A stretch of 64,000 bases of DNA, from the NCBI RefSeq assembly GCF_019977735.1, contig NZ_AP025018.1, positions 2,666,001 to 2,730,000 on the forward strand, read 5' to 3'. Both the position numbers and the translations under genes were made by a program. This DNA comes from Calothrix sp. PCC 7716 (GTDB taxonomy: Bacteria; Cyanobacteriota; Cyanobacteriia; Cyanobacteriales; Nostocaceae). The notes beneath the pieces are model-generated. The model saw only the letters and a program-made list of their open reading frames with translations, was not told where the DNA came from and ran no database searches. Positions 1-64,000 of this stretch are shown in pieces (the first letter of the stretch is position 1; each line of letters begins with the position of its first letter).

Positions 1-258
1 CCAAGCTTCTTCAAACTCTTCAATACTATTAAAGTCATCTGGTTCCGGTGGTTCATGCGAATCATCATAAAAGATGGTAAGTTGATCCGCTTCGCTTTTA
101 AAAGGTACTTCCCCAAAGTCCGCTTCTTTCCATTTCTCCTCTGTGTGTTCGGGGGCAATAATTTCTGTGTCCCAGCAGGGGTCATATATTGGTTTTGATG
201 ATATATGTGTACTGGGAGTCGAGGGAATTGAGAATAACGCTAATTGTTCAAATTCCAT
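1..258 (-). CDS. acidic hypothetical protein, C-terminus outside window
   Basis: The reading frame starts with ATG at 258 and is still open at base 1, giving 86 visible codons. The peptide begins MEFEQLALF, has a YDPCWD motif near residue 28 and becomes very rich in Asp and Glu, with no membrane segment. The start codon overlaps the stop of the upstream gene by one base (TAATG), which suggests translational coupling in the minus-strand arm of the accessory element. I do not recognise the family. The coupled position suggests a shared role with its neighbour, but nothing in the sequence defines that role. Confidence 0.6.
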   Translation of the reverse strand, partial: MEFEQLALFSIPSTPSTHISSKPIYDPCWDTEIIAPEHTEEKWKEADFGEVPFKSEADQLTIFYDDSHEPPEPDDFNSIEEFEEAW

Positions 259-461
259 TACTGATTCCCTCCCCTGGTAAATGTAACTATTTCATGGCGA
301 ACGAGATTGTTTGCTGTTTCTCGCATTGCTTCTGCCCAGGCTAGGGCAACGGTTGGGGGGAGTTGCTGTAAATCAGCCTCTGTAATAAAGCGCTGCTTAA
401 TCCAGTTTTTGAACAGTAACAATTGCCCTTTATCTATAAAGGAACTTCTGGAATAATTCAT
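258..461 (-). CDS. small hypothetical protein (67 aa)
   Basis: A 67-residue protein of mixed charge with no obvious membrane segment. Its middle (residues about 20-55) looks helical. It lies between the winged-helix protein gene (stop at 496) and the acidic gene whose start it overlaps by one base, so the three probably form one minus-strand transcript. The start codon ATG at 461 has only a weak purine-rich upstream stretch. No family recognised. Its support is the uninterrupted frame and the tight coupling with the next gene. Confidence 0.5.
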   Translation of the reverse strand: MNYSRSSFIDKGQLLLFKNWIKQRFITEADLQQLPPTVALAWAEAMRETANNLVRHEIVTFTRGGNQ

Positions 462-489
462 GACATTAATAACCTATGTTTTAGTTACT

Positions 490-511
490 CGCCCTTTATT
501 GGGCGTTTTTT
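490..511 (+). terminator. hairpin followed by T-run
   Basis: CGCCC (490-494) pairs with GGCG-type GGGCG (501-505) around a six-base loop and is followed by six T at 506-511. The T-run orients it as a plus-strand intrinsic terminator. It overlaps the last codons of the minus-strand gene ending at 496, so it may block antisense transcription. Confidence 0.45.
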
Positions 512-1257
512 GTTGGGTATATTTCGTCGTCTATGTATAAGTCGGTGTAAGTATCAAAGGTTAATATTACATCCATGTTTTCAAGTATCCATTGATTCTC
601 TAATTCCTCCCAGTAACGATGTCGTAAACACTGCACAAGCCAGCCAACCCTTCGAGCGATGACTTTCTTTTTACATTGAAATTTAAGTAACATCAATGCG
701 AGTTGCACCTCCTCAATTGAATAGCGATAAATATCACAGATTTCGGGAAGTTCTAACCCGGCTTCTTGGTTAACTAAATCCCTAATTTCATCCTTGGTTT
801 CTTTAGATACCTCCTCTATAGTCGGTAAAGAGTAAGACTGCTGCTGCGAAAGGGGGTTTTCAACTTTCTTAGACTCATCCCCTTTTTCAGCCTCTAAAGT
901 GGAATTATTTGTATTAGTTTGGAATGATTGTTTTTTAGGTGGTTTCAAGCAATCAAGCGGTCTAATTAGTAACTTAAATACGTGCCAACTGTACTGCTTT
1001 ACGATTTTAATAACTCCCAATTCTTCCAGCTTGGCGAACACTTGTTTTAAGTGGCGATTGCAGTATGGTTCGCCTCTTTTCTTTCCAACTAGCTGGTTAA
1101 AATCAATCAAATCGATTTCTACTTCTTTACCGATTCCACTATTTGTTACTAACCAGTACCATAATTGTTGTGCAGCACACTTAATTCCGAGTTTTAAACA
1201 GAATTCCTCATGCTCGTCTGTCCATTGGTTGATGAAATTTTTGATTGTTTTATGCAT
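496..1257 (-). CDS. winged-helix, replication-initiator-like protein
   Basis: 253 residues. Residues about 20-105 look like a winged-helix domain: helices around AAQQLWYWLV, then a second helix and a strand pair ending in a basic HVFKLLIRPL stretch. A Ser/Gln/Asn-rich linker covers about 110-150. A second helical domain at 155-235 contains two basic helices (KCQKKVIARRVGWLVQ-like). This N-terminal winged helix plus C-terminal helical domain resembles DnaD-like and plasmid or phage replication-organiser proteins; that is inference from architecture, not a confirmed family hit. It lies in the minus-strand arm of the accessory element with small genes on both sides, which fits a replication or control gene of a mobile element. 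The next upstream gene starts more than 200 bases away, across two hairpins. Confidence 0.55.
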   Translation of the reverse strand: MHKTIKNFINQWTDEHEEFCLKLGIKCAAQQLWYWLVTNSGIGKEVEIDLIDFNQLVGKKRGEPYCNRHLKQVFAKLEELGVIKIVKQYSWHVFKLLIRPLDCLKPPKKQSFQTNTNNSTLEAEKGDESKKVENPLSQQQSYSLPTIEEVSKETKDEIRDLVNQEAGLELPEICDIYRYSIEEVQLALMLLKFQCKKKVIARRVGWLVQCLRHRYWEELENQWILENMDVILTFDTYTDLYIDDEIYPTKNAQ

Positions 1258-1387
1258 AATAATAAGTAAATTAATTTGAAAAATAACAAAACCATTAAAG
1301 CTGTCGCTCTCCGGAATGCTTTTTGGTTTTTTTTATGGATGTGATAGGTTTTTATGTGTTCATTACATGCACCTCTTTTTTCTCTAG

Positions 1388-1408
1388 CCCTCACTGCGAG
1401 CGTGAGGG
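1388..1408. repeat. CCCTCAC/GTGAGGG hairpin, element-specific family
   Basis: Perfect 7-base arms CCCTCAC (1388-1394) and GTGAGGG (1402-1408) are separated by 7 bases. The same arms (six-base core CCTCAC/GTGAGG) recur twice at 2405-2486. In the plus direction ATTTT follows, so it may act as a weak terminator. Confidence 0.6.
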
Positions 1409-1445
1409 ATTTTGCTATAACTGTGATTGGTAATTTACGTAGTCC

Positions 1446-1477
1446 GCTCCTTCACGCCATGTAATGAAGGAGCTTTT
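1446..1477 (+). terminator. 9-bp hairpin with T-run
   Basis: GCTCCTTCA (1446-1454) and TGAAGGAGC (1465-1473) form a perfect 9-base stem with a 10-base loop, followed by TTTT on the plus strand. It sits just past the stop of the minus-strand gene ending at 1476, so it may serve as a two-way barrier. Confidence 0.5.
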
Positions 1478-1748
1478 AGCGTCTGTCTCGCTCTAAATCC
1501 CAAATTACTTTTTCTATATGCCACTTGGCGGTACGTCCTGGATGCACACTGCGGGACACCGATAATAATCGCTTCAAAGCATCTACGTCTCCTTGCAGCA
1601 TATTTAGTAATCGTGATTCAAGCTCATAAACTTCATCTGGGTAAGGTCTTTTTCTTCTCCTAGGTTTAAAGAAGTTTTCTATCTGCGGCGCCCATTTAGC
1701 AACAATGAGCGCTAGCGCTATTACACACAAAGTAATTAAACTGTTCAT
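1476..1748 (-). CDS. small single-pass membrane protein (90 aa)
   Basis: Residues 2-18 form one hydrophobic helix (LITLCVIALALIVAKW). A strongly basic patch follows (FKPRRRKRPYP, about residues 27-37), then a soluble helical tail rich in Leu, Arg and Asp. By the positive-inside rule, the tail should be cytoplasmic. It belongs to the minus-strand gene series of the accessory element, with hairpins on both sides. No family recognised. Small basic membrane anchors are common on plasmids and phages, but no function can be assigned. Confidence 0.5.
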   Translation of the reverse strand: MNSLITLCVIALALIVAKWAPQIENFFKPRRRKRPYPDEVYELESRLLNMLQGDVDALKRLLSVSRSVHPGRTAKWHIEKVIWDLERDRR

Positions 1749-1854
1749 AGGATTGATTTAGCAGGGATTATCAATCCAAAATGCAGGACTTTACCTTGAT
1801 AGGTCATCGGGAAAGTCCGCATTTTTTGAACTACGGGTTTTTGCGTACATAATA

Positions 1855-1886
1855 TAAACCGCTCCACCCGTAGGTAGAACGGTTTA
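1855..1886. terminator. hairpin containing a stop codon
   Basis: TAAACCG (1855-1861) pairs with CGGTTTA (1880-1886). The right arm contains the stop codon of the coiled-coil reading frame at 1884-1886. No strong T-run follows on either strand, so terminator function is uncertain. Confidence 0.3.
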
Positions 1887-2081
1887 CTCGTTATCTTCTA
1901 TTTCTGTTTCTTGTTGCTGGCTAGAGATTAAATTGTAAATTTCCTCTTTAACCTCTTTAACCGCTTCGCGAAACTCTTGTTCTTTCTCCTTGCTTTCACT
2001 AAGGCGAACTTCTAGCCGCTCCTGGTGAGACTTAACATATGAGATATAGGCGCCTTCGATAAATTCGAGACGCTCTAAGAT
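1884..2081 (-). CDS. coiled-coil extension in the -1 frame of the RHH gene
   Basis: 65 codons of highly charged helical sequence (ILERLEFIEG start, heptad-like Leu/Ile/Val spacing, acidic IEDNE end) lie in the -1 frame relative to the RHH gene. This frame has no ATG, GTG or TTG near its natural beginning. It joins the RHH frame exactly at G-GGA-AAA (2087-2081 on the minus strand), a canonical -1 slippery heptamer, just before the RHH stop at 2075-2077. Slippage would give a 129-residue RHH plus coiled-coil protein. Alternatives are a true frameshift mutation, a sequencing indel, or initiation at ATT. See findings. Confidence 0.5.
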   Translation of the reverse strand: MLERLEFIEGAYISYVKSHQERLEVRLSESKEKEQEFREAVKEVKEEIYNLISSQQQETEIEDNE

Positions 2082-2272
2082 TTTCCCAACAGGTGTTTCT
2101 CCGTAATCAATGGTTGCCCTAGAGGGACTTTGCCTTGAGCAATCAGCCTTATCAGCTCTGATCTGTTTACCCCCATTGATTGAGCCTGAGATTTGAACGT
2201 TTCCCAGTCCTTCTCGCTTATCCGGACTACTGCTCTTATTGAATCTTCCGCCAACTTCTTGGGTCTCGCCAT
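2075..2272 (-). CDS. ribbon-helix-helix (CopG/Arc-type) DNA-binding protein
   Basis: 65 residues. A basic N-terminus (MARPKKL) is followed by a beta-strand (AVVRIS, about 14-19), helix A (EKDWETFKSQAQ, about 20-31) and helix B after GVNRSELIRLI (34-44). This is the MetJ/Arc/CopG ribbon-helix-helix layout, in which the paired strands of a dimer read DNA. It lies just downstream of an array of GAACAAAAC iterons, which is typical of autoregulated repressors of toxin-antitoxin, plasmid copy-control or partition loci. The short frame stops two codons after a G-GGA-AAA slippery site, beyond which a coiled coil continues in the -1 frame. The RHH call is fairly safe; its partner and exact role are not known. 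Confidence 0.75.
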   Translation of the reverse strand: MARPKKLAEDSIRAVVRISEKDWETFKSQAQSMGVNRSELIRLIAQGKVPLGQPLITEKHLLGKS

Positions 2273-2309
2273 TTTTACAAATCACAACAACACCCTCATT
2301 GTATTGTAC

Positions 2310-2391
2310 GAACAAAACGTTTTGCATGAACAAAACCCTTGACAAGTTTTGTTCATCCATTATACTAACATTAGTTACGGATGAACAAAAC
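2310..2391. promoter_or_regulatory. iteron/operator array GAACAAAAC
   Basis: Four 9-base iterons occur: GAACAAAAC at 2310-2318, 2328-2336 and 2383-2391, and its complement GTTTTGTTC at 2346-2354. Two of them lie in a longer perfect inverted repeat, GTTTTGTTCATCC (2346-2358) and GGATGAACAAAAC (2379-2391), spaced 20 bases apart. The array is immediately upstream of the RHH gene, so autoregulation or a centromere-like partition site is the natural reading (inference). Confidence 0.65.
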
Positions 2392-2404
2392 AATTTAGCT
2401 CCCT

Positions 2405-2486
2405 CCTCACATTGCCAACGTGCCCGTGAGGTTTACCAATTAATCAGGAGCGTGACCCCTCACACTTGCCACAGTGCCCAGTGAGG
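2405..2486. repeat. two tandem CCTCAC/GTGAGG hairpins
   Basis: Hairpins at 2405-2431 and 2458-2486 share identical arms (CCTCAC, GTGAGG) and near-identical loops (TTGCCA, GTGCCC). The same arms recur at 1388-1408. They lie between the two divergent gene arms, next to the iterons, so they may be origin, leader or terminator structures. Confidence 0.6.
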
Positions 2487-2842
2487 AAACAACCTAAAAG
2501 TTAATAAAAATTGGCGCCGTTTATCGTTTCAAGTGGCGTAGTTAAGCTTTGCTGTTTAGTAAGGAGGCTATTTAAAGCTCGAAACCTAGATTGTTGAAAC
2601 TCTCTAATTTCCCAACTACCCGTTAACGAGACTTTTACCGTTTGTCTCGTTGACATTTTCTACACTGTCAAAAAGCAAGGAGTGCAGTGTGTTGCCTTGT
2701 CAATAACTGTTTAGTAAAGGAGCGTGCCTATAAAGTAGAACGCACATCATTTGTCGTGCATTAATGAATTTATTATCAAATGTCAGGTGGGGCTAAAACC
2801 TGGCATTTCCTCCCAGTGTCTACTTATTTCAACAACGTAAAA
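2487..2842. other. gene-free control region between divergent arms
   Basis: No convincing gene. It holds a perfect 8-base hairpin, AACGAGAC (2625-2632) with GTCTCGTT (2644-2651), and a direct repeat CTGTTTAGTAAGGAG at 2552-2566 and 2707-2722 (one extra A in the second copy). Together with the iterons and the CCTCAC hairpins this 500-base zone looks like the control or origin region of the element. Confidence 0.45.
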
Positions 2843-3019
2843 ATGAAACCAATTCAACCTGAAGTTATTAAACCTTGGGCAGTGTTTATCCTGGACTCCA
2901 AAGGCTCCAGAACACGCATTGCTAGCTTTTCTACCCGTAGTGATGGCGAGACTTACTTATTTAAAATCCGTCGCCAATTGCCAAAAGCGAGTGACCCAGT
3001 TTTAGCATTTGATAGGTAG
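2843..3019 (+). CDS. small cyanobacterial protein, W-A...F.sR.D family
   Basis: 58 residues from ATG 2843; an earlier in-frame ATG at 2780 would add 21 residues that look non-coding. The core WAVFILDS...RIASFSTRSDGETYLFKIRRQLP...LAFDR shares its pattern with the separate 75-residue protein at 29925-30152 (WAIARM...IVARFRSRSDADGHMQLLLRVTP...LVFDC). Both have Trp-Ala at the start, an Arg-x-x-x-Phe-x-(S/T)RSD centre and end in FD. The predicted fold is a small alpha/beta domain. Function is unknown. This is the first gene of the plus-strand arm of the element. Confidence 0.55.
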   Translation: MKPIQPEVIKPWAVFILDSKGSRTRIASFSTRSDGETYLFKIRRQLPKASDPVLAFDR

Positions 3020-3073
3020 GGTTAAATAGCCGTTTCATCAGGATGTATCTACTTTTGTTCTGCAGCATAACTT

Positions 3074-3319
3074 ATGAAATATACAGGTGTCAGTTACAAA
3101 AGAGTCAAAAATTTGGGCAACTACGAAAGTGAACATTTAGAACTGTTCGCTGATATTGACTCTGACGAAAACGTGGATGACGCGGTTGATGCTTTGAAAA
3201 AAAAAGTTAAAGCACTGCTAGGTGTAGATGAAGTCGTCAAACCATCGACTTTACCGCCTCCACCTAAGCAGATGCCCGTTAAACCCGCGATAAAAGAAGA
3301 AGGTGAAATAGATTTTTAA
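3074..3319 (+). CDS. small acidic hypothetical protein (81 aa)
   Basis: 81 residues. The N-terminal half reads like a beta-rich strand set (YTGVSYKRVKNLGNYESEHLELFADI), followed by an acidic helix (SDENVDDAVDALKKKVKALL) and a proline-rich tail ending in EEGEIDF. The pattern of an aromatic strand then a conserved ALKxKVxALLG helix is seen in small plasmid- and phage-encoded cyanobacterial proteins, but I cannot name the family. The next gene starts two bases after its stop, so they are probably co-transcribed and coupled. Confidence 0.55.
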   Translation: MKYTGVSYKRVKNLGNYESEHLELFADIDSDENVDDAVDALKKKVKALLGVDEVVKPSTLPPPPKQMPVKPAIKEEGEIDF

Positions 3320-3321
3320 GT

Positions 3322-3987
3322 ATGACCAAACACGATACAGTTGTACGTATTAAACCCGGTTCCCCCTACGAAAGCGCACTTTCATTATTTGAAGATGGCT
3401 TTATACCGATGCGTGACCCTTTCCCAATGGAACGTGGTGTATCCGATACAGGCGAAGTAACTTCGTTATGGGTAACTGATTGGGACAGGATGAACGAAGA
3501 ACAAATACAAGCTCTCGCTGCTGCAATTGCTAACCACTGCGGTGCAACAAGAGAAGAAGTTATTGAAGATGCTCGCCCAAGTAACGGTTTCGGGATTCGT
3601 GATGGTTGGATAGAGAAAATGCACTGCGGTGCTGAAGGGTTTCAGCGATGTAAAGAGGTCGCTGATTTTTTAAAAAATGCACCCCAACCACCTACAGCAG
3701 AAGCTTATCAAGATTTTTACCAAGACCAGTACAGACGCTGGATTGATGGCGACGAACAGCCACCACCAATGCCTAAAACTATTGAGGGTTTCGACCCAAG
3801 GTTAGTAACACCCGAACTTGAAGAAGCTTTAAAAAAAGAGCAAATCGCTAAAGCTTTGGCAGGGTATTCGGTGCTTGATGTTATAACTGGGCGGGCAATG
3901 GTGGACATTCTTAATAACATCGACCCTGACCACAACTACAGCATAGTTACTGATGAAGATGACGATGAAGATAACATCCCTTGGTAA
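3322..3987 (+). CDS. hypothetical accessory-element protein (221 aa)
   Basis: 221 residues, soluble and acidic. Visible parts are an N-terminal segment with FEDGFIPMRDPFPM, a helical segment MNEEQIQALAAAIANHCGATREEVIEDA (about 58-85), a central GFGIRDGWIEKMHCGAEGFQRCKEVADFL region with two cysteines, and a helical C-terminus ending DEDDDEDNIPW. The ATREEVIED segment is typical of short helix-turn-helix folds, but no catalytic motif is evident. Two bases separate it from the preceding gene. No recognised family; likely an element-specific protein. Confidence 0.55.
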   Translation: MTKHDTVVRIKPGSPYESALSLFEDGFIPMRDPFPMERGVSDTGEVTSLWVTDWDRMNEEQIQALAAAIANHCGATREEVIEDARPSNGFGIRDGWIEKMHCGAEGFQRCKEVADFLKNAPQPPTAEAYQDFYQDQYRRWIDGDEQPPPMPKTIEGFDPRLVTPELEEALKKEQIAKALAGYSVLDVITGRAMVDILNNIDPDHNYSIVTDEDDDEDNIPW

Positions 3988-4009
3988 TTTACGAGCAACA
4001 TCAATAATT

Positions 4010-4231
4010 ATGGAAACCAGCAACAATAGATTTGTGACAATACCAACACCTGACCCAAGTTGGGACTATTACCAGCTTTGGCATACTTTGCAGTTAATAA
4101 AATCTGATTTAGATTCCTCAATAAAGCTGTTAAGTGAAACTGAGGAAAATAATGATTATACAGGCGAAATGGTCAATAGTTCGCTTCATAGAATTGATGC
4201 ACTTGTAGAGAAAGCGAAAGGAGAAATTTAG
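4010..4231 (+). CDS. small helical hypothetical protein (73 aa)
   Basis: 73 residues from ATG 4010, chosen because the longer frame from 3953 would overlap the previous gene by 35 bases in poor context. The N-terminus contains PTPDPSWDYYQLWHTLQLI; the rest is an amphipathic helix rich in Ser, Glu and Lys. The stop codon TAG (4229-4231) abuts the hammerhead-like RNA core that begins at 4233, so the mRNA of this small operon would run directly into that RNA. Function unknown. Confidence 0.5.
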   Translation: METSNNRFVTIPTPDPSWDYYQLWHTLQLIKSDLDSSIKLLSETEENNDYTGEMVNSSLHRIDALVEKAKGEI

Positions 4232-4359
4232 CCTGATGAGCTAGTGTAACCCCACTAGCGAAACGGGTTAAATCAGCAGTAAAGAGCGTAACTCACGTGA
4301 TGAATATTGCTAACTGAAGCAATGATGCATAGGCTGATTGTAAGTTGCGCTTACCCGTA
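4231..4359 (+). ncRNA. hammerhead-ribozyme-like RNA
   Basis: The conserved core is present in order. CTGATGA (4233-4239) is followed by a perfect 7-bp stem II, GCTAGTG (4240-4246) with CACTAGC (4253-4259), around loop TAACCC. Then come GAA (4260-4262) and stem III, ACGGGT (4263-4268) with ACCCGT (4353-4358), whose last T is followed by A4359. This gives the GTA form of the GUH cleavage triplet. Stem III encloses 84 bases with another 7-bp stem, AATCAGC (4271-4277) with GCTGATT (4333-4339), and a 5-bp hairpin, ATTGC (4306-4310) with GCAAT (4319-4323). Stem I is weak: only GC (4231-4232) with GC (4360-4361). Self-cleavage after 4359 is therefore plausible but unproven. It lies between a small gene and the IS110-type recombinase. 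Confidence 0.55.
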
Positions 4360-4565
4360 GCGACTTGGGTTAAAAACGCTCGTCGCCAGTATCAATAAAA
4401 GTAATTTAGGGCTTTGATACAGAAGCAAGCTAAGGCTTTTAGGTTTTCGCAAGCTCGGTTACTAATTGATGCTGTTACCTGCTGTCTTGAGAGTGAATTA
4501 AGCTTCGGCTTTTTGGTGGTTCGTAGACTTTCAAGCGGGTTTATTGATGCGACTGTAAACACCAC
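4360..4565 (+). ncRNA. structured leader of IS110-type gene, candidate bridge RNA
   Basis: This non-coding stretch holds a hairpin GCGAC (4360-4364)/GTCGC (4382-4386) and a 7-bp hairpin GTATCAA (4389-4395)/TTGATAC (4414-4420) with an 18-base loop. The loop of the first contains ACGCTC (4376-4381), fully complementary to GAGCGT (4284-4289) upstream, so a pseudoknot is possible. A short AAGC-TTCG-GCTT hairpin with T-run lies near 4500-4515. IS110-group elements are known to encode a guide (bridge) RNA in the non-coding part upstream of the recombinase, and the large-loop hairpin is the kind of module expected. The match is positional and structural, not by sequence. Confidence 0.35.
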
Positions 4566-5762
4566 ATGGAAAACAAAATCAAAATATTGGGGCTTGATGT
4601 CAGCAAGTCCACAGTTTCTGCATGTCTTTTAACTGAAAAGCCAGACGAACCACGTCTATTTTATTACGATTGTCAGTTCTTAAACTTGTCAGCCAATAAA
4701 GAAGGTATAGAAAAATTACTAAGTTTAAAGCCTGATGTGGCAGTAATGGAACCAACGGGAACTAATTACAGCAAAATCTGGAAGGAACATTTAGTAAAAG
4801 CTGGCGTAAAAGTTGTATTTGTGGGGCACAAGCAACTGCGTAACTACCGTGCTGACCACCTTGACTTACCTGATAAAGATGATAATGCCGATTCTTTAGC
4901 GCTTGCTTGCTACTGGTTTGACTATCATCATTTAGAAAATCGATTTGTTGCTAGACATTCAGATGTTATTAACAACATCCGAGAGCTAATACTGAGGTTG
5001 GAACATCTTAACCGCGTGCAATCGCCAATCATTAACCGCTTACGTCAAGACTTGGCGTGGCAGTTTCCAGAAGCTGCGTTGATAAATTCAAAGCGTGGTA
5101 AAAAAGGACTAGCTCCTCTTTTGTGGGGGTGGATTGCTGGATTGCGCGACTCTAAAAAGTACGATGCAATGTACAAAGACAGTATCGGTACTGGCTTGGA
5201 ACAATCTACACGTAACCAAGCATTCCTAATTTGTGACTTGCAGCAGCAAGAATTTGCAATAGAAATCAAGCTATCAAACTTACTCAAAGAGTCGTGTTTT
5301 GCTCCCTACTACAAAGTTTTTAACAAATTTGGTTTTGGTTCTCGCTTATCAACGATTCTCGTTGCCTACATTTACCCGCTAGAGAATTTCCTCAAAGACG
5401 GGAAGCCAGAAATTAGGATTTGCAGAGGTCGAAAATCCGGTAAACCTACCAAACGCTACATTTCACTACGTCGGTTTCAGAAAACTTTAGGCATGGCGCC
5501 ATCACAAGAACAATCAGGAGACAAGAAAAAAGTTAAAGTTCGCCACGGCTCAAAACTATGTCGAAAAGCCTTGTGGCAGTGGGTGTTTACTGCATTAGAA
5601 CCCAAGAAACGGCGCCTTAACAATGAAATAACCGAAATACTTTGTGCTTACCTTGATGCCGAAAAGGCTAGCGGTAAACCTGTTCGGTTAGTACGTTCTC
5701 GTGTTGCAGTTCGCGCGGTTAAGCTGTTGTTTCGGGAGTTAGTAAAAGAATTATGCAATTAA
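4566..5762 (+). CDS. IS110-family DEDD/serine recombinase (transposase)
   Basis: 398 residues. The N-terminal RuvC-like DEDD domain shows D11 (ILGLDVSKS), E62 (VMEPTG), and D106 and D109 in KDDNADSLALA. The C-terminal Transposase_20 domain has the catalytic serine S317 in EQSGD. In the known family, the DEDD domain and the serine together carry out RNA-guided recombination without terminal inverted repeats. The spacer between domains (about 120-280) is roughly 70 residues longer than in short IS110 proteins such as IS621. It has a 334-base structured non-coding leader, and its 3' end overlaps the next gene by 10 bases. That coupling makes it look like part of an element operon rather than a simple insertion sequence. 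The element ends cannot be fixed from the sequence. Confidence 0.85.
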   Translation: MENKIKILGLDVSKSTVSACLLTEKPDEPRLFYYDCQFLNLSANKEGIEKLLSLKPDVAVMEPTGTNYSKIWKEHLVKAGVKVVFVGHKQLRNYRADHLDLPDKDDNADSLALACYWFDYHHLENRFVARHSDVINNIRELILRLEHLNRVQSPIINRLRQDLAWQFPEAALINSKRGKKGLAPLLWGWIAGLRDSKKYDAMYKDSIGTGLEQSTRNQAFLICDLQQQEFAIEIKLSNLLKESCFAPYYKVFNKFGFGSRLSTILVAYIYPLENFLKDGKPEIRICRGRKSGKPTKRYISLRRFQKTLGMAPSQEQSGDKKKVKVRHGSKLCRKALWQWVFTALEPKKRRLNNEITEILCAYLDAEKASGKPVRLVRSRVAVRAVKLLFRELVKELCN

Positions 5763-5977
5763 AAGTTTTACCTACAGATGTCAATTTCACTATGTCTCGT
5801 GATGCGGGTCCTGGATGTTTATGCTCCAGGTGCTTACTACCAATAATCAGTGATATGCCGATTCGGATATTTCCTGAAAGTGGAAAATGTGAGTTTCGTT
5901 ATCATCCTAAATGCCTGGGTGCAGAAACGTGTCCTAATAATGACTGGGGCGAGAATTTTGAGAACCTACCTTACTAA
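5753..5977 (+). CDS. small zinc-binding protein (74 aa)
   Basis: 74 residues starting inside the recombinase gene (10-base overlap). A zinc-ribbon-like Cys/His set is visible: C22 x C24 x2 C27 and later CEFRYHPKCLG with a Cys, His and Cys, plus one more Cys at ETC. The pattern CxxC-PI-x-PIR-x-E-Y-HPxC resembles small zinc-ribbon proteins of phages and plasmids. The overlap with the recombinase suggests coupled expression and perhaps a partner role (inference). No enzymatic motif. Confidence 0.55.
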   Translation: MQLKVLPTDVNFTMSRDAGPGCLCSRCLLPIISDMPIRIFPESGKCEFRYHPKCLGAETCPNNDWGENFENLPY

Positions 5978-5984
5978 ATATTGC

Positions 5985-6057
5985 TCCCTCGCATAACTCA
6001 CATGAGGGAAAACGTTTTCTTAGAGTGAAAAACCTCAGCCCAATAAAGGACTGAGGT
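5985..6057 (+). terminator. two hairpins closing the plus-strand arm
   Basis: TCCCTC (5985-5990) pairs with GAGGGA (6004-6009), and ACCTCAG (6032-6038) with CTGAGGT (6051-6057). Neither has a long T-run. They lie directly after the last plus-strand gene and before the convergent minus-strand genes, which fits a transcription end. Confidence 0.45.
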
Positions 6058-6157
6058 CAAAAGTTTAATCAGGGTGCATCTACTAATCTCTGTATCCACT
6101 ATGGTCAATTACATATCAGGACAAAATCAAACCGTTTGAACCAAGAATATAAAATTG

Positions 6158-6793
6158 TTAAGTAAAATATATCCGAATACGGGTAATAGCTGAGTCCAGC
6201 GCTGGACTGTGAACCCAACCGACAAAACCACCATAAACCATTCGGTCGTTTCTATCTGCAACAAACACATGGTCTACACCTAAAGGGTTTTTCCAAGTTC
6301 TCACAGTTGAACCATCCCGAAGCCTTATTATTGGATGTGAGCTTTTAAAGTCTCTATGGTGCGCGCGTGTAATACCAGGTACTCTTTCTAAAATAGCTAT
6401 AACTTCTTGAGTATCGCCTGTTGTATCGGGTGTCACTACTCTGCCACAACCACACCCATCTATAATAGTTGTTTTTAGTCTTTCTTTTAAATCACCGTCG
6501 AATAAAGATAAAGTATCAATTTCTTCTAATAATTTTCCGTGTGGCTCATTAGAGCGCCTATGGCAATATACTTCTGTTAACAAATCTTCTAATCCAACTT
6601 TAGCTAAAGCATCTGTTATCAACCCAGTCAAACCTAATACAGCAATACCACCCAACATCCCCGCAGGACCACCGAGAAATGCCAGTGCTGCCGTAATTGC
6701 TGCGGCGCCTGTTAAACCTGTTGCTGCCATCGTTAGGACTAAAATAATACCAGGTAATCCTAAAGCAGCTATTTTCTTTGCTACCTCATCCAT
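6158..6793 (-). CDS. membrane-associated hypothetical protein (211 aa)
   Basis: Residues 12-66 are almost entirely Gly, Ala, Leu, Ile and Thr (GIILVLTMAATGLTGAAA, FLGGPAGMLGGIAVLGLTGL), giving two or three tightly packed hydrophobic helices with small-residue packing. The soluble C-terminal part (about 75-211) contains a CGCG motif and a beta-rich end with STVRTWKNPLGVDHVFVAD. A hydrophobic Gly/Ala module followed by a soluble domain occurs in membrane-acting effector proteins of bacterial conflict loci, but this is only a resemblance. It lies beside the remnants of an AAA ATPase and a Uma2 nuclease, so the locus may be the decayed remains of a defence island. Confidence 0.5.
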   Translation of the reverse strand: MDEVAKKIAALGLPGIILVLTMAATGLTGAAAITAALAFLGGPAGMLGGIAVLGLTGLITDALAKVGLEDLLTEVYCHRRSNEPHGKLLEEIDTLSLFDGDLKERLKTTIIDGCGCGRVVTPDTTGDTQEVIAILERVPGITRAHHRDFKSSHPIIRLRDGSTVRTWKNPLGVDHVFVADRNDRMVYGGFVGWVHSPALDSAITRIRIYFT

Positions 6794-6827
6794 ATACTTT
6801 TGTTATAACTCACGACCTTATTCCTTT

Positions 6828-7337
6828 TTAGCACTTGTTTATCTGTGGCGCCATTATCTGATTAATTACACCTCTGAAACCAGCAACAGAATTTATTTGA
6901 GGAAGTTTCATAAAATCAAATAGCCACCAATTAACACTCTCTAATAATTTATCTTGCTCCCTTAAGTCATAATGGCTAATTTGCTTTCCTTCATATATAC
7001 ACCTGTAGTATTTAGGAATTACTATTTCTTGTTCTACTGCTAAAACTAATGGTGTATACTCTCCGTTAACTCCCATGTTTATTTTCCTTAAATCATCAAA
7101 AAGGTACAATCTTCTTGGCGCCTCACGTATTGGACTAATATATCTAAAACCATTCCAATATTTTCTAATAAATAAAACGGTGGAGTGGTAAGAAACATAT
7201 TCATCAAAGAGAAAAGTTTTTCTATTATTAGAAAAGTAAGGATATTCATTTTTAGATTCAATCTGCAATATACTTGTATTAATCTTCAGTTCTTCAGAAG
7301 AATTACTAATTAAGCTTTTATCTACTGCGGCGCCTTA
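6828..7337 (-). pseudogene. AAA ATPase (RloA/DUF3696-type) internal fragment
   Basis: The open frame has no usable ATG; only TTG at 7268 would start it. It encodes a piece matching the middle of SMC/ABC-like AAA_15/AAA_21 ATPases: FRYISPIREAPRRLY followed by MGVNGEYTPLVLA, the conserved LGPLREPPRR...VGxxGE block between Walker A and the signature motif. Walker A, the signature, Walker B and the nuclease or effector part are all missing. It is a truncated relic beginning immediately after the end of the Uma2 pseudogene, so an old deletion may have joined the two. Confidence 0.65.
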
Positions 7338-7338
7338 C

Positions 7339-7831
7339 TTATTTTTCAGCAACCGAGTCAAAAACCTGTTGAGCGGTAAAATTTAACTGGGGTAAAGTAG
7401 GAGATACAATGCGGTCGTTACCTCTCTAAGCTTATCGTAATAATCGTCTTCCCAGTTAGTTGAAACTACTTCTACAACTAAGGGAAGAGATTCAGACATA
7501 CACAAAATCGGTTGTTTATCCCACAACGGCTCGTTTGCAGCATTATCGTAATTTTGTACTAAAATGTCTGGTGAATAAATAGTTTCGGTTTTAAATATTT
7601 TTACAAATGCTGTTTTGGGAATACGTATGGTAGCCCCACTTGTAATAGCTGAAACGCTATATGCAGGGCTAAAAATCCAACTACTTCTTCATGTTTACCC
7701 GTTGGTGGGGGCATTTGCGCGATTAATCCTTTGTGTAATTTATATCTAGATAGAGAATTTTCGGGATACCATTCAATAAACTCTTCGTAGGTTACAGGCT
7801 TAGTTAGAGCTTGAGTCATAAAAATTACCAT
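7339..7831 (-). pseudogene. Uma2 family (DUF820) endonuclease, frameshifted and deleted
   Basis: The 5' part encodes MTQALTKPVTYEEFIEWYPENS...IAQMPPPTGKHEEVVGFLA, the N-terminus of Uma2 PD-(D/E)XK proteins. At about 7612 the frame breaks in an A-tract (one A missing). In the -1 frame the protein continues KTAFVKIF...YSPDILVQNYDN...PLVVEVVSTNWEDDYYDKL, including the catalytic VVEVVS block. Then about 50-60 residues are absent, and a third frame gives the normal family end SPTLPQLNFTAQQVFDSVAEK before TAA at 7339-7341. Two independent lesions show the gene is dead. Uma2 genes are very numerous in cyanobacteria and many are decayed. Confidence 0.85.
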
Positions 7832-7839
7832 GTGAAGAG

Positions 7840-8055
7840 CTACTTGTTGTCTTTTTCTTGATAAATTTTAATTTTATCATAAAGACTCGCAACAGTTTCT
7901 TTTTCAAAAATTTGGTCTTTTTGTTTAAGATAATCACCCTCGCTTAGTTTACAAGCTGCCCAAAATTTTAAAACCTTGGACGGTTCTAAATGCATTATAA
8001 AAATTTGCATAGCTTTATAGAAAACCTGCTGTTTACTCATAACTTTAATTTTCAT
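7840..8055 (-). CDS. small hypothetical protein (71 aa)
   Basis: 71 residues from ATG 8055, or 66 from the in-frame ATG at 8040 (MSKQQVFYK). Lys/Glu-rich and helical, with a central VLKFWAACKLSEGDYLKQKD motif and a coiled-coil-like C-terminus. It ends eight bases before the Uma2 pseudogene start, so it was probably the first gene of that unit. No family recognised. Confidence 0.45.
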   Translation of the reverse strand: MKIKVMSKQQVFYKAMQIFIMHLEPSKVLKFWAACKLSEGDYLKQKDQIFEKETVASLYDKIKIYQEKDNK

Positions 8056-8116
8056 TTTCTATATCCAAAATAAAAACTTTGGAAACTTATACAAATGTCT
8101 AGACTAAGTATATTAG

Positions 8117-8155
8117 CTCCCCTCTCCTTGCAGGAGAGGGGTTGGGGGAGAGGTT
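8117..8155. repeat. CCCCTCTCCT palindromic dispersed repeat
   Basis: CCCCTCTCCT (8119-8128) and AGGAGAGGGG (8132-8141) form a 10-bp stem with a 3-base loop, followed by TTGGGGGAGAGG and a T-run. This is a common dispersed hairpin in filamentous cyanobacteria and here could also terminate plus-strand transcripts. The rest of the 364-base gap 8056-8419 is AT-rich with no gene seen. Confidence 0.6.
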
Positions 8156-8419
8156 TTTAAGCCTATAAAAAGTTAACTCCACAACGCACAATTTTTATAA
8201 ACAATTCAAAATTACTGTCTTATATTACAGTAAATACTTGTACTACTTACATGTAAAATTTAGACTTGATAGATTCTTCGCAAGCTCAGAATGACATTGC
8301 GAGCGACTAATAACACTTCAACGCATTTCTTACATTCACAAATATGTTCACTCCACAGCAAATAATCTATTATATGTAGTATACATACACAAGTACCAAA
8401 CTATATATACTAAAACCCA

Positions 8420-9730
8420 ATGCAACAACCAATTCACGTTATCGGAGGTGGACTAGCTGGAACTGAGGCAGCTTGGCAAATAGCTACTGCTGGTATACCA
8501 GTAGTTTTACATGAAATGCGCCCGCAACGTTTCGGCGGCGCCCATCATACTGAACATCTCGCCGAATTGGTTTGTAGTAATTCGTTTGGGGCAATGGCAA
8601 GTGATAGAGCATCGGGTTTATTGCACGAAGAGTTACGGCGCCTTGGTTCTATCGTAATTGCAAAAGCAGACGAACACCAAGTTCCCGCAGGTGGCGCCTT
8701 AGCTGTTGATAGAGGACAATTTAGCGAAGATTTAACAAATACCCTCGCACAACATCCTTTAATTGAACTGCGACGAGGTGAAAGTCCTAATATTCCTGAA
8801 GGTATTGTTGTTATTGCCAGTGGTCCTTTAACGAGTCCTGAGCTTGCAGAAGATTTGCGTCGTTTTACAGGAATGGAGTATCTTAGTTTTTTTGATGCTG
8901 CAAGTCCTATAATTGTGGGAGAATCAATAAATCGGGATATTGCTTTTATGGCTTCGCGCTACGACAAAGGCGAAGCCGCTTACCTAAACTGTCCAATGAA
9001 TAAGGAACAGTATATTCGGTTTAGAGAAGAACTTTGCAAAGCCGAACAAACCGAGTTGAAAGATTTTGACAGAGAAAAAGTTAAGTTTTTTGAAGCTTGT
9101 TTACCAATCGAAGAACTAGCACTGCGCGGAGAAGATACCATGCGCTATGGTCCCCTCAAACCAGTAGGGTTATCTGATACCCGTACAGGCGAACGTTCTT
9201 ACGCAGTTATTCAACTACGTCAAGAAGACAAGCAAGGCAAGTTATGGAATATGGTAGGGTTCCAAACTAACTTACGTTGGGGCGAGCAAAAACGTATTTT
9301 CCAAATGATACCTGGTTTAGAAAATGCCGAATTTGTACGTTTAGGCGTCATGCACCGCAACACATTTATTAACGCTCCCCAATTAATGCATCAAACACTG
9401 CAATTCAAAGAACATCCAAATATATTAGCCGCAGGTCAAATAATTGGTACCGAAGGATACACAGCAGCATCCGCAGGTGGTTGGCTAGCTGGAACAAATG
9501 CCGCACGTGTTGCATTAGGTAAACAACCTGTAACACTACCAACTACAACAATGATGGGCGCCTTATTTGAATTCATCAGTACCGCATCACCCAAACACTT
9601 CCAACCCATGCCACCCAACTTCGGAATATTACCCGATTTAGGCGTAAAAATTAAAAGCAAACCAGAACGATACGGAAAATATCGCGACAGGTCATTGCAA
9701 GATTTAGAAAACTGGAAGGGTTTACTATAA
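8420..9730 (+). CDS. trmFO: methylenetetrahydrofolate-tRNA-(uracil-5-)-methyltransferase
   Basis: 436 residues, full family length. The N-terminal FAD-binding Rossmann motif is [16 protein letters not shown] (residues 5-20). The block [10 protein letters not shown] contains Cys52, equivalent to one active-site cysteine, and [10 protein letters not shown] contains the second conserved cysteine region. The [16 protein letters not shown] block near residue 340 is characteristic of TrmFO. The enzyme makes 5-methyluridine at position 54 of tRNA using folate and FADH2 in the cytoplasm. It is a single gene; the upstream 360 bases contain only dispersed repeats. Confidence 0.97.
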
Positions 9731-10041
9731 TTTCTTCTTGTGGAACAGGCATCCCTGCCTGTCCTGTATAAACTTTTATTAACATCTAAATAAATCATAA
9801 TCAAAATGATCATGACTTGCAACGATTTTGGGATTCGGATTTCTCTCTTTGTGCAATCTCTGACTATATAGTAAAAATAATTACATATAGCCACAGGCAA
9901 GGATGCCTGTGCTACAACAAGATATAACAAGATATAAAAAGATATAACAAGATATAAAATGAGAAGTCCCTAGGGGTATGATGTTGCCCCTAGGGTGGTG
10001 TTGTAAACGTGATAATTTTTCAATTGCTGTTGTGGTAGTGA
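9731..10041. repeat. ACAGGCATCCCTGCCTGT-type repeats and AAGATATAAC tandem array
   Basis: An imperfect palindrome (GGAACAGGCATCCCTGCCTG) lies at 9740-9763 and a related inverted version (CCACAGGCAAGGATGCCTGTG) at 9890-9912. At 9915-9958 the unit AAGATATAAC(A) is repeated four times. The same bacterial interspersed palindrome occurs at 17764, 24272, 36781 and 60461. No gene seen. Confidence 0.6.
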
Positions 10042-10377
10042 TTATTGAGCTTTCTTTTTATCTTGCTTTTTACCAATAAATCCGAAGTCATCTTCTTTCA
10101 TAGTAATCATACCGTGTACACCGAGGGCTGCAATTGCGGCGCCGATAAATCCCCAAGTGCCATCGGTAAAAGCATTGATGCGGTGTGATAAGCTGCGGTG
10201 ATAAGCAAAATCGAGTTGTCGAGTACTGCCGTTACCATCGCGCGCAAGTCTTTCGATGTAGTCTTCAGTTCGTTCTAAAGCGTTATAATCAACATCGAAA
10301 GCATAAAGTGATGACCCCATGACAATTAAGCCGGGAATCACAAGTGCGATTAAAAGTATGCCTCTGCCTGAATTCAT
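10042..10377 (-). CDS. conserved small membrane protein (111 aa)
   Basis: Two predicted membrane helices are visible: ILLIALVIPGLIVMGSSLYAF (about 6-27) and WGFIGAAIAALGVHGMI (about 74-91). Between them is a hydrophilic loop with the AFDVDYNALERTEDYIERLARDGN segment and a His-rich SHRINAF. The C-terminus is basic (KKQDKKKAQ) and should be cytoplasmic. I do not know a function; it looks like a thylakoid or plasma-membrane protein of unknown role. The strand is opposite to trmFO and the M23 gene, and it stands alone. Confidence 0.65.
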   Translation of the reverse strand: MNSGRGILLIALVIPGLIVMGSSLYAFDVDYNALERTEDYIERLARDGNGSTRQLDFAYHRSLSHRINAFTDGTWGFIGAAIAALGVHGMITMKEDDFGFIGKKQDKKKAQ

Positions 10378-10550
10378 ACGACCTCATGTCAGGTAATATA
10401 TGCAATTAATGCTGACATACCCGTATTTTTGCGTTAGTATCTGGCAAACAATTGCAAAATTAGCTTCTGCCGTTAGCGAACAGATTTTTTTGGGAATAAT
10501 ATTCGTGGTTGGTTGAATTTTGGATTTAAAATCCTCAGTAGTCTAACAAC

Positions 10551-11759
10551 ATGAAAGCTATATATATCCCAAAAAGATGGAATCATTTAAGATTTACTCT
10601 TGTTTTATTATCTGTACTATGTGTTATTTTGATCTGGTTTCCAGCATTATCTCTACAAACACAGACAAAAAATATCTCTATTGATGCACTACAAAAACAG
10701 CAGCAACAACTAAAATTACAGCGTGGGCAAGTTAGTCAAGAACGTAACCGTTTGGACAACTTACAAAATGTCGCCCAAGATAGACTCAACAATTTAGAAC
10801 AAAACTTACAAACAACCACTACACAAATTCAAGACAGTGAAAACCGTTTAAAGCAAGCTACCGAACGTCTCGAACAACTCCAAGTTGATTTGTCAGAGTC
10901 TGAACGTTCGTTTAATGCTAAACAAGAAGCGACAGTAGGAAGATTAAGGTTTTTACAGCGTTCAACAGCGAGTCATGGGTGGACTGTGTTATTACAAAGT
11001 CGAAGTATAAACGATTTTTTGAGTCGGCGCCGACATTTAAAAATGGTATATCAGGCAGACCAGCAAATACTAGCAAAACTTACAGAAGAAGCCAATCGAA
11101 TAGTAGAGCAAAAAACAGATGTTGAACAGGTAAAAAACGAGATAAGCTTAATTCGTCAGCAACTCTTAGCGCAAAAAAGTGACTATCAGTCTCAAGCTGC
11201 ATCACAATCAGAATTAATCGATAGATTAAATAACGACCGTTTAGCACTAGCAGCAGCACAAACTCAACTCGAACAAGACTCTATTGCCATCGGTAACTTA
11301 ATTCAGCAAAAAATAGCTGCTCAAAAAGCGCGCGAAGCTGCCGAAAAAGCAATTGGTAAACGCTTTACTGAAGGAACAGGTATATTTGGTTTCCCCAGCG
11401 ATGCACCAATTAGTAGTCCTTTTGGCTATAGAACTCACCCTGTACTTGGTTATCGGCGCCTACATACGGGTATCGATTTTGCAGGCGCCTATGGTAGTCC
11501 AATACGCGCGGCAGATAATGGTACAGTAATATTTGCAGGATGGTACGGTGGTTACGGAAACGCAGTAATAATTAGCCACGGCAAAGGAATTACAACCTTA
11601 TATGGTCACAGTAGCCAGTTATATGTATCCGAAGGGCAAACAGTACAACGTGGACAACATATAGCAGCAACAGGTTCCACAGGTTTATCAACAGGCCCCC
11701 ACCTACACTTTGAAGTACGTAGAGACGGCACACCAACCGACCCAGCACCCTATTTATAA
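10551..11759 (+). CDS. murein hydrolase activator / M23 peptidase, EnvC-like
   Basis: 402 residues. A signal-anchor helix (about 15-33) is followed by a long coiled coil (about 40-270, Gln/Glu/Leu-rich). The C-terminal LytM/M23 domain (about 290-402) has the zinc motifs H-x3-D in LHTGIDFAG and HLHFEV, plus TLYGH. The architecture equals EnvC/NlpD-type factors, which sit in the periplasm and cut or activate cutting of septal peptidoglycan. Because the HxxxD and HxH ligands are all present, it may itself be an active endopeptidase, unlike degenerate EnvC. A single gene followed by tandem heptamers. Confidence 0.9.
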   Translation: MKAIYIPKRWNHLRFTLVLLSVLCVILIWFPALSLQTQTKNISIDALQKQQQQLKLQRGQVSQERNRLDNLQNVAQDRLNNLEQNLQTTTTQIQDSENRLKQATERLEQLQVDLSESERSFNAKQEATVGRLRFLQRSTASHGWTVLLQSRSINDFLSRRRHLKMVYQADQQILAKLTEEANRIVEQKTDVEQVKNEISLIRQQLLAQKSDYQSQAASQSELIDRLNNDRLALAAAQTQLEQDSIAIGNLIQQKIAAQKAREAAEKAIGKRFTEGTGIFGFPSDAPISSPFGYRTHPVLGYRRLHTGIDFAGAYGSPIRAADNGTVIFAGWYGGYGNAVIISHGKGITTLYGHSSQLYVSEGQTVQRGQHIAATGSTGLSTGPHLHFEVRRDGTPTDPAPYL

Positions 11760-11773
11760 AGTGGAAAGTGGAA

Positions 11774-11872
11774 AGTGCTGAGTGCTGAGTAAAGTTAGGA
11801 GTTAGGAATTAGGAGTTAGGAGTACAAACTCAGCACTCAGCACTCAGCACTCAGCACTCAGCACTCAGCACT
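11774..11872. repeat. short tandemly repeated heptanucleotides
   Basis: Blocks of AGTGCTG, GTTAGGA and about seven consecutive TCAGCAC units follow one another. These are the STRR heptamers typical of heterocystous cyanobacteria. The first and last blocks are complementary, so a large hairpin can form after the M23 gene. Confidence 0.85.
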
Positions 11873-11913
11873 TTTTACTTATTACTCCAAACTATGATAT
11901 AATTTATTAGCGA

Positions 11914-11986
11914 GGGCGTGTAGCTCAGTGGATAGAGCGTCAGGTTCCGGTCCTGTAGGTCGGGGGTTCGAGTCCCTCCACGCTCG
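11914..11986 (+). tRNA. tRNA-Arg (anticodon CCG)
   Basis: A 73-base cloverleaf: acceptor GGGCGTG (11914-11920) pairs with CACGCTC (11979-11985) with one G-U, discriminator G11986. The D arm is GCTC/GAGC, the anticodon loop TTCCGGT has anticodon CCG, and the T arm is GGGGG-TTCGAGT-CCCTC. CCA is not encoded. It reads Arg CGG codons. A gene remnant lies just downstream, as is common next to tRNA integration sites. Confidence 0.95.
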
Positions 11987-12069
11987 TATTATTTTACATA
12001 TTGACACTACGTAATGATAGTTAAAAATTAAGCCATTTATGGCTAAATGCTCTGATACTGTGATTATAT

Positions 12070-12264
12070 ATGAGTTATGGTGCCGTAACGACTGGAGATA
12101 TTTGGCAATTTGGAAGTTTTACAAGAGTTATAACTAGAAGTCATAAAACAATGACAGATAGTAAAACCATATCTCAAGATTTAATGTTATATCGAATACC
12201 TACTGATCTAGAAATATTATTTAACATTTTGGTAGGTATTTTAAAACCTTCATCGCCCTTATAG
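12070..12264 (+). pseudogene. C-terminal remnant of a nuclease-like cyanobacterial protein
   Basis: 64 residues starting SYGAVTTGDIWQFG and ending QDLMLYRIPTDLEILFNILVGIL. This is the characteristic C-terminus of a family of restriction-endonuclease-like cyanobacterial proteins of about 200 residues (recalled pattern: YGAVTTGxIWQFG...I.QDL.LY.VP..LE.L..IL.GIL). The N-terminal three quarters are missing, so this is a remnant. It lies 80 bases after tRNA-Arg, fitting decay of material inserted at that tRNA. Confidence 0.6.
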
Positions 12265-12325
12265 CAATAAGTTAATTAAAGCGTATTAGGGTCGTTTTGC
12301 ATTTGGGTGTTGTTTGGAAACCTTA

Positions 12326-12363
12326 TAGAGACGCGACATAAGTAGCCTTATGTCGCGTCTCTA
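12326..12363. terminator. 16-bp hairpin, dispersed TAGAGACGCGACATAA palindrome
   Basis: TAGAGACGCGACATAA (12326-12341) is perfectly complementary to 12348-12363 around a 6-base loop. It lies between convergent transcripts, 31 bases beyond the stop of the PEP-CTERM gene. Similar GAGACGCGA...TCGCGTCTC hairpins are dispersed in cyanobacterial genomes, so it is both a repeat and a plausible two-way terminator. Confidence 0.6.
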
Positions 12364-12394
12364 CAATCTTTTTTGGAGATGTCTAGTAATTTAA

Positions 12395-13333
12395 TTAAAA
12401 TTGCTTACGTCGCTTGAAAGCAGCACCGGAAATAACAGCGCCTAGAGCCAAAAATCCTAGACTAGGTTCGGGTACAGCTTTACTCAAATTATTCTTCACT
12501 GGTGCGGAGGCAAAAGTCATGCGGTCGAAAGCAACTATATCATTAGTTCCTTTTTCACCATCTTTGATTTTGAACTGAACCTTGGTAAAGTAGTCTTCTT
12601 GCGAGTCAGCGATGTAACCAGAGTAGAATGCTGTTCCTCGAATCCTAACTTCAGCATTAGGATCAGATAAGGTTAGCGGTAGGTTGACGAATTTTGTGCT
12701 GCCATCTAAGCGGGTTAATTCATAACCCATAATCGCACCACGCTCAAAGTCAGTACCGTAAAAGCCAAAGCCAGATATGGCTTCTGAGAAAGAAAATATT
12801 AGGTTACTATCTTTTCCTGCATTCGTGTTCAAAAACTGGTTACTTAAACGCTGTTGCTTGGTTAAACCAGCGTCACTGATGCCATAACGACCACCAGAAA
12901 TATTTGTATTGTTGCCGTTGCTCTTACTATTGGTTTTTTGTATTGTGGTGTGCAAGCTTGTATCTGTTCCACTATTACTGTCAAAAATATTCATCCTGAC
13001 AATATTGCCATCATTCTTCGTCAGATCGACGTTATAGTCGAGTTTAACGCCTGTTTTGTTGATTTGATTAAAGCCCTCTGAAGCCTCAAAGTTAACTGTC
13101 TTAAAAGACCTACCAGTGAGAGCTTGCAAAAACTGTTGCTCGGCATTGTAGCTATTTGTTAATTTAGATACGTCAGGTGCGTCTTGAACGGCTTTATTGG
13201 TATTCGGATTTCCAAAATATTGAATATCTTCGCCTAAAAATGAGGCTGCTTGAGCAGAAGAACTGTTGATACCCATTCCAATTATGGTGACTGTTAAGCT
13301 AGTTACAACCAAACCAATTTCTTTAAGCTTCAT
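12395..13333 (-). CDS. secreted PEP-CTERM sorting-domain protein
   Basis: 312 residues. An N-terminal signal peptide (about 1-29, ending SSAQA-A) and a C-terminal PEP-CTERM tripartite signal are present: VPEPS (about 286), a hydrophobic helix LGFLALGAVISGAAF, and a basic end KRRKQF. The middle is beta-rich, with many Asn, Thr and Gly. PEP-CTERM proteins are recognised by exosortase and retained in or released from the cell envelope, often as extracellular matrix. No enzymatic motif is seen in the body. The start is followed upstream by a long 440-base spacer that should hold its promoter. Confidence 0.88.
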   Translation of the reverse strand: MKLKEIGLVVTSLTVTIIGMGINSSSAQAASFLGEDIQYFGNPNTNKAVQDAPDVSKLTNSYNAEQQFLQALTGRSFKTVNFEASEGFNQINKTGVKLDYNVDLTKNDGNIVRMNIFDSNSGTDTSLHTTIQKTNSKSNGNNTNISGGRYGISDAGLTKQQRLSNQFLNTNAGKDSNLIFSFSEAISGFGFYGTDFERGAIMGYELTRLDGSTKFVNLPLTLSDPNAEVRIRGTAFYSGYIADSQEDYFTKVQFKIKDGEKGTNDIVAFDRMTFASAPVKNNLSKAVPEPSLGFLALGAVISGAAFKRRKQF

Positions 13334-13774
13334 TTTATCTGTTCCTTTTAAAATACTAAGAGTGTCAACCGCTTACAGATGTCTTTTCCGAACACAGCAG
13401 CGTATTTTGTTTACTATGTACACACTCTAATCACTCTTAATGGGAACTGACAAGATTACTCTCTAAATCTTTATTGCAAGTTTTAAAGTCTTTTATTGGA
13501 CAGTATTTTCACCTTTAAGAGGGGTTGGAAAGAAGTATACATGTAGAGGATTCGACTCGATAATTTTTGGGAGAAATCAATCTTTTTCTGTGTTGATAGT
13601 CCTAAAACTGCGTAAATATTCTGAATAGTAGGTTGTTAATACGTAGCATTAGATATGGTGACTAATTCTGATACTGGCAGTGAATACTCATATCATGTCC
13701 GACAACCAACCCCTCAAGAGTATCTAACTTTGCCTGTAAGCCCGCAAATTATTTTACCTTATTAGACACAGAGG
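13334..13774. other. gene-free 440-base spacer
   Basis: Nothing gene-like in either strand. A partial inverted pair AAGAGTGT / ACACTCT (about 13356-13363 and 13422-13428) lies just upstream of the PEP-CTERM gene and may be a regulatory element. The right end (13763-13785) carries a copy of the dispersed CACAGAGGTTACAGAGAGG repeat that runs into the end of the ABC ATPase gene. Confidence 0.4.
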
Positions 13775-14551
13775 TTACAGAGAGGATACTGCACAAACTT
13801 GTAATCCTACTGGTGTATTAATAATTAGAGCTTTTACTCCAAATACTTGGCTTATTGCTTCGGGTGTTAAAACTGTTGCGGGTGTACCGACATCCCAAAG
13901 ATTACCTTGATTAAATAGTGCTATACGGTCACTATATCTTGCTGCTAGGTTTAATTCGTGTAAGACTGTCACAATCGTTAATTGCTGTTGTTGATTTAGT
14001 TCTTTGAGTAGTTCTAGTAATTGTAGTTGGTAGTTTATATCTAAATACGTTGTTGGTTCGTCGAGTAATAATACTTTTGGTTCCTGTGCGAGTGCCAAAG
14101 CTAGAAACGCGCGTTGTCTTTCTCCACCTGATAAGTTTTCTACTGGTCTGTTGCTCAAATTCTCCAAGCGCGTTTTTTGAATAGCGTTTTCTACTTTTTG
14201 CTTGTCTTCCCCGCTTAATTCCCATTGCCACCAAGGTTGATGGGGTGTACGTCCTAAGCTAACTAGTTGACGAACGCTTAAACCTGTGGGGACTGTTTGT
14301 TGTTGAGGTAGTAATGCTAGTTGTTGAGCTACTACATTCGGAGGTTGAGAGTGAATTACTTTGCCATCTAATAGCACGGCGCCTTGTGAGGGTGATAAAA
14401 TTCGACTTAGTAATTTTAAAAAAGTTGATTTACCTGAACCGTTGGCGCCGACTAAACTTAACCATTCTCCGGTTTCTAGATTTAGGTTTACGTCTTTGAT
14501 GATGGGGACTGTAGTATATCCACCGCTTAAGTTTTGTATTTCTAAGGGCAT
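13775..14551 (-). CDS. iron-siderophore/cobalamin-type ABC importer ATPase (FecE/BtuD family)
   Basis: 258 residues. Walker A GANGSGKST (about 35-43), Q-loop LPQQQTVP, signature LSGGERQRAFLALALAQ, Walker B VLLLDEPTTYLD and switch His in VLHELNLA are all intact. This is the cytoplasmic ATPase of a FecCD-type importer; the permease gene lies 53 bases upstream on the same strand. The last codons (SSL and stop) fall inside a dispersed repeat, so the natural C-terminus has been replaced or trimmed. The substrate (ferric siderophore, haem or vitamin B12) cannot be told without the binding protein. Confidence 0.93.
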   Translation of the reverse strand: MPLEIQNLSGGYTTVPIIKDVNLNLETGEWLSLVGANGSGKSTFLKLLSRILSPSQGAVLLDGKVIHSQPPNVVAQQLALLPQQQTVPTGLSVRQLVSLGRTPHQPWWQWELSGEDKQKVENAIQKTRLENLSNRPVENLSGGERQRAFLALALAQEPKVLLLDEPTTYLDINYQLQLLELLKELNQQQQLTIVTVLHELNLAARYSDRIALFNQGNLWDVGTPATVLTPEAISQVFGVKALIINTPVGLQVCAVSSL

Positions 14552-14604
14552 TTTGGTGTTTGGTGTTTGATGATTTTTCGTTGGCGCCGAGAAACCCGGT
14601 TTCT

Positions 14605-15639
14605 TTAATTTTCGGTTCCGGTTTTACGTTGGTAGAGTAACCAGATGAAGAGGGGTGAACCTAGAAGTGCTGTGACTGAACCTACTGGGAGTTCTACGGA
14701 ACCGAGTCTAGAAAGTAAATCAGCGAACATTAATAACCAGGCGCCACCAAGTGCAGATAAGGGTAATAATATACGATGGTCATTCCCCACTAGCAAACGA
14801 ACTCCATGAGGAACTACTAAACCAATAAAACCAACTAGTCCGCTAACACTAACTGCTCCAGCAGCCAAAAGCGTTGCCACACCAGCAATTAATATACGCG
14901 ACCGTCCCAGGTTAACCCCTAAACTTACTGCCAAGTCATCCCCTAGAGCCAATAAATTTAAAGAACGGGCAAGTAACCATCCTGCAATTAAGGCAATTAT
15001 TATATAAGGCGCCGCTGCATTAACTTCTCGCCAACCTCTACCGTTTAAGCTACCAATTAACCAGTTTAAAGCTTGTTGAATTTGACCGTCTTCTGCAAGT
15101 AGTAGCAAAGTACTTTGCACTGCACCAAACAATGAGCTTACCGCTACACCACCTAAAATTAATCGCTCTACCGAAAGTTTTGAACCACTTCGACCAAGAA
15201 ATATTACTATTGCAGTTGTAATTATGGCGCCTATCCAAGCAGCTAAAGGTATCCAAGCTTGAAAGACTTGTAATACTACCATCACAATTACCACTAGTCC
15301 GGCGCCTGCAGAAATTCCCAAAATAAAAGGGTCTGCCAAACTATTACGCAACATCCCTTGTAATAAGGCACCTGACATCCCTAATGCGGCGCCAACTACC
15401 ATCGCAGCAAAAATGCGCGGAATACGTAAATCCCAAAGTATAGTTTGTTTAAGTGGGTCGCCTCGACGCAGTAGCGCTTGTAACATCTCATCAAAGCTAA
15501 AGGGAACGGCGCCTTGCGATAGCGATAATAATAACGTTAATACAAGTCCCAACAGCAGAACCATAACAGCGAAGAAAACACGACGCTGTGTCAAGGTTTC
15601 CGGAACTTGCTTCCCCGACTGCTTTGATAACATTTTCAT
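14605..15639 (-). CDS. FecCD-family ABC permease
   Basis: 344 residues with about nine or ten hydrophobic helices. The conserved FecCD blocks WDLRIPRIFAAMVVGAALGMSGALLQG, NSLADPFILGISAGAGL and GLVGFIGLVVPHGVRLLVG are present. It forms a homodimeric channel in the plasma membrane with the ATPase encoded just downstream. A single dispersed palindrome (GAAACCCGGTTTC, 14591-14603) lies between the two genes. No periplasmic binding protein gene is nearby, and the gene upstream is a small HTH regulator. Confidence 0.93.
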   Translation of the reverse strand: MKMLSKQSGKQVPETLTQRRVFFAVMVLLLGLVLTLLLSLSQGAVPFSFDEMLQALLRRGDPLKQTILWDLRIPRIFAAMVVGAALGMSGALLQGMLRNSLADPFILGISAGAGLVVIVMVVLQVFQAWIPLAAWIGAIITTAIVIFLGRSGSKLSVERLILGGVAVSSLFGAVQSTLLLLAEDGQIQQALNWLIGSLNGRGWREVNAAAPYIIIALIAGWLLARSLNLLALGDDLAVSLGVNLGRSRILIAGVATLLAAGAVSVSGLVGFIGLVVPHGVRLLVGNDHRILLPLSALGGAWLLMFADLLSRLGSVELPVGSVTALLGSPLFIWLLYQRKTGTEN

Positions 15640-15670
15640 CTAAATATATCCTAAATAATAGGCTGCTCGA

Positions 15671-15937
15671 TTAAGAACAAGCAGATGTATATTCATCTCC
15701 GTCGTAAGTGTAATCAAGCAAAACAGTAGGGGTAATGATTCTATTATCACCACGCTTACGGTAAGCCCTGGATAGACCGTTACAAAGATTGTTGAGAACT
15801 CTACCGCTAATTTGTTCTATCTCATCAACGTTTTTGAGCTTTGAAACCGAAGTTGCGTGAACTCCTGATAATTCAGATAACTCTCTATTGGTTATCTTTT
15901 TTTCAGCCATTAGTACTCGTAGTCGCCAGCGAATCAT
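15671..15937 (-). CDS. XRE-family helix-turn-helix regulator (88 aa)
   Basis: The start IRWRLRVLMAEKKITNRELSELSGVHATSVSKLKN (residues 2-36) is a Cro/CI-type HTH; the recognition helix is in GVHATSVSKLKN. The remainder, LNNLCNGLSRAY, continues the five-helix fold, followed by a short tail with VLLDYTYDGDE. It ends 32 bases upstream of the permease start, so it could be co-transcribed with the importer, but it may belong instead to the neighbouring small island (RHH gene and the 380-residue protein). Confidence 0.8.
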   Translation of the reverse strand: MIRWRLRVLMAEKKITNRELSELSGVHATSVSKLKNVDEIEQISGRVLNNLCNGLSRAYRKRGDNRIITPTVLLDYTYDGDEYTSACS

Positions 15938-16139
15938 TTTTTATACTTTCCTTTTTTGTCCTTATTTGATAGTTTCCTTCAGAAATGCTTTTATAGTCAG
16001 ATTAAACTATTGACTTGCCCAATATGTTTTAGCTCAATAAATAAAATTCAAGCCCTACAAGTTAAATATAAAATCATTTAACGGAACGTTACGTTACTTA
16101 TCTCATATATTATGTAGACGAGATTTAAAAATTTACTTG

Positions 16140-16346
16140 CTATTCTCCTGCATCAACGTTGTATTTTTTAGCTGCCTCTAATCCTCCACATCGAATAGCT
16201 CTTTCCAAAACTTCTGAGCGTGTAATGCCCATAATGTCGGCAAATTTATCTAATTCTTCTGATGCCGAGTCAGTAATCATAAACTGCCTGGGCTTTTTGG
16301 TTTCTCCGTAAGCTCGACGCTCTGCTCTTTCTGGTGGTTTGGGCAT
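16140..16346 (-). CDS. ribbon-helix-helix DNA-binding protein (68 aa)
   Basis: A basic, Pro/Arg/Glu-rich N-terminus is followed by RQFMITDSASEELDKFADIMGITRSEVLERAIRCGGLEAA (about 20-60), the strand-helix-helix pattern of CopG/Arc proteins, with TRSEVLERAIR as second helix. Divergently transcribed from the 380-residue protein gene across an AT-rich 280-base region, so it is a likely local repressor. Confidence 0.7.
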   Translation of the reverse strand: MPKPPERAERRAYGETKKPRQFMITDSASEELDKFADIMGITRSEVLERAIRCGGLEAAKKYNVDAGE

Positions 16347-16623
16347 TTATCTACAACTATTACTTACTTGCTAACTCTAGTTTACACGTTTTCTACATCT
16401 CATCAATAGCTATTTATGTATTTATTTATTTATGTAAATATCTACTTAGATATTTATTTCATGGTATAATAAGCAAAACAAAAGCGGTCAACATCTCCAG
16501 CAAGGAAGTGCGTAACCGCTGCTCGTTATAAACTCAATAACGAAAATTGTTTAGAAAACGAGGTACCTGCATTATCCTGACTTTTGAATTTTGCAGGCAC
16601 CCAACAAAAAAAACAGTTCTATT
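16347..16623. promoter_or_regulatory. divergent promoter region with AT-rich repeats and leader hairpins
   Basis: The AT-rich block TATTTATGTA/TTTATTTATTTATGTAAA (about 16413-16438) is internally repetitive and a candidate operator for the RHH protein. TATAAT at about 16464-16469 is a good -10 box for the plus-strand gene. Downstream, GGTACCTGCA (16562-16571) pairs with TGCAGGCACC (16592-16601, one mismatch) to form a leader hairpin ending 22 bases before the ATG. Confidence 0.4.
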
Positions 16624-17766
16624 ATGATGACACACATTCAAGGTTTCACCACTACCAGTTTAGATGAACTAGTATTGTCGTCAGTACAGTTAGACGATTT
16701 GATGTCGGATGCATTTGATATCGTTAATCCTATTGGCGCCGTTTATACATCAACCGTGAGTCTTTTACGCTTCTCATTCTGGTTAGCGAAGCAAAAAGCA
16801 ATACTCAGTCAAAAACAATTTAACGAATTGTTAAGTAAATTAAAATGGAATGGTGAAGAAAAGCCTTTTTTAAAGGTAGATAAAGCTTTTAGTGGATTTT
16901 TACCAGAAGATTTAGCACAAGTTGAGCCAAGAACGATTTTTAAATTGGCTGAAAACTTCAAAAAATATCAGTCTGTTTTTACACAACTTGTTACGTTTCC
17001 TCAAATTACCCAAGATATAGTTCGTAATCTGATACAAAACTGTCGTAAGCCAAGAGCAAAAAGAGTAGATGAAAAAACAGCTACTATATGGATGACGGCG
17101 CCAGACAATGGAAGATTTTTTCAACCACCCCCAATGTATGACGATGCAACAGGTGTGATGCTCGAACAAATAATGAAATCTGAAGGCAGAAGCGCGCAAA
17201 GTGTTATTTCAGAAGGTATCGCGCTTGTTAAACAAAAGTTAGATGCACTTAAAGCACAACAAGAATGTCCTCTCCCTGTAAATAATGATTCTGAAGTTGA
17301 TAACCTGGTTACAAGTGAGGAAGTAATTGATGCAGCTAATAATCAAAATATACCCTCTGAACCAATTGATGAAACTTTAGATTCAGATTTGTGGCGTGAT
17401 GATACTGAAGATTACGATTTATTAACGTTAGCTGATTTAGAGCTTCAAAATGAAATGACTCCTGTTGAAAGGTTGATAGAAACTTTTCAGTCAGCACAGT
17501 CATGGGAAGAAATTTCGGAGATGTTAGACAAATATGAACAGTATAAAGATGAAGCTTGGGATGCGCTCACACCGTTGGAGAGGCGCCACGTTATAGAAAT
17601 AATGCCGTCATATTTACGTAGACTTCGTGATGCAAAAAGGTTTGGTAAAATAGCTGATTTTAAAGAATTAAGAGAGGGTGTTTATGAGGTTTTGTTAAAT
17701 GGGTGCATGTTTTGGGAAATTGTGTATAAGTCATGGTTGGATAGTTTTTTGGCATATGTGGGATAG
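16624..17766 (+). CDS. hypothetical cyanobacterial protein (380 aa)
   Basis: Start ATG 16624 (or ATG 16627) preferred over the upstream TTG 16591, which lies inside a leader hairpin. 380 residues, soluble and acidic. An N-terminal helical domain contains AVYTSTVSLLRFSFWLAKQKAIL. The middle has GVMLEQIMKSEGRSAQSVISEGIALVKQ, like a ParB/RHH-type helix pair. An acidic linker follows (about 235-290), and then a helical C-terminus with WDALTPLERRHVIEIMP and several Trp. I do not recognise the family. It is paired with an RHH gene on the other strand and flanked by a bacterial interspersed palindrome, so it looks like an accessory two-gene unit. Confidence 0.6.
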   Translation: MMTHIQGFTTTSLDELVLSSVQLDDLMSDAFDIVNPIGAVYTSTVSLLRFSFWLAKQKAILSQKQFNELLSKLKWNGEEKPFLKVDKAFSGFLPEDLAQVEPRTIFKLAENFKKYQSVFTQLVTFPQITQDIVRNLIQNCRKPRAKRVDEKTATIWMTAPDNGRFFQPPPMYDDATGVMLEQIMKSEGRSAQSVISEGIALVKQKLDALKAQQECPLPVNNDSEVDNLVTSEEVIDAANNQNIPSEPIDETLDSDLWRDDTEDYDLLTLADLELQNEMTPVERLIETFQSAQSWEEISEMLDKYEQYKDEAWDALTPLERRHVIEIMPSYLRRLRDAKRFGKIADFKELREGVYEVLLNGCMFWEIVYKSWLDSFLAYVG

Positions 17767-17823
17767 GTGTCTTGCCTGTCCTACAGACAAATCAAAGAAC
17801 AGGCAGGATGCCTGTTCCACAAG
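17764..17823. repeat. interspersed palindrome pair (TGCCTGTCC ... CAGGCAGGATGCCTG)
   Basis: Member of the CAGGCAT/ATGCCTG repeat family of this genome: AGGTGTCTTGCCTGTCCTAC and then AACAGGCAGGATGCCTGTT. It starts at the stop codon of the preceding gene and can form a hairpin between the convergent genes. Confidence 0.55.
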
Positions 17824-17852
17824 AACACAAGATTGAATAATGAAATGTTAAT

Positions 17853-20600
17853 TTAGTTTGGAGGGTCAATTTTGTTGGCAAGGGCAGCCCATAGAATCAT
17901 GGGTGAACCAATTGCTAGACATAGTAACCATTGTTGGAAACTGAGAGGCGCCGTTTCAAAGATATAGTTGATTAATGGGACGTGAGCAAATACGATTTGT
18001 AGTAATATTGCTCCGATAATTCCAAATCCAATTGCGGGAATATCTACGTTTTCTTCAATTGTTCCGTCCATCTTAGCTATTAAGTTGGGAATTAATTGAC
18101 TGATACTGAGCATGTAGAATATCCGTCCGGCAATGAGCGAGTTAATTGCCATTGTGCGCGCTAGAGGTAGATTACCTGTTGTAGCACGGAAGTATTCAAA
18201 TACACCGAATATTACAATCCAGTTGAACAAGGAAATTAATAGAATTCGCTTGATTCTACTACCAGAAAGTAATGGTTCGTTGGGATTTCTCGGCGCCTGT
18301 TTCATCACGTTTGCTGCTTTGGGTTCAAATGCCAAAGGTACAGTCATTGTGATGGAGTTTAGTATATTCAACCAGAGAATTTGTAAAGAAAGAATCGGTA
18401 GGTCTCTTGCTAATAATGTACTTAGTAAGACTGTCATCGATTCCCCACCGTTTACAGGGAGAATAAAACAGATTGCTTTGAGCAGGTTTTTATATACAGA
18501 GCGTCCTTCTTCTACTGCAGCTTCTATTGAGGCAAAGTTGTCATCGGTAAGCAACATATCTGATGCTTCTTTTGCTACTTCTGTACCTGCCCCACCCATC
18601 GCAATACCTATATCAGCTTGTTTCAATGCAGGTGCGTCATTCACACCATCACCCGTCATTGCTACAACTTCGCCTTTTGATTGTAGTGCTTCCACTAAAC
18701 GCAGCTTTTGCTCTGGCGCCACACGGGCAAATACTACACCTTCTTCTGCTACGTGCGCGAGTTCGGTTTTATCCATCTTCGCTAATTCGGCGCCTGTAAA
18801 TGCTAGTACTGAACCGTCTTTACCCATGCCCATGCGTCGAGCAATTGCTTGTGCAGTTACAGCATGGTCTCCGGTAATCATTTTGACTTGGATACCTGCT
18901 TGTTTACATGCGTGTACAGCTTTGATAGCACTTTCGCGTGGTGGGTCAATCATTCCTTGTAAACCAAGGAAAACTAATCCTTTTTCAATATCATGGTGGT
19001 CTACGGTGTTTTGGCTATCGGGTACATTCTTTTTCGCGAGTGCTAGTACGCGCAATCCTTGCCGTGCCATGATATTTACTTCCCGCTCAATGCTGGTTTG
19101 ATTTAATGTTTCAACACAATCCATTGGGCGCTTTTGACCTTCGCTGTTGAGCATTCCGCTACAGCGCTTCAATATTGACTCTACTGAACCTTTTACATAA
19201 ATGATTTTTCCTGCAGGTGTGCTGTGCAGTGTTGCCATGTATTGATAATCTGACTCGAAAGGAATCGTATCAATTCTTGGCATTTGGCGAGTTAACGAAT
19301 CTTGATTGAATCCTGCTTTGTTTGCCGAAGCAATTAAGGCGCCTTCAGTTGGGTCGCCCATTACCGTCCATCTATCGTCTTTGTATTCGAGTTGAGAATC
19401 GTTACAAAGTATCCCTGCTAATAAAGTTTCTTGTAAACCCTTATCACTATTCAAATTAACTGGTTTTTCATCACGCAGTATTTCACCATCCGGAGCATAT
19501 CCTACTCCTGTCAAAGCATATTGATGCCCACTCGCATAAATGCCTTGAACAGTCATCTGATTTTCGGTCAGTGTGCCCGTTTTATCTGAACAAATTACTG
19601 TCGCACTACCCAAAGTCTCTACAGCAGGTAATTTACGAATAATTGCGTTTCGCTTTGCCATTCGGGAAACACCGATTGCTAAAGTTATTGTTATTACCGC
19701 TGGTAAACCTTCTGGAATGGCGCCGACAGTTAAAGCAACAGCAGCTTCGAGAGCTTCAGTAAAATTTCTTGTATTCAGTCCAACAACAAATGTTAATGTT
19801 GCTAGCGCTAAAACTACACGCAACCAGTTATGACTAAACTTATCGAACTTGCGAGTTAGTGGTGTCGTCAGGTTTGTGTGTTGGTCCATTAACTGGGAAA
19901 TTTTCCCGGTCTCAGTTTCATTCCCTGTTGCGACAACAATACCTACAGCTTGTCCAAAAGTGACAAAACCACCCGCGTATGCCATGTTTTTACGTTCGGC
20001 AAGAGGGGTCTCAGGTTTTAAAATATCTACATGTTTTTCTACAGCTACCGATTCACCCGTTAAACCAGATTCGTCAACTTGAAGATTTTTAGCTTGGATT
20101 AACCGTAAATCAGCAGGTACTTTATCACCAGAGATTAATACAACTATGTCTCCTGGTACTAACTCGCGTGAGGGAATACGAACTTTCTGTCCGTCACGGA
20201 TAACTGTGGTTTCAGTAGTAATTGCGTTTGCCAGTGCTTCAATTGCACCTTCTGCCTTGGATTCTTGGATGAAGCTAATGAACGCATTGGTAGTCGTAAC
20301 ACCCCAAATTACTCCCGCATTTAAATAACTCCCTGATAGCGCTTTTAATAAACCCGCGCACAATAATACAATTAGCAATGGCTGGTTATATTGCTGTAAA
20401 AACTTTAACCAAAGAGGTTTACCTTTTTTCGCAGTTAGTTCATTTCTACCGTACTTTTCGACTCGCTGCTTCACATCAAAATGGCTTAAACCACCATCAG
20501 AAGTGCTTTTCAAGAGTGATAGTGCTTCAGAACCCTCCATTGAATGCCAAACTTTTGGCTCACTAGAGGGCAGTCCCACCGCAGATACTACCTGCACCAT
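17853..20600 (-). CDS. P2-type cation-transporting ATPase
   Basis: 915 residues, full length for PacL/PMR1-like pumps. In order: N-terminal cation-ATPase domain (about 15-60), M1-M2, actuator loop with TGES (181-184), M4 with the ion-site motif AIPEGLP (294-300), phosphorylation site DKTGT (D339), nucleotide-binding KGSVES, hinge TGDGVNDAPAL and six C-terminal helices. ATP-driven cation export across the plasma membrane is safe. In Ca2+ pumps the M6 ion site is N-x-x-x-D; here the equivalent is WLNILNSI with Ser instead of Asp, so Ca2+ specificity is doubtful and Na+ or another cation is possible. A single gene, divergent from the AAA protein gene. Confidence 0.92.
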   Translation of the reverse strand: MVQVVSAVGLPSSEPKVWHSMEGSEALSLLKSTSDGGLSHFDVKQRVEKYGRNELTAKKGKPLWLKFLQQYNQPLLIVLLCAGLLKALSGSYLNAGVIWGVTTTNAFISFIQESKAEGAIEALANAITTETTVIRDGQKVRIPSRELVPGDIVVLISGDKVPADLRLIQAKNLQVDESGLTGESVAVEKHVDILKPETPLAERKNMAYAGGFVTFGQAVGIVVATGNETETGKISQLMDQHTNLTTPLTRKFDKFSHNWLRVVLALATLTFVVGLNTRNFTEALEAAVALTVGAIPEGLPAVITITLAIGVSRMAKRNAIIRKLPAVETLGSATVICSDKTGTLTENQMTVQGIYASGHQYALTGVGYAPDGEILRDEKPVNLNSDKGLQETLLAGILCNDSQLEYKDDRWTVMGDPTEGALIASANKAGFNQDSLTRQMPRIDTIPFESDYQYMATLHSTPAGKIIYVKGSVESILKRCSGMLNSEGQKRPMDCVETLNQTSIEREVNIMARQGLRVLALAKKNVPDSQNTVDHHDIEKGLVFLGLQGMIDPPRESAIKAVHACKQAGIQVKMITGDHAVTAQAIARRMGMGKDGSVLAFTGAELAKMDKTELAHVAEEGVVFARVAPEQKLRLVEALQSKGEVVAMTGDGVNDAPALKQADIGIAMGGAGTEVAKEASDMLLTDDNFASIEAAVEEGRSVYKNLLKAICFILPVNGGESMTVLLSTLLARDLPILSLQILWLNILNSITMTVPLAFEPKAANVMKQAPRNPNEPLLSGSRIKRILLISLFNWIVIFGVFEYFRATTGNLPLARTMAINSLIAGRIFYMLSISQLIPNLIAKMDGTIEENVDIPAIGFGIIGAILLQIVFAHVPLINYIFETAPLSFQQWLLCLAIGSPMILWAALANKIDPPN

Positions 20601-21127
20601 GATTATCTTCCTTAGAGCTAGTTTTTAAAAATCTGTGTTATTTCATTTTTAGCACGTTTTTTTAGTGCTGGCTAAAGCTAAACACTTTTTATTTCGATAA
20701 TTTGCATAGATTTTCTTAATGGTTTGTTTATATTTAACTTGACAAAGCTTGTACTACCCACTCTTGTCAACGGGTATCAATAGAATATCTTCCTATAGGT
20801 ATATTGATGTTTTTGAATGTTTACGAATGGGAAAAGTAAAAATGATTTACAAGTAATTACTTAGTTACTTAGTAATTTATTACTCAAAAAATTTCCGTTT
20901 GACTAAGTATGGAATCGCGCCGTTAGCTAGAATTTGCACTCGAAAAAATCTTAAAGCCACATTTTTCGTTATTACAGCACTAGTGACGCCTGAGTTAATT
21001 TAATAAATATGTGTTAAACAAGTGATAGCACTGGTTATTAGTGCTATTAAGTTTATGACACTTGTGATTTTGAATAATTTGCATAAATTTTACCAATGGT
21101 TGTTGCCGATAAAGTAGTGGAGTGAGT
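20601..21127. other. 527-base divergent intergenic region
   Basis: Contains the promoters of the P-type ATPase gene (leftwards) and the AAA protein gene (rightwards). AGTGCT/AGCACT-type motifs recur (about 20660, 20978, 21028, 21040), and the stretch is AT-rich. No small gene or stable RNA recognised. A good ribosome site GGAGTGAGT precedes the ATG at 21128. Confidence 0.4.
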
Positions 21128-22255
21128 ATGCTTTGCGATACAGCTTGGGTTGAAGGCAGAAAGCGCGTGTATTTGAATTTGTCTGTTCGATTGGAACTTA
21201 TTGGACGTTCAGCGGAATTTCAGCGCATTGTTGAGGTTTTAGCACAGGACGGTGATGTGTTGATTGCGGGGGTGCCTGGAAGCGGGCGCCGTACCTTAGT
21301 GCGTTCGGCAGCAAAAGAAGTAGGGGCGATTATTTTAGAAATCGACTGCATTCGTGCTAGCGAGGGTGAGCGCTTTTTGCAGTTACTCGCAGAAGCGGTT
21401 AGTCAAAATTTCCAACCCGCACAAGTTAAGAATTGGGTGAATACAAAAGCCAGAGAGTATTTTGTATTTAATTCAGATGAGACTACAGGCAAGTTAAAAT
21501 TGATACGCAGTTTAAACTTGAAGCAATTGTGGCAAGCATTTGAATTGTTGTTGAAATTACCGCAGCAGTTAGCAGAAGCTGACGGAAAGCGCGTGGTGTT
21601 GATATTACATACTTTTCCCCATATTCGTTCATGGGATAAGAATGGGGAGTGGGAAGCAACGCTGCGCCGTGAAATCAAAGCTCAAACTTTTGTTAGTTAT
21701 GTATTAGTTGCCACAATTGCCGAAGCTACCAATGCAGAAGAAAACGATTACCCATTGGAAACTTTGAAATTGGCGCCTTTGGTTAGAGATGTAATTGCGG
21801 TATGGGCAAGAGAGATTTTACACACTCAAGGGTTAACGTTTGATTCGCGTTCTAAAGCGCTGCAATTATTTTTGGATGCAGTACAAGGACACATTGGGGA
21901 CGCAATGGCATTAATTCGTCGTATACAATCAGTACGGCGCCCAGATGGGTTAGTTACCGAAAAAGCAGTGCATGATGCCATTCAAGGACTACTCAAAGAT
22001 TTATCTATTACCTTTGAATCATTATTAATGTTGCTGCCTCCTAACCAAGTACATTTGCTCGAAGCATTAGCTTGTGACCCCACCGAAAAACCACAAAGCC
22101 GTGAGTATATTCAAAAACATAGTTTATCCCGTGGTGGTAGCCTTCAAGGCGCCTTAATGGGACTTCAGCATAAAGGACTAATTTATGGCGCCGAACAAGG
22201 CTATAAATTAGCACTTCCATTACTCGCATTATGGTTAAAGCAGCGTTTGGACTAA
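21128..22255 (+). CDS. AAA/STAND-like ATPase with degenerate Walker B
   Basis: 375 residues from ATG 21128, chosen over GTG 21122 because GGAGTGAG lies at the right distance. Order: LIGRSAEFQRIVEVLAQDGDVLIAG, then P-loop GVPGSGRRTL (about 48-57), as in Orc1/Cdc6 and STAND ATPases. The Walker B position reads VVLILHTFPH, lacking the usual Asp-Glu, so ATP hydrolysis may be impaired. A winged-helix-like C-terminus includes LLPPNQVHLLEALACDPTEKPQSREYIQKHSLSRGGSLQGALMGLQHKGLI (about 300-352). A regulatory or scaffold role is suggested. It lies 290 bases upstream of a Ser/Thr kinase on the same strand. True function unknown. Confidence 0.7.
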   Translation: MLCDTAWVEGRKRVYLNLSVRLELIGRSAEFQRIVEVLAQDGDVLIAGVPGSGRRTLVRSAAKEVGAIILEIDCIRASEGERFLQLLAEAVSQNFQPAQVKNWVNTKAREYFVFNSDETTGKLKLIRSLNLKQLWQAFELLLKLPQQLAEADGKRVVLILHTFPHIRSWDKNGEWEATLRREIKAQTFVSYVLVATIAEATNAEENDYPLETLKLAPLVRDVIAVWAREILHTQGLTFDSRSKALQLFLDAVQGHIGDAMALIRRIQSVRRPDGLVTEKAVHDAIQGLLKDLSITFESLLMLLPPNQVHLLEALACDPTEKPQSREYIQKHSLSRGGSLQGALMGLQHKGLIYGAEQGYKLALPLLALWLKQRLD

Positions 22256-22544
22256 GATATTGGACTAAGATATTGGAATTTTTACATTGTTCGGATAAAA
22301 TTCCTATACTATAGTTTTAACCAAAAATTTCATCAAAAATTTAAATAAATGTTATATCCTTAGCATCTGTAACCTGTTTTCGTAATTTAGAAGCGCATAA
22401 TTTATGTATAAGCGCTTCTACCTTAAGTAGCAAATCTCAAAAATTGGCACTTAAAAACTAGGTGAGTGGCTTTGGGTCATCTACAATCATATAGACTGAA
22501 CAATTGACGAACTCACTCAAGAAAACCTCAAATCTAAAATCGCT

Positions 22545-24260
22545 ATGGTAGCTGCTGGTACAACCTTGCAGGGTGGCAAATATACTCTCGACCACGAAAT
22601 TGGTCGGGGTGGCTTTGGGATAACCTTTAAAGCTACTCATCACTACTTGCATCAAGTGGTGGTAATTAAAACCCTGAATGAAAAGCTGCGACAACATCCA
22701 GATTTTGCCAAATTCGAGAAGCAATTTCAGGATGAGGCTCGACGGTTAGCAACTTGTGTTCACCCTAATATTGTCCGAGTCAGCGACTTTTTTGTCGAGG
22801 CCGCATTACCATACATGGTGATGGAATATATCCCAGGTGAAACTTTGGGAGAAGCATATGTAATGCCAGGAGTTCCTTTGTGTGAAGCAACTGCTATTCA
22901 CTACATTTGCCAAATTGGCGCCGCATTAGAAGTAGTACATAAAAACGGGTTATTACACCGTGATATCAAGCCCGATAATATTATTCTTCGTCGCGACACT
23001 CAATCTGTGGTGCTAATTGATTTTGGTATCGCGCGCGAGTTTAATAGTGGAGTGAGGCAAACGCATACAGGTATGGTTTCCGAAGGATATTCTCCTATCG
23101 AACAATATTTATCGCAAGCTGCCCGCTCACCTGCAACTGATATTTATGGGTTAGCAGCGACGCTTTACACTTTATTAACAGCGCAGGTGCCAATACCAGC
23201 ATTACTGCGCGACCGTGAAAAAATGCCTTCCCCACGTGAACTGCAACCGCATTTGAGTGCTGCTGTTAATCAAGCAGTGATGCGTGGTATGGCAGTTGAC
23301 GCTAGATTTAGACCTTCTACTGTTGGCGAGTGGTTAAAATTATTACCTGTGTCAGGAGCAATTCCGGCGCCACAACCACTACCAACGCACGCAGTACAAA
23401 CAATCGATTTATCAAGTCAACAAGCTTCAAACTTGGATGCAGCTTCTGTAGCAGTAACAAAATTACGTACACAAGAACCATTACAACAAAAACAAGAAGA
23501 CAAAGACAAAGCCAAAGCCGTAAAAGTCATTGCCCAAAAAGTCCTTAAACCAAAAGTATTCATTGGAACAGGTATTGCAATGCTAGCTGCTGCGGCAGGT
23601 TTTGCTGGAATGCGAAGTGTTTCAAATCCTCAAGCAACACAACCAGTAGTAGAGCAACCAAGCAATATTTTCCCCGCATCCACAACTACTACACCACCAG
23701 TCGAAACTCCTACTCCATCACCAACATCAACTCAACAAACTACAACCTCTAACCGTGTTGAAGAGGCGCCCTTAACAACACCAGTACGACGCAAACGGCG
23801 CCGCGTCTATAACAACAATAATAATTCCAACACTAGCAACAGCAATTCTAGAAACAATCGCTCAACTGATAACTCAAATAATTCTAATAACGAAACTACA
23901 ACAACCAGACGTAGAAACTATAACAACGACAATTCCGGCGACAGCACACCAACGCGCACCAATAACGTCAATACTGGTACTAACACTAACAATTCTAATA
24001 ATTCAAATGGTTCTAACACACAAACACCATCAACCCCACCAAGTCCATCTTTAGTAGATAGACTAAGAACAGTACGTGATTCTCGTATAAAAAAATCACC
24101 AGACAGCAGTAAATCGCAAAGTACACCAAAATCATCTGGTTCTGTAGTAGTACCAACCGTAGAGGCGCCGCCCAAATCGTCTGACCGTTCGGATGTTGTC
24201 GTCCCAACACAACAATCACAAGAACGAAGTTCCGTAGATACGACTTCCACCGACAATTAA
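22545..24260 (+). CDS. serine/threonine protein kinase with membrane anchor
   Basis: 571 residues. The kinase domain (about 13-275) has the glycine loop [14 protein letters not shown]-binding K42 (VVIKTLNE), catalytic HRDIKPDNI (138-146), DFGIARE (159-165) and the APE-equivalent GYSPIEQY. A basic segment and one membrane helix follow (about 335-355, [19 protein letters not shown]), and then a long low-complexity tail rich in Pro, Thr, Ser and Asn (about 360-571). The kinase is cytoplasmic and the tail likely periplasmic, as in cyanobacterial PknB/Spk types. The poly-Asn/Thr tail could be a glycosylated or wall-associated stalk (inference). It ends at an interspersed palindrome. Confidence 0.93.
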
Positions 24261-25255
24261 TCATAAACTCTTGTAGCACAGGCATCCCTGCCTGTGTATT
24301 TATGTATTTTATACCCTAATAACACGTAAATTATTCGCTTCGTTCTTACCCGCTGTGCGTGTTAAAACCCGTATGCTAACAGCGCAAGTCCTCTAGAAGA
24401 GGACTAAGAAATTATTGTCATTTTAACTACCATATATTATTTATATTTGTACTTAGAAGCCTAGTCAAGCACGCAAATTTTCCTAGAGGATATATTTGTC
24501 TATAATTTATCCTCTAGGAATTTAGATAGTAAAAATATATTATGCTGTATAAAAACAAGACTAAATTTAAAAAATTACTTTGTAAAACAGCGCCTTTTTT
24601 GAGATAAATACTTATTTGTTTCTCATAACAAGTAATAATATTTGCCTCTAAATGCAAGTAGCTGACTTGTGTTATTTTTGTGCTTTGCTTATCTTGCTAA
24701 TGGTCTGTGTCATTAAATTTGGGGTGTCGTAGCATAGGCGTCTCGCCTGTGCAATGGTCAGGCAAGACGCCTAACCTACAAGAATTTATGTCACGGACTA
24801 CTAGTGGTTCATGTCATAAGTTTTGGTTAGTTGGCACCGAACGTAAGGTGGGCAGTGCCCACCATACAATGCCCCAAAATTAATGACATGGAGTACTAGT
24901 AATGACCCTAGTAATTTATCCCCTAGTAAAAACAACTTTGGTAATTTTACTAGGGGATATAGGCGCCAGCCCTAGTAATGACCCTAGTAATTTTATCCCC
25001 TAGTAAAAACAACTTTGATAATTTGCTCCGCTTGCTGGCGCCTCTAAATTATGTCTTCTCCTAAATCTGTGTACATACGCGAAGAACGTCACGTTTATAC
25101 ATGCCTCTATCGAAAAAACGACATACTACCACTACCAATGAAAATTCTGATTAGGAATAGAGGATTTGCATATTTAGTAGTCTGTGTCATTTAATAATAA
25201 GTAAATTAATCTCTGTACTAACAAATTTGGTTTTGGGTACCATATTGAATAGCTA
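24261..25255. other. 1 kb gene-free, repeat-rich spacer
   Basis: No credible gene. Contents: interspersed palindrome TAGCACAGGCATCCCTGCCTG (24272-24296); a perfect 12-bp hairpin TCCTAGAGGATA (24481-24492) with TATCCTCTAGGA (24508-24519); an imperfect hairpin around GTCTCGCCTGTGCAATGGTCAGGCAAGACGCC (24738-24772); the GGGCAGTGCCCACC palindrome at about 24850-24866; and a duplicated block at 24896-25024. A 46-codon ATG frame at 25051 is not convincing. Confidence 0.5.
24896..25024. repeat. about 51-bp direct duplication with 13-bp hairpin
   Basis: 24896-24946 and 24972-25024 are near-identical (CTAGTAATGACCCTAGTAAT ... CCCCTAGTAAAAACAACTTTG). In the first copy TATCCCCTAGTAA (24918-24930) pairs perfectly with TTACTAGGGGATA (24947-24959), a 13-bp stem with a 16-base loop. 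The arrangement looks like a small non-coding repeat that duplicated in tandem. Confidence 0.7.
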
Positions 25256-25957
25256 CTACTCTATATATTTATTCTCAATTTTCCAATTAATGGGTGATTT
25301 ATTACACGCTTCTAATGCAGCATTAATTTTAGAAAATGGTTTACTACCAAAGAAACCATTGTGTGCTGACAAAGGTGAGGGATGCGCGGATTGAATAATT
25401 ATATGTCGTGTGGTATCAATTAATTTAAGCTTCTTCTGTGCATAACCACCCCATAGAACAAATACAACTGGGTCAGATTTTTGATTTACTTGACTAATAA
25501 CCGCATCTGTAAACTTTTCCCAACCTTTATTTTTATGCGAATTAGCTGTATGCGCGCGTACTGTTAGAACTGCGTTGAGCATTAGCATACCTTGTTTTGC
25601 CCACTCCACCAAATATCCAGTGCTTGGAATATCACATCCAATATCATCTTTAAGTTCTTTGTACATATTTACTAACGATGGTGGCGTTTTAATTCCAGGT
25701 TTAACAGAAAAACATAAACCGTGTGCTTGGTTTTCATCGTGATAAGGGTCTTGTCCAAGCAGTAAAACATTGACATCATGATAAGGAGTCAATTCAAAAG
25801 CTGAAAAAACATCTTCTTCTGGTGGATATATAGTTTGTGTTTGACGTTCCAGAGCAAGAAACTGTTGAAGTTGTTTAAAATAAGGTTTTTCAAATTCTTC
25901 TGCGAGAACAACCTGCCAAGAAATTGGAAGTTTGGTAATTTCCATATTATTTGTCAC
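25256..25957 (-). CDS. ung: uracil-DNA glycosylase
   Basis: 233 residues, family-1 UDG. Motif A LLLGQDPYHDENQAHG contains the catalytic Asp (D70 of the GQDPYH motif). Motif NAVLTVRAHTANSH is present, and motif B HPSPLSAHNGFFG carries the catalytic His. It removes uracil from DNA as the first step of base-excision repair. Start ATG 25957 or the in-frame ATG four codons later. The downstream gap before the SNase gene is 75 bases on the same strand, so co-transcription of the two nucleic-acid enzymes is possible. Confidence 0.97.
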   Translation of the reverse strand: MTNNMEITKLPISWQVVLAEEFEKPYFKQLQQFLALERQTQTIYPPEEDVFSAFELTPYHDVNVLLLGQDPYHDENQAHGLCFSVKPGIKTPPSLVNMYKELKDDIGCDIPSTGYLVEWAKQGMLMLNAVLTVRAHTANSHKNKGWEKFTDAVISQVNQKSDPVVFVLWGGYAQKKLKLIDTTRHIIIQSAHPSPLSAHNGFFGSKPFSKINAALEACNKSPINWKIENKYIE

Positions 25958-26032
25958 CTAAATCATTTAATAAACGGATGTAACGGATAGTTTACCAGTA
26001 GCATCCGCTACATCTGTTGTATCCGTTGCTAA

Positions 26033-26899
26033 TTATTTCTCAACAAACACAATATCTTCAGGTTGCTGTGTCATCATAATCTTTTGCCCTTCAACTTTGA
26101 CGACAAAATCAAAACCTGTGATGTGACCGTCTGGCAAGATGATTATTTTATCATTGAGCGAGTCTAGGTATGCAGAAAATCCATCTAGTGCTACGCTATC
26201 GTCGTTTATCGCAAGATAACTTAACAGGCGCCGAAATAGTTTAGGCAAAATCACTACATCATCGATAATGGTTTTAGAGTTCTCTAAAGTAAAACCTGTG
26301 TTGGTTTTGTCTTCATTCCATAAAGCTTTTGATTCTTTGCGTGCTTTTTCGGCAGCTTTCGTTAGTTCTTTGCGGATATCTGGATACAACTTTGAGTAAA
26401 AAGTCGGGTAAACAAGTCCTTGGGTTAATAAATGGTAGTTGGCACTCTTTTTTAAAAGTGCTTTATCTATAAATACCTCACTGCCATCTTCTTGTGTCGC
26501 TTCTCCTTTGAATACAAACGCAACCGCTCGACCATAAGTATCTGCAAACCTAGTTAAAATGAAACCCGGCGCCTCTTCTGGAGTAACTGAGGTTATTTTC
26601 TCACTTTTACTGCGCGTTACATCTTTGAATCCTAAGTAATTTAGCAGTTCGGACGCTGCACCCTGACCGTACTTTAGAGGTTGATGCTGCATTCCCGCAC
26701 TACCTCCCCTTGGCGAAAAATGAGTTTCGAGTGCATCTATTGCATCTAAGCGTAATTGGGCGCCACCAAAATTGTTAGGACGAACTTTTGTAGATAATTT
26801 TTTCCACAATTCTGGGTTATTCGGGTAAAAACGGATTGAGTCTCCGTCTGGGGCTGTTGATAGTACTTTATACTTACCTTGAATTAAAATTAGTGGCAT
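26033..26899 (-). CDS. SNase-like (thermonuclease-fold) nuclease
   Basis: 288 residues. The TNase pattern is visible: TAPDGDSIRFYP (DGD-I), LRLDAIDALETH (RL-GIDAPE equivalent, with two Asp and Glu), YGQGAASELLNYL, DTYGRAVAFVF (YGR block) and a helical part with ARKESKALWNED. A larger insertion (about 25-50) and a C-terminal extension (about 205-288) are unlike the minimal 150-residue enzyme. No signal peptide. A Ca2+-dependent phosphodiesterase acting on DNA or RNA is likely. It lies directly upstream of ung on the same strand. Confidence 0.78.
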   Translation of the reverse strand: MPLILIQGKYKVLSTAPDGDSIRFYPNNPELWKKLSTKVRPNNFGGAQLRLDAIDALETHFSPRGGSAGMQHQPLKYGQGAASELLNYLGFKDVTRSKSEKITSVTPEEAPGFILTRFADTYGRAVAFVFKGEATQEDGSEVFIDKALLKKSANYHLLTQGLVYPTFYSKLYPDIRKELTKAAEKARKESKALWNEDKTNTGFTLENSKTIIDDVVILPKLFRRLLSYLAINDDSVALDGFSAYLDSLNDKIIILPDGHITGFDFVVKVEGQKIMMTQQPEDIVFVEK

Positions 26900-27045
26900 T
26901 GTCTCGGTTGCTCCTTGCTGTGATTAAGGCTACAACACATAGTTCTACAGCAAGTAAGACAATTTTTCCAACTATATCAATTATTTAATAATTTTTTTGT
27001 TGGAAAATATACTTAGAACCATGTCCCTGTTTATACTGTAATCCG

Positions 27046-27112
27046 AGAAACCGGGTTTCTTTGTTGAAGTCTTGTAATAAAAATAATGATTTTACGTAGA
27101 AACCCGGTTTCT
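27046..27112. repeat. paired AGAAACCGGGTTTCT palindrome element
   Basis: AGAAACCGGGTTTCT (27046-27060) and AGAAACCCGGTTTCT (27098-27112) flank a conserved 37-base spacer containing GTCTTGTAATAAAAATAATG. Further complete copies lie at 31128-31193, 48946-49011 and, inverted, 62117-62183. The remainder of the 409-base gap 26900-27308 is AT-rich with no gene. Confidence 0.85.
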
Positions 27113-27308
27113 AATTTCTTCGCATAAGTCCTATTTAGTAATTTGTAATTGTAGAGTATAGGTAATATAAAGCTAGCTATTTATTAAGTGAGTTTGATGA
27201 AGAAATGATGAAGTAGCAGGTGAAATAATTGTTAAGAATTAAACAAATTTTTATGAAAATACTTACAATAAAACAAAGATTAATTGTTGACAAAATATAA
27301 ATAAAAAC

Positions 27309-28196
27309 GTGGACTTGATAAAAAGAATATACAACCGAGTTCTGAAAGATGTATACACGATACCTTCGTTGCAAAAACATAGTGACTCTATTTATAAAAC
27401 AGCAGTACAACAACATGCTATTAACCTGCCACCAATGTCCACGGGGGATTTGAAGATAGTCGAGACGTTGAAAAATCAAGGAGTGGCAATTAGTTCATTA
27501 GAAGAGTTAGCAACTCCTTCCTCGTCAAAGATGACCTCAGCAGCAAGAAAACTAATACCATTAATTCCATCTGTAACAAAAAAGAATGAATTTGTAGTTC
27601 ATGCTACAAATGAGCAAATGATGGAGTATCCAGAAATATTTCTGTGGGGACTGGAAAGACGTATACTTAATATTGCAGAAAATTACTTTGGTCTTCCTGT
27701 TGCATATCATGGAGCTTATTTTCGTAGAGATGTAGCTAATAAAGTACAGCGAAAGTCTCGCTTGTGGCACTTAGATGGTGAAGACAGGCAGGTATTTAAA
27801 GTAATTATCTACTTACACGATGTTAACGAAGACCAAGGGCCGTTTCAGTATATCCCTGTTAGTACTACTCAAAAACTAGTTAAGCAACTTAAGTACAGAC
27901 AAGGTTATATTCAAGACGCGGTAATGCAACAAAACGCTTCTTCGTCAGATTACAAGTCTTGCTTAGGGCTTGCTGGTACAGTTATATTTGCTGCTACGAG
28001 TCATATTTTTCATCGCGGCAAAATACCAGTAGCATCAGACAGGTTTTCAATTTTCTTTGATTACACGTCACGTTTACCAAAATATCCGTTTGTCAATCGT
28101 TACTCATTGCCACAAGACTATTTACTCTTACTCTCAAGAAAAATTACACAACGCCAAGTGCAAAGCTTGCTGTGGCAAAATTATAAAGTTAAGTAA
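27309..28196 (+). CDS. phytanoyl-CoA dioxygenase-like (Fe(II)/2-oxoglutarate) protein
   Basis: 295 residues from GTG 27309 (no nearby ATG; ribosome site weak, so the start is uncertain). The double-stranded beta-helix iron motif is suggested by WHLDGEDRQVFKVIIYLHDVNEDQGPFQYIP, with HxD, and the distal HRGKIPVASDR with His and a 2-oxoglutarate-binding Arg. The N-terminal third is helical. PhyH-type enzymes hydroxylate fatty acids or secondary metabolites. The substrate is unknown; no biosynthetic cluster surrounds it. It ends nine bases before the stop of the convergent EamA gene. Confidence 0.72.
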   Translation: MDLIKRIYNRVLKDVYTIPSLQKHSDSIYKTAVQQHAINLPPMSTGDLKIVETLKNQGVAISSLEELATPSSSKMTSAARKLIPLIPSVTKKNEFVVHATNEQMMEYPEIFLWGLERRILNIAENYFGLPVAYHGAYFRRDVANKVQRKSRLWHLDGEDRQVFKVIIYLHDVNEDQGPFQYIPVSTTQKLVKQLKYRQGYIQDAVMQQNASSSDYKSCLGLAGTVIFAATSHIFHRGKIPVASDRFSIFFDYTSRLPKYPFVNRYSLPQDYLLLLSRKITQRQVQSLLWQNYKVK

Positions 28197-28205
28197 CAAT
28201 ATGCG

Positions 28206-29105
28206 TTATTTGAGGTAAAACAATAAAGCGATTCCTGCGATTGCAATTATTACTCCTATGACTGCCCTAATACTTACCTTTTCACCCGTCCACAATGCTA
28301 GTGGTAGTATAAATATTGGACTAGTTTGCAATAATGTTGAAGCAATTCCTACAGGCGCCAGTTTAATTGCTGTCTGTTGTAGCCAAATACCTAAGTAAGT
28401 TCCGCAAAATGCCGCGAAGCATGTGGCAGCAACTACACGCCCTTTCGAGTAACTAAGTATAGAAGTTTTAGATTTACCTTGTTGCCATATAATTAAAGGC
28501 AATAAAAATAATGTCGCTGCACTTAACCGTATTAAAGCAGCCCATAACGGGTTAATATTTGTGTTAACTAACGCTGCACGTGACAAAACGGCGCCTGATG
28601 CATTGGCAACTGCCGCAAGTAGTCCAAATACCACCCCACGCAAAGGTAACGAAGAATTAACTTCCTTTTCGGTGCGTTCACTAATTACCCAAGCGACTCC
28701 CAAAATAGTTAACAGTACACCGCACCAAGCACTCGCATTTAATCGTTCCTGTAAAAATATTAAGGCAAATACAGCCGTCATTGGTGGCGCCAGTGTTTCT
28801 AGAAGTAATAACCTCCTAGCACCCAAACTATTGATTCCTGCTAAAAATGCAGTATCACCTAGTCCAATACCAATAACCCCACTCAACAAAAGTAAGCATA
28901 AAGGAATAGGAGCTATTACTAAAGACAGACCTCCTGTGGCAACTATTGTGACTAGCAGTAAAACAATTGCAATTATTCCCTTGATTAAATTTAAGTGCAG
29001 TGGTGGAATATGGGCGCCAACACGTCCATATACAACCGACGCAAAAGCCCATAATATCGCTGCAACTAGCGCTGCAATCTCACCCTGGTAATTTATCACC
29101 ATCAA
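28206..29105 (-). CDS. EamA/DMT-family transporter
   Basis: 299 residues with ten predicted helices in two EamA repeats. The first begins GEIAALVAAILWAFASVVYGRVG and the second GVVFGLLAAVANASGAVLSR. Typical landmarks are PPMTAVFALIFLQERLNASAWCGVLLTILGVAWV in the first half and the matching ILPLALWTGEKVSIRAVIGVIIAIAGIALLFYLK end. These are plasma-membrane exporters or importers of metabolites such as amino acids, nucleosides or nucleotide sugars. The substrate cannot be told. Start ATG 29105 or 29102. Confidence 0.9.
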   Translation of the reverse strand: MMVINYQGEIAALVAAILWAFASVVYGRVGAHIPPLHLNLIKGIIAIVLLLVTIVATGGLSLVIAPIPLCLLLLSGVIGIGLGDTAFLAGINSLGARRLLLLETLAPPMTAVFALIFLQERLNASAWCGVLLTILGVAWVISERTEKEVNSSLPLRGVVFGLLAAVANASGAVLSRAALVNTNINPLWAALIRLSAATLFLLPLIIWQQGKSKTSILSYSKGRVVAATCFAAFCGTYLGIWLQQTAIKLAPVGIASTLLQTSPIFILPLALWTGEKVSIRAVIGVIIAIAGIALLFYLK

Positions 29106-29324
29106 AATATAAACAAAATATTAAAATTACTATATAACAATTTGCATTTCTTGGAAATATCTCATAATTTAAGATAAAGACACCAATAACTATTAGCACT
29201 CACCTCTACTAACTGCTAATTTTCTATCTAATAATGTTTAGCACTGACGGTTTGTGATTGCTAATTTTAGCCTAATATTTCAACATGATTATTTGTTTGA
29301 AAAAATTACCAAGAGGACAAAGAT

Positions 29325-29669
29325 ATGAAATATGCATTTAATATCGTTGGCGTATCTCCTGTTTTACATTTTTTTAATCATCAACAAAAGTCTTTAGTAG
29401 AAGGACAACCACAAGGTATAGAATATTTAGGGGCGCCTGATTGTACACTCGACGCATTTCTCGAAACAGTCGAATCGGTTCCCACAAAAGAATCTTGGGA
29501 AATGGATGAAGTCATCAAAACAGTAATTGACTTTTGGATGAATAATTCAGAAAGCATCCGCTACTGGAAATCACGTTTAGTTGATGCAGGTAGGGATAAC
29601 CTCATTGTTACACGAGTTGCAGAAATTCAAGCTTTGCAAGCTGAGTTTGATATGTTGTTTCAGAAATAG
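29325..29669 (+). CDS. hypothetical cyanobacterial protein (114 aa)
   Basis: 114 residues, soluble. A beta-rich N-terminus (MKYAFNIVGVSPVLHFFNHQQ) precedes a GIEYLGAPDCTLDAFLETVESVP segment and a helical C-terminal half with WRSR-like YWKSRLVDAGRDNLIVTRVAEI. A ribosome-binding purine run AAGAGGACAAAG lies nine bases before ATG. No family or motif recognised. A single gene downstream of the EamA divergent promoter region. Confidence 0.6.
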   Translation: MKYAFNIVGVSPVLHFFNHQQKSLVEGQPQGIEYLGAPDCTLDAFLETVESVPTKESWEMDEVIKTVIDFWMNNSESIRYWKSRLVDAGRDNLIVTRVAEIQALQAEFDMLFQK

Positions 29670-29924
29670 TGAAGAGCAGTACTGAAGTACTGCATTACGA
29701 ATGTGTGTGGCATTACGAATGTGTGTGTGTGTGGGTGTATACATCTGACAAAAATATATTTCGGGTCTGGGAAACGATTTTGAAGAATTGTTTTCCAAAA
29801 TCATTGACGTTCAATTTTTGGTGTGCTATTCAAGTGACAGCTTCGATAAAAAAACGTCAGCAATCCTCACACATATATGGGACTTGCTGACAAAAGTTAA
29901 CCAATAAATCTGTGTAATATCATC

Positions 29925-30152
29925 ATGGCACAAGACACTCACACCAGCCATTCCGAGCAAAACCAATCAGCAAATTACAAAAAGCGGCTAAATTCCTGGG
30001 CAATAGCTCGGATGCTACCAGATATGAAACGTGAAATAGTCGCGAGGTTTCGCAGTCGTTCAGATGCAGACGGACACATGCAGCTATTACTGCGGGTAAC
30101 ACCAGATGCGAACTTCATGCTAGTTTTCGATTGCCAAACTGAAGCTGCCTAG
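29925..30152 (+). CDS. small W-A...F.sRSD family protein (75 aa)
   Basis: 75 residues with a hydrophilic N-terminus (Gln/Ser/Asn-rich), then WAIARMLPDMKREIVARFRSRSDADGHMQLLLRVTP and a FD end. It belongs to the same small family as the protein at 2843-3019. The predicted fold is strand-strand-helix-strand. Function unknown. It ends just before a 20-bp tandem repeat. Confidence 0.65.
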   Translation: MAQDTHTSHSEQNQSANYKKRLNSWAIARMLPDMKREIVARFRSRSDADGHMQLLLRVTPDANFMLVFDCQTEAA

Positions 30153-30160
30153 TAATAAGC

Positions 30161-30220
30161 ACTTCAGTGCTTTCTTCCACCATTCAGTGCTTTCTTACAC
30201 CATTCAGTGCTTTCTTCCCC
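30161..30220. repeat. three 20-bp tandem repeats overlapping a gene end
   Basis: Units CACTTCAGTGCTTTCTTCCAC-like (30161-30180), CATTCAGTGCTTTCTTACAC (30181-30200) and CATTCAGTGCTTTCTTCCCC (30201-30220). The third copy provides the last codons and stop of the minus-strand gene at 30204-31028. Confidence 0.8.
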
Positions 30221-31028
30221 CAAACTCCTGAATCTTCTTAACATAACCTTTCATAACGCTTAACAACTGAGGAAACTCACTACTTACCGAACTCAGATTA
30301 ATTCTCTTAGCAACAATCTGAATTTCTTCCACAGGATGTGGATAGTACTTCTGGTAAAGACCTACCAATTGAATTAACTCTTGAGCATAACGACTAGCGT
30401 GAACTAAATTGCCAACAACAAGCTTGGCAGGACTAATAACTTCACGCACTAAACTCAAATTTAATTCTTCTAAAGCTAGAGTTTTTTGCTTTTGTAGTAA
30501 TTCCACATACCTCTGTTCACTTTCATGCAAGTTAAATTCAGCTTCTTGAGATTGTTTTTGAGTTTCTTCAAGTTGTGCAAGCGTCAATGCATGTATTTTC
30601 GAGTTTGCCAAAAGTAGCTGTTGAATATCAAGCAGTTTATTCCCTGCAACAACAATTGGTTCATAAACAAACTCAGAATTTCTTAACAATGCTTGTTGTG
30701 TAGCATCAACAACCTTTGTATCGGCGCCCATAATTAAAGTATCTGATTTCACAAAATCGTACAAGTTCTCAATTGCACGCTCGTTAAACAAACCCAAACT
30801 ATAGGGACGACTCATGAACTCGAAAAAACGGCGCCTAGAAATCATCCCAGCATAATCATGATTTGTTGTCAAGATTACCCCAGGCATTAAAGGTTCGTTT
30901 TCAAACAATTTAATTAAACTATTACCTACACAGCTAACTTCTAAACTTGTATCCCAAAGTGGTAAGTCTCCCAAAACAGAACTCAATTTCAAATTAAGTT
31001 CATCCAATCGCTGGGTTGATACATCCAT
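30204..31028 (-). CDS. histidine-kinase relative lacking H-box and ATPase domain
   Basis: 274 residues. The N-terminal part resembles the CBS/PAS-like input region of large cyanobacterial sensor proteins (PGVILTTNHDYAGMISRRRFFEFMSRPYSLGLF). A coiled coil (about 160-205) follows. Then comes a segment typical of the dimerisation domain of cyanobacterial sensor kinases (NLVHASRYAQELIQLVGLYQKYYPHPVEEIQ...FPQLLSVMKG). In relatives (recalled pattern) this is preceded by a block with GVAHEINNPV. Here that block is gone, and the whole HATPase domain after it is missing. So it cannot autophosphorylate; it may be a dominant partner or a decaying gene. Its end lies in a tandem repeat. Confidence 0.65.
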   Translation of the reverse strand: MDVSTQRLDELNLKLSSVLGDLPLWDTSLEVSCVGNSLIKLFENEPLMPGVILTTNHDYAGMISRRRFFEFMSRPYSLGLFNERAIENLYDFVKSDTLIMGADTKVVDATQQALLRNSEFVYEPIVVAGNKLLDIQQLLLANSKIHALTLAQLEETQKQSQEAEFNLHESEQRYVELLQKQKTLALEELNLSLVREVISPAKLVVGNLVHASRYAQELIQLVGLYQKYYPHPVEEIQIVAKRINLSSVSSEFPQLLSVMKGYVKKIQEFGGRKH

Positions 31029-31127
31029 AACACAGAAGATACACAGCAGATAAGATTGTGCAACAGTTCTATCAAAATGTCTCTATGTATTTAATACATT
31101 TTTATACTTCAATCTATGATAACCCTT

Positions 31128-31193
31128 AGAAACCGGGTTTCTTATTGAAGTCTTGTAATAAAAACAATGATTTTACTTAGAAACCCGGTTTCT
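31128..31193. repeat. paired AGAAACCGGGTTTCT palindrome element
   Basis: Left palindrome 31128-31142, right 31179-31193, internal GTCTTGTAATAAAAACAATG as in the 27046 copy (same orientation). Confidence 0.85.
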
Positions 31194-31267
31194 CAGTACC
31201 GATTTGAAAATTTATGTGTAATGATGTTGCATGTTGTATTTAATACATTTAGCAACAGTAATTAATT

Positions 31268-32065
31268 ATGAATTTAGCCTTGAAAACTAGTTTATTAGCG
31301 ATATTCTTACTAACTTCAAGCTGTTCATCACCACAAAAGGATGTAAAGCAAGAAACCAGTACGAGCAATAATCAATCAACCCAAACAGAGTCAGTCAAAG
31401 AAGTAAAATCAACTAAAGCGGTACCCTTAGCAGTCAAAGTTCCAAACAAACCAAAAGCTGCTACGACAAACTCAATAAAATCAACAGACTCATCCGATAA
31501 ACAAATGCATTTGGTGGTAGTCAGTGATGACTTGCGGTTCTTCCAACACGAAACACCAACATACAAATCAGGAAAATTTGAAGTTAAGCCAGATTTCCCG
31601 GCGCCTGGAAACTATACTGTATTTAGCGATTACGATAAACAGCTTACAATCCAAAAAATCAAAATTCCAGGGGATGTCCCTTTACCCACCGAACTTGAAA
31701 AATTTAGCAATACAAAAATATTGTCTAATACAAAAATAACATTAAAGGCGCCTTCTTCAAGTTTGAAATCGGGACAACAGGTAAATTTAAGATTTGACTT
31801 GCAGGATACGAAAAATAAACAACCAGTAAAATTACAACCGTATCCAAATCAAAAAACGAGCGAAAAAACACGCTTATTCATAGTTCGCAGTTCATCACCT
31901 CTTAAAAGTACAGACTATATACCAGCAACATCGCTCCAAGACTCACCCGACGGTCAAGTTAGCTTTGCGTCGAGTTTTCCTCAAAAAGGAACTTATAAGC
32001 TTTGGTTACAGTTTAACCGCAATAGCAAGGTCAATACGGCTGATTTCTGGGTCGATGTCAAATAG
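31268..32065 (+). CDS. putative lipoprotein with YtkA-like domain
   Basis: 265 residues. A lipoprotein signal (about 1-19) has the lipobox LLTSSC with Cys19 as the modified residue. A Ser/Thr/Lys-rich linker (about 20-80) follows. The soluble part (about 80-265) contains LVVVSDDLRFFQHETPTYKSGKFEVKPDFPAPGNYTVFSDYD, as in secreted YtkA-like and metal-associated proteins, and the beta-strand end GTYKLWLQFNR...ADFWVDVK. It should be attached to the outer leaflet of the plasma membrane or the inner leaflet of the outer membrane. It lies 70 bases upstream of the ethylene-domain kinase on the same strand, so it may act with it. Confidence 0.7.
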   Translation: MNLALKTSLLAIFLLTSSCSSPQKDVKQETSTSNNQSTQTESVKEVKSTKAVPLAVKVPNKPKAATTNSIKSTDSSDKQMHLVVVSDDLRFFQHETPTYKSGKFEVKPDFPAPGNYTVFSDYDKQLTIQKIKIPGDVPLPTELEKFSNTKILSNTKITLKAPSSSLKSGQQVNLRFDLQDTKNKQPVKLQPYPNQKTSEKTRLFIVRSSSPLKSTDYIPATSLQDSPDGQVSFASSFPQKGTYKLWLQFNRNSKVNTADFWVDVK

Positions 32066-32135
32066 TTACTTCCAAAGGTAGATTTGCTTTGTAGCAATAA
32101 CGTTGTATCCACTTGTAAAAAGGTGGAGCATTAAC

Positions 32136-33329
32136 GTGGACTTACAAAACTTACACAATTTTTTCTACTCAGGTAATTTTATTCCACATGGGCACTGTTA
32201 CCTATGGAATTCGGAATTGGTATCGCTGCATATACTATCAGATGTATTAATTGCACTGTCTTACTATTCAATACCTATAACGCTTGTCTATTTTATTCGT
32301 CAGCGTAAAGATATTCCGTTTCAAAATATTTTTCTATTGTTCGGCGCCTTCATTATTTCGTGTGGTACAACTCATATTATGGAGGTATGGACATTATGGC
32401 ATCCTAACTACTGGTTCGCAGGCGCCTTAAAAGCACTAACAGCGTTAATATCGTTGTATACAGCTTTAACTTTGATACCTTTAGTGCCAAAAGCATTAGC
32501 TCTACCAAGTCCTGCACAGCTTGAAACTACAAACCAAGCTTTGATGATGGAGATTATAGAACGTAAACGTGTAGAGCTGGAATTATGTCAGTATAAAGAA
32601 CATTTGGAAGAAATTGTTCAAACTCGTACTATTCAGCTAGAGTCAGCAAACGCACAGCTTAGAAGCGCAAATCAAGAGTTGAACGATTTTGCTTATGTAG
32701 TATCGCACGATTTAAAGGCGCCTTTACGAGGAATTACTTCACTATCTGAGTGGTTGTTAGCTGACTATGGTGAAGAGTTCGACGAAGAAGGCAAAAAGAT
32801 GGTTAATTTAATGATTAGTCGAGTGCAAAGACTACATCAATTAATCGATGATATTTTAAAGTATTCACGAGTCGGACGTGCAAAGGTTGAGAAGAAAGAT
32901 GTAAACTTAAATGAAGTTGTATCTGAGTTAATTGAAGTTTTAAATATACCCGAAAATATTAAAGTTGAGATTCCGAATCAATTACCGACTATTAAGTGCG
33001 ATAAAACCAGGATTGAGCAGCTTTTTCAAAATTTGATTAGCAATGCAATAAAATTTATCGATAAGCCAGAAGGATTAATTAAGATTAGTTGTGTGGATGA
33101 AGGAAAATATTATAAGTTTAGTGTGGCTGATAATGGGATAGGGATAGAATCACAGCATTTTGAAAAGATATTTCAATTGTTTCAAAAATTAACTAGTTTA
33201 CAAGATTCGGATAGTACGGGTGTTGGATTAGCTTTGGTTAAGAAGATTGTGGAATTACATGATGGAAAAGTTTGGGTTGAGTCTGAGATAGGGGTGGGGA
33301 GTAATTTTGTATTTACGATTAAGAAGTAG
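32136..33329 (+). CDS. ethylene-binding-domain sensor histidine kinase
   Basis: Start GTG 32136 (ribosome site AGGTGGAG eight bases upstream) rather than TTG 32103. 397 residues. The three-helix N-terminus (about 27-110) matches the ethylene-binding domain of plant ETR1. Asp36, Tyr43, Ile46, Pro47, Cys76 and His80 have exactly the spacing of ETR1 Asp25, Tyr32, Ile35, Pro36, Cys65 and His69, the copper/ethylene pocket. A coiled coil (about 125-190) follows, then HisKA with FAYVVSHDLKAPLRG and a HATPase domain with N-box LISNAIKF, DNGIGI and GVGLALVKKI. No receiver is fused, and no partner regulator is adjacent. A membrane-bound ethylene or related-signal sensor is likely. Confidence 0.9.
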   Translation: MDLQNLHNFFYSGNFIPHGHCYLWNSELVSLHILSDVLIALSYYSIPITLVYFIRQRKDIPFQNIFLLFGAFIISCGTTHIMEVWTLWHPNYWFAGALKALTALISLYTALTLIPLVPKALALPSPAQLETTNQALMMEIIERKRVELELCQYKEHLEEIVQTRTIQLESANAQLRSANQELNDFAYVVSHDLKAPLRGITSLSEWLLADYGEEFDEEGKKMVNLMISRVQRLHQLIDDILKYSRVGRAKVEKKDVNLNEVVSELIEVLNIPENIKVEIPNQLPTIKCDKTRIEQLFQNLISNAIKFIDKPEGLIKISCVDEGKYYKFSVADNGIGIESQHFEKIFQLFQKLTSLQDSDSTGVGLALVKKIVELHDGKVWVESEIGVGSNFVFTIKK

Positions 33330-33726
33330 GTTTTTGGAAGAATTGTTTTAAAATTTCACTTGGTTTTCTATCCCATGTGTCGATGTGTTCGTATATTAGT
33401 TGATTTTGGTTGAGTTTATATGTTGAGTAACCGTTAAAATATAATTTGGGTTTCCACGGTAGACGGAGGGTTCCTCGTACTGTCCAGTTTGCTATGATGG
33501 TTTTTTCGTCGGATGGTGCGATGTTGTGTAGGTCGAAGTGGATGTTGGTGAAGAATAAGCGTGCGTGGAATCTGAGTGTCCAGTAAACTATTCGGTAGTT
33601 TGGTTTGCCTTTGAATTTGTTTACCGGGTCTTTGAATAATATGTCTTGGGTGTAGATGTTGTAGGTTATGTCTTTTTCAAATAATGTGGGTAGGTCTTGG
33701 TTTAGGGTTTGTATTATTTGTTGCAT
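33319..33726 (-). CDS. DUF2358 family protein
   Basis: 135 residues with the NTF2/SnoaL-like pattern of DUF2358: LNQDLPTLFEKDITYNIYTQDILFKDPVNKFKGKPNYR, then FHARLFFTNIHFDLHNIAPSD, a WTVRGTLRLPWKPKLYFNGYS strand pair and the Tyr/Asp-rich end. It is conserved in cyanobacteria and plastids, function unknown. The 3' end overlaps the convergent kinase gene by 11 bases. A CACAGAGAC repeat lies immediately upstream of its start. Confidence 0.75.
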   Translation of the reverse strand: MQQIIQTLNQDLPTLFEKDITYNIYTQDILFKDPVNKFKGKPNYRIVYWTLRFHARLFFTNIHFDLHNIAPSDEKTIIANWTVRGTLRLPWKPKLYFNGYSTYKLNQNQLIYEHIDTWDRKPSEILKQFFQKPTS

Positions 33727-33735
33727 GTTTATTTT

Positions 33736-33766
33736 TTACCACAGAGACACAGAGGACACAGAGGAG
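33736..33766 (+). repeat. left CACAGAGAC...GAGGAG repeat (inverted pair)
   Basis: TTACCACAGAGACACAGAGG-type 31-base repeat. Its inverted partner is at 34905-34937; together they bracket the glycosidase gene 33771-34901. A partial copy lies at 13763-13785. Confidence 0.75.
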
Positions 33767-33770
33767 GGAG

Positions 33771-34901
33771 TTAGAAGTTTTTGAGGAATGTTTGAATTTT
33801 TTGCCACCAGGTGATATTGGTGTTTAAGGTGGGTTTGTTTAGGTCTGATATTGTTGGGAATGTTGCTGATTTATGATAAAATTGTTTTTTTAAAGCTTTT
33901 GCTAGTTGGTTATTGTTTGCTCGTAGTCCTTCGTAGAAGAAGAGTACTTCTCCGTTTATCTCTTGAGAACGATTGTATTCGATTTTTTGGATTAGTAGGT
34001 CTGGACTAATTATATATGAGCCTAGTTTGGTTAGTATACCCGGCGCCATTTTTTGTAAGGCGCCTTTAAATTGTTGGGTTGTTGTGTCTATTATAGTTTT
34101 GTAGCTGTTGATGTCTCGTCGATATATTTGAGGGTTGATTATATCAACTATGTTTTGTTGTAACCAAGTGGGAGTATCTTGTAAGTATTCTTTGTATGCC
34201 CAATCGTGTATGTTGGGTGAGATGGAGACAATTAAGTTGGGGTTGACTGCTTTGATTTGATGGTAGAGTGATGCCCAAAATTGAGTTAATATATCGGCAC
34301 GCCATTTTAACCATTGAGTATCTTTGGGGTTGGATGGAGGGTTTTTACCAAATGCAGAATAATAACGTTGTTGTGTTGCTGCGTCGTATCCACCCTCACA
34401 CGGAAATGCTGGTAAACGGTCATCTCCCTGAATACCATCAATATCATAGTTATTTACAACTTCGAGAATAAGGTTGGACATAAACGCTTGTACGTTGGGT
34501 AAGAGTGCGTTTAACCATTCAAAACCGTTTTTCTTGAGTAAATTTCCTTGTATATCTCGTGCAGTCCATTCAGGTTTTTTGGCAAGCAACATTCCACCGT
34601 TGAGATTATACGAACTCGCAAACCCATATTCAAACCACGGTATTACTTTTAAACCAACACCACGTGCAGCTTCTATCACCTCAGCTAAAGGGTCACGTCC
34701 AACACACAGCGAACTACTTTCAACACCAAACGTTTCTCGCATAACTTGACTTGGGTATTGAGTTGCAGCTTTATTCCACACCACAGGGAAAACCACATTA
34801 AAACCTGTTTCAGCCAGAAACTCCATCGCCTCAACTATATTATCCCGCGAATTGAGAACAGAACTATCAGTAGTCGTCAACCAAACTCCACGTATCTCCA
34901 T
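33771..34901 (-). CDS. GHL10/DUF187-type glycoside hydrolase
   Basis: 376 residues, a TIM-barrel of the family represented by E. coli YngK. MEIRGVWLTTTDSSVLNSRDNI opens the barrel, EFLAETGFNVVFPVVWNKA gives the second strand, NYDIDGIQGDDRLP carries the likely catalytic Asp pair, and IVSISPNIHDWAYKEYLQD a later strand. A C-terminal helical part follows. No signal peptide, so it may work in the cytoplasm or be exported by an atypical route. The gene is flanked by inverted 31-33-base repeats, and the right copy ends in GAGAGGAGAGC immediately before the ATG, so the repeat supplies the ribosome-binding site. Confidence 0.85.
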   Translation of the reverse strand: MEIRGVWLTTTDSSVLNSRDNIVEAMEFLAETGFNVVFPVVWNKAATQYPSQVMRETFGVESSSLCVGRDPLAEVIEAARGVGLKVIPWFEYGFASSYNLNGGMLLAKKPEWTARDIQGNLLKKNGFEWLNALLPNVQAFMSNLILEVVNNYDIDGIQGDDRLPAFPCEGGYDAATQQRYYSAFGKNPPSNPKDTQWLKWRADILTQFWASLYHQIKAVNPNLIVSISPNIHDWAYKEYLQDTPTWLQQNIVDIINPQIYRRDINSYKTIIDTTTQQFKGALQKMAPGILTKLGSYIISPDLLIQKIEYNRSQEINGEVLFFYEGLRANNNQLAKALKKQFYHKSATFPTISDLNKPTLNTNITWWQKIQTFLKNF

Positions 34902-34904
34902 GCT

Positions 34905-34937
34905 CTCCTCTCTGTGTCCTCTGCGTCTCTGTGGTAA
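34905..34937 (-). repeat. right copy of CACAGAGAC repeat, forms the RBS
   Basis: Reads TTACCACAGAGACGCAGAGG and ends GAGAGGAG on the minus strand, three bases from the ATG at 34901. Inverted with respect to 33736-33766. Confidence 0.75.
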
Positions 34938-35020
34938 TAATCCAAATTCTCAACCCAAAGAAGTACGACTTAAACTATAAAACGAGAAAAAATAACAAAT
35001 AACCACTTCAGGACAGAAAC

Positions 35021-35884
35021 ATGAATAACTGGCGCCACGAATATATCATTACAAATGGTGTGAGACTGCATTACGTCACCCAAGGGGAAGGGCCCTTAAT
35101 GCTCATGCTACATGGATTTCCAGAGTTTTGGTACTCTTGGCGCCATCAAATACCCGAATTTGCCAAATACTATAAGGTTGTAGCACTGGACTTACGCGGT
35201 TACAACGATAGCGATAAGCCTTCTTCACAGTCTGCTTATACTATGGATGAATTAGTAAAAGATATAGAAGGGGTAATTAAAGGACTAGGATATAACAAGT
35301 GTACGCTTGTAGGACATGATTGGGGTGGCGCCATTGCTTGGAATTTTGCTTATAAACATTCGGACATGTTAGACAAGCTAATAATTCTCAACCTTCCACA
35401 TCCTGCAAAATTCGCTGAAGGGTTACGCACACCTCAACAGATACAGCGTAGTTGGTATGTGTTTTTCTTTCAACTACCTTTATTACCAGAACTGTTTGTT
35501 CAGTCTAATGACTACCAGTTTATCGAAACCGCTATCAAAGGTATGGCTGTTGATAAAAGTGCTTTCAGTCAAGCTGATATTGACGCTTACAAAGATGCAG
35601 CAGCTAAACGCGGCGCCTTAACTGCTACAATTAATTATTACCGCAATGCTTTTCAACCAAAGTTTTTTAATCAAAGTTTTGGCGTGTTAGAAGTACCCAC
35701 ACTCATGATATGGGGTGAAAAAGATGACGCTTTGGGTAAAGAACTAACTTATGGTACCGAAGCGTATGTCAGAGACTTCCAAATTAAGTACATTCCTAAT
35801 TGTAGCCACTGGATACAGCAAGAACAGCCCAGCTTGGTAAATCAGTATATGCGAGATTTTCTCGGTGTTGCTGCTTTCGTTTGA
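35021..35884 (+). CDS. alpha/beta hydrolase, epoxide-hydrolase-like
   Basis: 287 residues. LHGFPEFWYSWRHQIP is the oxyanion HGxP motif, VGHDWGGAIAW the nucleophile elbow with Asp as nucleophile (about D104), WGEKDDALG carries the acid and NCSHWIQQE the His. The Asp nucleophile and HGFPE place it with soluble epoxide hydrolases and haloalkane dehalogenases; two cap tyrosines would decide between them. No signal peptide. Single gene with a clear terminator behind it. Confidence 0.9.
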   Translation: MNNWRHEYIITNGVRLHYVTQGEGPLMLMLHGFPEFWYSWRHQIPEFAKYYKVVALDLRGYNDSDKPSSQSAYTMDELVKDIEGVIKGLGYNKCTLVGHDWGGAIAWNFAYKHSDMLDKLIILNLPHPAKFAEGLRTPQQIQRSWYVFFFQLPLLPELFVQSNDYQFIETAIKGMAVDKSAFSQADIDAYKDAAAKRGALTATINYYRNAFQPKFFNQSFGVLEVPTLMIWGEKDDALGKELTYGTEAYVRDFQIKYIPNCSHWIQQEQPSLVNQYMRDFLGVAAFV

Positions 35885-35895
35885 ATAATCAAAAC

Positions 35896-35929
35896 GGCGC
35901 CTTGTTACTCTACTTCTACATAAGGCGCC
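35896..35929 (+). terminator. hairpin built from two GGCGCC palindromes
   Basis: GGCGCCTT (35896-35903) pairs with AAGGCGCC (35922-35929) around an 18-base loop, just after the hydrolase stop. Each arm is itself a copy of the genome-wide GGCGCC motif. Confidence 0.5.
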
Positions 35930-36313
35930 TATACCTAAAGTAATAAATTTATATAAATTTATAATTATTACATTTTTACTCTATTATATTATGAAGAAAT
36001 TTTTAATTATCTCAGTATAAATACTTGTCAATATAACGATGATAAAATCATAATGATGAAGAGAATTAATTATTATTGTTAAGAATATTTAAATGATTCT
36101 TTAAGAGTAATTAATTCAGATGAGTAGAAAGAAGCTCCTTTGCTTACAGGGATTGGGTTTACAGATGAGAATAATAAAGAATTGTGAAAATTTTTCCATG
36201 ATAAAAATATGGACAGTTTGTTAACTGAACTAATGACCTGAAAAGAAAAAGGTGCGATAATGAACCCGTGAGGAAAAAACGAAAGCATTATTGTTGATGC
36301 ACGGGGGATTATT

Positions 36314-36769
36314 ATGAAAATGAAATTATTTGCGGCTGTGGTTCTAGCGACTCCCCTATTTTTAGCTGGTACAGTAAGCGCGCAGAGTACAAACCAGTTA
36401 CAACAACTATTACAAACTGGTGAATGTATTAAATGTAATTTAGTAGGGGTTGACTTGAAAGGTGCCCACTTAATTGGCGCCGACTTACGTGGTGCTAATT
36501 TAAAAGGAGCAGACTTAAGTAAAGCTAACTTAGAAGGCGCCGATTTAACAGGGGCAAACCTAGAAGGTGCTAATCTAACATCAGCTTTTGTTACAAACGT
36601 TAATTTTAAACAAGCTGACCTGGATAAAGTCAACTTTTCGCAAGCGATTATTCACAACGCTAACGTTTATCAGGCGTCGATGGACGATATGAATATTAGT
36701 GATGCTGATATCTATGGTACTGGTATAGGTGTTGGTGGTGAAGACGCTGTAATTCCAGATTGGGATTAA
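36314..36769 (+). CDS. secreted pentapeptide-repeat protein
   Basis: 151 residues. A signal peptide (about 1-22, ending VSAQS) is followed by QLLQTGECIKCNLVGVDL and about ten A(D/N)LxX pentapeptides (ADLRGANLKGADLSKANLEG and so on, about 45-125), which form a right-handed quadrilateral beta-helix. The C-terminus is acidic and unstructured. Many cyanobacterial pentapeptide proteins are lumenal or periplasmic with unknown roles. GGGGGATT precedes the ATG. An interspersed palindrome follows the stop. Confidence 0.85.
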   Translation: MKMKLFAAVVLATPLFLAGTVSAQSTNQLQQLLQTGECIKCNLVGVDLKGAHLIGADLRGANLKGADLSKANLEGADLTGANLEGANLTSAFVTNVNFKQADLDKVNFSQAIIHNANVYQASMDDMNISDADIYGTGIGVGGEDAVIPDWD

Positions 36770-36780
36770 TATTTAATTTA

Positions 36781-36806
36781 TTGTGGCACAGGCATCCCTG
36801 CCTGTG
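36781..36806. repeat. interspersed palindrome GCACAGGCATCCCTGCCTGTGC
   Basis: Copy of the CAGGCATCCCTGCCTG family between convergent genes; likely also a terminator hairpin. Confidence 0.6.
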
Positions 36807-36820
36807 CATTGATATGTAAG

Positions 36821-38182
36821 CTAATTGAATGTACTTGATAAAGGACTGAAAAATCGAGCGAACTCTCCGGGTTTGAATGTGTCCTCCCAGTTAGCAGGTA
36901 AACGTCGGGGGTTAGGGTTTTCTTTTGTTGGTACGCGCATAAATATATATTCGCACTCGGCGCCTTCGAGTTGAGTTTGAGGTGTTATACCCCAGTTGTC
37001 GATATAGGCGCCTGTAAGAATTGCGGTACGAAAGTCTGTATTATCAACTTGGGAGCGCATTAAATTTGCTCTCATTAAATTGGCGTTGCGTAAGTCGCTG
37101 TTGTTTAGTTTGGCGCCAACTAAGGTAGAATCTATCAAGTTTGCTGCACGTAAATTTAAACCTTGCAAATCCCAACCATCAAAGTTTTGGTTGTGGAGGT
37201 CTTTGTGGACTACGATTTTTCTAATTGCTTGATTTGCGAGATAACTTTTACCAACAACTGCTAAGTTTAGCTTTTTAACTTCAAACCAACAGGTACGTGT
37301 TAAATTTGCTCTCAGAAAGTTAGCGTTTTTGACTGAAGCGCGGGTAAAGTCAGCATCGGTAAGATTTGCGTCTTTAAATTTGGTACCGTAACGAGTAACT
37401 GTTGATAAAGCTAAGTTACGAATTGCGCTTTGTTTTTCATCTTCAAATAAGGCACGACAACCGACATAAGCTGATAGTAGAATTACAATTACAGCAAGTG
37501 CTACAGCAACTCCTCCAGCAAGTGGATTAACTCTTGCTGCCATTACAGCCATAATTCCAGAAAGTGCTGCTGCAATAGAAATGGCGATAGTAACGGCAAT
37601 CATTCCAGCAATGGTACCAGCAAGTGCTACGGCGCCTGCTATTGTAACGGTACCAAGAATTGTTGCTACAACTCCTACGGCGCCTGTGACAATGACAGCT
37701 ACAACTTGCGCTAACTCCATTGCTCCAGCATGTGCAGTACCACCTGCCCATGTAACAGCTACAATTCCAGCCCATCCAACTGCTGCAAGTCCAGCACACG
37801 TTACCGATAATGCCATAAATCCAAATGCAGCGCTAACTCCTCGAAACAGAGTGATGAGAAAAAATATTAGTAATACAGCTAAACTAATAATACCAACATA
37901 AAGGTTTTCACGATTGGTATCGAGTAATAAAATTCCGACTAATGAGCCACCTATTGCTGAAAGTAAACCAGATAAAGCCGAAAGTAGTAACGCAGTGAAT
38001 ATTAAGACAAGGCAATAGCGTTTTTGTAGTCCGCATTTAGCGTGACTAAAGTTTGCACCTTCTAAATTAGCATTACTAAAGTCTACACCTCGGATGTTTG
38101 AGTAAGAGAAGTCGGCGCCACTAAGGTCTTTGCCTTTAAAGGATTTACCTCTGAGCTTGCTGGCGCGATAATCTTGAGCCAT
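36821..38182 (-). CDS. pentapeptide-repeat membrane protein
   Basis: 453 residues. An N-terminal pentapeptide block (about 8-48, SGADFSYSNIRGVDFSNANL) precedes about six to eight Ala/Gly/Val-rich membrane helices (about 55-245). A second pentapeptide region (about 265-410) includes LNLRAANLIDSTLVGAKLNN. Membrane helices framed by two beta-helical domains are a recurring cyanobacterial design of unknown function. The Ala-rich helices contain many short repeats (VAVTWAGGTAHAGAM). Not linked to the secreted pentapeptide gene, which reads the other way. Confidence 0.8.
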   Translation of the reverse strand: MAQDYRASKLRGKSFKGKDLSGADFSYSNIRGVDFSNANLEGANFSHAKCGLQKRYCLVLIFTALLLSALSGLLSAIGGSLVGILLLDTNRENLYVGIISLAVLLIFFLITLFRGVSAAFGFMALSVTCAGLAAVGWAGIVAVTWAGGTAHAGAMELAQVVAVIVTGAVGVVATILGTVTIAGAVALAGTIAGMIAVTIAISIAAALSGIMAVMAARVNPLAGGVAVALAVIVILLSAYVGCRALFEDEKQSAIRNLALSTVTRYGTKFKDANLTDADFTRASVKNANFLRANLTRTCWFEVKKLNLAVVGKSYLANQAIRKIVVHKDLHNQNFDGWDLQGLNLRAANLIDSTLVGAKLNNSDLRNANLMRANLMRSQVDNTDFRTAILTGAYIDNWGITPQTQLEGAECEYIFMRVPTKENPNPRRLPANWEDTFKPGEFARFFSPLSSTFN

Positions 38183-38301
38183 GTAAATTTACAGCTTCTA
38201 GTTAGAACAATCAAAATACGTTTGTTGTAGGATAACACTTTACAAACACGTTTTTGCGACTGTAACCTTTTATAAAGATGTTCTTATCTTATTAGTAGTA
38301 T

Positions 38302-38325
38302 GGTAGGCAGTGCCCACCCTACACA
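38302..38325. repeat. GGTAGGCAGTGCCCACC palindrome
   Basis: Member of the GGGCAGTGCCCACC family (others at about 24850 and 47488). It abuts the stop codon of the aat gene. Confidence 0.55.
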
Positions 38326-38894
38326 AAAGAGCATTTAGCTTGTAAAGCTTTTTCGAGTAAACGCTGGTATTCTTTATCTTTAATACGATAGGCGCCAAAT
38401 CTTTCGAGGTGTGGGTTCATCATTTGGGCATCGAATAATACAAATTTTTGTGCTTGTAAGTGTTGTACAAGTTTGACCATTGCGACTTTAGAGCCATCTG
38501 GAATATTGAAGAACATTGACTCACCAATAAAGGCGCCGTTGATAACAATACCTAGAATACCACCAGCGAGTTCCGAGCCGAGCCAAGTTTCATAGCTATG
38601 TGCCCAACCTGCTTGGTTAAGGTTTAAGTATACATCTTTTAACTCGTCAGAAATCCAAGTAGTATCCCGGTTCGCACAGCCTTCTACTACCGCTGGAAAA
38701 TTTCGGTTAATTGCTACACTGAATGTATCTTTGTTCAAAACTCGACGTAGAGACTTCGGATAACGGAAGCGTTCATCAAGAGGAATAAGAGTACGGTCAC
38801 GACTTTGGTACCAACCCAGGTGATTATCATCATCAGCCATGAGAAAATAGCCTTGAGCGTAACCGTGAATAATACTATCAACGTCGTACTGCAT
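38319..38894 (-). CDS. aat: leucyl/phenylalanyl-tRNA-protein transferase
   Basis: 191 residues. Family landmarks: GYFLMADDDNHLGWYQSRDRTLIPLD, VVEGCANRDTTWISDELKDVYLNLNQAGWAHSYETW, GGILGIVINGAFIGESMFF and LFDAQMMNPHLERFGA. It adds Leu or Phe to proteins starting with Lys or Arg, feeding the N-degron (ClpS) pathway. Slightly short, as usual in cyanobacteria. The last codons KCSFV and the stop run into the GGCAGTGCCCACC repeat. Confidence 0.95.
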   Translation of the reverse strand: MQYDVDSIIHGYAQGYFLMADDDNHLGWYQSRDRTLIPLDERFRYPKSLRRVLNKDTFSVAINRNFPAVVEGCANRDTTWISDELKDVYLNLNQAGWAHSYETWLGSELAGGILGIVINGAFIGESMFFNIPDGSKVAMVKLVQHLQAQKFVLFDAQMMNPHLERFGAYRIKDKEYQRLLEKALQAKCSFV

Positions 38895-38937
38895 AAGAAT
38901 AGTAGTCTTTTAATAAAAATAGCTATATGCAATCCTT

Positions 38938-39270
38938 ATGACAGAACCAATTCCAGCTATAACTTTATTACCTGCTTCTGACCCAATACAAGAAGGTCGT
39001 TGGCTACAACAAAATTTACATCAATGGCTTGATAGTCAGTTTATCCCTGAAGCGGTGAACCAAAAAATTGCGGAGCGGGCAGCGCAAATCTTTATACGTC
39101 AACGTATGGAAGGGGAAAATGACCTCGGTTCTTTGGTTTTAGCAATTGTAACCGAGATGCAGGCGTTTGATTTTTCTAAAAGTTTCTACGGAGAGTTTGC
39201 TATTGCTAATGCTGTTAGCGATATTCTCTTAGAAAGTTTAGGTATAGACAATAAATGTTGCGGACAATAA
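38938..39270 (+). CDS. conserved cyanobacterial hypothetical protein (110 aa)
   Basis: 110 residues, soluble and helical. DPIQEGRWLQQNLHQWLDSQFIPEAVNQKIAERAAQIFIRQRMEGENDLGSLVLAIVTEMQAFDFSKSFYGEFAIANAVSDILLE is a compact all-helical domain; the C-terminus has a KCCGQ tail. I recognise the pattern as common in cyanobacteria but know no function. It is divergent from aat with 43 bases between the starts, so the two share a promoter region. A heptamer repeat begins at its stop. Confidence 0.7.
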   Translation: MTEPIPAITLLPASDPIQEGRWLQQNLHQWLDSQFIPEAVNQKIAERAAQIFIRQRMEGENDLGSLVLAIVTEMQAFDFSKSFYGEFAIANAVSDILLESLGIDNKCCGQ

Positions 39271-39345
39271 AAGTGCTGAGTAGAAAGTGCTGAGTTCTGA
39301 GTAGAAGAGCAAAGTTAAAACTCAGCACTTCAATACTCAGCACTT
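39271..39345. repeat. heptamer repeats (GTGCTGA / TCAGCAC)
   Basis: AAGTGCTGAGTAGAAAGTGC followed by the complementary CTCAGCAC blocks. It separates convergent genes and can fold as a hairpin. Confidence 0.75.
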
Positions 39346-39354
39346 TTAACTCTC

Positions 39355-39657
39355 TTACCAGCTTGATTTAACGACACCTGGCAGTAAACCTTGGTGTGCC
39401 CATTCGCGTAATACGTTACGGGAAAGACCGAAATCACGATAATATCCTCTTGGGCGCCCTGTTACCCAGCAACGGTTATGTTGACGAGTGGGTGCGCTGT
39501 TACGAGGTAATTGTTGAATTTTGCGGTGAATTTCCAACTTTTGTAGTGGGTTTTCGGTTGTTCTGAACTCATCAAGTAAAGCTTCACGCTTTGCTGCGTA
39601 CTTCTCAACCATTTTCGCGCGCTTTTTCTCGCGCTCTATCATTGCTTTCTTTGCCAT
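39355..39657 (-). CDS. rpsN: 30S ribosomal protein S14
   Basis: 100 residues, the zinc-free form typical of cyanobacteria and plastids. It opens [19 protein letters not shown] and ends [27 protein letters not shown], the conserved S14 end. It binds 16S rRNA in the head of the 30S subunit. Flanked on both sides by heptamer repeats. Confidence 0.97.
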
Positions 39658-39713
39658 TACAGTTACAGTCTCTCAAGATTAATTTTTTGACAGCATTCCC
39701 TATTCTATACAAT

Positions 39714-39877
39714 AGTGCTGAGTTTTGAGTGGGAAATCTTAAGTGCTGAGTGGAAAGTGCTGAGTGCTGAGTAGTTAAATCAAATTACAACTCCTAACTC
39801 CTAACTCCTAACTCCTAACTCCTAACTCCTAACTCCTAACTCCTAACTCCGTTCGTCAGCACTCAGCACTCAGCACT
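39714..39877. repeat. large heptamer repeat array between rpsN and nth
   Basis: GTGCTGA units, then about nine CTAACTC units, then TCAGCAC units, the outer blocks being complementary. The right end enters the nth gene and encodes its last residues. Confidence 0.85.
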
Positions 39878-40534
39878 TTTTACTTTCTTTCCTATGGGGC
39901 ATAAAGGCGCCAGTTCACAAGCTTCACACGCGGGTTTTCTGGCTTTACATATTGCTCTACCGTGATATATCAACCGTATTGACCAGTTCTCCCAGTCTCG
40001 TTGCGGTAATAGTTTCATTAAGTCGCGTTCGATACGGATGGGGTCTTCGTGTTTTGTAAAGCCTAGACGGTGACTAAGGCGGCTAACATGAGTGTCAACT
40101 GTGACTCCGGCGTTAATGCCAAATGCGTGTGCTAAGACGACGTTTGCCGTTTTTCTGGCAACTCCTGGCAACTTTAATAAATCATCCATTCGATTGGGCA
40201 CTTGCGAGTTAAAGTCTTGAACTATCATTCGACAGGCGCCTTGGATGTTTTTTGATTTGTTACGAAAAAAGCCTGTGGTTCTCACTAATTCTTCGATTTC
40301 AGCGATGTCAGCTTCTGCCATGCTTTTCGCATCTGGAAAACGCGCAAATAAAGCTGGTGTGACTTTATTTACACGTTCGTCTGTACATTGTGCTGATAGA
40401 ATAGTGGCTACCAGCAGTTGTACAGGGGTTGAATAGTTTAAAGAACAGGTCGCGTCTGGGTATAAACGATTTAAGCGGACGAGTACTTCGAGTGCCCGTT
40501 GTTTTTTAGATGACCGATTGCGAGTAAGGTTCAC
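39863..40534 (-). CDS. nth: endonuclease III
   Basis: 223 residues. The helix-hairpin-helix LPGVARKTANVVL contains the catalytic Lys, HVSRLSHRLG contains the second active-site region, and the 4Fe-4S ligands are in the C-x6-C-x2-C-x5-C cluster CKARKPACEACELAPLC. It excises oxidised pyrimidines from DNA. The start overlaps the stop of rseP by four bases, so they are translationally coupled. The last residues (KSAEC) and stop are encoded by the heptamer array, so this C-terminus is repeat-derived. Confidence 0.96.
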   Translation of the reverse strand: MNLTRNRSSKKQRALEVLVRLNRLYPDATCSLNYSTPVQLLVATILSAQCTDERVNKVTPALFARFPDAKSMAEADIAEIEELVRTTGFFRNKSKNIQGACRMIVQDFNSQVPNRMDDLLKLPGVARKTANVVLAHAFGINAGVTVDTHVSRLSHRLGFTKHEDPIRIERDLMKLLPQRDWENWSIRLIYHGRAICKARKPACEACELAPLCPIGKKVKSAEC

Positions 40535-41598
40535 TGAAACAAAGCTTCTTTGACAATTAGAAAAATGCCTAATCCTAAAAGTAACACTAAACCTGTTTGC
40601 ATAACACCATCTTGAATACGGGTAGGTAAGGGTTTACCACGTAATCCTTCGATCAACAAAAATGCTAGTTGTCCACCATCTAAAGCTGGTAGAGGCAAAA
40701 TGTTGATGATGGCTAAGTTGATGCTAATAAGTGCTGCGAAGGTGAACAAGTTACCCGCATCGTTTTGAGCAATGTTGGCGCCCATCTTGACAATTTTGAC
40801 AGGTCCTGCCACCTGTCCGGCGGTTTCACCGAATTTAGTGACTAGCTGTCCAAAACCTTGAACGATGCCAAAAAATATCTGCTGGTAACGATTTGCGGCG
40901 ATACTCAAAATTTCAGCGATATTTCCGGTGTGGCGATAAATAGGTTTAGCGTTGGGTGAGATAAGTCTAATCCCAATTATGCCGTTACCATCTTTATCGG
41001 CTTCGGGAGTCAGTTTAAAGCTGAGTTGTTCTTGTTCGCGCTGAACTTTTACATCTAACTCTTGATTAGCACGAGTTTGAATTTGTTGTCTGAGTACAGA
41101 CAATGCCTCTTTAGAAGCAGGAATCTCCTGATTATTAACGGAGAGAATAATGTCACCGTCTCTAATACCGGCTTGGTAAGCAATAGAACTTTCCGAAGCT
41201 GGCTGGACTATGGCGCCAGGTTGAAAGTTAAAACCTTCAGGGACTCCAACAATTCCAAACTGTAGAGCTAGTAATAAGTAAGCAAATATTAAATTGGCGA
41301 TTACACCCGCACTGATAACAATCGCCCGGTCTAAAATTGGACGGTTACGCAGTAAATTTGGGTCTTGGGGAGGGATATCGCTATCTGGGTCATCATCTGG
41401 AAACCCGACGAAACCGCCTAATGGGAAAGCACGAACTGCATACTCGGTTTCCGGGCCTTGGTATTTCCAGACTACTGGTCCAAAGCCTAACGAAAAGCGG
41501 TTAACATAAATGCCTTGTGACCTTGCTGCTATAAAATGACCTAGTTCATGAACCAGGATTAAAACAGCTAAGACTGCGATTGCCGCTAAAAATGACAT
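40531..41598 (-). CDS. rseP: site-2 protease (RseP-type zinc metalloprotease)
   Basis: 355 residues. HELGH (about 17-21, in LILVHELGHFIAAR) and NILPLPALDGGQ (with the LDG zinc ligand) frame a PDZ domain (about 125-215) in a four-helix membrane protein. It cuts membrane-bound anti-sigma factors or signal-peptide remnants within the plasma membrane. It is upstream of nth with a four-base overlap (ATGA) and 127 bases downstream of serS on the same strand. Confidence 0.93.
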   Translation of the reverse strand: MSFLAAIAVLAVLILVHELGHFIAARSQGIYVNRFSLGFGPVVWKYQGPETEYAVRAFPLGGFVGFPDDDPDSDIPPQDPNLLRNRPILDRAIVISAGVIANLIFAYLLLALQFGIVGVPEGFNFQPGAIVQPASESSIAYQAGIRDGDIILSVNNQEIPASKEALSVLRQQIQTRANQELDVKVQREQEQLSFKLTPEADKDGNGIIGIRLISPNAKPIYRHTGNIAEILSIAANRYQQIFFGIVQGFGQLVTKFGETAGQVAGPVKIVKMGANIAQNDAGNLFTFAALISINLAIINILPLPALDGGQLAFLLIEGLRGKPLPTRIQDGVMQTGLVLLLGLGIFLIVKEALFQ

Positions 41599-41725
41599 AG
41601 AGTGAACTTTAATTAATCTTTTAGGACGCTATGTTTCCATTCTAAAGCCAGTAACTAGCTCTCACCTCTACAGAATGTATTAATTAGGGGCAGCGGATGA
41701 TGAACGGATATAACGGATAGGCTCT

Positions 41726-43006
41726 CTAAAGTACTGAGCGTCCTAAATAGGATTGTAAAACTTCGGGAATCCGTACAGTACCATCAGCTTGTTGGTAGTT
41801 TTCTAAAACAGCTGCCATAGTTCTGCCAATAGCTAAACCTGAACCATTAAGTGTGTGAATATAAGAGGTTCCTTTTTTTCCAGCTTCTTTAAAACGAATG
41901 TCTCCACGTCTTGCTTGAAAGTCCATAAAGTTGGAGCAACTGGAAATTTCGCGGTATTTTTCAGAGGAAGGTAGCCAAACTTCTAAATCATAGGTTTTTG
42001 CCGCACCAAAACCTAAATCACCCGTGCATAACTCTATAACGCGGTAGGGTAATTTCAATGCTTGTAATATAGCTTCGGCATTGCCTACTAATTTTTCGAG
42101 TTCTTCAAACGACGTACTAGGGTTTACGAATTTAACAAGTTCAACTTTGTTAAATTGATGTAAACGTATTAAACCTCGCATATCGCGTCCATAGCTTCCT
42201 GCTTCGCGTCGAAAACAGGGGGTATAAGCGCAGTGATATATGGGTAAATTTTCTGCTGCTAGAACTTCTCCTCGATAAAGGTTTGTGACGGGTACTTCTG
42301 CTGTAGGTATTAGCCATAAGTCATCTGCTGCACACTTAAAGCTTTCTTCTGCGAATTTTGGCAGTTGTCCTGTTGCTGTTAGTGATTCGGTATTAACTAA
42401 TATTGGTGGAATTACTTCTATGTATCCGGCGCCTATTTGGGTATTGAGCATAAATTGTATCAATGCTCGTTCTAATGCGGCGCCTGCTCCAATAAGTGTA
42501 ACAAAGCGGCTTTGAGCTACTTTTACCGCGCGTTCAACATTCATTATTCCGAGTTTTTCAGCAATTTCCCAGTGAGGAATAATACTTTTGTTTTGAGGTA
42601 TATACTCAGTACCCCATTTTCTAACTTCTACATTTTCATCTTCATTTTTGCCAACAGGTGTAGATTCACTGGGCAAATTCGGCAGTGCGAGTACAAATTC
42701 TTTAATTCTATCTTTTATTTCTTTTTCTTGTGGTTCTAATGAACTAATTTGTTCTTTAACAGATTTGCCTTCTTCTTTTAAAGTAGCGATTTCAGTAGAT
42801 GACGGGTTGGAACCTGCTTTAATTTTTTGTGGAATTAATGCGGCAATTTCGTTTCCGCGTGCTTGAAGTTGATTTCGGGTTGCTTCGAGTTCGCGTTGTT
42901 GTTTATCTAATTCTAGTATGGGTTGAATATCAAAATTACCGCCGCGCGTATTTAAGCGCTGCTGTACTAATTCTGGATTTTCGCGTATTTGCTTGATATC
43001 TAGCAC
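41726..43006 (-). CDS. serS: seryl-tRNA synthetase
   Basis: 426 residues. The N-terminal coiled-coil tRNA arm (about 25-105) precedes the class II catalytic domain with motif 2 [32 protein letters not shown] and motif 3 [18 protein letters not shown]. It charges tRNA-Ser and tRNA-Sec-type isoacceptors with serine in the cytoplasm. Full length. First gene of the serS-rseP-nth run on the minus strand. Confidence 0.98.
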
Positions 43007-43117
43007 AAGTTTTCTCTAGCTCTAACTATCTAAATAATTAATATCGCATTGCCAATACACCACCATATATTAATTTTGGCTTAATAGTTCTGCAAATAAA
43101 GTATAGTACATCCCAAT

Positions 43118-43678
43118 TTATTTTGTAATTCGATTTAGTAACCAGATTGAGCCAATGAGTCCAGCAAAGTGTGCGGAAACTGTGTTGGTATTGGCTTGGA
43201 CTACAAATATATCTAGTGGTTGTATAACTCGACTGGGGTCAAGTTGGGTGATGACACCTGGTTGGGTTGATGTTAAAGCTTTAGTTAGTAGTACACCTAC
43301 AATTGCCTGGGCGCCGACAAGTGTTAGCAAAATACCTACTAAGTGTACGATTAAGCCTAAACGCACAACTTGAACAGTTTCTAATTTACGAGGACGGTTG
43401 TTCGAGTTTGGAGAGTCAAGTCGTCTACCAATTTGAACATATCGAAAAGAAATAAAAATACCTACACCCAAGGCAACGAGTCCACTAATGGCAAAAAATA
43501 CACCTAGTCCGGCGCCTGTGTTAGGAGATGCATTTGCTGGTCTTGGACTAATGCTGGCAAATAGTAAAATTCCGCCAGAGACAACACCTAGAACTAATTG
43601 TGCCCAAAAAGTAATCCAACCGACACGGCGGAAAAGTTGTGCAATTGCGCGCAGTTGAGAATCGTATTTTTCTGTCAT
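43118..43678 (-). CDS. DUF3611 membrane protein (Tic21/PIC1-like)
   Basis: 186 residues with four membrane helices: FWAQLVLGVVSGGILLFAS, LGVFFAISGLVALGVGIFIS, LIVHLVGILLTLVGAQAIVGV and HFAGLIGSIWLLNRI. The pattern and the short helical start LRAIAQLFRRVGWITFW match DUF3611, the cyanobacterial relatives of chloroplast Tic21/PIC1, discussed as iron permease or protein-import component. In the cyanobacterium it should be in the plasma or thylakoid membrane. Single gene. Confidence 0.8.
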   Translation of the reverse strand: MTEKYDSQLRAIAQLFRRVGWITFWAQLVLGVVSGGILLFASISPRPANASPNTGAGLGVFFAISGLVALGVGIFISFRYVQIGRRLDSPNSNNRPRKLETVQVVRLGLIVHLVGILLTLVGAQAIVGVLLTKALTSTQPGVITQLDPSRVIQPLDIFVVQANTNTVSAHFAGLIGSIWLLNRITK

Positions 43679-43970
43679 AGCTTCGAAGCAGCGCTATATA
43701 ATGCGCGGTCACTTTCGTCTACTATCACATATCACATAACAAAAATTCTTTCTAGGTTACTTAAATACAATGTTTCAGTATTATACGGAAATAAAAATGT
43801 ATAATTAGGTATAAATATGATATTATCAACTCCGCCGATTACTGATTTTAAGATGATTTTTTGAACACTGTTGCCTTCGGTAATCACTGTCATAGAAAGT
43901 GATTGTTAAGTTTTACAAAAAATATTGCATTTTACCTTTAAAATATCTTGAGTGGCATTTTATGCTTAAG

Positions 43971-44127
43971 CAGTCCTAATAGACCTGGCGTCACTTAACA
44001 CAAAGGTAATAGCATATGCTGTTACTAGTACCGCTCCTCACCACACAAGATGCTCGCGTTGATTAAGGCTCTGTTTTACAGTGTCTTAAGGACTGTCTCT
44101 CCCATCCCATGATAGTCAGCATGGGAG
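43971..44127 (+). ncRNA. candidate structured RNA upstream of the PadR gene
   Basis: Within a 586-base gap, CAGTCCT (43971-43977) pairs with AGGACTG (44089-44095). They enclose an 8-bp hairpin GTAATAGC (44006-44013)/GCTGTTAC (44018-44025) with loop ATAT and an unpaired CGCTCCTCACCACAC. A terminator-like 7-bp hairpin CTCCCAT (44099-44105)/ATGGGAG (44121-44127) follows. The outline (closing stem, open middle, apical hairpin, end hairpin) is that of a 150-base small RNA. The CTCCTCAC piece recalls the Yfr1 core but is not identical. Strand is inferred from hairpin order. It could instead be a leader of the PadR mRNA. Confidence 0.4.
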
Positions 44128-44264
44128 TTGTGTATATCGGAAACTTGGTGGCATTTTACCCTAAGTAACGTTATATACTTACATAATCAGGGGGTAGCAC
44201 TATATACTGACTAGCATAACTCGTATGCTTAACCCTCAGGCATTTTTATAGCCATTCACCAACC

Positions 44265-44612
44265 ATGAAACTAGAGGATATATATCAGTTTTTTGACAAT
44301 CCTCCGCCAACTTACTTGTGCCAAGAACTTGCGGTATGCTACATTTTATCGGTTTTGCTTAACGAGGGAGAATCTTACGGTACTGAGTTAATCCAGAAAC
44401 TAGAAAACGAATACCCAACTTATCGACTTTCAGACACTGTACTATATAGTGCAATTAAATTTTTGGAAGACGAAAAGGCAATTACTGGTTACTGGAAGAA
44501 GCTCGAAGGGCGAGGTCGTCCTAGACGGATGTACCAAATTTCTCCCGAATGGCAGGAACACGCAAATTCGTTAGCCCAGCTATGGCAAAAGTATATCAAG
44601 GAGAGGTCTTAA
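44265..44612 (+). CDS. PadR-family transcriptional regulator
   Basis: 115 residues. A winged helix: CYILSVLLNEGESYGTELIQKLENEYPTYRLSDTVLYSAIKFLEDEKAITGYWKKLEGRGRPRRMYQISPEW has the PadR recognition helix (SDTVLYSAIKFLED) and the wing GRGRPRRMY. The C-terminal helix is short (PadR-s1 type). Dimeric repressor or activator; ligand unknown. It is 57 bases upstream of the b6f assembly gene on the same strand, and this pairing in cyanobacteria suggests co-transcription. Confidence 0.88.
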   Translation: MKLEDIYQFFDNPPPTYLCQELAVCYILSVLLNEGESYGTELIQKLENEYPTYRLSDTVLYSAIKFLEDEKAITGYWKKLEGRGRPRRMYQISPEWQEHANSLAQLWQKYIKERS

Positions 44613-44668
44613 TTGACGAATAATTGATAATGAATAAATCGTCTCTAATCTGAACCTAACTGCTTGTT

Positions 44669-45196
44669 ATGGATAGTGCAATTCTGCCATCGACGTTGAT
44701 GCTAACGATACTTTTACTGGTTGGGCAATTTTTTTTCATCCGTGCCTCGACTAAAGACCGTACCGAAACAGCACAACTAACTTCAAAGCAACTTGAAGCA
44801 ATACTTTTGCCGCAGTTGAAGGAATATTTCCAAGCGCGGTCTTACCGGGTGGCAGCGGTAGACCCGGGCCAAAACCAAGTTACTTTTGAAGGTTTTGTCC
44901 GACCTAGCCTGTTTTTAGCAGTGTTCCTAACGCTTCTATCTACTGTCGGTACATTATGCCTTGCCTTGGTTTTGTCGCAGCTTTTTCCGAACATCGGCAC
45001 CTTCAGTTTGGGGTTGCTGCTTCTAGCGCCTTTAAGTGGATTATATTATTGGAGAAAAGCTGGAAGGCTTGAGAAAGTTTTGCTTCGGGTTGAACCGACA
45101 TCAAGCAATGAAACTTTCCCAAGCCGAATAACTGTAGTTGCTCATCGTGATGAACTTATCCAGTTACGAGAGGCACTACAGTTAGAAGATATTTGA
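44669..45196 (+). CDS. ccbB: cofactor assembly of complex C subunit B (CcbB/CCB2-CCB4 type)
   Basis: 175 residues. A single N-terminal helix (STLMLTILLLVGQFFFIRAS, about 8-27) and a helical pair (about 85-128) frame a basic domain with LTSKQLEAILLPQLKEYFQARSYRVAAVDPGQNQVTFEG and an end with RITVVAHRDELIQLREAL. This is the cyanobacterial relative of CCB proteins that attach haem c(n) to cytochrome b6 in the b6f complex at the thylakoid membrane. Followed by a terminator-like hairpin. Confidence 0.8.
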   Translation: MDSAILPSTLMLTILLLVGQFFFIRASTKDRTETAQLTSKQLEAILLPQLKEYFQARSYRVAAVDPGQNQVTFEGFVRPSLFLAVFLTLLSTVGTLCLALVLSQLFPNIGTFSLGLLLLAPLSGLYYWRKAGRLEKVLLRVEPTSSNETFPSRITVVAHRDELIQLREALQLEDI

Positions 45197-45299
45197 ATAA
45201 ATAGTGTTTCCCAGATTTTACTCGTTCAGATTGTTTAGGCAAGTGCTTAATTTAATCGTCTCGACAAACCTGTGAAAATTACCAGTGCAAATCAAATAT

Positions 45300-45330
45300 G
45301 ATTCTCCATGATGTAACATCGTGGAGAATC
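45300..45330 (+). terminator. GATTCTCCA hairpin
   Basis: GATTCTCCATGATG (45300-45313) pairs with CATCGTGGAGAATC (45317-45330), one mismatch, loop TAA. About 100 bases after ccbB; the following AATTGTACTT is weak as a T-run. The rest of the 350-base gap 45197-45546 shows no gene. Confidence 0.5.
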
Positions 45331-45546
45331 AATTGTACTTACGGTATGCATTATTTTACCCGTTGTAGCCCTTACATTAGTTATTTTGAGGCGGAACGGG
45401 ATGTTAACACAATTGTAAGAAGGCTGGCAAGCGAGCTACATAATTAAGAAAAAATAAATTTTTAAATAAAGGTCGCCTTTTTGCCAGTTAATTATTGTCA
45501 ATGACCAAAAATATCAACTGTCGTTGACATTTGGTAATTGGTTTTT

Positions 45547-45885
45547 TTATCTATCTGCTATAGCCAGTACCTCCTGCCCCGAAGGAGGCTCCAATGTTCT
45601 TAGGCTAGGAAATAGAAAATGATTCTCTTCAACGTACTGAGCACCGAATAAGCCTTTTTCAGCCCAAAAGTATCGGTCTGTAGTATGTTCGTTACGCTTT
45701 ACGAGTAACAAAGCAGGTGGCAGAATACCTTCGGTTTGTATGAACCTTCTGGCTGCCGTTACAGGTTTCTCCTCACCGCTGTCGATGCTATATTGAGGCA
45801 CGTGCTCAAGAATTCGCCGTCCTTCCTGGCGCCTACGGCTCTTCCGCTTGCGTCTCCTTGCCAAGCTAAATTCCTCCTCTTTCAA
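45547..45885 (-). CDS. DUF3155 family protein
   Basis: 112 residues. The family pattern is complete: ARRRKRKSRRRQEGRRILEHVPQYSIDSGEEKPVTAARRFI, then ALLLVKRNEHTTDRYFWAEKGLFGAQYVEENHFLFPSLR. The basic N-terminus suggests RNA or DNA contact. The true start may be the TTG encoding Leu8 (giving MARRRKRK); the upstream ATG adds KEEEFS. Function unknown; found across cyanobacteria. Confidence 0.82.
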   Translation of the reverse strand: MKEEEFSLARRRKRKSRRRQEGRRILEHVPQYSIDSGEEKPVTAARRFIQTEGILPPALLLVKRNEHTTDRYFWAEKGLFGAQYVEENHFLFPSLRTLEPPSGQEVLAIADR

Positions 45886-46182
45886 GCAAAAAGATTGTAG
45901 TTATAGCTACAAAATCCGTCGTAATTATAAAATTTATAAATTAAAAAATCAACTGTTTTTAAATAAATGATACAACTCTTTAGGACAAGGCGTAAAACTT
46001 TTTAGCAGAAATGTTCAAAAATAATACCGCAGCAGGTTGATAAATCAAAATTGGTAAAAAAATATTGTCGGGGAAAGAAGGTGTAACCTATGCCTGGGTC
46101 AGTTAACACAATAATCCGGAGAGCGTTATTATTGTTAAGTACCTTTGTGGCTTGGAGCGTAATTGCCAAGCAATAGCTAAAA

Positions 46183-47484
46183 ATGTTAATGTCCGCCAGT
46201 ACGGAGTTTATTGCTCTGGTAAGGGAGCAGATGGCGCTGTTGGCCCAAGGGCTGGGAGCATCTTTGAGTATTTTATATTTGACTACTGAACTTGTTGAAG
46301 CCCATGTAACTGAGGCAAAATTAGTTCCTGTGGTGATTTTCCCCGAAACAGCAGCGATAATCGGCGCCGATACAAACAAGGATGATTTAAACACTTTTAG
46401 TTCTTTAGTACAGAATAACGCGATAAGTAGTACTATTGATAGTACTAACAATGTGAATGCGATTTTTCTACCTAATATAGATAACGTAGATAACCAATTG
46501 GTTTTGCCGTTGGTTCACGAAAATATGATGTTGGGCGTTTTAGTGACAACGTGTACTCTTGGAAGAATGTGGAATGAACAAGAGCGAGGCGAAATTAAAC
46601 GAGTTGTACAAACACTGGCGATAGCGTGCATTTTAGACCAGAAACGAGCCTGGTTGCATTCTCAGTTACATTCGTCCCAAATTATTCAGGAAAAACAACA
46701 AGATTTACTAGATAGCTTGTTACATCAATTCCGTAACCCGTTAACTGCATTACGAACTTTTGGCAAATTATTAATGAAGCGGTTGCAACCAGGAGACAAA
46801 AATCGTGAGGTTGCGACATCGATTGTGCGTGAAAGCGACCGTTTGCAGGAATTGCTTCAGAAATTTGATGAAGTGATAGATTTAAGAGCTTCTGAATTTG
46901 CTCCTCTGCTACAGTCTAATAAACAGTTACAAGCTTCGGTGCCTACATCAAAATCGCCAAAAAGAGCATTATTATTACCGGGTTCAGATGAACTAGAAAC
47001 TGATTGCGATGTTAAAGATATACTTTTACCACTATTAGACTCTGCAAATGCCATTGCTGCCGAGCGAGGTTTACAGTTAATTTGTAATATACCAAGTCAG
47101 TTACCTTTGTTACGAGCGTCGAGTAAAGCATTGCGCGAAGTTTTCAGCAATATTATTGATAATGCTTTGAAATATACTCCTAGTGGAGGAAAAGTTTTAG
47201 TTGAAGCGGGGCTTTTTAAGGGGAATATGCAAGGAGTAGAGATTAGTGATACAGGTCCAGGTATTCCACGACAAGATTTAGAGCATCTTGGTGAACGTCA
47301 TTACCGAGGGGTGCAAGCACAAACAGATATTCCGGGAACAGGATTAGGTATTTCTATTGCTCAACAGTTAATAGAGCAAATGCAGGGCGAAATTCAAGTA
47401 ATAAGCCCTGCAATTAATTCAGTAATTAAATCGTCCGACATTGTAGGAACCACTTTTATTGTATGGTTGCCAGTTGCTGTGTAG
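46183..47484 (+). CDS. GAF-domain sensor histidine kinase (Hik2/CSK-like)
   Basis: 433 residues from ATG 46183 (or 46189). The N-terminal GAF domain (about 10-165) is followed by HisKA with LLHQFRNPLTALRTFGKLLMKRL (phospho-accepting His in LLHQFRNP) and a HATPase domain with N-box IIDNALKYTP, DTGPGIPRQDL and GTGLGISIAQQLI. No membrane helix, so it is soluble. The H-box wording matches the Hik2/chloroplast sensor kinase group, which senses redox of the photosynthetic chain; I am moderately sure. No response regulator is adjacent. The next gene downstream is convergent, with the GGCAGTGCCC palindrome between. Confidence 0.85.
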   Translation: MLMSASTEFIALVREQMALLAQGLGASLSILYLTTELVEAHVTEAKLVPVVIFPETAAIIGADTNKDDLNTFSSLVQNNAISSTIDSTNNVNAIFLPNIDNVDNQLVLPLVHENMMLGVLVTTCTLGRMWNEQERGEIKRVVQTLAIACILDQKRAWLHSQLHSSQIIQEKQQDLLDSLLHQFRNPLTALRTFGKLLMKRLQPGDKNREVATSIVRESDRLQELLQKFDEVIDLRASEFAPLLQSNKQLQASVPTSKSPKRALLLPGSDELETDCDVKDILLPLLDSANAIAAERGLQLICNIPSQLPLLRASSKALREVFSNIIDNALKYTPSGGKVLVEAGLFKGNMQGVEISDTGPGIPRQDLEHLGERHYRGVQAQTDIPGTGLGISIAQQLIEQMQGEIQVISPAINSVIKSSDIVGTTFIVWLPVAV

Positions 47485-47487
47485 TAG

Positions 47488-47512
47488 TAGGTAGTGTGGG
47501 CAGTGCCCACCT
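47488..47512. repeat. GTGGGCAGTGCCCAC palindrome
   Basis: Perfect 15-base palindrome-like element (GTGGGCAGTGCCCAC) between convergent genes, same family as 24850 and 38302. Confidence 0.6.
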
Positions 47513-47514
47513 TA

Positions 47515-48768
47515 CTATTTAAGGGAAATCTGCAAGTTTTGACCGATAGTCATTTGGAGGTCGGTGTCGGGGTCGATAACAATTAGGTCAACGCTCTTTC
47601 TACCGAAGAAGGCGCCGATTAAACCGCCAATTGCTGCACCACCAAGAACTTCTTCTGTTGCGATAGCGCGGTCACCAGTTACGGCAGAAACTGCGGCTGC
47701 TGCTCCGGCGCCTAATGCTGCATTTTTAAGTGCAGAACCAATACGGCTACCTTTTTCGATTCTTTGAGTTTTAGTGATTGTTTCAGACTGAGCAGTAATT
47801 TTATATTCAGTACCAGTAGTAGTTACCAATTTATCTGCTATAAATTGTGAACCTTTTGTACCTTTAACTGGTTTAAGTTGACCAATTACTTGGCTACCTG
47901 CTGGAATTACAATTGTTCCTTTATCGGTGACTACGTTTTGAGCAACTGTTAAAGTTAAAGGCGCCGTTTCATCTTGAGTCACAAGAATTTTTTCTGCTTT
48001 GTCGTATTTTACTGGAATTGTAGTACCTTGAGGAATTACAACAGCGACAGGAGGTTTTTCAACTTCGTTAAGTGCGACTATATATGGCGAGTTGATGGCA
48101 GCAACCTGATTAGTACTAACTAATGCTTGATAAATAAATGCTGCTACTTGGGCGCGGGTTGCTACTTGCTCAGGGTTAAGGAACTGAACATTAGGATAGT
48201 TAACTACAATTCGGTTTTCTGTTGCTGCTGCAATTGGTGAGCGAGCATAATTCGCAATATTTGTAGAATCGTTAAAGGTTTGTAGTGTGGTTTCAACGTT
48301 ACCTTGAGGACTAAATTCTAAGCCATTAGCTAGTGAAACTAATACTTGTTGGCGAGGAATTTGTTCTTCTGGAGCGAAACGGTTGTTAGGATACCCAGAC
48401 AAAAACCCTGTAGTGTAAGCTCGTTGAATTGCACTACTTGCCCAGTAATTGCTGCGTACATCTGTAAATGTTGTACCTTGACGAACTGAATTTTTCTGGA
48501 AAGCTTTATTGAGCATCGCGGCAAATTGAGCGCGCGTTACTGGAGCTTGTGGACGGAATGAACCATCAGGAAAACCAGCGATAATATTACGTTGCGCTAA
48601 TTGCTGAATGAACTGCGCTGCCCAATAATCGGACTGCACATCAGTAAATGTAGTTGCTGTTTGAGCGAATGATGGTGCTGATAAGACTATTGGGGCAATT
48701 GTACCTGCGGTAATACCCATAGCCATGAATGCTGCCATACCCGATGATAAACGATTTCTGTGTGCCAT
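47515..48768 (-). CDS. S-layer homology (SLH) domain protein with glycine-zipper C-terminus
   Basis: Start ATG 48768 chosen because GAGGAG lies 12 bases upstream; a longer frame from 48843 adds 25 basic residues. 417 residues. A signal peptide (about 10-36, ending SFAQT) is followed by three SLH repeats (FTDVQSDYWAAQFIQQLAQRNIIAGFPDGSFRP and two more, about 40-225). The C-terminal domain (about 230-417) has VVIPQGTTIPVKYDKAEKILVTQDE and a glycine zipper LGAGAAAAVSAVTG. SLH repeats bind cell-wall polymers in the periplasm. The C-terminal domain has a stand-alone paralogue at 49179-49874. Confidence 0.88.
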   Translation of the reverse strand: MAHRNRLSSGMAAFMAMGITAGTIAPIVLSAPSFAQTATTFTDVQSDYWAAQFIQQLAQRNIIAGFPDGSFRPQAPVTRAQFAAMLNKAFQKNSVRQGTTFTDVRSNYWASSAIQRAYTTGFLSGYPNNRFAPEEQIPRQQVLVSLANGLEFSPQGNVETTLQTFNDSTNIANYARSPIAAATENRIVVNYPNVQFLNPEQVATRAQVAAFIYQALVSTNQVAAINSPYIVALNEVEKPPVAVVIPQGTTIPVKYDKAEKILVTQDETAPLTLTVAQNVVTDKGTIVIPAGSQVIGQLKPVKGTKGSQFIADKLVTTTGTEYKITAQSETITKTQRIEKGSRIGSALKNAALGAGAAAAVSAVTGDRAIATEEVLGGAAIGGLIGAFFGRKSVDLIVIDPDTDLQMTIGQNLQISLK

Positions 48769-48945
48769 TTTTTTATTTCTCCTCAACACTTTTTGCTTTT
48801 GTTTGTTAGTTAATTTGACTTTTTTGGGGCTTGAATGTTCCAAATTTTACACTATTTCAGTAATATCATTTAGATGTAATTATTCCATGAAGTACTGAAT
48901 ATATGAGTACCAAAACTGTTTATTAAAGACATTAAAAAATCCCCT

Positions 48946-49011
48946 AGAAACCGGGTTTATTTTGCAATATCTATAATTAAAATGAAAATTTTACATAGAA
49001 ACCCGGTTTCT
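48946..49011. repeat. paired AGAAACCGGGTTT palindrome element
   Basis: Left half AGAAACCGGGTTTAT (48946-48960, last bases changed), right AGAAACCCGGTTTCT (48997-49011). The spacer is diverged but keeps the same length class. Lies in the 335-base gap between the SLH gene and its paralogue. Confidence 0.75.
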
Positions 49012-49178
49012 AAAACTCTTTTCTGAGCCTGATGTATTGAATGACGCAGTATAAAAAAAATAGTTGCATAGCTCTTAAAAAAATTTTGAGCTTATACCAA
49101 TAATTAAGCGGTCGTCTCTGTTGAGTACGACCGCTGCTTTTTAGGGATGTTAAAAGTCACGTGCAAAGGGTTGAGGTG

Positions 49179-49874
49179 TTATCTGTTGTTTAAAGATACA
49201 GTCAACGGACCAGTTAGTCTTAACGTCAAGTCTCTTTGTGTATCTATAGATATTACTTCTGCATCGTTACGACGTAGTAAGATACTTGCTAAGGCGCCTG
49301 CACCACCGCCAGCTAATAACTCACCAATTTCAATCTTTCTGTTACCTGTAATCAATCCGATAATAGCACCGGCGCCTGCACCGTATGCCGCATCTGTGAG
49401 AATTTGACCAGTATTAGAACTTTTTGTGATTTTCTCTGTATTAGTAACAATATTCGATTCTGCGTAGATTTGTTGCTTGCGTCCATTCGGGAACTCGATT
49501 TCACGCGCGACAAATTGGGCGCCTTTTTGAGAGTTTCTATTAGCTGGCTGAACTTTACCTCTAATTTTACTGTCGCGAGGAATCAACACATTTCCTCTAC
49601 TATCAGTAATGTTATTAGGTACTGTAAGGGTAATATCTACAGTTTCATCTTTGGATACAATAATTTTATCTTTTTCGTATGTAGTTGGAATTCTTGCTCC
49701 GGAACTAATTGTAATGTCACGGTTATAATTACTACCGTTTCTTGGTTGCCCGATTCTATACTGAGCTTTAGCTGGTGACAATATAAATATAGGAGCAACT
49801 GTACCTGTAGTAATTGCCATTGCCATCATGGCAGCAGCACCAGATTTCCAACGGCGAAGGCTTTTCATTTTCAA
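49179..49874 (-). CDS. glycine-zipper periplasmic protein, paralogue of SLH C-domain
   Basis: 231 residues. A signal peptide (about 10-38, ending AKAQY) is followed by ARIPTTYEKDKIIVSKDETVDITLTVPNNI, RDSKIRGKVQPANRNSQKGAQFVAREIEFPNGRKQQIYAES, a glycine zipper AYGAGAGAIIGLITGN and GGGAGALASILLRR. It aligns with the last 190 residues of the neighbouring SLH protein over its whole length, so one derives from a duplication with loss or gain of the SLH part. TrbI/VirB10-like beta-barrel wording (IPAGSxIxGxV) is similar, but no conjugation genes are nearby. Confidence 0.75.
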   Translation of the reverse strand: MKMKSLRRWKSGAAAMMAMAITTGTVAPIFILSPAKAQYRIGQPRNGSNYNRDITISSGARIPTTYEKDKIIVSKDETVDITLTVPNNITDSRGNVLIPRDSKIRGKVQPANRNSQKGAQFVAREIEFPNGRKQQIYAESNIVTNTEKITKSSNTGQILTDAAYGAGAGAIIGLITGNRKIEIGELLAGGGAGALASILLRRNDAEVISIDTQRDLTLRLTGPLTVSLNNR

Positions 49875-50051
49875 GTTTCCTCAATTTTATGAGCGTTAAA
49901 TTAATTGACGTGGAGGTACTGACGAAAGTTTCTAATATTTTTACAACCTGTCTTACGATATATATCTATTGAATGTAGTTTTTGAATAACTGCTAAGACG
50001 TAACTATTGTAAAGTTGTTCCAAAACATCAGAGCTAACTAGTTTATTTACT

Positions 50052-50462
50052 TTATTCAATTAGATAGCTATACCAACCAGTTTCACCGTCACTCTTCTTT
50101 TGTGGTTGCAGCAGGCGCCATGTTTTGCCTTCCTTTTGTAACTGCATGTAAACTTCAAATGGCTTTTTGGGCTGCGTCAGTTCGCGCTCGCTCAGTTTTA
50201 ACGATAAATCGTAAGTTCCTTTAACTATGTAAGCAGGTAAGGTGTTGATTGTTTTAGATTGTAGCTGTTTAATTGCTAGATGCTTAACGTTAAATCCTTT
50301 CACATCTAAATCTAGCTGCTTACTCAGCTGCTGTTGAGTTTGCTCTAGTTGAACTGCAATGGCTTTTTTGACCAACCCGTTTGTTGGTGTCAGTGGGTTA
50401 CTGTTACATCCGCTTAGTAACACTACCATCACAGCTATTACAATTAACCGAACCATTATCAC
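50052..50462 (-). CDS. putative lipoprotein (136 aa)
   Basis: 136 residues. A lipoprotein signal (about 1-19) has lipobox VLLSGC (Cys19). The rest is a small alpha/beta domain, KAIAVQLEQTQQQLSKQLDLDVKGFNVKHLAIKQLQ..., with a strand-rich end including YIVKGTYDLSLKL and WRLLQPQ. Likely attached to an envelope membrane facing the periplasm. Family not recognised. Confidence 0.7.
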   Translation of the reverse strand: MIMVRLIVIAVMVVLLSGCNSNPLTPTNGLVKKAIAVQLEQTQQQLSKQLDLDVKGFNVKHLAIKQLQSKTINTLPAYIVKGTYDLSLKLSERELTQPKKPFEVYMQLQKEGKTWRLLQPQKKSDGETGWYSYLIE

Positions 50463-50549
50463 TGCTCCTTTTTTAAAACTTACATCTTAATAATAAGGGA
50501 GAGGCGCCTGACTGAAGGCAGTGGGACAAACTGAGCTTTTTGGGGTCTT

Positions 50550-51521
50550 CTACGGTGTACACATAAGTCTTAAGCAGTCAAATAAATGTAAACCAAATTG
50601 TTGTGATAATTCTTCGCAAACTTTGACGCCACGGATGCTGTTACCTCGTGCGTCTAATAAAGGGGAAAACACTGCTATTCCCATTTGACCCGGAACTACG
50701 GCAATAATTCCACCACTAACACCGCTTTTTGCTGGTAGTCCAACCTTATATGCCCATTCTCCGGCAAAGTTATACATTCCACAGGTGTACATCACACTCA
50801 AAATATCTTTTACATATTGACTATCGACTGCTTGCTCTTTTGTGAGTGGGTTAACACCTTTGTTTGCTAATGCTGCTGCCATTACTGCTAAGTCACGACA
50901 GTTGACCATTACTGCACATTGTTGAAAATATAAATCTAATGATTCGTCAATTTGTCCATCTATCATGCCAAAGTTGAGCATTAAATACGCCATTGCTCTG
51001 TTTCTATGTCCTGTGCTGCGTTCTGATGTAAATACAGATATATCAACAAATACATCTTTACCTACGTAACGTTGGAACATTTCGAGTAATCTATTCAAAC
51101 GTTCGGTGGCGCCTTTACCTTTGATTAAACCTGTAGTGGCAATGGCGCCTGCATTTACCATTGGGTTATAAGGTCGCTTCGATTGCTCGTCTAAAATAAT
51201 TGAGTTAAATGCATCTCCTGTTGGCTCGACTCCAACCCGCTTTAACACATAGTCCCTGCCGTGGTCTTCTAATGCGAGTCCGTGAACAAACACTTTCGAT
51301 ATTGATTGAATTGTAAATAAATGCTCGAAGTCACCGACTTGTACTACGTCACCATTGACGGTAACGATGCAAATACTAAATAAATCAGGGTTTACTTTTG
51401 CCAGTTCTGGAATATAATCTGCGACCGCACCAGTTCGCAATGATTTGTATTTAGAATATAAATCATTCATAAATTCCGATAGCGAAGATGCACTTATGTC
51501 GGTGTTTTTCGTGTCTGTCAT
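50550..51521 (-). CDS. glsA: glutaminase A
   Basis: 323 residues. Serine-dependent glutaminase fold: [17 protein letters not shown] (S-x-x-K motif), [64 protein letters not shown] and [25 protein letters not shown]. It converts glutamine to glutamate and ammonia in the cytoplasm. Single gene; full length. Confidence 0.97.
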
Positions 51522-52366
51522 TTATGTAAGTGAAAAGGGGAAAGGAAAAACGGGAAACTCACCACATAAAAATGTGATATTCAATTGTCCCATTATTCGG
51601 GCTGTTTGGATGCCAATTTATTTATCTAACGTATACTTACTATCTGCTCGAACGCTAAACATACAAAGCCTGCCAATACTTTTATCACTGTTTACATGCA
51701 TACTTGGCGCCAAAAAATTCTCGTTCAATACTAACTTTTTAGAACTTATTATTTTTACTTATATAAAATAAACTTAAGTATTAAACATTATTTAATTTAT
51801 CGTTAGTAAATATACTTAAGTATTAGTAATATCACTTACGTAAGTGTGTGTTACCCTTGACATGATTTTTTACCACTTGCCTTGTAATTATTGTGGCGCC
51901 GTATCACATACTTAACCCACTTGGGCACCTTTAGTTTTAGAGGGTTGTTACAAGCCATCTTGCCAAAATAACCAACTGGGTGATGTGTACTGAAGTGTAT
52001 GAATGAAAAGGATTTGAGACTTTGAAGAGTAGATAATTATTGATGATGAGAGCGTTGTTTTCGTTCCCAAAAGTTGTTAGGTTTTGAAAAAAAAAATTAC
52101 GACTTTGCAAAAAAATTGTTACATAGCCCAAAGTCGCTTTGCGCTTAAGTTAGACCTTTGTCATTTTTTTTTGAAATCACCAAATTTACCAAAGTTTACG
52201 ATAAAACCCTGATCCCCAAGTGCAAAATTTCGTGTTAGTCTGTTGCAGTCACAATCAAAAAGTGAAAGCGGAATGAGTTCGATATGCTCTGCTTTTTGCG
52301 CTGCCGTAGTGCAGCACTAGATGTCAGTTTCTGACTCTATCTTATGTCGCTTTAAATTCGGACAAC
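51522..52366. other. 845-base gene-free region with palindromes
   Basis: Divergent promoter region of glsA and the RlpA gene. ACTTAAGTATTA occurs at about 51772 and 51814, and CACTTACGTAAGTG (51833-51846) is a perfect 14-base palindrome, a likely operator cluster. A-tracts lie at 52084-52115. TTGCAAAAAAATTG and TTGAAAT-like boxes are possible promoter pieces. No small gene recognised. Confidence 0.4.
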
Positions 52367-53401
52367 ATGAACCATAGATATATATTGACCGTTGTTGCAA
52401 TGTTCTGTGCTGTTTTAAGCACACCTTCGATTGCTCGAAGTCAAACGAACAACCAAGTAGCTCCAGAAACAACTTCACGGACTTCATCAGAAGTGACGAA
52501 AGTAGGAGAGTATCAAACAAGTAACCCAGAGACAACTGCGGCTACAGAAATACATACTCACAATGTATCTGGACGACAAGCAGCAACGCTTTACATTCGT
52601 AATATTCCGGTTTTGACTTTTGTGGGTCAGCTTCTAAACGTTAGTACAGAAACTAAAGTAGGTGCAATTGCTACTAGCAACCCACAATCTACGTTAACTA
52701 CCGATAACCAGGTTAAAAGCTTAGACCCAGTTCAAAGAGCGAGTATGGTAGCTGCTCGCGTCAATGATTTGATTCGGCAGAAAGTTGATGCGTCGAAGAT
52801 TACGGTAAGCTGGCAACAAGCCGTAGATACAAGTGCAGATACTGCCCAAACTAAAAGCTTGTCTAACAATGAATCTAACGGTCGCTACGTCATCAAAGTT
52901 GACGGTCGAGAACTTGTAGCGATTGATAATGAAACCCAGGCGCCAGATGCAACAAAAAATCGTGCTGCTGATGCACTGATGGCAACTAATCGTTTGCGGA
53001 GACTAATCGGAAATGCGGCGCCAATAGACTCTATTGCTAATTTCCCAGTTTCGCTGCCATCATTGTCAACACCCAAATTGCCCAACGAAATTGTAGAGCC
53101 AGTCAAAATAGCGATGCGTGGAATAGCTTCGTTCTATGGCTACGATGGTTCGGGCACTCGTACAGCATCGGGACAACGGTTTAACCCAGAACATATGACT
53201 GCTGCCCACCGCAGTTTGCCGTTTGGAACACGAGTACGTGTCACTAACACTCGTAATGGTCGTTCTGTAGTCGTGCGAATCAACGACCGAGGACCATTTA
53301 TTCGCGGTCGAGTTATTGACCTCTCCTACGGCGCCGCTCGTGTTATTGGTATGATTGGCAAAGGTTTGGCGCCTGTGAAAATTGAGGTACTAGGCAGATA
53401 G
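52367..53401 (+). CDS. RlpA-like septal lytic transglycosylase / DPBB protein
   Basis: 344 residues. A signal peptide (about 1-24) is followed by a long low-complexity Thr/Ser-rich region (about 25-240) and the C-terminal double-psi beta-barrel (about 248-344): [58 protein letters not shown]. The catalytic Asp of RlpA is in [11 protein letters not shown]. Proteins of this type cut glycan strands lacking stem peptides at the division septum, in the periplasm. No SPOR domain. Terminator at 53542. Confidence 0.88.
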
Positions 53402-53541
53402 TTAACCTCACACCAATCACAAACTATTTGATGCTGGAAAAACATAAAACTTTCTTATTACACGCATCAATAAAATCTTAATTTACTTCATCCGCTTTCA
53501 CTTCAAACATCGAATCAGTATAAATACTGATTAGACAATGT

Positions 53542-53569
53542 AGAGACCGTACATACATGTACGGTCTCT
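53542..53569 (+). terminator. 13-bp hairpin with T-run
   Basis: AGAGACCGTACAT (53542-53554) and ATGTACGGTCTCT (53557-53569) form a perfect 13-bp stem, followed by TTTATCATTTTT. Strong intrinsic terminator of the RlpA gene. Confidence 0.75.
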
Positions 53570-53583
53570 TTATCATTTTTAAT

Positions 53584-53616
53584 AGAAACCAGGTTTTTTG
53601 AAAAAACCTGGTTTCT
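53584..53616. repeat. AGAAACCAGGTTTTTT hairpin (diverged palindrome)
   Basis: AGAAACCAGGTTTTTT (53584-53599) and its complement (53601-53616) form one 16-bp stem: a variant of the AGAAACCGGGTTTCT family with CCAGG instead of CCGGG and no spacer. Confidence 0.6.
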
Positions 53617-53690
53617 CGTCATGGAATAAGAGCGATAAACTAACGTAGGCAGGGAACCGATAAAATTAGGGGTATTGTGTGCGTTGTATC

Positions 53691-55283
53691 ATGACAATTG
53701 CAGCTTTGCGCTGCTATATAAAGAAATGCAGTGATAAACAAGACGATTTGAACCATTCAGAGCCGCTACAATTTGAAGTAACAAGCTCTCATCGAACAGC
53801 AGTAGGTTTGGTGCCAACGATGGGAGCTTTACATCAAGGGCATCTCAGCTTAATTCAACGGGCACGGGCAGAAAATGCCACTGTAATAGTAAGCATTTTC
53901 GTCAACCCCTTACAATTTGGTCCAGAGGAAGATTACCAACACTATCCTCGGACATTAGACCAAGACCGAAAATTGTGCGAGGAGGCTGGAGTCGATGCAA
54001 TTTTTGCACCAACTCCGGAACAGATGGGAATAATCGGGAAGAATATACAAGAGTCAAAAGTAACACAGGTTATCCCTCCATCTGCTATGATATCTGGCTT
54101 GTGTGGTCATTCTCGGCTTGGTCACTTTCAGGGTGTGGCAACAATTGTTACCAAACTTTTTAATTTGGTACAGCCCGACCGAGCTTATTTCGGTCAAAAA
54201 GACGGTCAACAGTTAGCTGTTATAAAAAAGCTCACGTGTGACCTCTTCTTGCCGGTTGAGATTGTTACCTGTCCTACGGTACGAGAAGCATCTGGTCTTG
54301 CCATGAGTTCGCGCAACAAATATTTGAGCGAATCAGAAAAAGAACAAGCTGCCGTCTTATACCAAAGTTTACAGCTAGCTCAAGCTGCATTTAAAGCAGG
54401 AACTCGCGACGCCAACACATTAATTGCTTTAGTTAAGCAATGTTTGGCGGTAGTTAGTTCTGTAAAAGTCGAATATATTGAATTGGTTGAACCGACTACT
54501 TTGATGCCATTGGAATTAATTCAGGAGGAAGGAATGCTCGCGATCGCTGCTCGTCTTGGTTCTACACGCTTAATCGACAACACCATACTACGCGATCGCA
54601 AACCGATTATTGCTATCGATGGTCCTGCTGGTGCTGGAAAATCGACTGTTGCTCGTACTGTGGCAGCTAATCTCGGTTTGATTTATTTAGATACTGGAGC
54701 TATGTATCGAGCAGTTACATGGTTAGTGCAGCAATCAGGAATTTCTATTTCGGACGAATGCGCGATTGCTGAGTTGGTTAGTCAGTGCGTTATTGAACTT
54801 TTGCCAAGCCAAAATCTAAGTTCCCCAGTTCAGGTACGTATCAATGGCCATGATGTTACCCAAAAAATCAGAACTCCTGATGTAACGTCAAACGTATCAG
54901 CGATTGCCGCACAAACTGCTGTTCGTCTTTCGTTAGTCAAACAGCAACAAGTTTGGGGCAAAAAAGGTGGCTTAGTCGCTGAAGGTCGTGATATTGGGAC
55001 TCAAGTTTTCCCTGATGCTGAAGTCAAAATTTACCTAACTGCATCCGTCAGCGAGCGCGCACGTCGGCGCCAATCTGACTTTACAAAGCAAGGTTTACCA
55101 CAAATAAACCTAGAGCAGTTAGAAAAAGACATCGCAGAACGCGACACCAAAGACAGTACACGTAAGGTTTCTCCATTACGTAAAGCCCCCGATGCCGTCG
55201 AAATTCAAACCGATGGTTTAGATATTTCTGATGTCACAGCCAAAATTATCGATTGTTATGAGCAGCGCTTATCGCAGGAGTAA
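53691..55283 (+). CDS. panC-cmk: fused pantothenate synthetase / cytidylate kinase
   Basis: Start ATG 53691 (MTIAALR), four codons after a GTG that opens the longer frame. 530 residues. The PanC part (about 1-290) has VGLVPTMGALHQGHLSLIQRA, SIFVNPLQFGPEED, GHSRLGHFQGVATIVTKLFNLV and VREASGLAMSSRN. The Cmk part (about 300-530) has the P-loop IAIDGPAGAGKSTVAR and DTGAMYRAVTW. It makes pantothenate from pantoate and beta-alanine and phosphorylates CMP/dCMP; this fusion is normal in cyanobacteria. The two HIP1 sites (GCGATCGC) of the window lie in its inter-domain linker (54540 and 54592). Confidence 0.96.
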   Translation: MTIAALRCYIKKCSDKQDDLNHSEPLQFEVTSSHRTAVGLVPTMGALHQGHLSLIQRARAENATVIVSIFVNPLQFGPEEDYQHYPRTLDQDRKLCEEAGVDAIFAPTPEQMGIIGKNIQESKVTQVIPPSAMISGLCGHSRLGHFQGVATIVTKLFNLVQPDRAYFGQKDGQQLAVIKKLTCDLFLPVEIVTCPTVREASGLAMSSRNKYLSESEKEQAAVLYQSLQLAQAAFKAGTRDANTLIALVKQCLAVVSSVKVEYIELVEPTTLMPLELIQEEGMLAIAARLGSTRLIDNTILRDRKPIIAIDGPAGAGKSTVARTVAANLGLIYLDTGAMYRAVTWLVQQSGISISDECAIAELVSQCVIELLPSQNLSSPVQVRINGHDVTQKIRTPDVTSNVSAIAAQTAVRLSLVKQQQVWGKKGGLVAEGRDIGTQVFPDAEVKIYLTASVSERARRRQSDFTKQGLPQINLEQLEKDIAERDTKDSTRKVSPLRKAPDAVEIQTDGLDISDVTAKIIDCYEQRLSQE

Positions 55284-55331
55284 CTAGCTTAATTACGGTA
55301 GCAGCGTTCTTGACAAATTGGTTAGTCGGTT

Positions 55332-55357
55332 GGTGAGTTGGTAAATTCTGGCTCACC
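55332..55357 (+). terminator. GGTGAG/CTCACC hairpin
   Basis: GGTGAG (55332-55337) pairs with CTCACC (55352-55357), about 50 bases after panC-cmk. Only a weak AT stretch follows. The remaining spacer to 55683 holds no gene. Confidence 0.4.
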
Positions 55358-55683
55358 CATATTAATATTTATATATTTATTCTATGCATTCTATATTTCA
55401 TAGTACAATATAACCATAAATAATTTATAATAGTAATTTAGTATTGGTTGAATGAACAAAATTTAATCTGTAAAGCTTAAGATGTTAAAAGTACTTAAGT
55501 GTCACAATCATTGCCCAATCAAAGTGGTAAAAAAGTTATTATTCAGTACAAAAACCTAACTGCATTTTTTTGATGGGGCATCTGACATGTGGAGCAAAAA
55601 CAAACAGCCGACGTATCTGAGGCGCCTAACATATCATTCAAAATGCACAGTCCTTTCATCCAACCCTTCAAAAGCTCTTAAAA

Positions 55684-56568
55684 ATGAAAGCTTCAGCAAA
55701 ATTCGACTTTGAAGACGAGAAGTTTAATGCACCACCGTCTCAGGTCATTCCTTGGTGCCAAATGATAAATCCACGCTATGGCACCGATGGTATGCAAGCC
55801 TATGGGTTAGCAGTAAAGCTCGATAATGCCCAAGCTGTAGGCTTTGAACCTGATTCAAATTGGCAGCAAATTGAACATGAATTCACTTCTGGGGTCGAAA
55901 CGGTGTATCTAACCACAACTCCAAAAATAGTGATAGTGCGTCGTGGACCATTGTCGGTTAAAGACCGAGAAACAGGAAACAAGCTTGGTACACTTCGCGA
56001 TAATTATGATGCATTTTTAGCAGATAAACTAAAATTTAAAACCTTTATCCGCTATCTTGTTTTTTTAGTCGGTGAAAACAAACAATTCTTGCACGAAAAA
56101 CCTTTACAATTAACACTTCATGGCGCCGCAGGTGCAAGTTTTAGTAAAACTTACTGCGAATATCAACAAGGAAGACCATCTGGTGGGTTTGTAGTAGAAC
56201 TCGAACGGTCATATGCAGCTTTTCGGAAACTACCTTTTACACCCAAAGGACCATTATTTCACGCTCACGGCATTTTCTGCCCAATTATCGACTGTGAAGA
56301 ACGAGGAATTCAACCGAATACAGTTTTAGTTTCCTCGACAATAGATTATAAACATCCTACAGTTTCTAATTTAACGCAATTCTTAATCGCCTCCGACTCT
56401 CCCGAATCTCAACTTATTAATAAAACATTTGAAGAGTATAAAGAGTTCGGTAAAGAACAAGTTCGTGCGGAAAAAGAAAATCATAATAACAAAATGGCAA
56501 TGGCAGGAGTCGCAAGCGCTTCTTATAGTTACCCAGATGATGATGAATTCGGGTATCCTCCTTATTAG
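55684..56568 (+). CDS. hypothetical cyanobacterial protein, DUF5895-like
   Basis: 294 residues, soluble. Landmarks are FNAPPSQVIPWCQMINPRYGTDGMQAYGLAVKLDNAQAVGF, the EHEFTSGVETVYLTTTPKIVIVRRGPLSVKDRETGNKLGTLRDNYDAF strand set, LTLHGAAGASFSKTYCEYQQG, and a Lys/Glu/Asn-rich tail ending YPDDDEFGYPPY. I believe this matches the cyanobacterial domain DUF5895 but am only moderately sure. In some elements such proteins accompany plasmid or conjugation genes. The gene is isolated here, and the next gene is convergent. Function unknown. Confidence 0.55.
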   Translation: MKASAKFDFEDEKFNAPPSQVIPWCQMINPRYGTDGMQAYGLAVKLDNAQAVGFEPDSNWQQIEHEFTSGVETVYLTTTPKIVIVRRGPLSVKDRETGNKLGTLRDNYDAFLADKLKFKTFIRYLVFLVGENKQFLHEKPLQLTLHGAAGASFSKTYCEYQQGRPSGGFVVELERSYAAFRKLPFTPKGPLFHAHGIFCPIIDCEERGIQPNTVLVSSTIDYKHPTVSNLTQFLIASDSPESQLINKTFEEYKEFGKEQVRAEKENHNNKMAMAGVASASYSYPDDDEFGYPPY

Positions 56569-56593
56569 CGGGTAAAGGGGAAGGGGTTTTCCC

Positions 56594-57166
56594 CTATTCC
56601 CCAATTTCTAGTCCTTGTTTTAATAGTAATAATTTCGGATTTGCGGTCAAAATAGTTAAATTTGTGCCGCTAAAATCAGCATCATGAGTAACTAACTTTA
56701 AATTATTTACCCTACATAATTCTGCTAAAACTTGGTCATTAAAATCAGCTTCTCCACCTGCATATTCACTTAGTATTGAAACAATTTCTGCTGATTCAAA
56801 TCGGATTTTAGCTGGTTCAGATTTTTCAAGAATTTTACGCGCGCGTCGAGCAATTTGTTCTGCAACAGGTTTAAAACTAGAACTATTACGAAATAATTTA
56901 AAATCGCTCGGTTTTAATTCAGATGGCAGTTTATTATAAAAAAATCTAGCGTAAGCGTTTATAAATTCTGATAGTACTAAAGCATCTAGCACAATTTGAC
57001 ATCCGGCGCCACGTATTCGACGTAAGGCAGAAGTATAAGCGTATCTATACTGTGACGATATATGACTGGGAGGACCATATATATACATCCAAATATTCGC
57101 GTCAAACAGTACCCCATCATGGGATTTAAAATGATATGTATCAATGGGGTACACTTGTTTGGTCAT
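56594..57166 (-). CDS. PIN-domain protein (possible toxin nuclease)
   Basis: 190 residues. The four acidic PIN residues are in place: LFDANIW (D22), ALVLSEFINAYA (E near 67), GEADFNDQVLAELC (Asp near 147) and LVTHDADFSG (Asp near 165). PIN domains cut RNA with metal ions and are common toxins of type II toxin-antitoxin pairs, but this one is larger than VapC (about 130 residues) and could be a regulatory RNase. Its start overlaps the stop of the STAS-like gene by four bases (ATGA), so they are tightly coupled. Confidence 0.8.
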   Translation of the reverse strand: MTKQVYPIDTYHFKSHDGVLFDANIWMYIYGPPSHISSQYRYAYTSALRRIRGAGCQIVLDALVLSEFINAYARFFYNKLPSELKPSDFKLFRNSSSFKPVAEQIARRARKILEKSEPAKIRFESAEIVSILSEYAGGEADFNDQVLAELCRVNNLKLVTHDADFSGTNLTILTANPKLLLLKQGLEIGE

Positions 57167-57552
57167 ATACTATCTTCACCCATAGCTTGAATAATCGCAT
57201 TTTTAAATTGTTGCGGATTATTAAGGTAGTCTTTCACATCTTGAATGACACATTCAATATCGGCTGCATCATCGGGGTCGATGTCGGTAAAAGTTAAACT
57301 GTTCTCTATATATTCTTCTGAGAAATTTGTGTATAACCGAGAAAAAGCTTCAGCCAAAAATGCTGAGGTAATGTCTTCGCCACCTCTAAAGGAGAGATGA
57401 ACCTTTTTACCCGCTCTTAAAGCTGTGGCTACGTGTTCGTAAACCCGCTTTCCGTCTTCACACACTACACAGAATCTATCTCCGAGGATGTCAGTTACAC
57501 AAATCGTAACTGTACTTTCGTTTTGAGTAGGCAAGGATATGAAGCGATTCAT
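57163..57552 (-). CDS. STAS-like DUF4325 protein
   Basis: 129 residues from ATG 57552 (MNRFISLP); the longer frame begins inside cinA and encodes a Cys-rich stretch that looks non-coding. The DUF4325 pattern is visible: GDRFCVVCEDGKRVYEHVATALRAGKKVHLSFRGGEDITSAFLAEAFSRLY, then acidic helices to the end (LNNPQQFKNAII). DUF4325 domains are STAS-like and are often found with PIN or HATPase partners. Here a PIN gene overlaps its 3' end, so it may be the antidote or regulator of that nuclease (inference). It lies 95 bases downstream of cinA. Confidence 0.65.
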   Translation of the reverse strand: MNRFISLPTQNESTVTICVTDILGDRFCVVCEDGKRVYEHVATALRAGKKVHLSFRGGEDITSAFLAEAFSRLYTNFSEEYIENSLTFTDIDPDDAADIECVIQDVKDYLNNPQQFKNAIIQAMGEDSI

Positions 57553-57646
57553 TTTGAAACGGGTGATACCATTTTCAATATTTAATTCTAACTCGATATG
57601 CGGTTCAATGCAGGCACATACAATACAACATTGCCGAACGACAATA

Positions 57647-58894
57647 TTATTGAGCAAGCAGTTTACGCCGTAACTGGTCTAATGCTGTACAAGCACTAAC
57701 ATGACGAATTAAACTACGTCCACGTGCGGCGCCAAATTTATTTTCAGTAACATCAACGCCATTTGACCCCGCAACTCCAATATAAACCAACCCCACTGGT
57801 TTGGTCTCAGTAGAGCCTGTTGGCCCAGCAATACCTGTTATACTTATTCCCCAAGTTGTCCCCAAACGCTCTTTGACACCAAGTGCCATTTGTTCGGCAA
57901 CTATTGCACTTACTGCACCATACTTTTCTATGTCAGAAGCATTAACACCCAGTAAATTAATTTTTGCTGAGTTGTCATATGATATTACACCACCCCAAAA
58001 GTAGTCAGAGCTTCCTGACATTTCTGTAAACATTTGTCCTAACATGCCACCAGTACAAGATTCTGCCACAGAAACAGTTTGATTTTTAGTTCGCAATAAT
58101 TCACCGACTACAGAAGCTAAGGTATCATCATCGGCGCCGTAATAATCAAGTCCAGCGATTTCTTTAAGTTGTTTTTCGATTGGGGCAATAATTTTTTGTG
58201 CTTCAATATTAGATGTTGCTTTTGCTGCAACTCTTAATTTAACTTCGCCTTTAGAAGCATATGGCGCCACTGTTGGGTTGGGCAAGTTCAAATAAGAACT
58301 AACTTTTTCGGCTAAAGCAGATTCTGCAACACCCCAAAACCTTAACATTCGGCTATAAATAATGTCTTGACCCCAACCTTGGCTTTTTAAGTATGGAACA
58401 GCAGTTTCTTGCCACATTCGATGCATTTCATACGGAACACCAGGAAAAGTCAGAATTATTAAACCTGGTTTAGGTTGCCATATAATACCAGGTGCCGTAC
58501 CAGTTGGATTTGGTAGAATATCGGCGCCAGTAGGAATTAAAGCTTGCTTACGGTTGCTGGGTGTCATCACCCGGTTACGAGCAGCGTATTTTTTAGTTAT
58601 ATCCTCAATTATATCAGCCCGTTCGATGAGGGGGGCGCCAAAATAATGTGCAATTGTTTCGCACGTTAAATCATCAGGTGTAGGACCTAAACCACCTGTA
58701 AATATTAGAATTTGCGAACGAGAACAGGCTATTTTAATTACATCAAGTAAACGTTCTGTATTGTCACCAACAACAGTTTGATAGTAATGAGGAATACCTA
58801 ATTTTGCTAATTCCTGGGCAAGGTATTGAGAATTACTATTAAGAATATCACCTAGCAATAGCTCAGTACCAACACAAATAATTTCTGCGCTCAT
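57647..58894 (-). CDS. cinA: competence/damage-inducible protein CinA (MocF + NMN deamidase)
   Basis: 415 residues. The N-terminal molybdopterin-binding-like (MoCF) domain (about 1-170) has EIICVGTELLLGDILNSNSQYLAQELAKLGI and LIFTGGLGPTPDDLTCE. The C-terminal amidase domain (about 255-415) has TVSVAESCTGGMLGQMFTEMSGSSDYFWGGVISY, with the catalytic Ser in AESCTGG. It is an ADP-ribose pyrophosphatase and/or nicotinamide-nucleotide deamidase. In cyanobacteria it is a single gene usually not near recA, as here. Confidence 0.95.
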   Translation of the reverse strand: MSAEIICVGTELLLGDILNSNSQYLAQELAKLGIPHYYQTVVGDNTERLLDVIKIACSRSQILIFTGGLGPTPDDLTCETIAHYFGAPLIERADIIEDITKKYAARNRVMTPSNRKQALIPTGADILPNPTGTAPGIIWQPKPGLIILTFPGVPYEMHRMWQETAVPYLKSQGWGQDIIYSRMLRFWGVAESALAEKVSSYLNLPNPTVAPYASKGEVKLRVAAKATSNIEAQKIIAPIEKQLKEIAGLDYYGADDDTLASVVGELLRTKNQTVSVAESCTGGMLGQMFTEMSGSSDYFWGGVISYDNSAKINLLGVNASDIEKYGAVSAIVAEQMALGVKERLGTTWGISITGIAGPTGSTETKPVGLVYIGVAGSNGVDVTENKFGAARGRSLIRHVSACTALDQLRRKLLAQ

Positions 58895-58928
58895 TAGATT
58901 AAGTTAGGGGGGTCAGAATTAAGAATTC

Positions 58929-59264
58929 AGGAGGTAGGAGGTAGGAGGTAGGAGGTAGGAGGTAGGAGTTAGGAGTTAGGAGGTAGGAGGTAGGAGTTAG
59001 GAGTTAGGAGGTAGGAGTAGAGACCGAATTAATCCCTTTGGGAAATCCTCCGGATAAAGCGTCTGTACGAATTAGGAGTTAGAAGTTATAAATTTGCATT
59101 CATCATAATATTACCAGTTTAAAAATCTTCCTATAATTATTGGCTCCTACGTCCTACCTCCTACGTCCTACCTCCTACCTCCTACCTCCTACCTCCTGAA
59201 TTCTTAATTCTGAATTCTGAATTCTGAATCCTGAATTCTGAATCCTACCTGCTAACTCCTAACT
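58929..59264. repeat. dense heptamer repeat region between cinA and the WecA-like gene
   Basis: 58929-59020 has about 13 GTAGGAG/GTTAGGA units; 59144-59264 has the complementary CTCCTAC units and then a run of TGAATTC-type units. The two blocks are inverted, so a very long hairpin could form. The right block provides the last codons (KVRS and stop) of the WecA-like gene. No gene lies within. Confidence 0.85.
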
Positions 59265-60301
59265 TTTGATCTTCTCCAGACTTTCCAAGAAGTATAACTG
59301 AGTAAAGATGTCGCAGCACAGGCAAAAATGGCGCCACTAGGAATTCCAACAATTGCCATCGCCAAACTACCCATCCACAATGTTAAGGAGTAAATAAATA
59401 AAACTGCCCAGCGATGAGATAATCCAGCATTGAGCAAGCGGTGATGTAAATGACGTTTATCGGCACTGAAAGGTGATTTACCTTGACGTAAACGCAAAAG
59501 AATTACAGCCGACATATCAAAAATGGGTACTGCTAAAATTACATATGGCAGTAATACCGCAGTCACAGCAGGAATTTTTACTAGACCAATAATACTAACG
59601 GCAGCAAGGGTAAAGCCCATAAAATATGAGCCACCGTCACCCATAAAAATTTGAGCCGGGTTAAAATTATATCGTAAAAATCCTAATGAAGCTCCTGCAA
59701 GTGCGGCAGCAATTAATGCAGCAGCAGGTTGCTTCATATATAACGAAACGACAAGTAGTACAACAGCAGCAATTCCCGATACACCTGCTGCTAATCCATC
59801 TAATCCGTCAATCCAGTTAATCGCGTTTACCATTCCAGCCAGCCAAATCACCGTGATTGGTAAACTTAACCACCCAAGATGAACAATACCAAACATTGGA
59901 ATCGTAACAAAATCTATACTTACACCAGCTTTCCAAACACAGGAAGCTACAATTATTTGTAATAGTAAACGTATAAATGGTGACAAGTTTAATAAGTCAT
60001 CTGCAAACCCAATTGAGAAAAAGCCGATTCCTCCTAAAATTACACCAATAACTTGCCATTCTTTGTCTGGAGGCAAATTTCCAAATCCACCTAACCACCA
60101 CACAAGAATTAATGAAAGCATGGCGCCAGCGAAAATGCTCACACCTCCAAGACGAACCATTGGACGTTGATGGACTTTTCTTTCTCCAGGCTTATCAAGT
60201 TTTCCGCTTTTGATACCAATATTTCTAACATCTGGTGTAGTCCAGAGAACGACTACTGCGGCAACAAGAAAAGCAATCAGATGATATATCTGGGCAAGCA
60301 T
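59252..60301 (-). CDS. MraY/WecA-family undecaprenyl-phosphate sugar-1-phosphate transferase
   Basis: 349 residues, about ten membrane helices. The conserved cytoplasmic motifs are present: FADDLLNLSPF (DDxxD-like), MVNAINWIDGLDGLAAGVSG, YNFNPAQIFMGDGGSYFMGF and the basic end RLRQGKSPFSADKRHLHHRLLN (HLHHR, typical of WecA/TagO). It transfers GlcNAc-1-phosphate or a related sugar to undecaprenyl phosphate at the inner face of the plasma membrane, starting polysaccharide synthesis. The last four codons and stop lie in the heptamer array. It is upstream of cinA on the same strand, with the array between. Confidence 0.9.
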   Translation of the reverse strand: MLAQIYHLIAFLVAAVVVLWTTPDVRNIGIKSGKLDKPGERKVHQRPMVRLGGVSIFAGAMLSLILVWWLGGFGNLPPDKEWQVIGVILGGIGFFSIGFADDLLNLSPFIRLLLQIIVASCVWKAGVSIDFVTIPMFGIVHLGWLSLPITVIWLAGMVNAINWIDGLDGLAAGVSGIAAVVLLVVSLYMKQPAAALIAAALAGASLGFLRYNFNPAQIFMGDGGSYFMGFTLAAVSIIGLVKIPAVTAVLLPYVILAVPIFDMSAVILLRLRQGKSPFSADKRHLHHRLLNAGLSHRWAVLFIYSLTLWMGSLAMAIVGIPSGAIFACAATSLLSYTSWKVWRRSKVRS

Positions 60302-60460
60302 TAGTATATTTAACTAGTAATGTATACAACAGTTTTCAATTGAATTTTATTTCAGATACACTCTCAACTTTATATATATACTAAGCTTTAAATGCCAATC
60401 AGTATAGTGTTTTTAATCTACGTAATCTTAATTTAAATATAATATTGGGGTTAATATTTA

Positions 60461-60483
60461 GAACGGGCAAGGATGCCCGTTGC
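60461..60483. repeat. ACGGGCAAGGATGCCCGT palindrome
   Basis: AACGGGCA (60462-60469) pairs with TGCCCGTT (60474-60481). A GC-richer member of the interspersed CAGGCAT family, between glyA and the WecA-like gene, and probably a terminator. Confidence 0.6.
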
Positions 60484-60494
60484 ACAAGTGTTTT

Positions 60495-61778
60495 TTATAC
60501 CAAAGCTGGTACAGGTGTTTGGATATGAGGATATAGTGGGAAGCGCTCGCATAAAGTTGCTACTCGGCGCCGACAATCATCAGCTACACTATTAGACTCA
60601 GGGTTAGTCAAGCAGTCAGCAATAATATTGGCAATTTCAACAAATTCTGCTGCTCCCATTCCCCGTGTCGTCATTGCTGGTGAACCTAGTCGTAAACCAC
60701 TGGTTACAAATGGTGACTCTGGGTCAAATGGCACTGTATTTTTGTTAGCAGTAATATTGACTTTACTAACAAGTTGATCTGCCTGTTTTCCTGTCATTCC
60801 AACGCTACGCAAATCTACTAACATTAAGTGATTATCTGTACCATTGGAGACAATTTTTAAACCACGCTGTTGCAATTGGTTAGCCATTGCACGGGCGTTT
60901 TCGATAACTTGGGCAGAATAAGCTTTAAATTCAGGTTTGAGTGCTTCGCCAAAGGCAACAGCTTTACCCGCAATTACATGTTCTAATGGACCGCCTTGGG
61001 TACCTGGAAAAACTGATTTGTCGAGTTTTTTACCTAGTTCTGCGTCACGGGTCATAATTAAACCACCACGAGGCCCGCGTAAGGTTTTGTGAGTTGTTGT
61101 TGTGACAACATCACAATAAGGGATAGGGTTAGGGTGGTGTCCAGTTGCTACTAATCCAGCGATATGAGCAATATCTGCTAGCAAGTAGGCACCAACTTCA
61201 TCCGCAATGCTACGGAATTTTTCAAAGTCAATAATTCGTGGATATGCTGAATAACCGCAAATGATGAGCTTAGGACGCTCCCTTAGCGCCTGCTCACGGA
61301 TAGCGTCGTAGTTCAACTGTTCGGTTTGTTGGTCTACACCATAATGGGAAACTTCAAACCATTTACCTGAGACGTTTACTGGTGAACCATGAGTTAGGTG
61401 TCCACCATGCGATAAATCCATCCCCATGATTTTGTCACCAGGAGATAGTAGAGTTAGAAAAACAGCAAAGTTAGCTTGGGCGCCTGAGTGAGGTTGAACG
61501 TTAGCATGTGCGGCGCCGAATAATTCTTTAACGCGGTCAATAGCTAACTGTTCAATTTTATCCACATATTCACAGCCACCGTAGTAGCGTTTGCCGGGTA
61601 AACCTTCAGCGTATTTGTTCGTTAGTACCGAACCTTGAGCAGCAAGTACCGCAGCTGAAGTAAAGTTCTCACTCGCGATTAACTCTAAGTGGTCACGTTG
61701 ACGTTGCAGTTCGTCACCTATTAACTCCGCAACCGCTGGGTCAGAAGTTGCCAAAAAATCAGAATTTGTCTTAGTCAT
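60495..61778 (-). CDS. glyA: serine hydroxymethyltransferase
   Basis: Start ATG 61778 ([10 protein letters not shown]); the frame opens six codons earlier. 427 residues. PLP enzyme with [41 protein letters not shown], the internal aldimine Lys in [16 protein letters not shown], and [14 protein letters not shown]. It interconverts serine and glycine with tetrahydrofolate. Full length. Confidence 0.98.
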
Positions 61779-62209
61779 AGTCTTTAAGTTGAGCATGTAG
61801 CTATTTTAATCCGACTCCCTACTATAAATCGTAGGGATTCGAGCCTTCTACAATTGCGTTAACCATGATAACCTTCTTTTGCGACTCTAGGTGTGAAATC
61901 AAGTTGTAAAGTATTGATGTGTTTAATTAATTTCTGTATTAGTTATCACAAAAGGATTGGATTGCTAATATATTTAACATTAGAATATTATTAAGAATAA
62001 TTTTTATTATTAAATGATTACAAATAATAACCTATGTGTTATAAAGAATACTACTAATTCTAACTGGGTAAGAATTAGGAATGTTTTTTAAAAAATTTAT
62101 CATCACAAAGAAATAAAGAAACCGGGTTTCTACCCAAAATCTTTATTTTTATTACAAGGTATCGGTAAAGAAACCCGGTTTCTAAGATATTTCAAAATAG
62201 GGGAATGGC
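61779..62209. other. 430-base intergenic region with palindrome pair
   Basis: Divergent promoters of glyA and the small gene at 62210. A hairpin CCCTAC (61818-61823)/GTAGGG (61831-61836) is near the glyA start. 62117-62183 holds an inverted copy of the paired AGAAACCGGGTTTCT element, whose spacer reads as the complement of the 27046 copy. Confidence 0.6.
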
Positions 62210-62410
62210 ATGTTAGCAGCGATTTTAACAGAAAACCAAATTTTGGCGCCGTCTAAAGTTTGTCAGTCATGTATGCTGGCAGATGCAAGTGGTCAACCGC
62301 GTTGGCGCGAAGGACAACTGTACTGTGGTCGGGCTATTGATAAAATTACAGCAGAGCAGCCCGAACAGTATCAGTGTGCGATGGGGTTTCGCGTTGTTAA
62401 AGTTGATTAA
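62210..62410 (+). CDS. small cyanobacterial protein with CxxC (66 aa)
   Basis: 66 residues. The CxxC in KVCQSCMLADASGQPRWREGQLYCGRAI and a third Cys (plus a fourth in YQCAMGF) could bind zinc. GGGGAA precedes the ATG. Beta-rich small domain; conserved-looking but with no known function. Confidence 0.6.
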   Translation: MLAAILTENQILAPSKVCQSCMLADASGQPRWREGQLYCGRAIDKITAEQPEQYQCAMGFRVVKVD

Positions 62411-62421
62411 AGTATTCTTGA

Positions 62422-63810
62422 TTACTCTGTTAGTGTTCGTTTAGAAACTGTTTTTGGTTTTCGAGTCACTTCATTTTCACTAACGGTATAAAATATAGGC
62501 TCGTATCTTGGCTGAATCACAACTGGTTGGACTATTGGTTGAACGCTGTTATCAATAACTGCTTGAACAGCTGGGCTTGTGGCTGGCTCTGTAATTGCGT
62601 AAAATAAGTTCTCGTATTGATTCAAGGCGTTATCAAACGAGTAGTTTTCTACTGCGTACTTTCGACTGTTGTAGCCAAGTGAGTTAACAAGTTCTGGCGC
62701 CGAATATAATTGCAAAATAGAGTTGGCTAATGCGTCGGGGTCTTCTGGAGGAACGACAATACCACCACCACTACTAGATATTGCCTTTGCCGCTGTGCCT
62801 GTATCGGGTACTGATGCTATAATGGCACGTCCACTTGCTAGCGCTACCTGAATTTTAGACGGCATATTGAACGAAATAACATTTTTCTTTTGTACCACCA
62901 AGCTTACATCTGCGGCAGCTAACATTGTTGGTAACTTTTCACGTTTTTGAAATGGTAACAATATCACATTGTCGGCGCCGTATTTGTCGCATTCAAGTTG
63001 CAAACGCTGTAAACCTTTAGCTTCTCCAACAATTACTACAACAATATCACGGATGTGGCGCACCTGACTTGCGGCTTTGACGACAGTCTCTAAACCTTGA
63101 GTTAAAGCAATATTTCCTGAGTACATCACCACAAACTTTCCGTTAAGGTTGTGGGTATGACGAAATTCATTATCTTCTTTAGACAAGGAACGAATAAAAT
63201 TTACATCTACCCAATTGGGTATTTTGACCATTTTGTTGGCTGCAACGCCTTTTTGTAACAAATTATCAACGAATCCATCAGCAATGACGCTGATTTTGGT
63301 TGCAGTGCGGTAAGCAAATTTTTCCAGCGTCTGAAAAACTTTGATTAAATATTTGTTTTTGAGTAAACCAACGTGAATTGCAGCGTCTGGAAGAATATCT
63401 TGGAGGTTTAAAACTACTGGGCAACGGTTCCACCATCCTAATAAAGCAGCAGGGACACAGCAGGGGAGCGATGGTGAGGTAGTTAGTATAACCGAAGGGC
63501 GCCAGCCAGATAATGCTGGGACAAAACTGGTTAGTGCAAAACTAGCGTCGAGCAAAATACGGTCGAGTAAGTTTGGCTGAGGACGTATCCAAACGAAACT
63601 ACGTTGAATCTTAACGCCGTTCTTCTCTTCTGTAACAAAAAATTTACCACGATACTCTTTATAAATTTGACGCTGAGGGTAATTAGGCATTGCTGTAACT
63701 ACACGCACCTCGTGTCCACGCTTTACTAAACCCTCTGCTAGTTCTGTCATCAAGGGAGCAATACCAATGGGTTCGGGGTGATAGTTGTAAGAGTAAATTA
63801 AAATTCTCAT
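62422..63810 (-). CDS. GT4-family glycosyltransferase, WbuB-like
   Basis: Start ATG 63810 (MRILIYSYNYHPEPIG); the longer frame from 63855 adds 15 residues. 462 residues. A GT-B fold with SYNYHPEPIGIAPLMTELAEGLVKRGHEVRVVTAMPNYP, a middle with VVLNLQDILPDAAIHVGLLKN and a C-terminal nucleotide-binding part with VMYSGNIALTQGLETVVKAAS and GIVVPPEDPDALANSILQLY. Likely adds a sugar in cell-wall, capsule or exopolysaccharide synthesis, which fits the WecA-like gene nearby. The Ser/Thr/Val-rich tail after about 400 is unusual. Confidence 0.88.
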   Translation of the reverse strand: MRILIYSYNYHPEPIGIAPLMTELAEGLVKRGHEVRVVTAMPNYPQRQIYKEYRGKFFVTEEKNGVKIQRSFVWIRPQPNLLDRILLDASFALTSFVPALSGWRPSVILTTSPSLPCCVPAALLGWWNRCPVVLNLQDILPDAAIHVGLLKNKYLIKVFQTLEKFAYRTATKISVIADGFVDNLLQKGVAANKMVKIPNWVDVNFIRSLSKEDNEFRHTHNLNGKFVVMYSGNIALTQGLETVVKAASQVRHIRDIVVVIVGEAKGLQRLQLECDKYGADNVILLPFQKREKLPTMLAAADVSLVVQKKNVISFNMPSKIQVALASGRAIIASVPDTGTAAKAISSSGGGIVVPPEDPDALANSILQLYSAPELVNSLGYNSRKYAVENYSFDNALNQYENLFYAITEPATSPAVQAVIDNSVQPIVQPVVIQPRYEPIFYTVSENEVTRKPKTVSKRTLTE

Positions 63811-64000
63811 AAATATAGTAAGTTTGAACAGCCCTGGTCGGTGATTTAAAGGCAAGTTTTATTTTGTTATCGCTTACCTAAAAAACGCTGGTTACTATTA
63901 ATTTTCTCTTCAGAGTTTATTAATGTCCGTTTTTTTTCGTTGAAGATTGAGTAAACTTGAAGTCAACTCTTTACATAGTGCGTAATACTTTTTTTACTTG

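What the first reader, a model, noticed from the sequence alone, without database searches (positions are those of the whole stretch)
4231..4361. Near-complete hammerhead ribozyme core in front of an IS110-type recombinase
Seen: CTGATGA, a perfect 7-bp stem II, GAA, a 6-bp stem III and the GTA cleavage triplet appear in the right order and pairing; the chance of this set in 64 kb on both strands is far below one. Known: hammerhead RNAs self-cleave after GUH and occur in phages, plasmids and mobile elements. Odd: stem I is only two base pairs (GC/GC) and stem III encloses 84 structured bases. Inference: a self-cleaving RNA would split the mRNA of the upstream small genes from the recombinase message, or trim the end of a guide RNA. 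I know of no described coupling of a hammerhead to an IS110-type gene.
Basis: partly seen in the sequence, partly recalled or inferred. Interest (0 to 1): 0.85.

Follow-up and report, generated by a model that had tools for sequence, protein, structure and literature searches.

The report
Hammerhead ribozyme capping a bridge RNA
A conserved self-cleaving RNA motif sits exactly where the guide RNA of a cyanobacterial DNA-inserting enzyme begins, apparently to cut that guide free from a longer message; my searches found no report of this pairing.

Summary
The motif is real and is not a chance match. In 50 of 54 related loci examined, the full hammerhead core (CUGANGA, GAA, A15.1-U16.1, GUH) precedes an IS110-type recombinase. 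Stems II and III covary, and loop II pairs with the strand just 3' of the cut. Rfam's models miss it. The window copy is unusual: 2-bp stem I, 96-nt stem III.

The RNA between cut site and recombinase is a bridge RNA. Its target loop reads the element's own insertion site on the right (37 loci, 3.84 of 5 guide bases match, 1.45 shuffled, 0/10,000) and on the left (11 loci, 5.27 of 6, 2.34 shuffled, 0/10,000). Empty sites in two relatives define the window element as 14,792 bp; related elements span about 10-17 kb.

An upstream ORF often ends within a few bases of the ribozyme (30 of 47 loci). Best explanation: the ribozyme cuts bridge RNA and recombinase message out of a longer transcript and sets the bridge RNA's 5' end. 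Cleavage is inferred, not shown. My searches found no hammerhead-IS110 report; a 2026 preprint mentions hammerheads interspersed in VIPR guide arrays.

The parts
4231..4361 (+). Hammerhead ribozyme core of type I arrangement: stem I 4231-4232/4360-4361, CUGAUGA 4233-4239, stem II 4240-4246/4253-4259, GAA 4260-4262, stem III 4263-4268/4353-4358, H17 = A4359; predicted cut between 4359 and 4360
   Evidence: Sequence; descriptor 0 in 300 shuffles; core and covarying stems in 50 of 54 loci examined
4247..4252 (+). Loop II UAACCC, 5' half of the predicted pseudoknot
   Evidence: 6 Watson-Crick pairs with 4367-4372; 42 distinct loop pairs of the family, mean 4.57 bp against 3.43 shuffled, 0/2000
4367..4372 (+). 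GGGUUA, 3' half of the predicted pseudoknot, 8-13 nt after the cut
4269..4352 (+). 84-nt insert that closes stem III; among the 50 loci only L009 has a comparable one
   Evidence: stem III with loop 96 nt in the window, 76 nt in L009, 17-28 nt in the other 48
4360..4565 (+). Bridge RNA, and 5' leader of the recombinase message, after the predicted cut
   Evidence: Consensus fold of two bulged loops in 16 loci, 12 of 33 pairs with compensatory change; guides match own insertion sites
4416..4424 (+). Left target guide GATACAGAA; its ATACAGAA equals the left flank TATACAGAA of the inserted element
4441..4448 (+). Right target guide AGGTTTTC, reverse complement of GAAAACCT at the empty site in two relatives
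4487..4497 (+). Left donor guide TTGAGAGTGAA, matching the element's right end CTTAGAGTGAA (9 of 11)
4515..4522 (+). Right donor guide GGTGGTTC, partly complementary to the element's left end GAACCCC (GAACC)
4566..5762 (+). IS110-type recombinase, 398 aa, with DEDD-type acidic residues and an invariant Ser317
   Evidence: Pfam PF01548 and PF02371; AF2 model pLDDT 89.4, best PDB fold matches IS621/ISCro4; conserved residues in 18 sequences
3953..4231 (+). Small ORF whose UAG stop (4229-4231) ends 1 nt before the CUGAUGA
5753..5977 (+). Small ORF overlapping the recombinase end; a similar sequence follows the own-genome paralogue L069
6021..6028 (+). Right end of the integrated element, TAGAGTGA; the left end lies outside the window, 8,764 bases before its start
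   Evidence: Empty-site comparison

Best explanation
This is a pseudoknot-stabilised hammerhead ribozyme of type I arrangement, at the 5' border of a bridge RNA that guides an IS110-type recombinase. The recombinase is the likely integrase of a 14.8-kb cyanobacterial integrative element. A transcript that starts upstream reads through cargo genes, the ribozyme, the bridge RNA and the recombinase. The ribozyme folds, loop II pairs with the strand just after the cut, and the RNA cuts itself after A4359. This ends the cargo message with a 2',3'-cyclic phosphate and gives the bridge RNA and recombinase message a 5'-OH end at G4360, which can then fold into the bridge RNA's 5' hairpin. Shown by comparison: ribozyme core and helices, pseudoknot, bridge RNA with matching target guides, element ends. 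Inferred: self-cleavage, the single upstream transcript, and that the cut end is the functional 5' end.
For: Core CUGA[U/C/A]GA, GAA, A15.1-U16.1 in 50 of 54 loci; H17 is C in 44 and A in 6, never G; position 7, which hammerheads leave free (recalled; also the 'n' of CUGAnGA in PMC10085705, passages), is the one that varies. Watson-Crick cells: stem II 198 of 210 (shuffled maximum 155), stem III 250 of 258 (shuffled maximum 172). Alignment A2 of 34 loci: covariation score 0.574 against 0.162 shuffled (0/500) and at most 0.122 when slid; 14 of 22 pairs with changes on both sides, a weaker measure (shuffled mean 10.9, 9/500 reach it). Pseudoknot 0/2000. A covariance model of the ribozyme finds loci on its own; 27 of 30 so fetched have the recombinase downstream on the same strand and 8 of 10 further ones, though these sets overlap the first. 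Bridge RNA guides match own insertion sites on the right and left. An ORF of >=50 aa ends within -9..+12 nt of CTGANGA in 30 of 47 loci, against 5.1% (at most 12.2%) at control anchors, which in those loci leaves no intergenic room for a promoter.
Against: No cleavage or transcript data. ViennaRNA's best fold contains the full hammerhead pairing in 0 of 50 loci (at least 80% of its pairs in 4); the probability of stem I's inner pair is 0.26 or less in all 50 (that program cannot form the pseudoknot). In the window copy a 10-bp alternative helix (4226-4235 with 4264-4273) would tie up the core, so this copy may be weak, switched or decaying; it scores only 26.4 bits with my model. Four of 54 relatives lack the ribozyme (L043, L044, L053, L056), so it is not indispensable. 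Ribozymes of this model also occur without a recombinase hit (L123, L156, weak L152). In 17 of 47 loci no ORF of >=50 aa ends within -9..+12 nt. Eight of 37 loci match the right guide at 2 or fewer of 5 positions.
Confidence: 0.78

Rival explanations
1. The ribozyme serves mainly the messages: it separates the cargo mRNA from the recombinase mRNA and lowers or tunes recombinase expression. The bridge RNA's own 5' end is made otherwise, by an internal promoter or a nuclease.
For: Upstream ORFs abut the ribozyme in 30 of 47 loci; the recombinase starts 166-303 nt after the cut, so its message is cut too.
Against: The cut falls 21-52 nt (median 44, 47 loci) before the motif that opens the target guide, at the start of the conserved bridge RNA, and the strand after the cut is both pseudoknot partner and 5' hairpin. 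In 6 of 16 pairs of loci compared, the main DNA match starts within 10 nt of CTGANGA while the sequence before it differs or is displaced, so the ribozyme stays with the bridge RNA.
Confidence: 0.17
2. The structure works as folded single-stranded DNA, like an integron attC site, and marks the point where cargo genes are swapped; the hammerhead look is secondary.
For: In 6 of 16 pairs of loci compared the main match starts at the ribozyme.
Against: An attC-like hairpin has no reason to keep CUGANGA, GAAA and the GUH rule in all 50 loci that have the motif; the element's ends were located elsewhere, at GAA cores next to TCCCC and TAGAGT.
Confidence: 0.04
3. The window copy is a decayed hammerhead and no longer cuts, although the family does.
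For: 2-bp stem I, 84-nt insert in stem III, stronger alternative helix, 26.4 bits in the model.
Against: All core bases are intact, and its pseudoknot is among the longest in the set (6 Watson-Crick pairs); five other loci have only 2 bp in stem I.
Confidence: 0.3

Closest known systems
Hammerhead ribozymes, bacterial and phage forms (PMC3088659, passages seen)
   Same: Core, three helices, GUH cut; the paper describes pseudoknots that hold stems I and II together in about 40% of representatives and shows that they matter for cleavage speed.
   Different: Not matched by Rfam's hammerhead models at gathering score in the 18 loci searched; the pseudoknot partner lies in the bridge RNA's own 5' end; 'transposase', 'recombinase' and 'cyanobacter' have 0 occurrences in that paper's main text.
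IS110 family bridge RNA systems, IS621 (PMC11208160 and PMC11208158, passages seen)
   Same: DEDD recombinase with IS621-like fold; RNA with target and donor loops; target guides match the insertion site.
   Different: Elements of 10-17 kb; bridge RNA 8.7-15.6 kb from the left end, so a promoter at the joined ends would not lie just upstream of it; a ribozyme precedes the RNA. 'Hammerhead' occurs 0 times in PMC11208160 and in PMC11187229.
VIPR guide arrays with hammerheads (PMC13142463, preprint 2026, section 9 read)
   Same: A natural hammerhead placed between guide RNAs of an RNA-guided DNA-recognition system; the section says such arrays were confirmed by small-RNA sequencing.
   Different: Arrays of vrRNAs, not a bridge RNA; no recombinase and no integration in the section read.
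Engineered guide RNAs with a 5' hammerhead (PMC12643982, passages seen)
   Same: A 5' hammerhead frees a guide RNA from a longer transcript.
   Different: Man-made, for CRISPR guides; a 3' HDV ribozyme is used as well.
Own-genome paralogue L069
   Same: Same order of parts, 77% identical recombinase.
   Different: Short stem III and 4-bp stem I; other target; DNA match to the window starts only at 4357, so the genes before it differ.

Membership tests
Hammerhead ribozyme | Conserved core CUGANGA ... GAA ... A15.1-U16.1 ... H17 | tested here: met
   Window; 50 of 54 loci
Hammerhead ribozyme | Three helices around the core, kept by compensatory change | tested here: met
   Stems II and III strongly; stem I weakly, 148 of 172 Watson-Crick cells against a shuffled mean of 140.8, 2 of 4 pairs with change on both sides
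[quoted passage not shown]
   Covarying pairing of loop II with the 3' strand next to stem I, as base pairing only; 3 of 42 loop pairs reach only 2 bp and 4 only 3 bp
Hammerhead ribozyme | Match to Rfam hammerhead models at gathering score (a detection aid, not a definition) | tested here: not met
   None in window or in 18 loci; L020 Hammerhead_3 13.2 bits, threshold 48.5
Hammerhead ribozyme | Self-cleavage after H17 with 5'-OH product | not testable with these tools
   Needs in vitro transcription
IS110 family recombinase | RuvC-like DEDD domain plus Tnp domain with serine | tested here: met
   that the conserved acidic residues and Ser317 are the catalytic ones is inferred
IS110 family element | Bridge RNA whose target guides match the insertion site | tested here: met
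IS110 family element | Donor guides match the element's ends | tested here: inconclusive
   Right end: 8-9 of 11 in the 13 loci reached before the script stopped, L011 aligned wrongly; L010's changed end is mirrored in its guide. Left end only partly (GAACC or GAATC). No shuffle control was run
IS110 family insertion sequence | Short element with the bridge RNA next to an end and a promoter at the joined ends | tested here: not met
   Window element 14,792 bp, bridge RNA about 13 kb from the left end; promoter at the junction not tested
Integron attC site | Cassette recombination at the folded structure itself | tested here: not met
   Element ends lie at GAA cores away from the structure; exchange of single cargo genes was not traced

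The most novel reading that the evidence does not exclude
Self-cleavage by a built-in hammerhead is the maturation step of a bridge RNA. It lets an IS110 recombinase serve as the integrase of 10-17 kb elements that carry phage-type genes, without a promoter at the joined ends. Because the upstream gene's stop codon often touches or even lies inside the ribozyme (CUGA), the ribosome finishing that gene may gate the cut, coupling cargo translation to guide production.
Probability: 0.45. Interest if true: 0.9.

Novelty: new variant of a known kind. Interest (0 to 1): 0.82.

Why it matters
Bridge RNA recombinases are of interest as programmable DNA insertion tools. A natural family whose guide is cut out by its own ribozyme would show how such a guide can be made from a longer transcript, with a defined 5' end and far from the element's ends. 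It would show IS110 enzymes associated with elements of 10-17 kb, and it widens what hammerheads may do. It is directly testable with short RNAs.

Tried and rejected
Rfam at gathering score and up to E 10: no hammerhead in the window. PDB sequence search with the recombinase and with profile A4: none; solved by fold search instead. Viral contigs with the recombinase: none confirmed. Phage records with the recombinase and with a 272-aa element protein: none; plasmid records with the recombinase: 2 of 72,556. The structure model of the 272-aa protein was too poor to use (pLDDT 49.8), so whether the elements are viruses, satellites or plasmid-like stays open. My first idea that the ribozyme marks the left end of a small insertion sequence was rejected by the empty sites, which put the left end about 13 kb away. 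An integron-like site at the ribozyme was rejected as the main reading because the ends and guides lie elsewhere. The 84-nt stem III insert was compared with L009 only by eye; its role is unknown.

Counting notes. Of 67 loci, 52 entered the 54-locus set (plus the window and L069). The 15 left out are L003 (duplicate of L002), L032 (contig edge) and 13 with partial matches or contig edges; the model found no ribozyme in 14 of these 15 (L003 was not searched). Guides of L069, L002 and L006 were corrected by hand. One search used the 37 of 54 loci that had both a right-end motif and a parsed guide; scores of 0-5 were seen in 2, 3, 3, 2, 8 and 19. In the window itself the right flank has one extra A against the empty site, so it scores 3 of 5 there. 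Of 20 regions, 13 were used: L135 is a copy of L134, L141 and L142 are cut by contig ends, and L137, L138, L144, L145 have other or unclear cores. In those 13, the right guide matched at 4-5 of 5 in 10, and failed or was doubtful in L139, L146 and L147; no left end was found for L134 and L139. L129 has two candidate left ends. One search tested 14 loci including the copy L135; 11 had the left-end motif.

Full report
Observation. A hammerhead descriptor finds it once in the window and 0 times in 300 dinucleotide shuffles. Rfam's hammerhead models do not hit it.

Conservation. The recombinase gene (4566-5762; PF01548, PF02371) has relatives in many cyanobacteria (67 loci) and one 77% paralogue in the same genome (L069). 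Of 54 loci examined, 50 carry CUGANGA, a stem, GAA, a second stem starting A-U, UH and a short closing stem, 217-362 nt before the recombinase start. H17 is C in 44 and A in 6. Stem I is 2-6 bp, most often 4, commonly CCGC/GCGG. The four without are L043, L044, L053 and L056; L043 keeps a hairpin like the one that follows the ribozyme but not the core.

Covariation. In 42-43 distinct sequences, Watson-Crick cells are 198 of 210 in stem II (shuffled maximum 155) and 250 of 258 in stem III (shuffled maximum 172); stem I gives 148 of 172 (shuffled mean 140.8, maximum 146), which says little because it hardly varies. On alignment A2 (34 loci) the covariation score is 0.574, against 0.162 shuffled and at most 0.122 when partners are slid; 14 of 22 pairs change on both sides, against 10.9 shuffled, which 9 of 500 shuffles reach. 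Loop II pairs with the strand about 8-12 nt after the cut: mean 4.57 bp in 42 distinct loop pairs against 3.43 for shuffled pairings, 0 of 2000; one column pair shows UA 15, CG 12, AU 2, UG 2, GC 1, other 2. Such pseudoknots are common in hammerheads and matter for speed (PMC3088659, passages). The same strand also forms a covarying hairpin after the cut (78.7% of cells paired), so the two pairings exclude each other in part. In 11 of 50 loci one extra base stands between the core and stem II.

Independent search. A covariance model from A2 finds the ribozyme in 47 of 291 genomes drawn from the order (E <= 0.01) and 29 of 386 drawn from the phylum (E <= 0.001). Of the 30 loci fetched, 27 have the recombinase downstream on the same strand, two of them as short pieces (L101, L114). 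Of the three misses two end soon after the ribozyme (L110, L117) and one is an orphan in what looks like a Mu-type prophage (L123, by recalled gene resemblance). Of 10 further loci, some chosen because they looked odd, 8 have it. These sets overlap the first (L109 is L069).

The RNA after the cut is a bridge RNA. The segment from the cut to the start codon folds in the consensus of 16 loci into two bulged loops (33 pairs, 12 with compensatory change). Each loop holds a variable stretch before GAA and one before TTC. The first loop's right guide is the reverse complement of each element's right flank: 37 loci whose right end was set by the TAGAGTGAA motif, mean 3.84 of 5 free positions, 19 perfect, against 1.45 and 0.57 for shuffled pairings, 0 of 10,000; 8 of the 37 match at 2 or fewer. 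The left guide equals the left flank: of 14 loci with about 16 kb held upstream, 11 have the left-end motif GAATCCCC, and all 11 match at 5-6 of 6 positions (mean 5.27, shuffled 2.34, 0 of 10,000). In the second loop TTGAGAGTGAA copies the right end CTTAGAGTGAA; in L010 both carry the same change (13 loci only).

The element. Two relatives have the empty site (L079, L080). They place the window element at C1 2657237-2672028, 14,792 bp, ending in the window at 6028. The empty site reads CTACAGAAAACCTC and the window's left flank TATACAGAA; the two target guides spell ATACAGAA and GAAAACCT. Twelve elements with both ends span 10.1-17.2 kb (L146's right end is doubtful and L129 has two possible left ends). 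Of 20 proteins of the window element searched in Pfam or PHROGs, the IS110 recombinase, a tyrosine recombinase, a 2OG oxygenase and an amidase/endolysin have matches and 16 have none. Of four other elements read, three (L131, L136, L146) show a similar ~195-aa recombinase and a relative of the window's 272-aa protein (28-34% identity), L143 a serine recombinase instead (recalled resemblance); all four and the window have a long low-complexity or repetitive protein. One element lies on a named plasmid, CP150887.1, where the recombinase is annotated as a transposase.

The enzyme. The AF2 model (pLDDT 89.4) has IS621 and ISCro4 as its eight best PDB matches (best E 3.1e-10, TM 0.71 by target length, 0.56 by query), then TIGR-TasR. 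D11, D103, D106, D109 and S317 are invariant in 18 sequences, E62 in 17.

How it most likely works. An ORF of 50 aa or more ends within -9..+12 nt of the ribozyme in 30 of 47 loci against 5.1% at control anchors. In those loci there is no gap for a promoter, although one inside the ORF is possible (one sigma-70-like match at 3981-4008; 3 matches in the region against 7.4 in shuffles). In canonical IS110 elements the RNA is started by a promoter formed at the joined ends (PMC11208160, passages); here the left end is about 13 kb away. I infer that the bridge RNA is transcribed with upstream genes and cut out by the ribozyme, as engineers do with 5' hammerheads on guide RNAs (PMC12643982, passages). 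In 8 loci the upstream ORF stops at the UGA inside CUGANGA, so a terminating ribosome would cover the core; gating by translation is a guess worth testing.

Limits. No cleavage or transcript was measured. Secondary-structure prediction without pseudoknots prefers other folds (0 of 50 loci show the full hammerhead), and in the window a 10-bp alternative helix competes. The window copy is an untypical member (26.4 bits in the model; the other 15 hits score 46-83), so family-level confidence is higher than confidence in this copy's activity.

Literature. Searches for hammerhead with IS110, with bridge RNA, and with cyanobacteria and transposase or IS110 gave no report of this pairing (open-licence papers only, seen as listings). 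The one paper holding both 'hammerhead ribozyme' and 'IS110' treats them apart in the passages seen (PMC4524478). The nearest precedent is a preprint that mentions hammerhead-interspersed VIPR arrays (PMC13142463, section 9).

Noticed in passing
window -8763..6028 (L090 11237-20000 plus window 1-6028): The window's first 6 kb are the right part of a 14.8-kb integrative element; related elements of 10-17 kb share some proteins of unknown function and a long repetitive protein. Nature (virus, satellite, plasmid-like) unresolved.
   Followed up: partly
L114 928-1576, minus strand: Two hammerheads in a row on one strand with a small ORF between them, the second leading into a bridge RNA and a recombinase start that matches only briefly.
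   Followed up: no
L123 1501-1574; L156 1715-1782: Hammerheads of the same model without a recombinase hit downstream; L123 lies among Mu-like prophage genes (recalled resemblance).
   Followed up: no
window 4269-4352; L009 4670-4813; L149 110-226: Structured inserts in stem III (84 nt in the window, 64 in L009) or apparently in stem II (L149); window and L009 stem III share the start ACGGGTYAARTYAGCRGTAAAG.
   Followed up: partly
window 6024-6085, minus strand: Rfam NsiR1 (nitrogen stress-induced RNA 1) match just above threshold (40.6 bits, cutoff 39), directly at the element's right end; about 100 bases from 6028 on recur more than once in several relatives, so the element may sit in an NsiR1 repeat array.
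   Followed up: no
L143, element positions 8459-10218: What looks like an IS607-type TnpA and TnpB pair sits inside one of these elements (recalled resemblance of the translations).
   Followed up: no
L137, L138: Distant members whose guide loops appear to use TAA or GTA instead of GAA as the core (read by eye).
   Followed up: no
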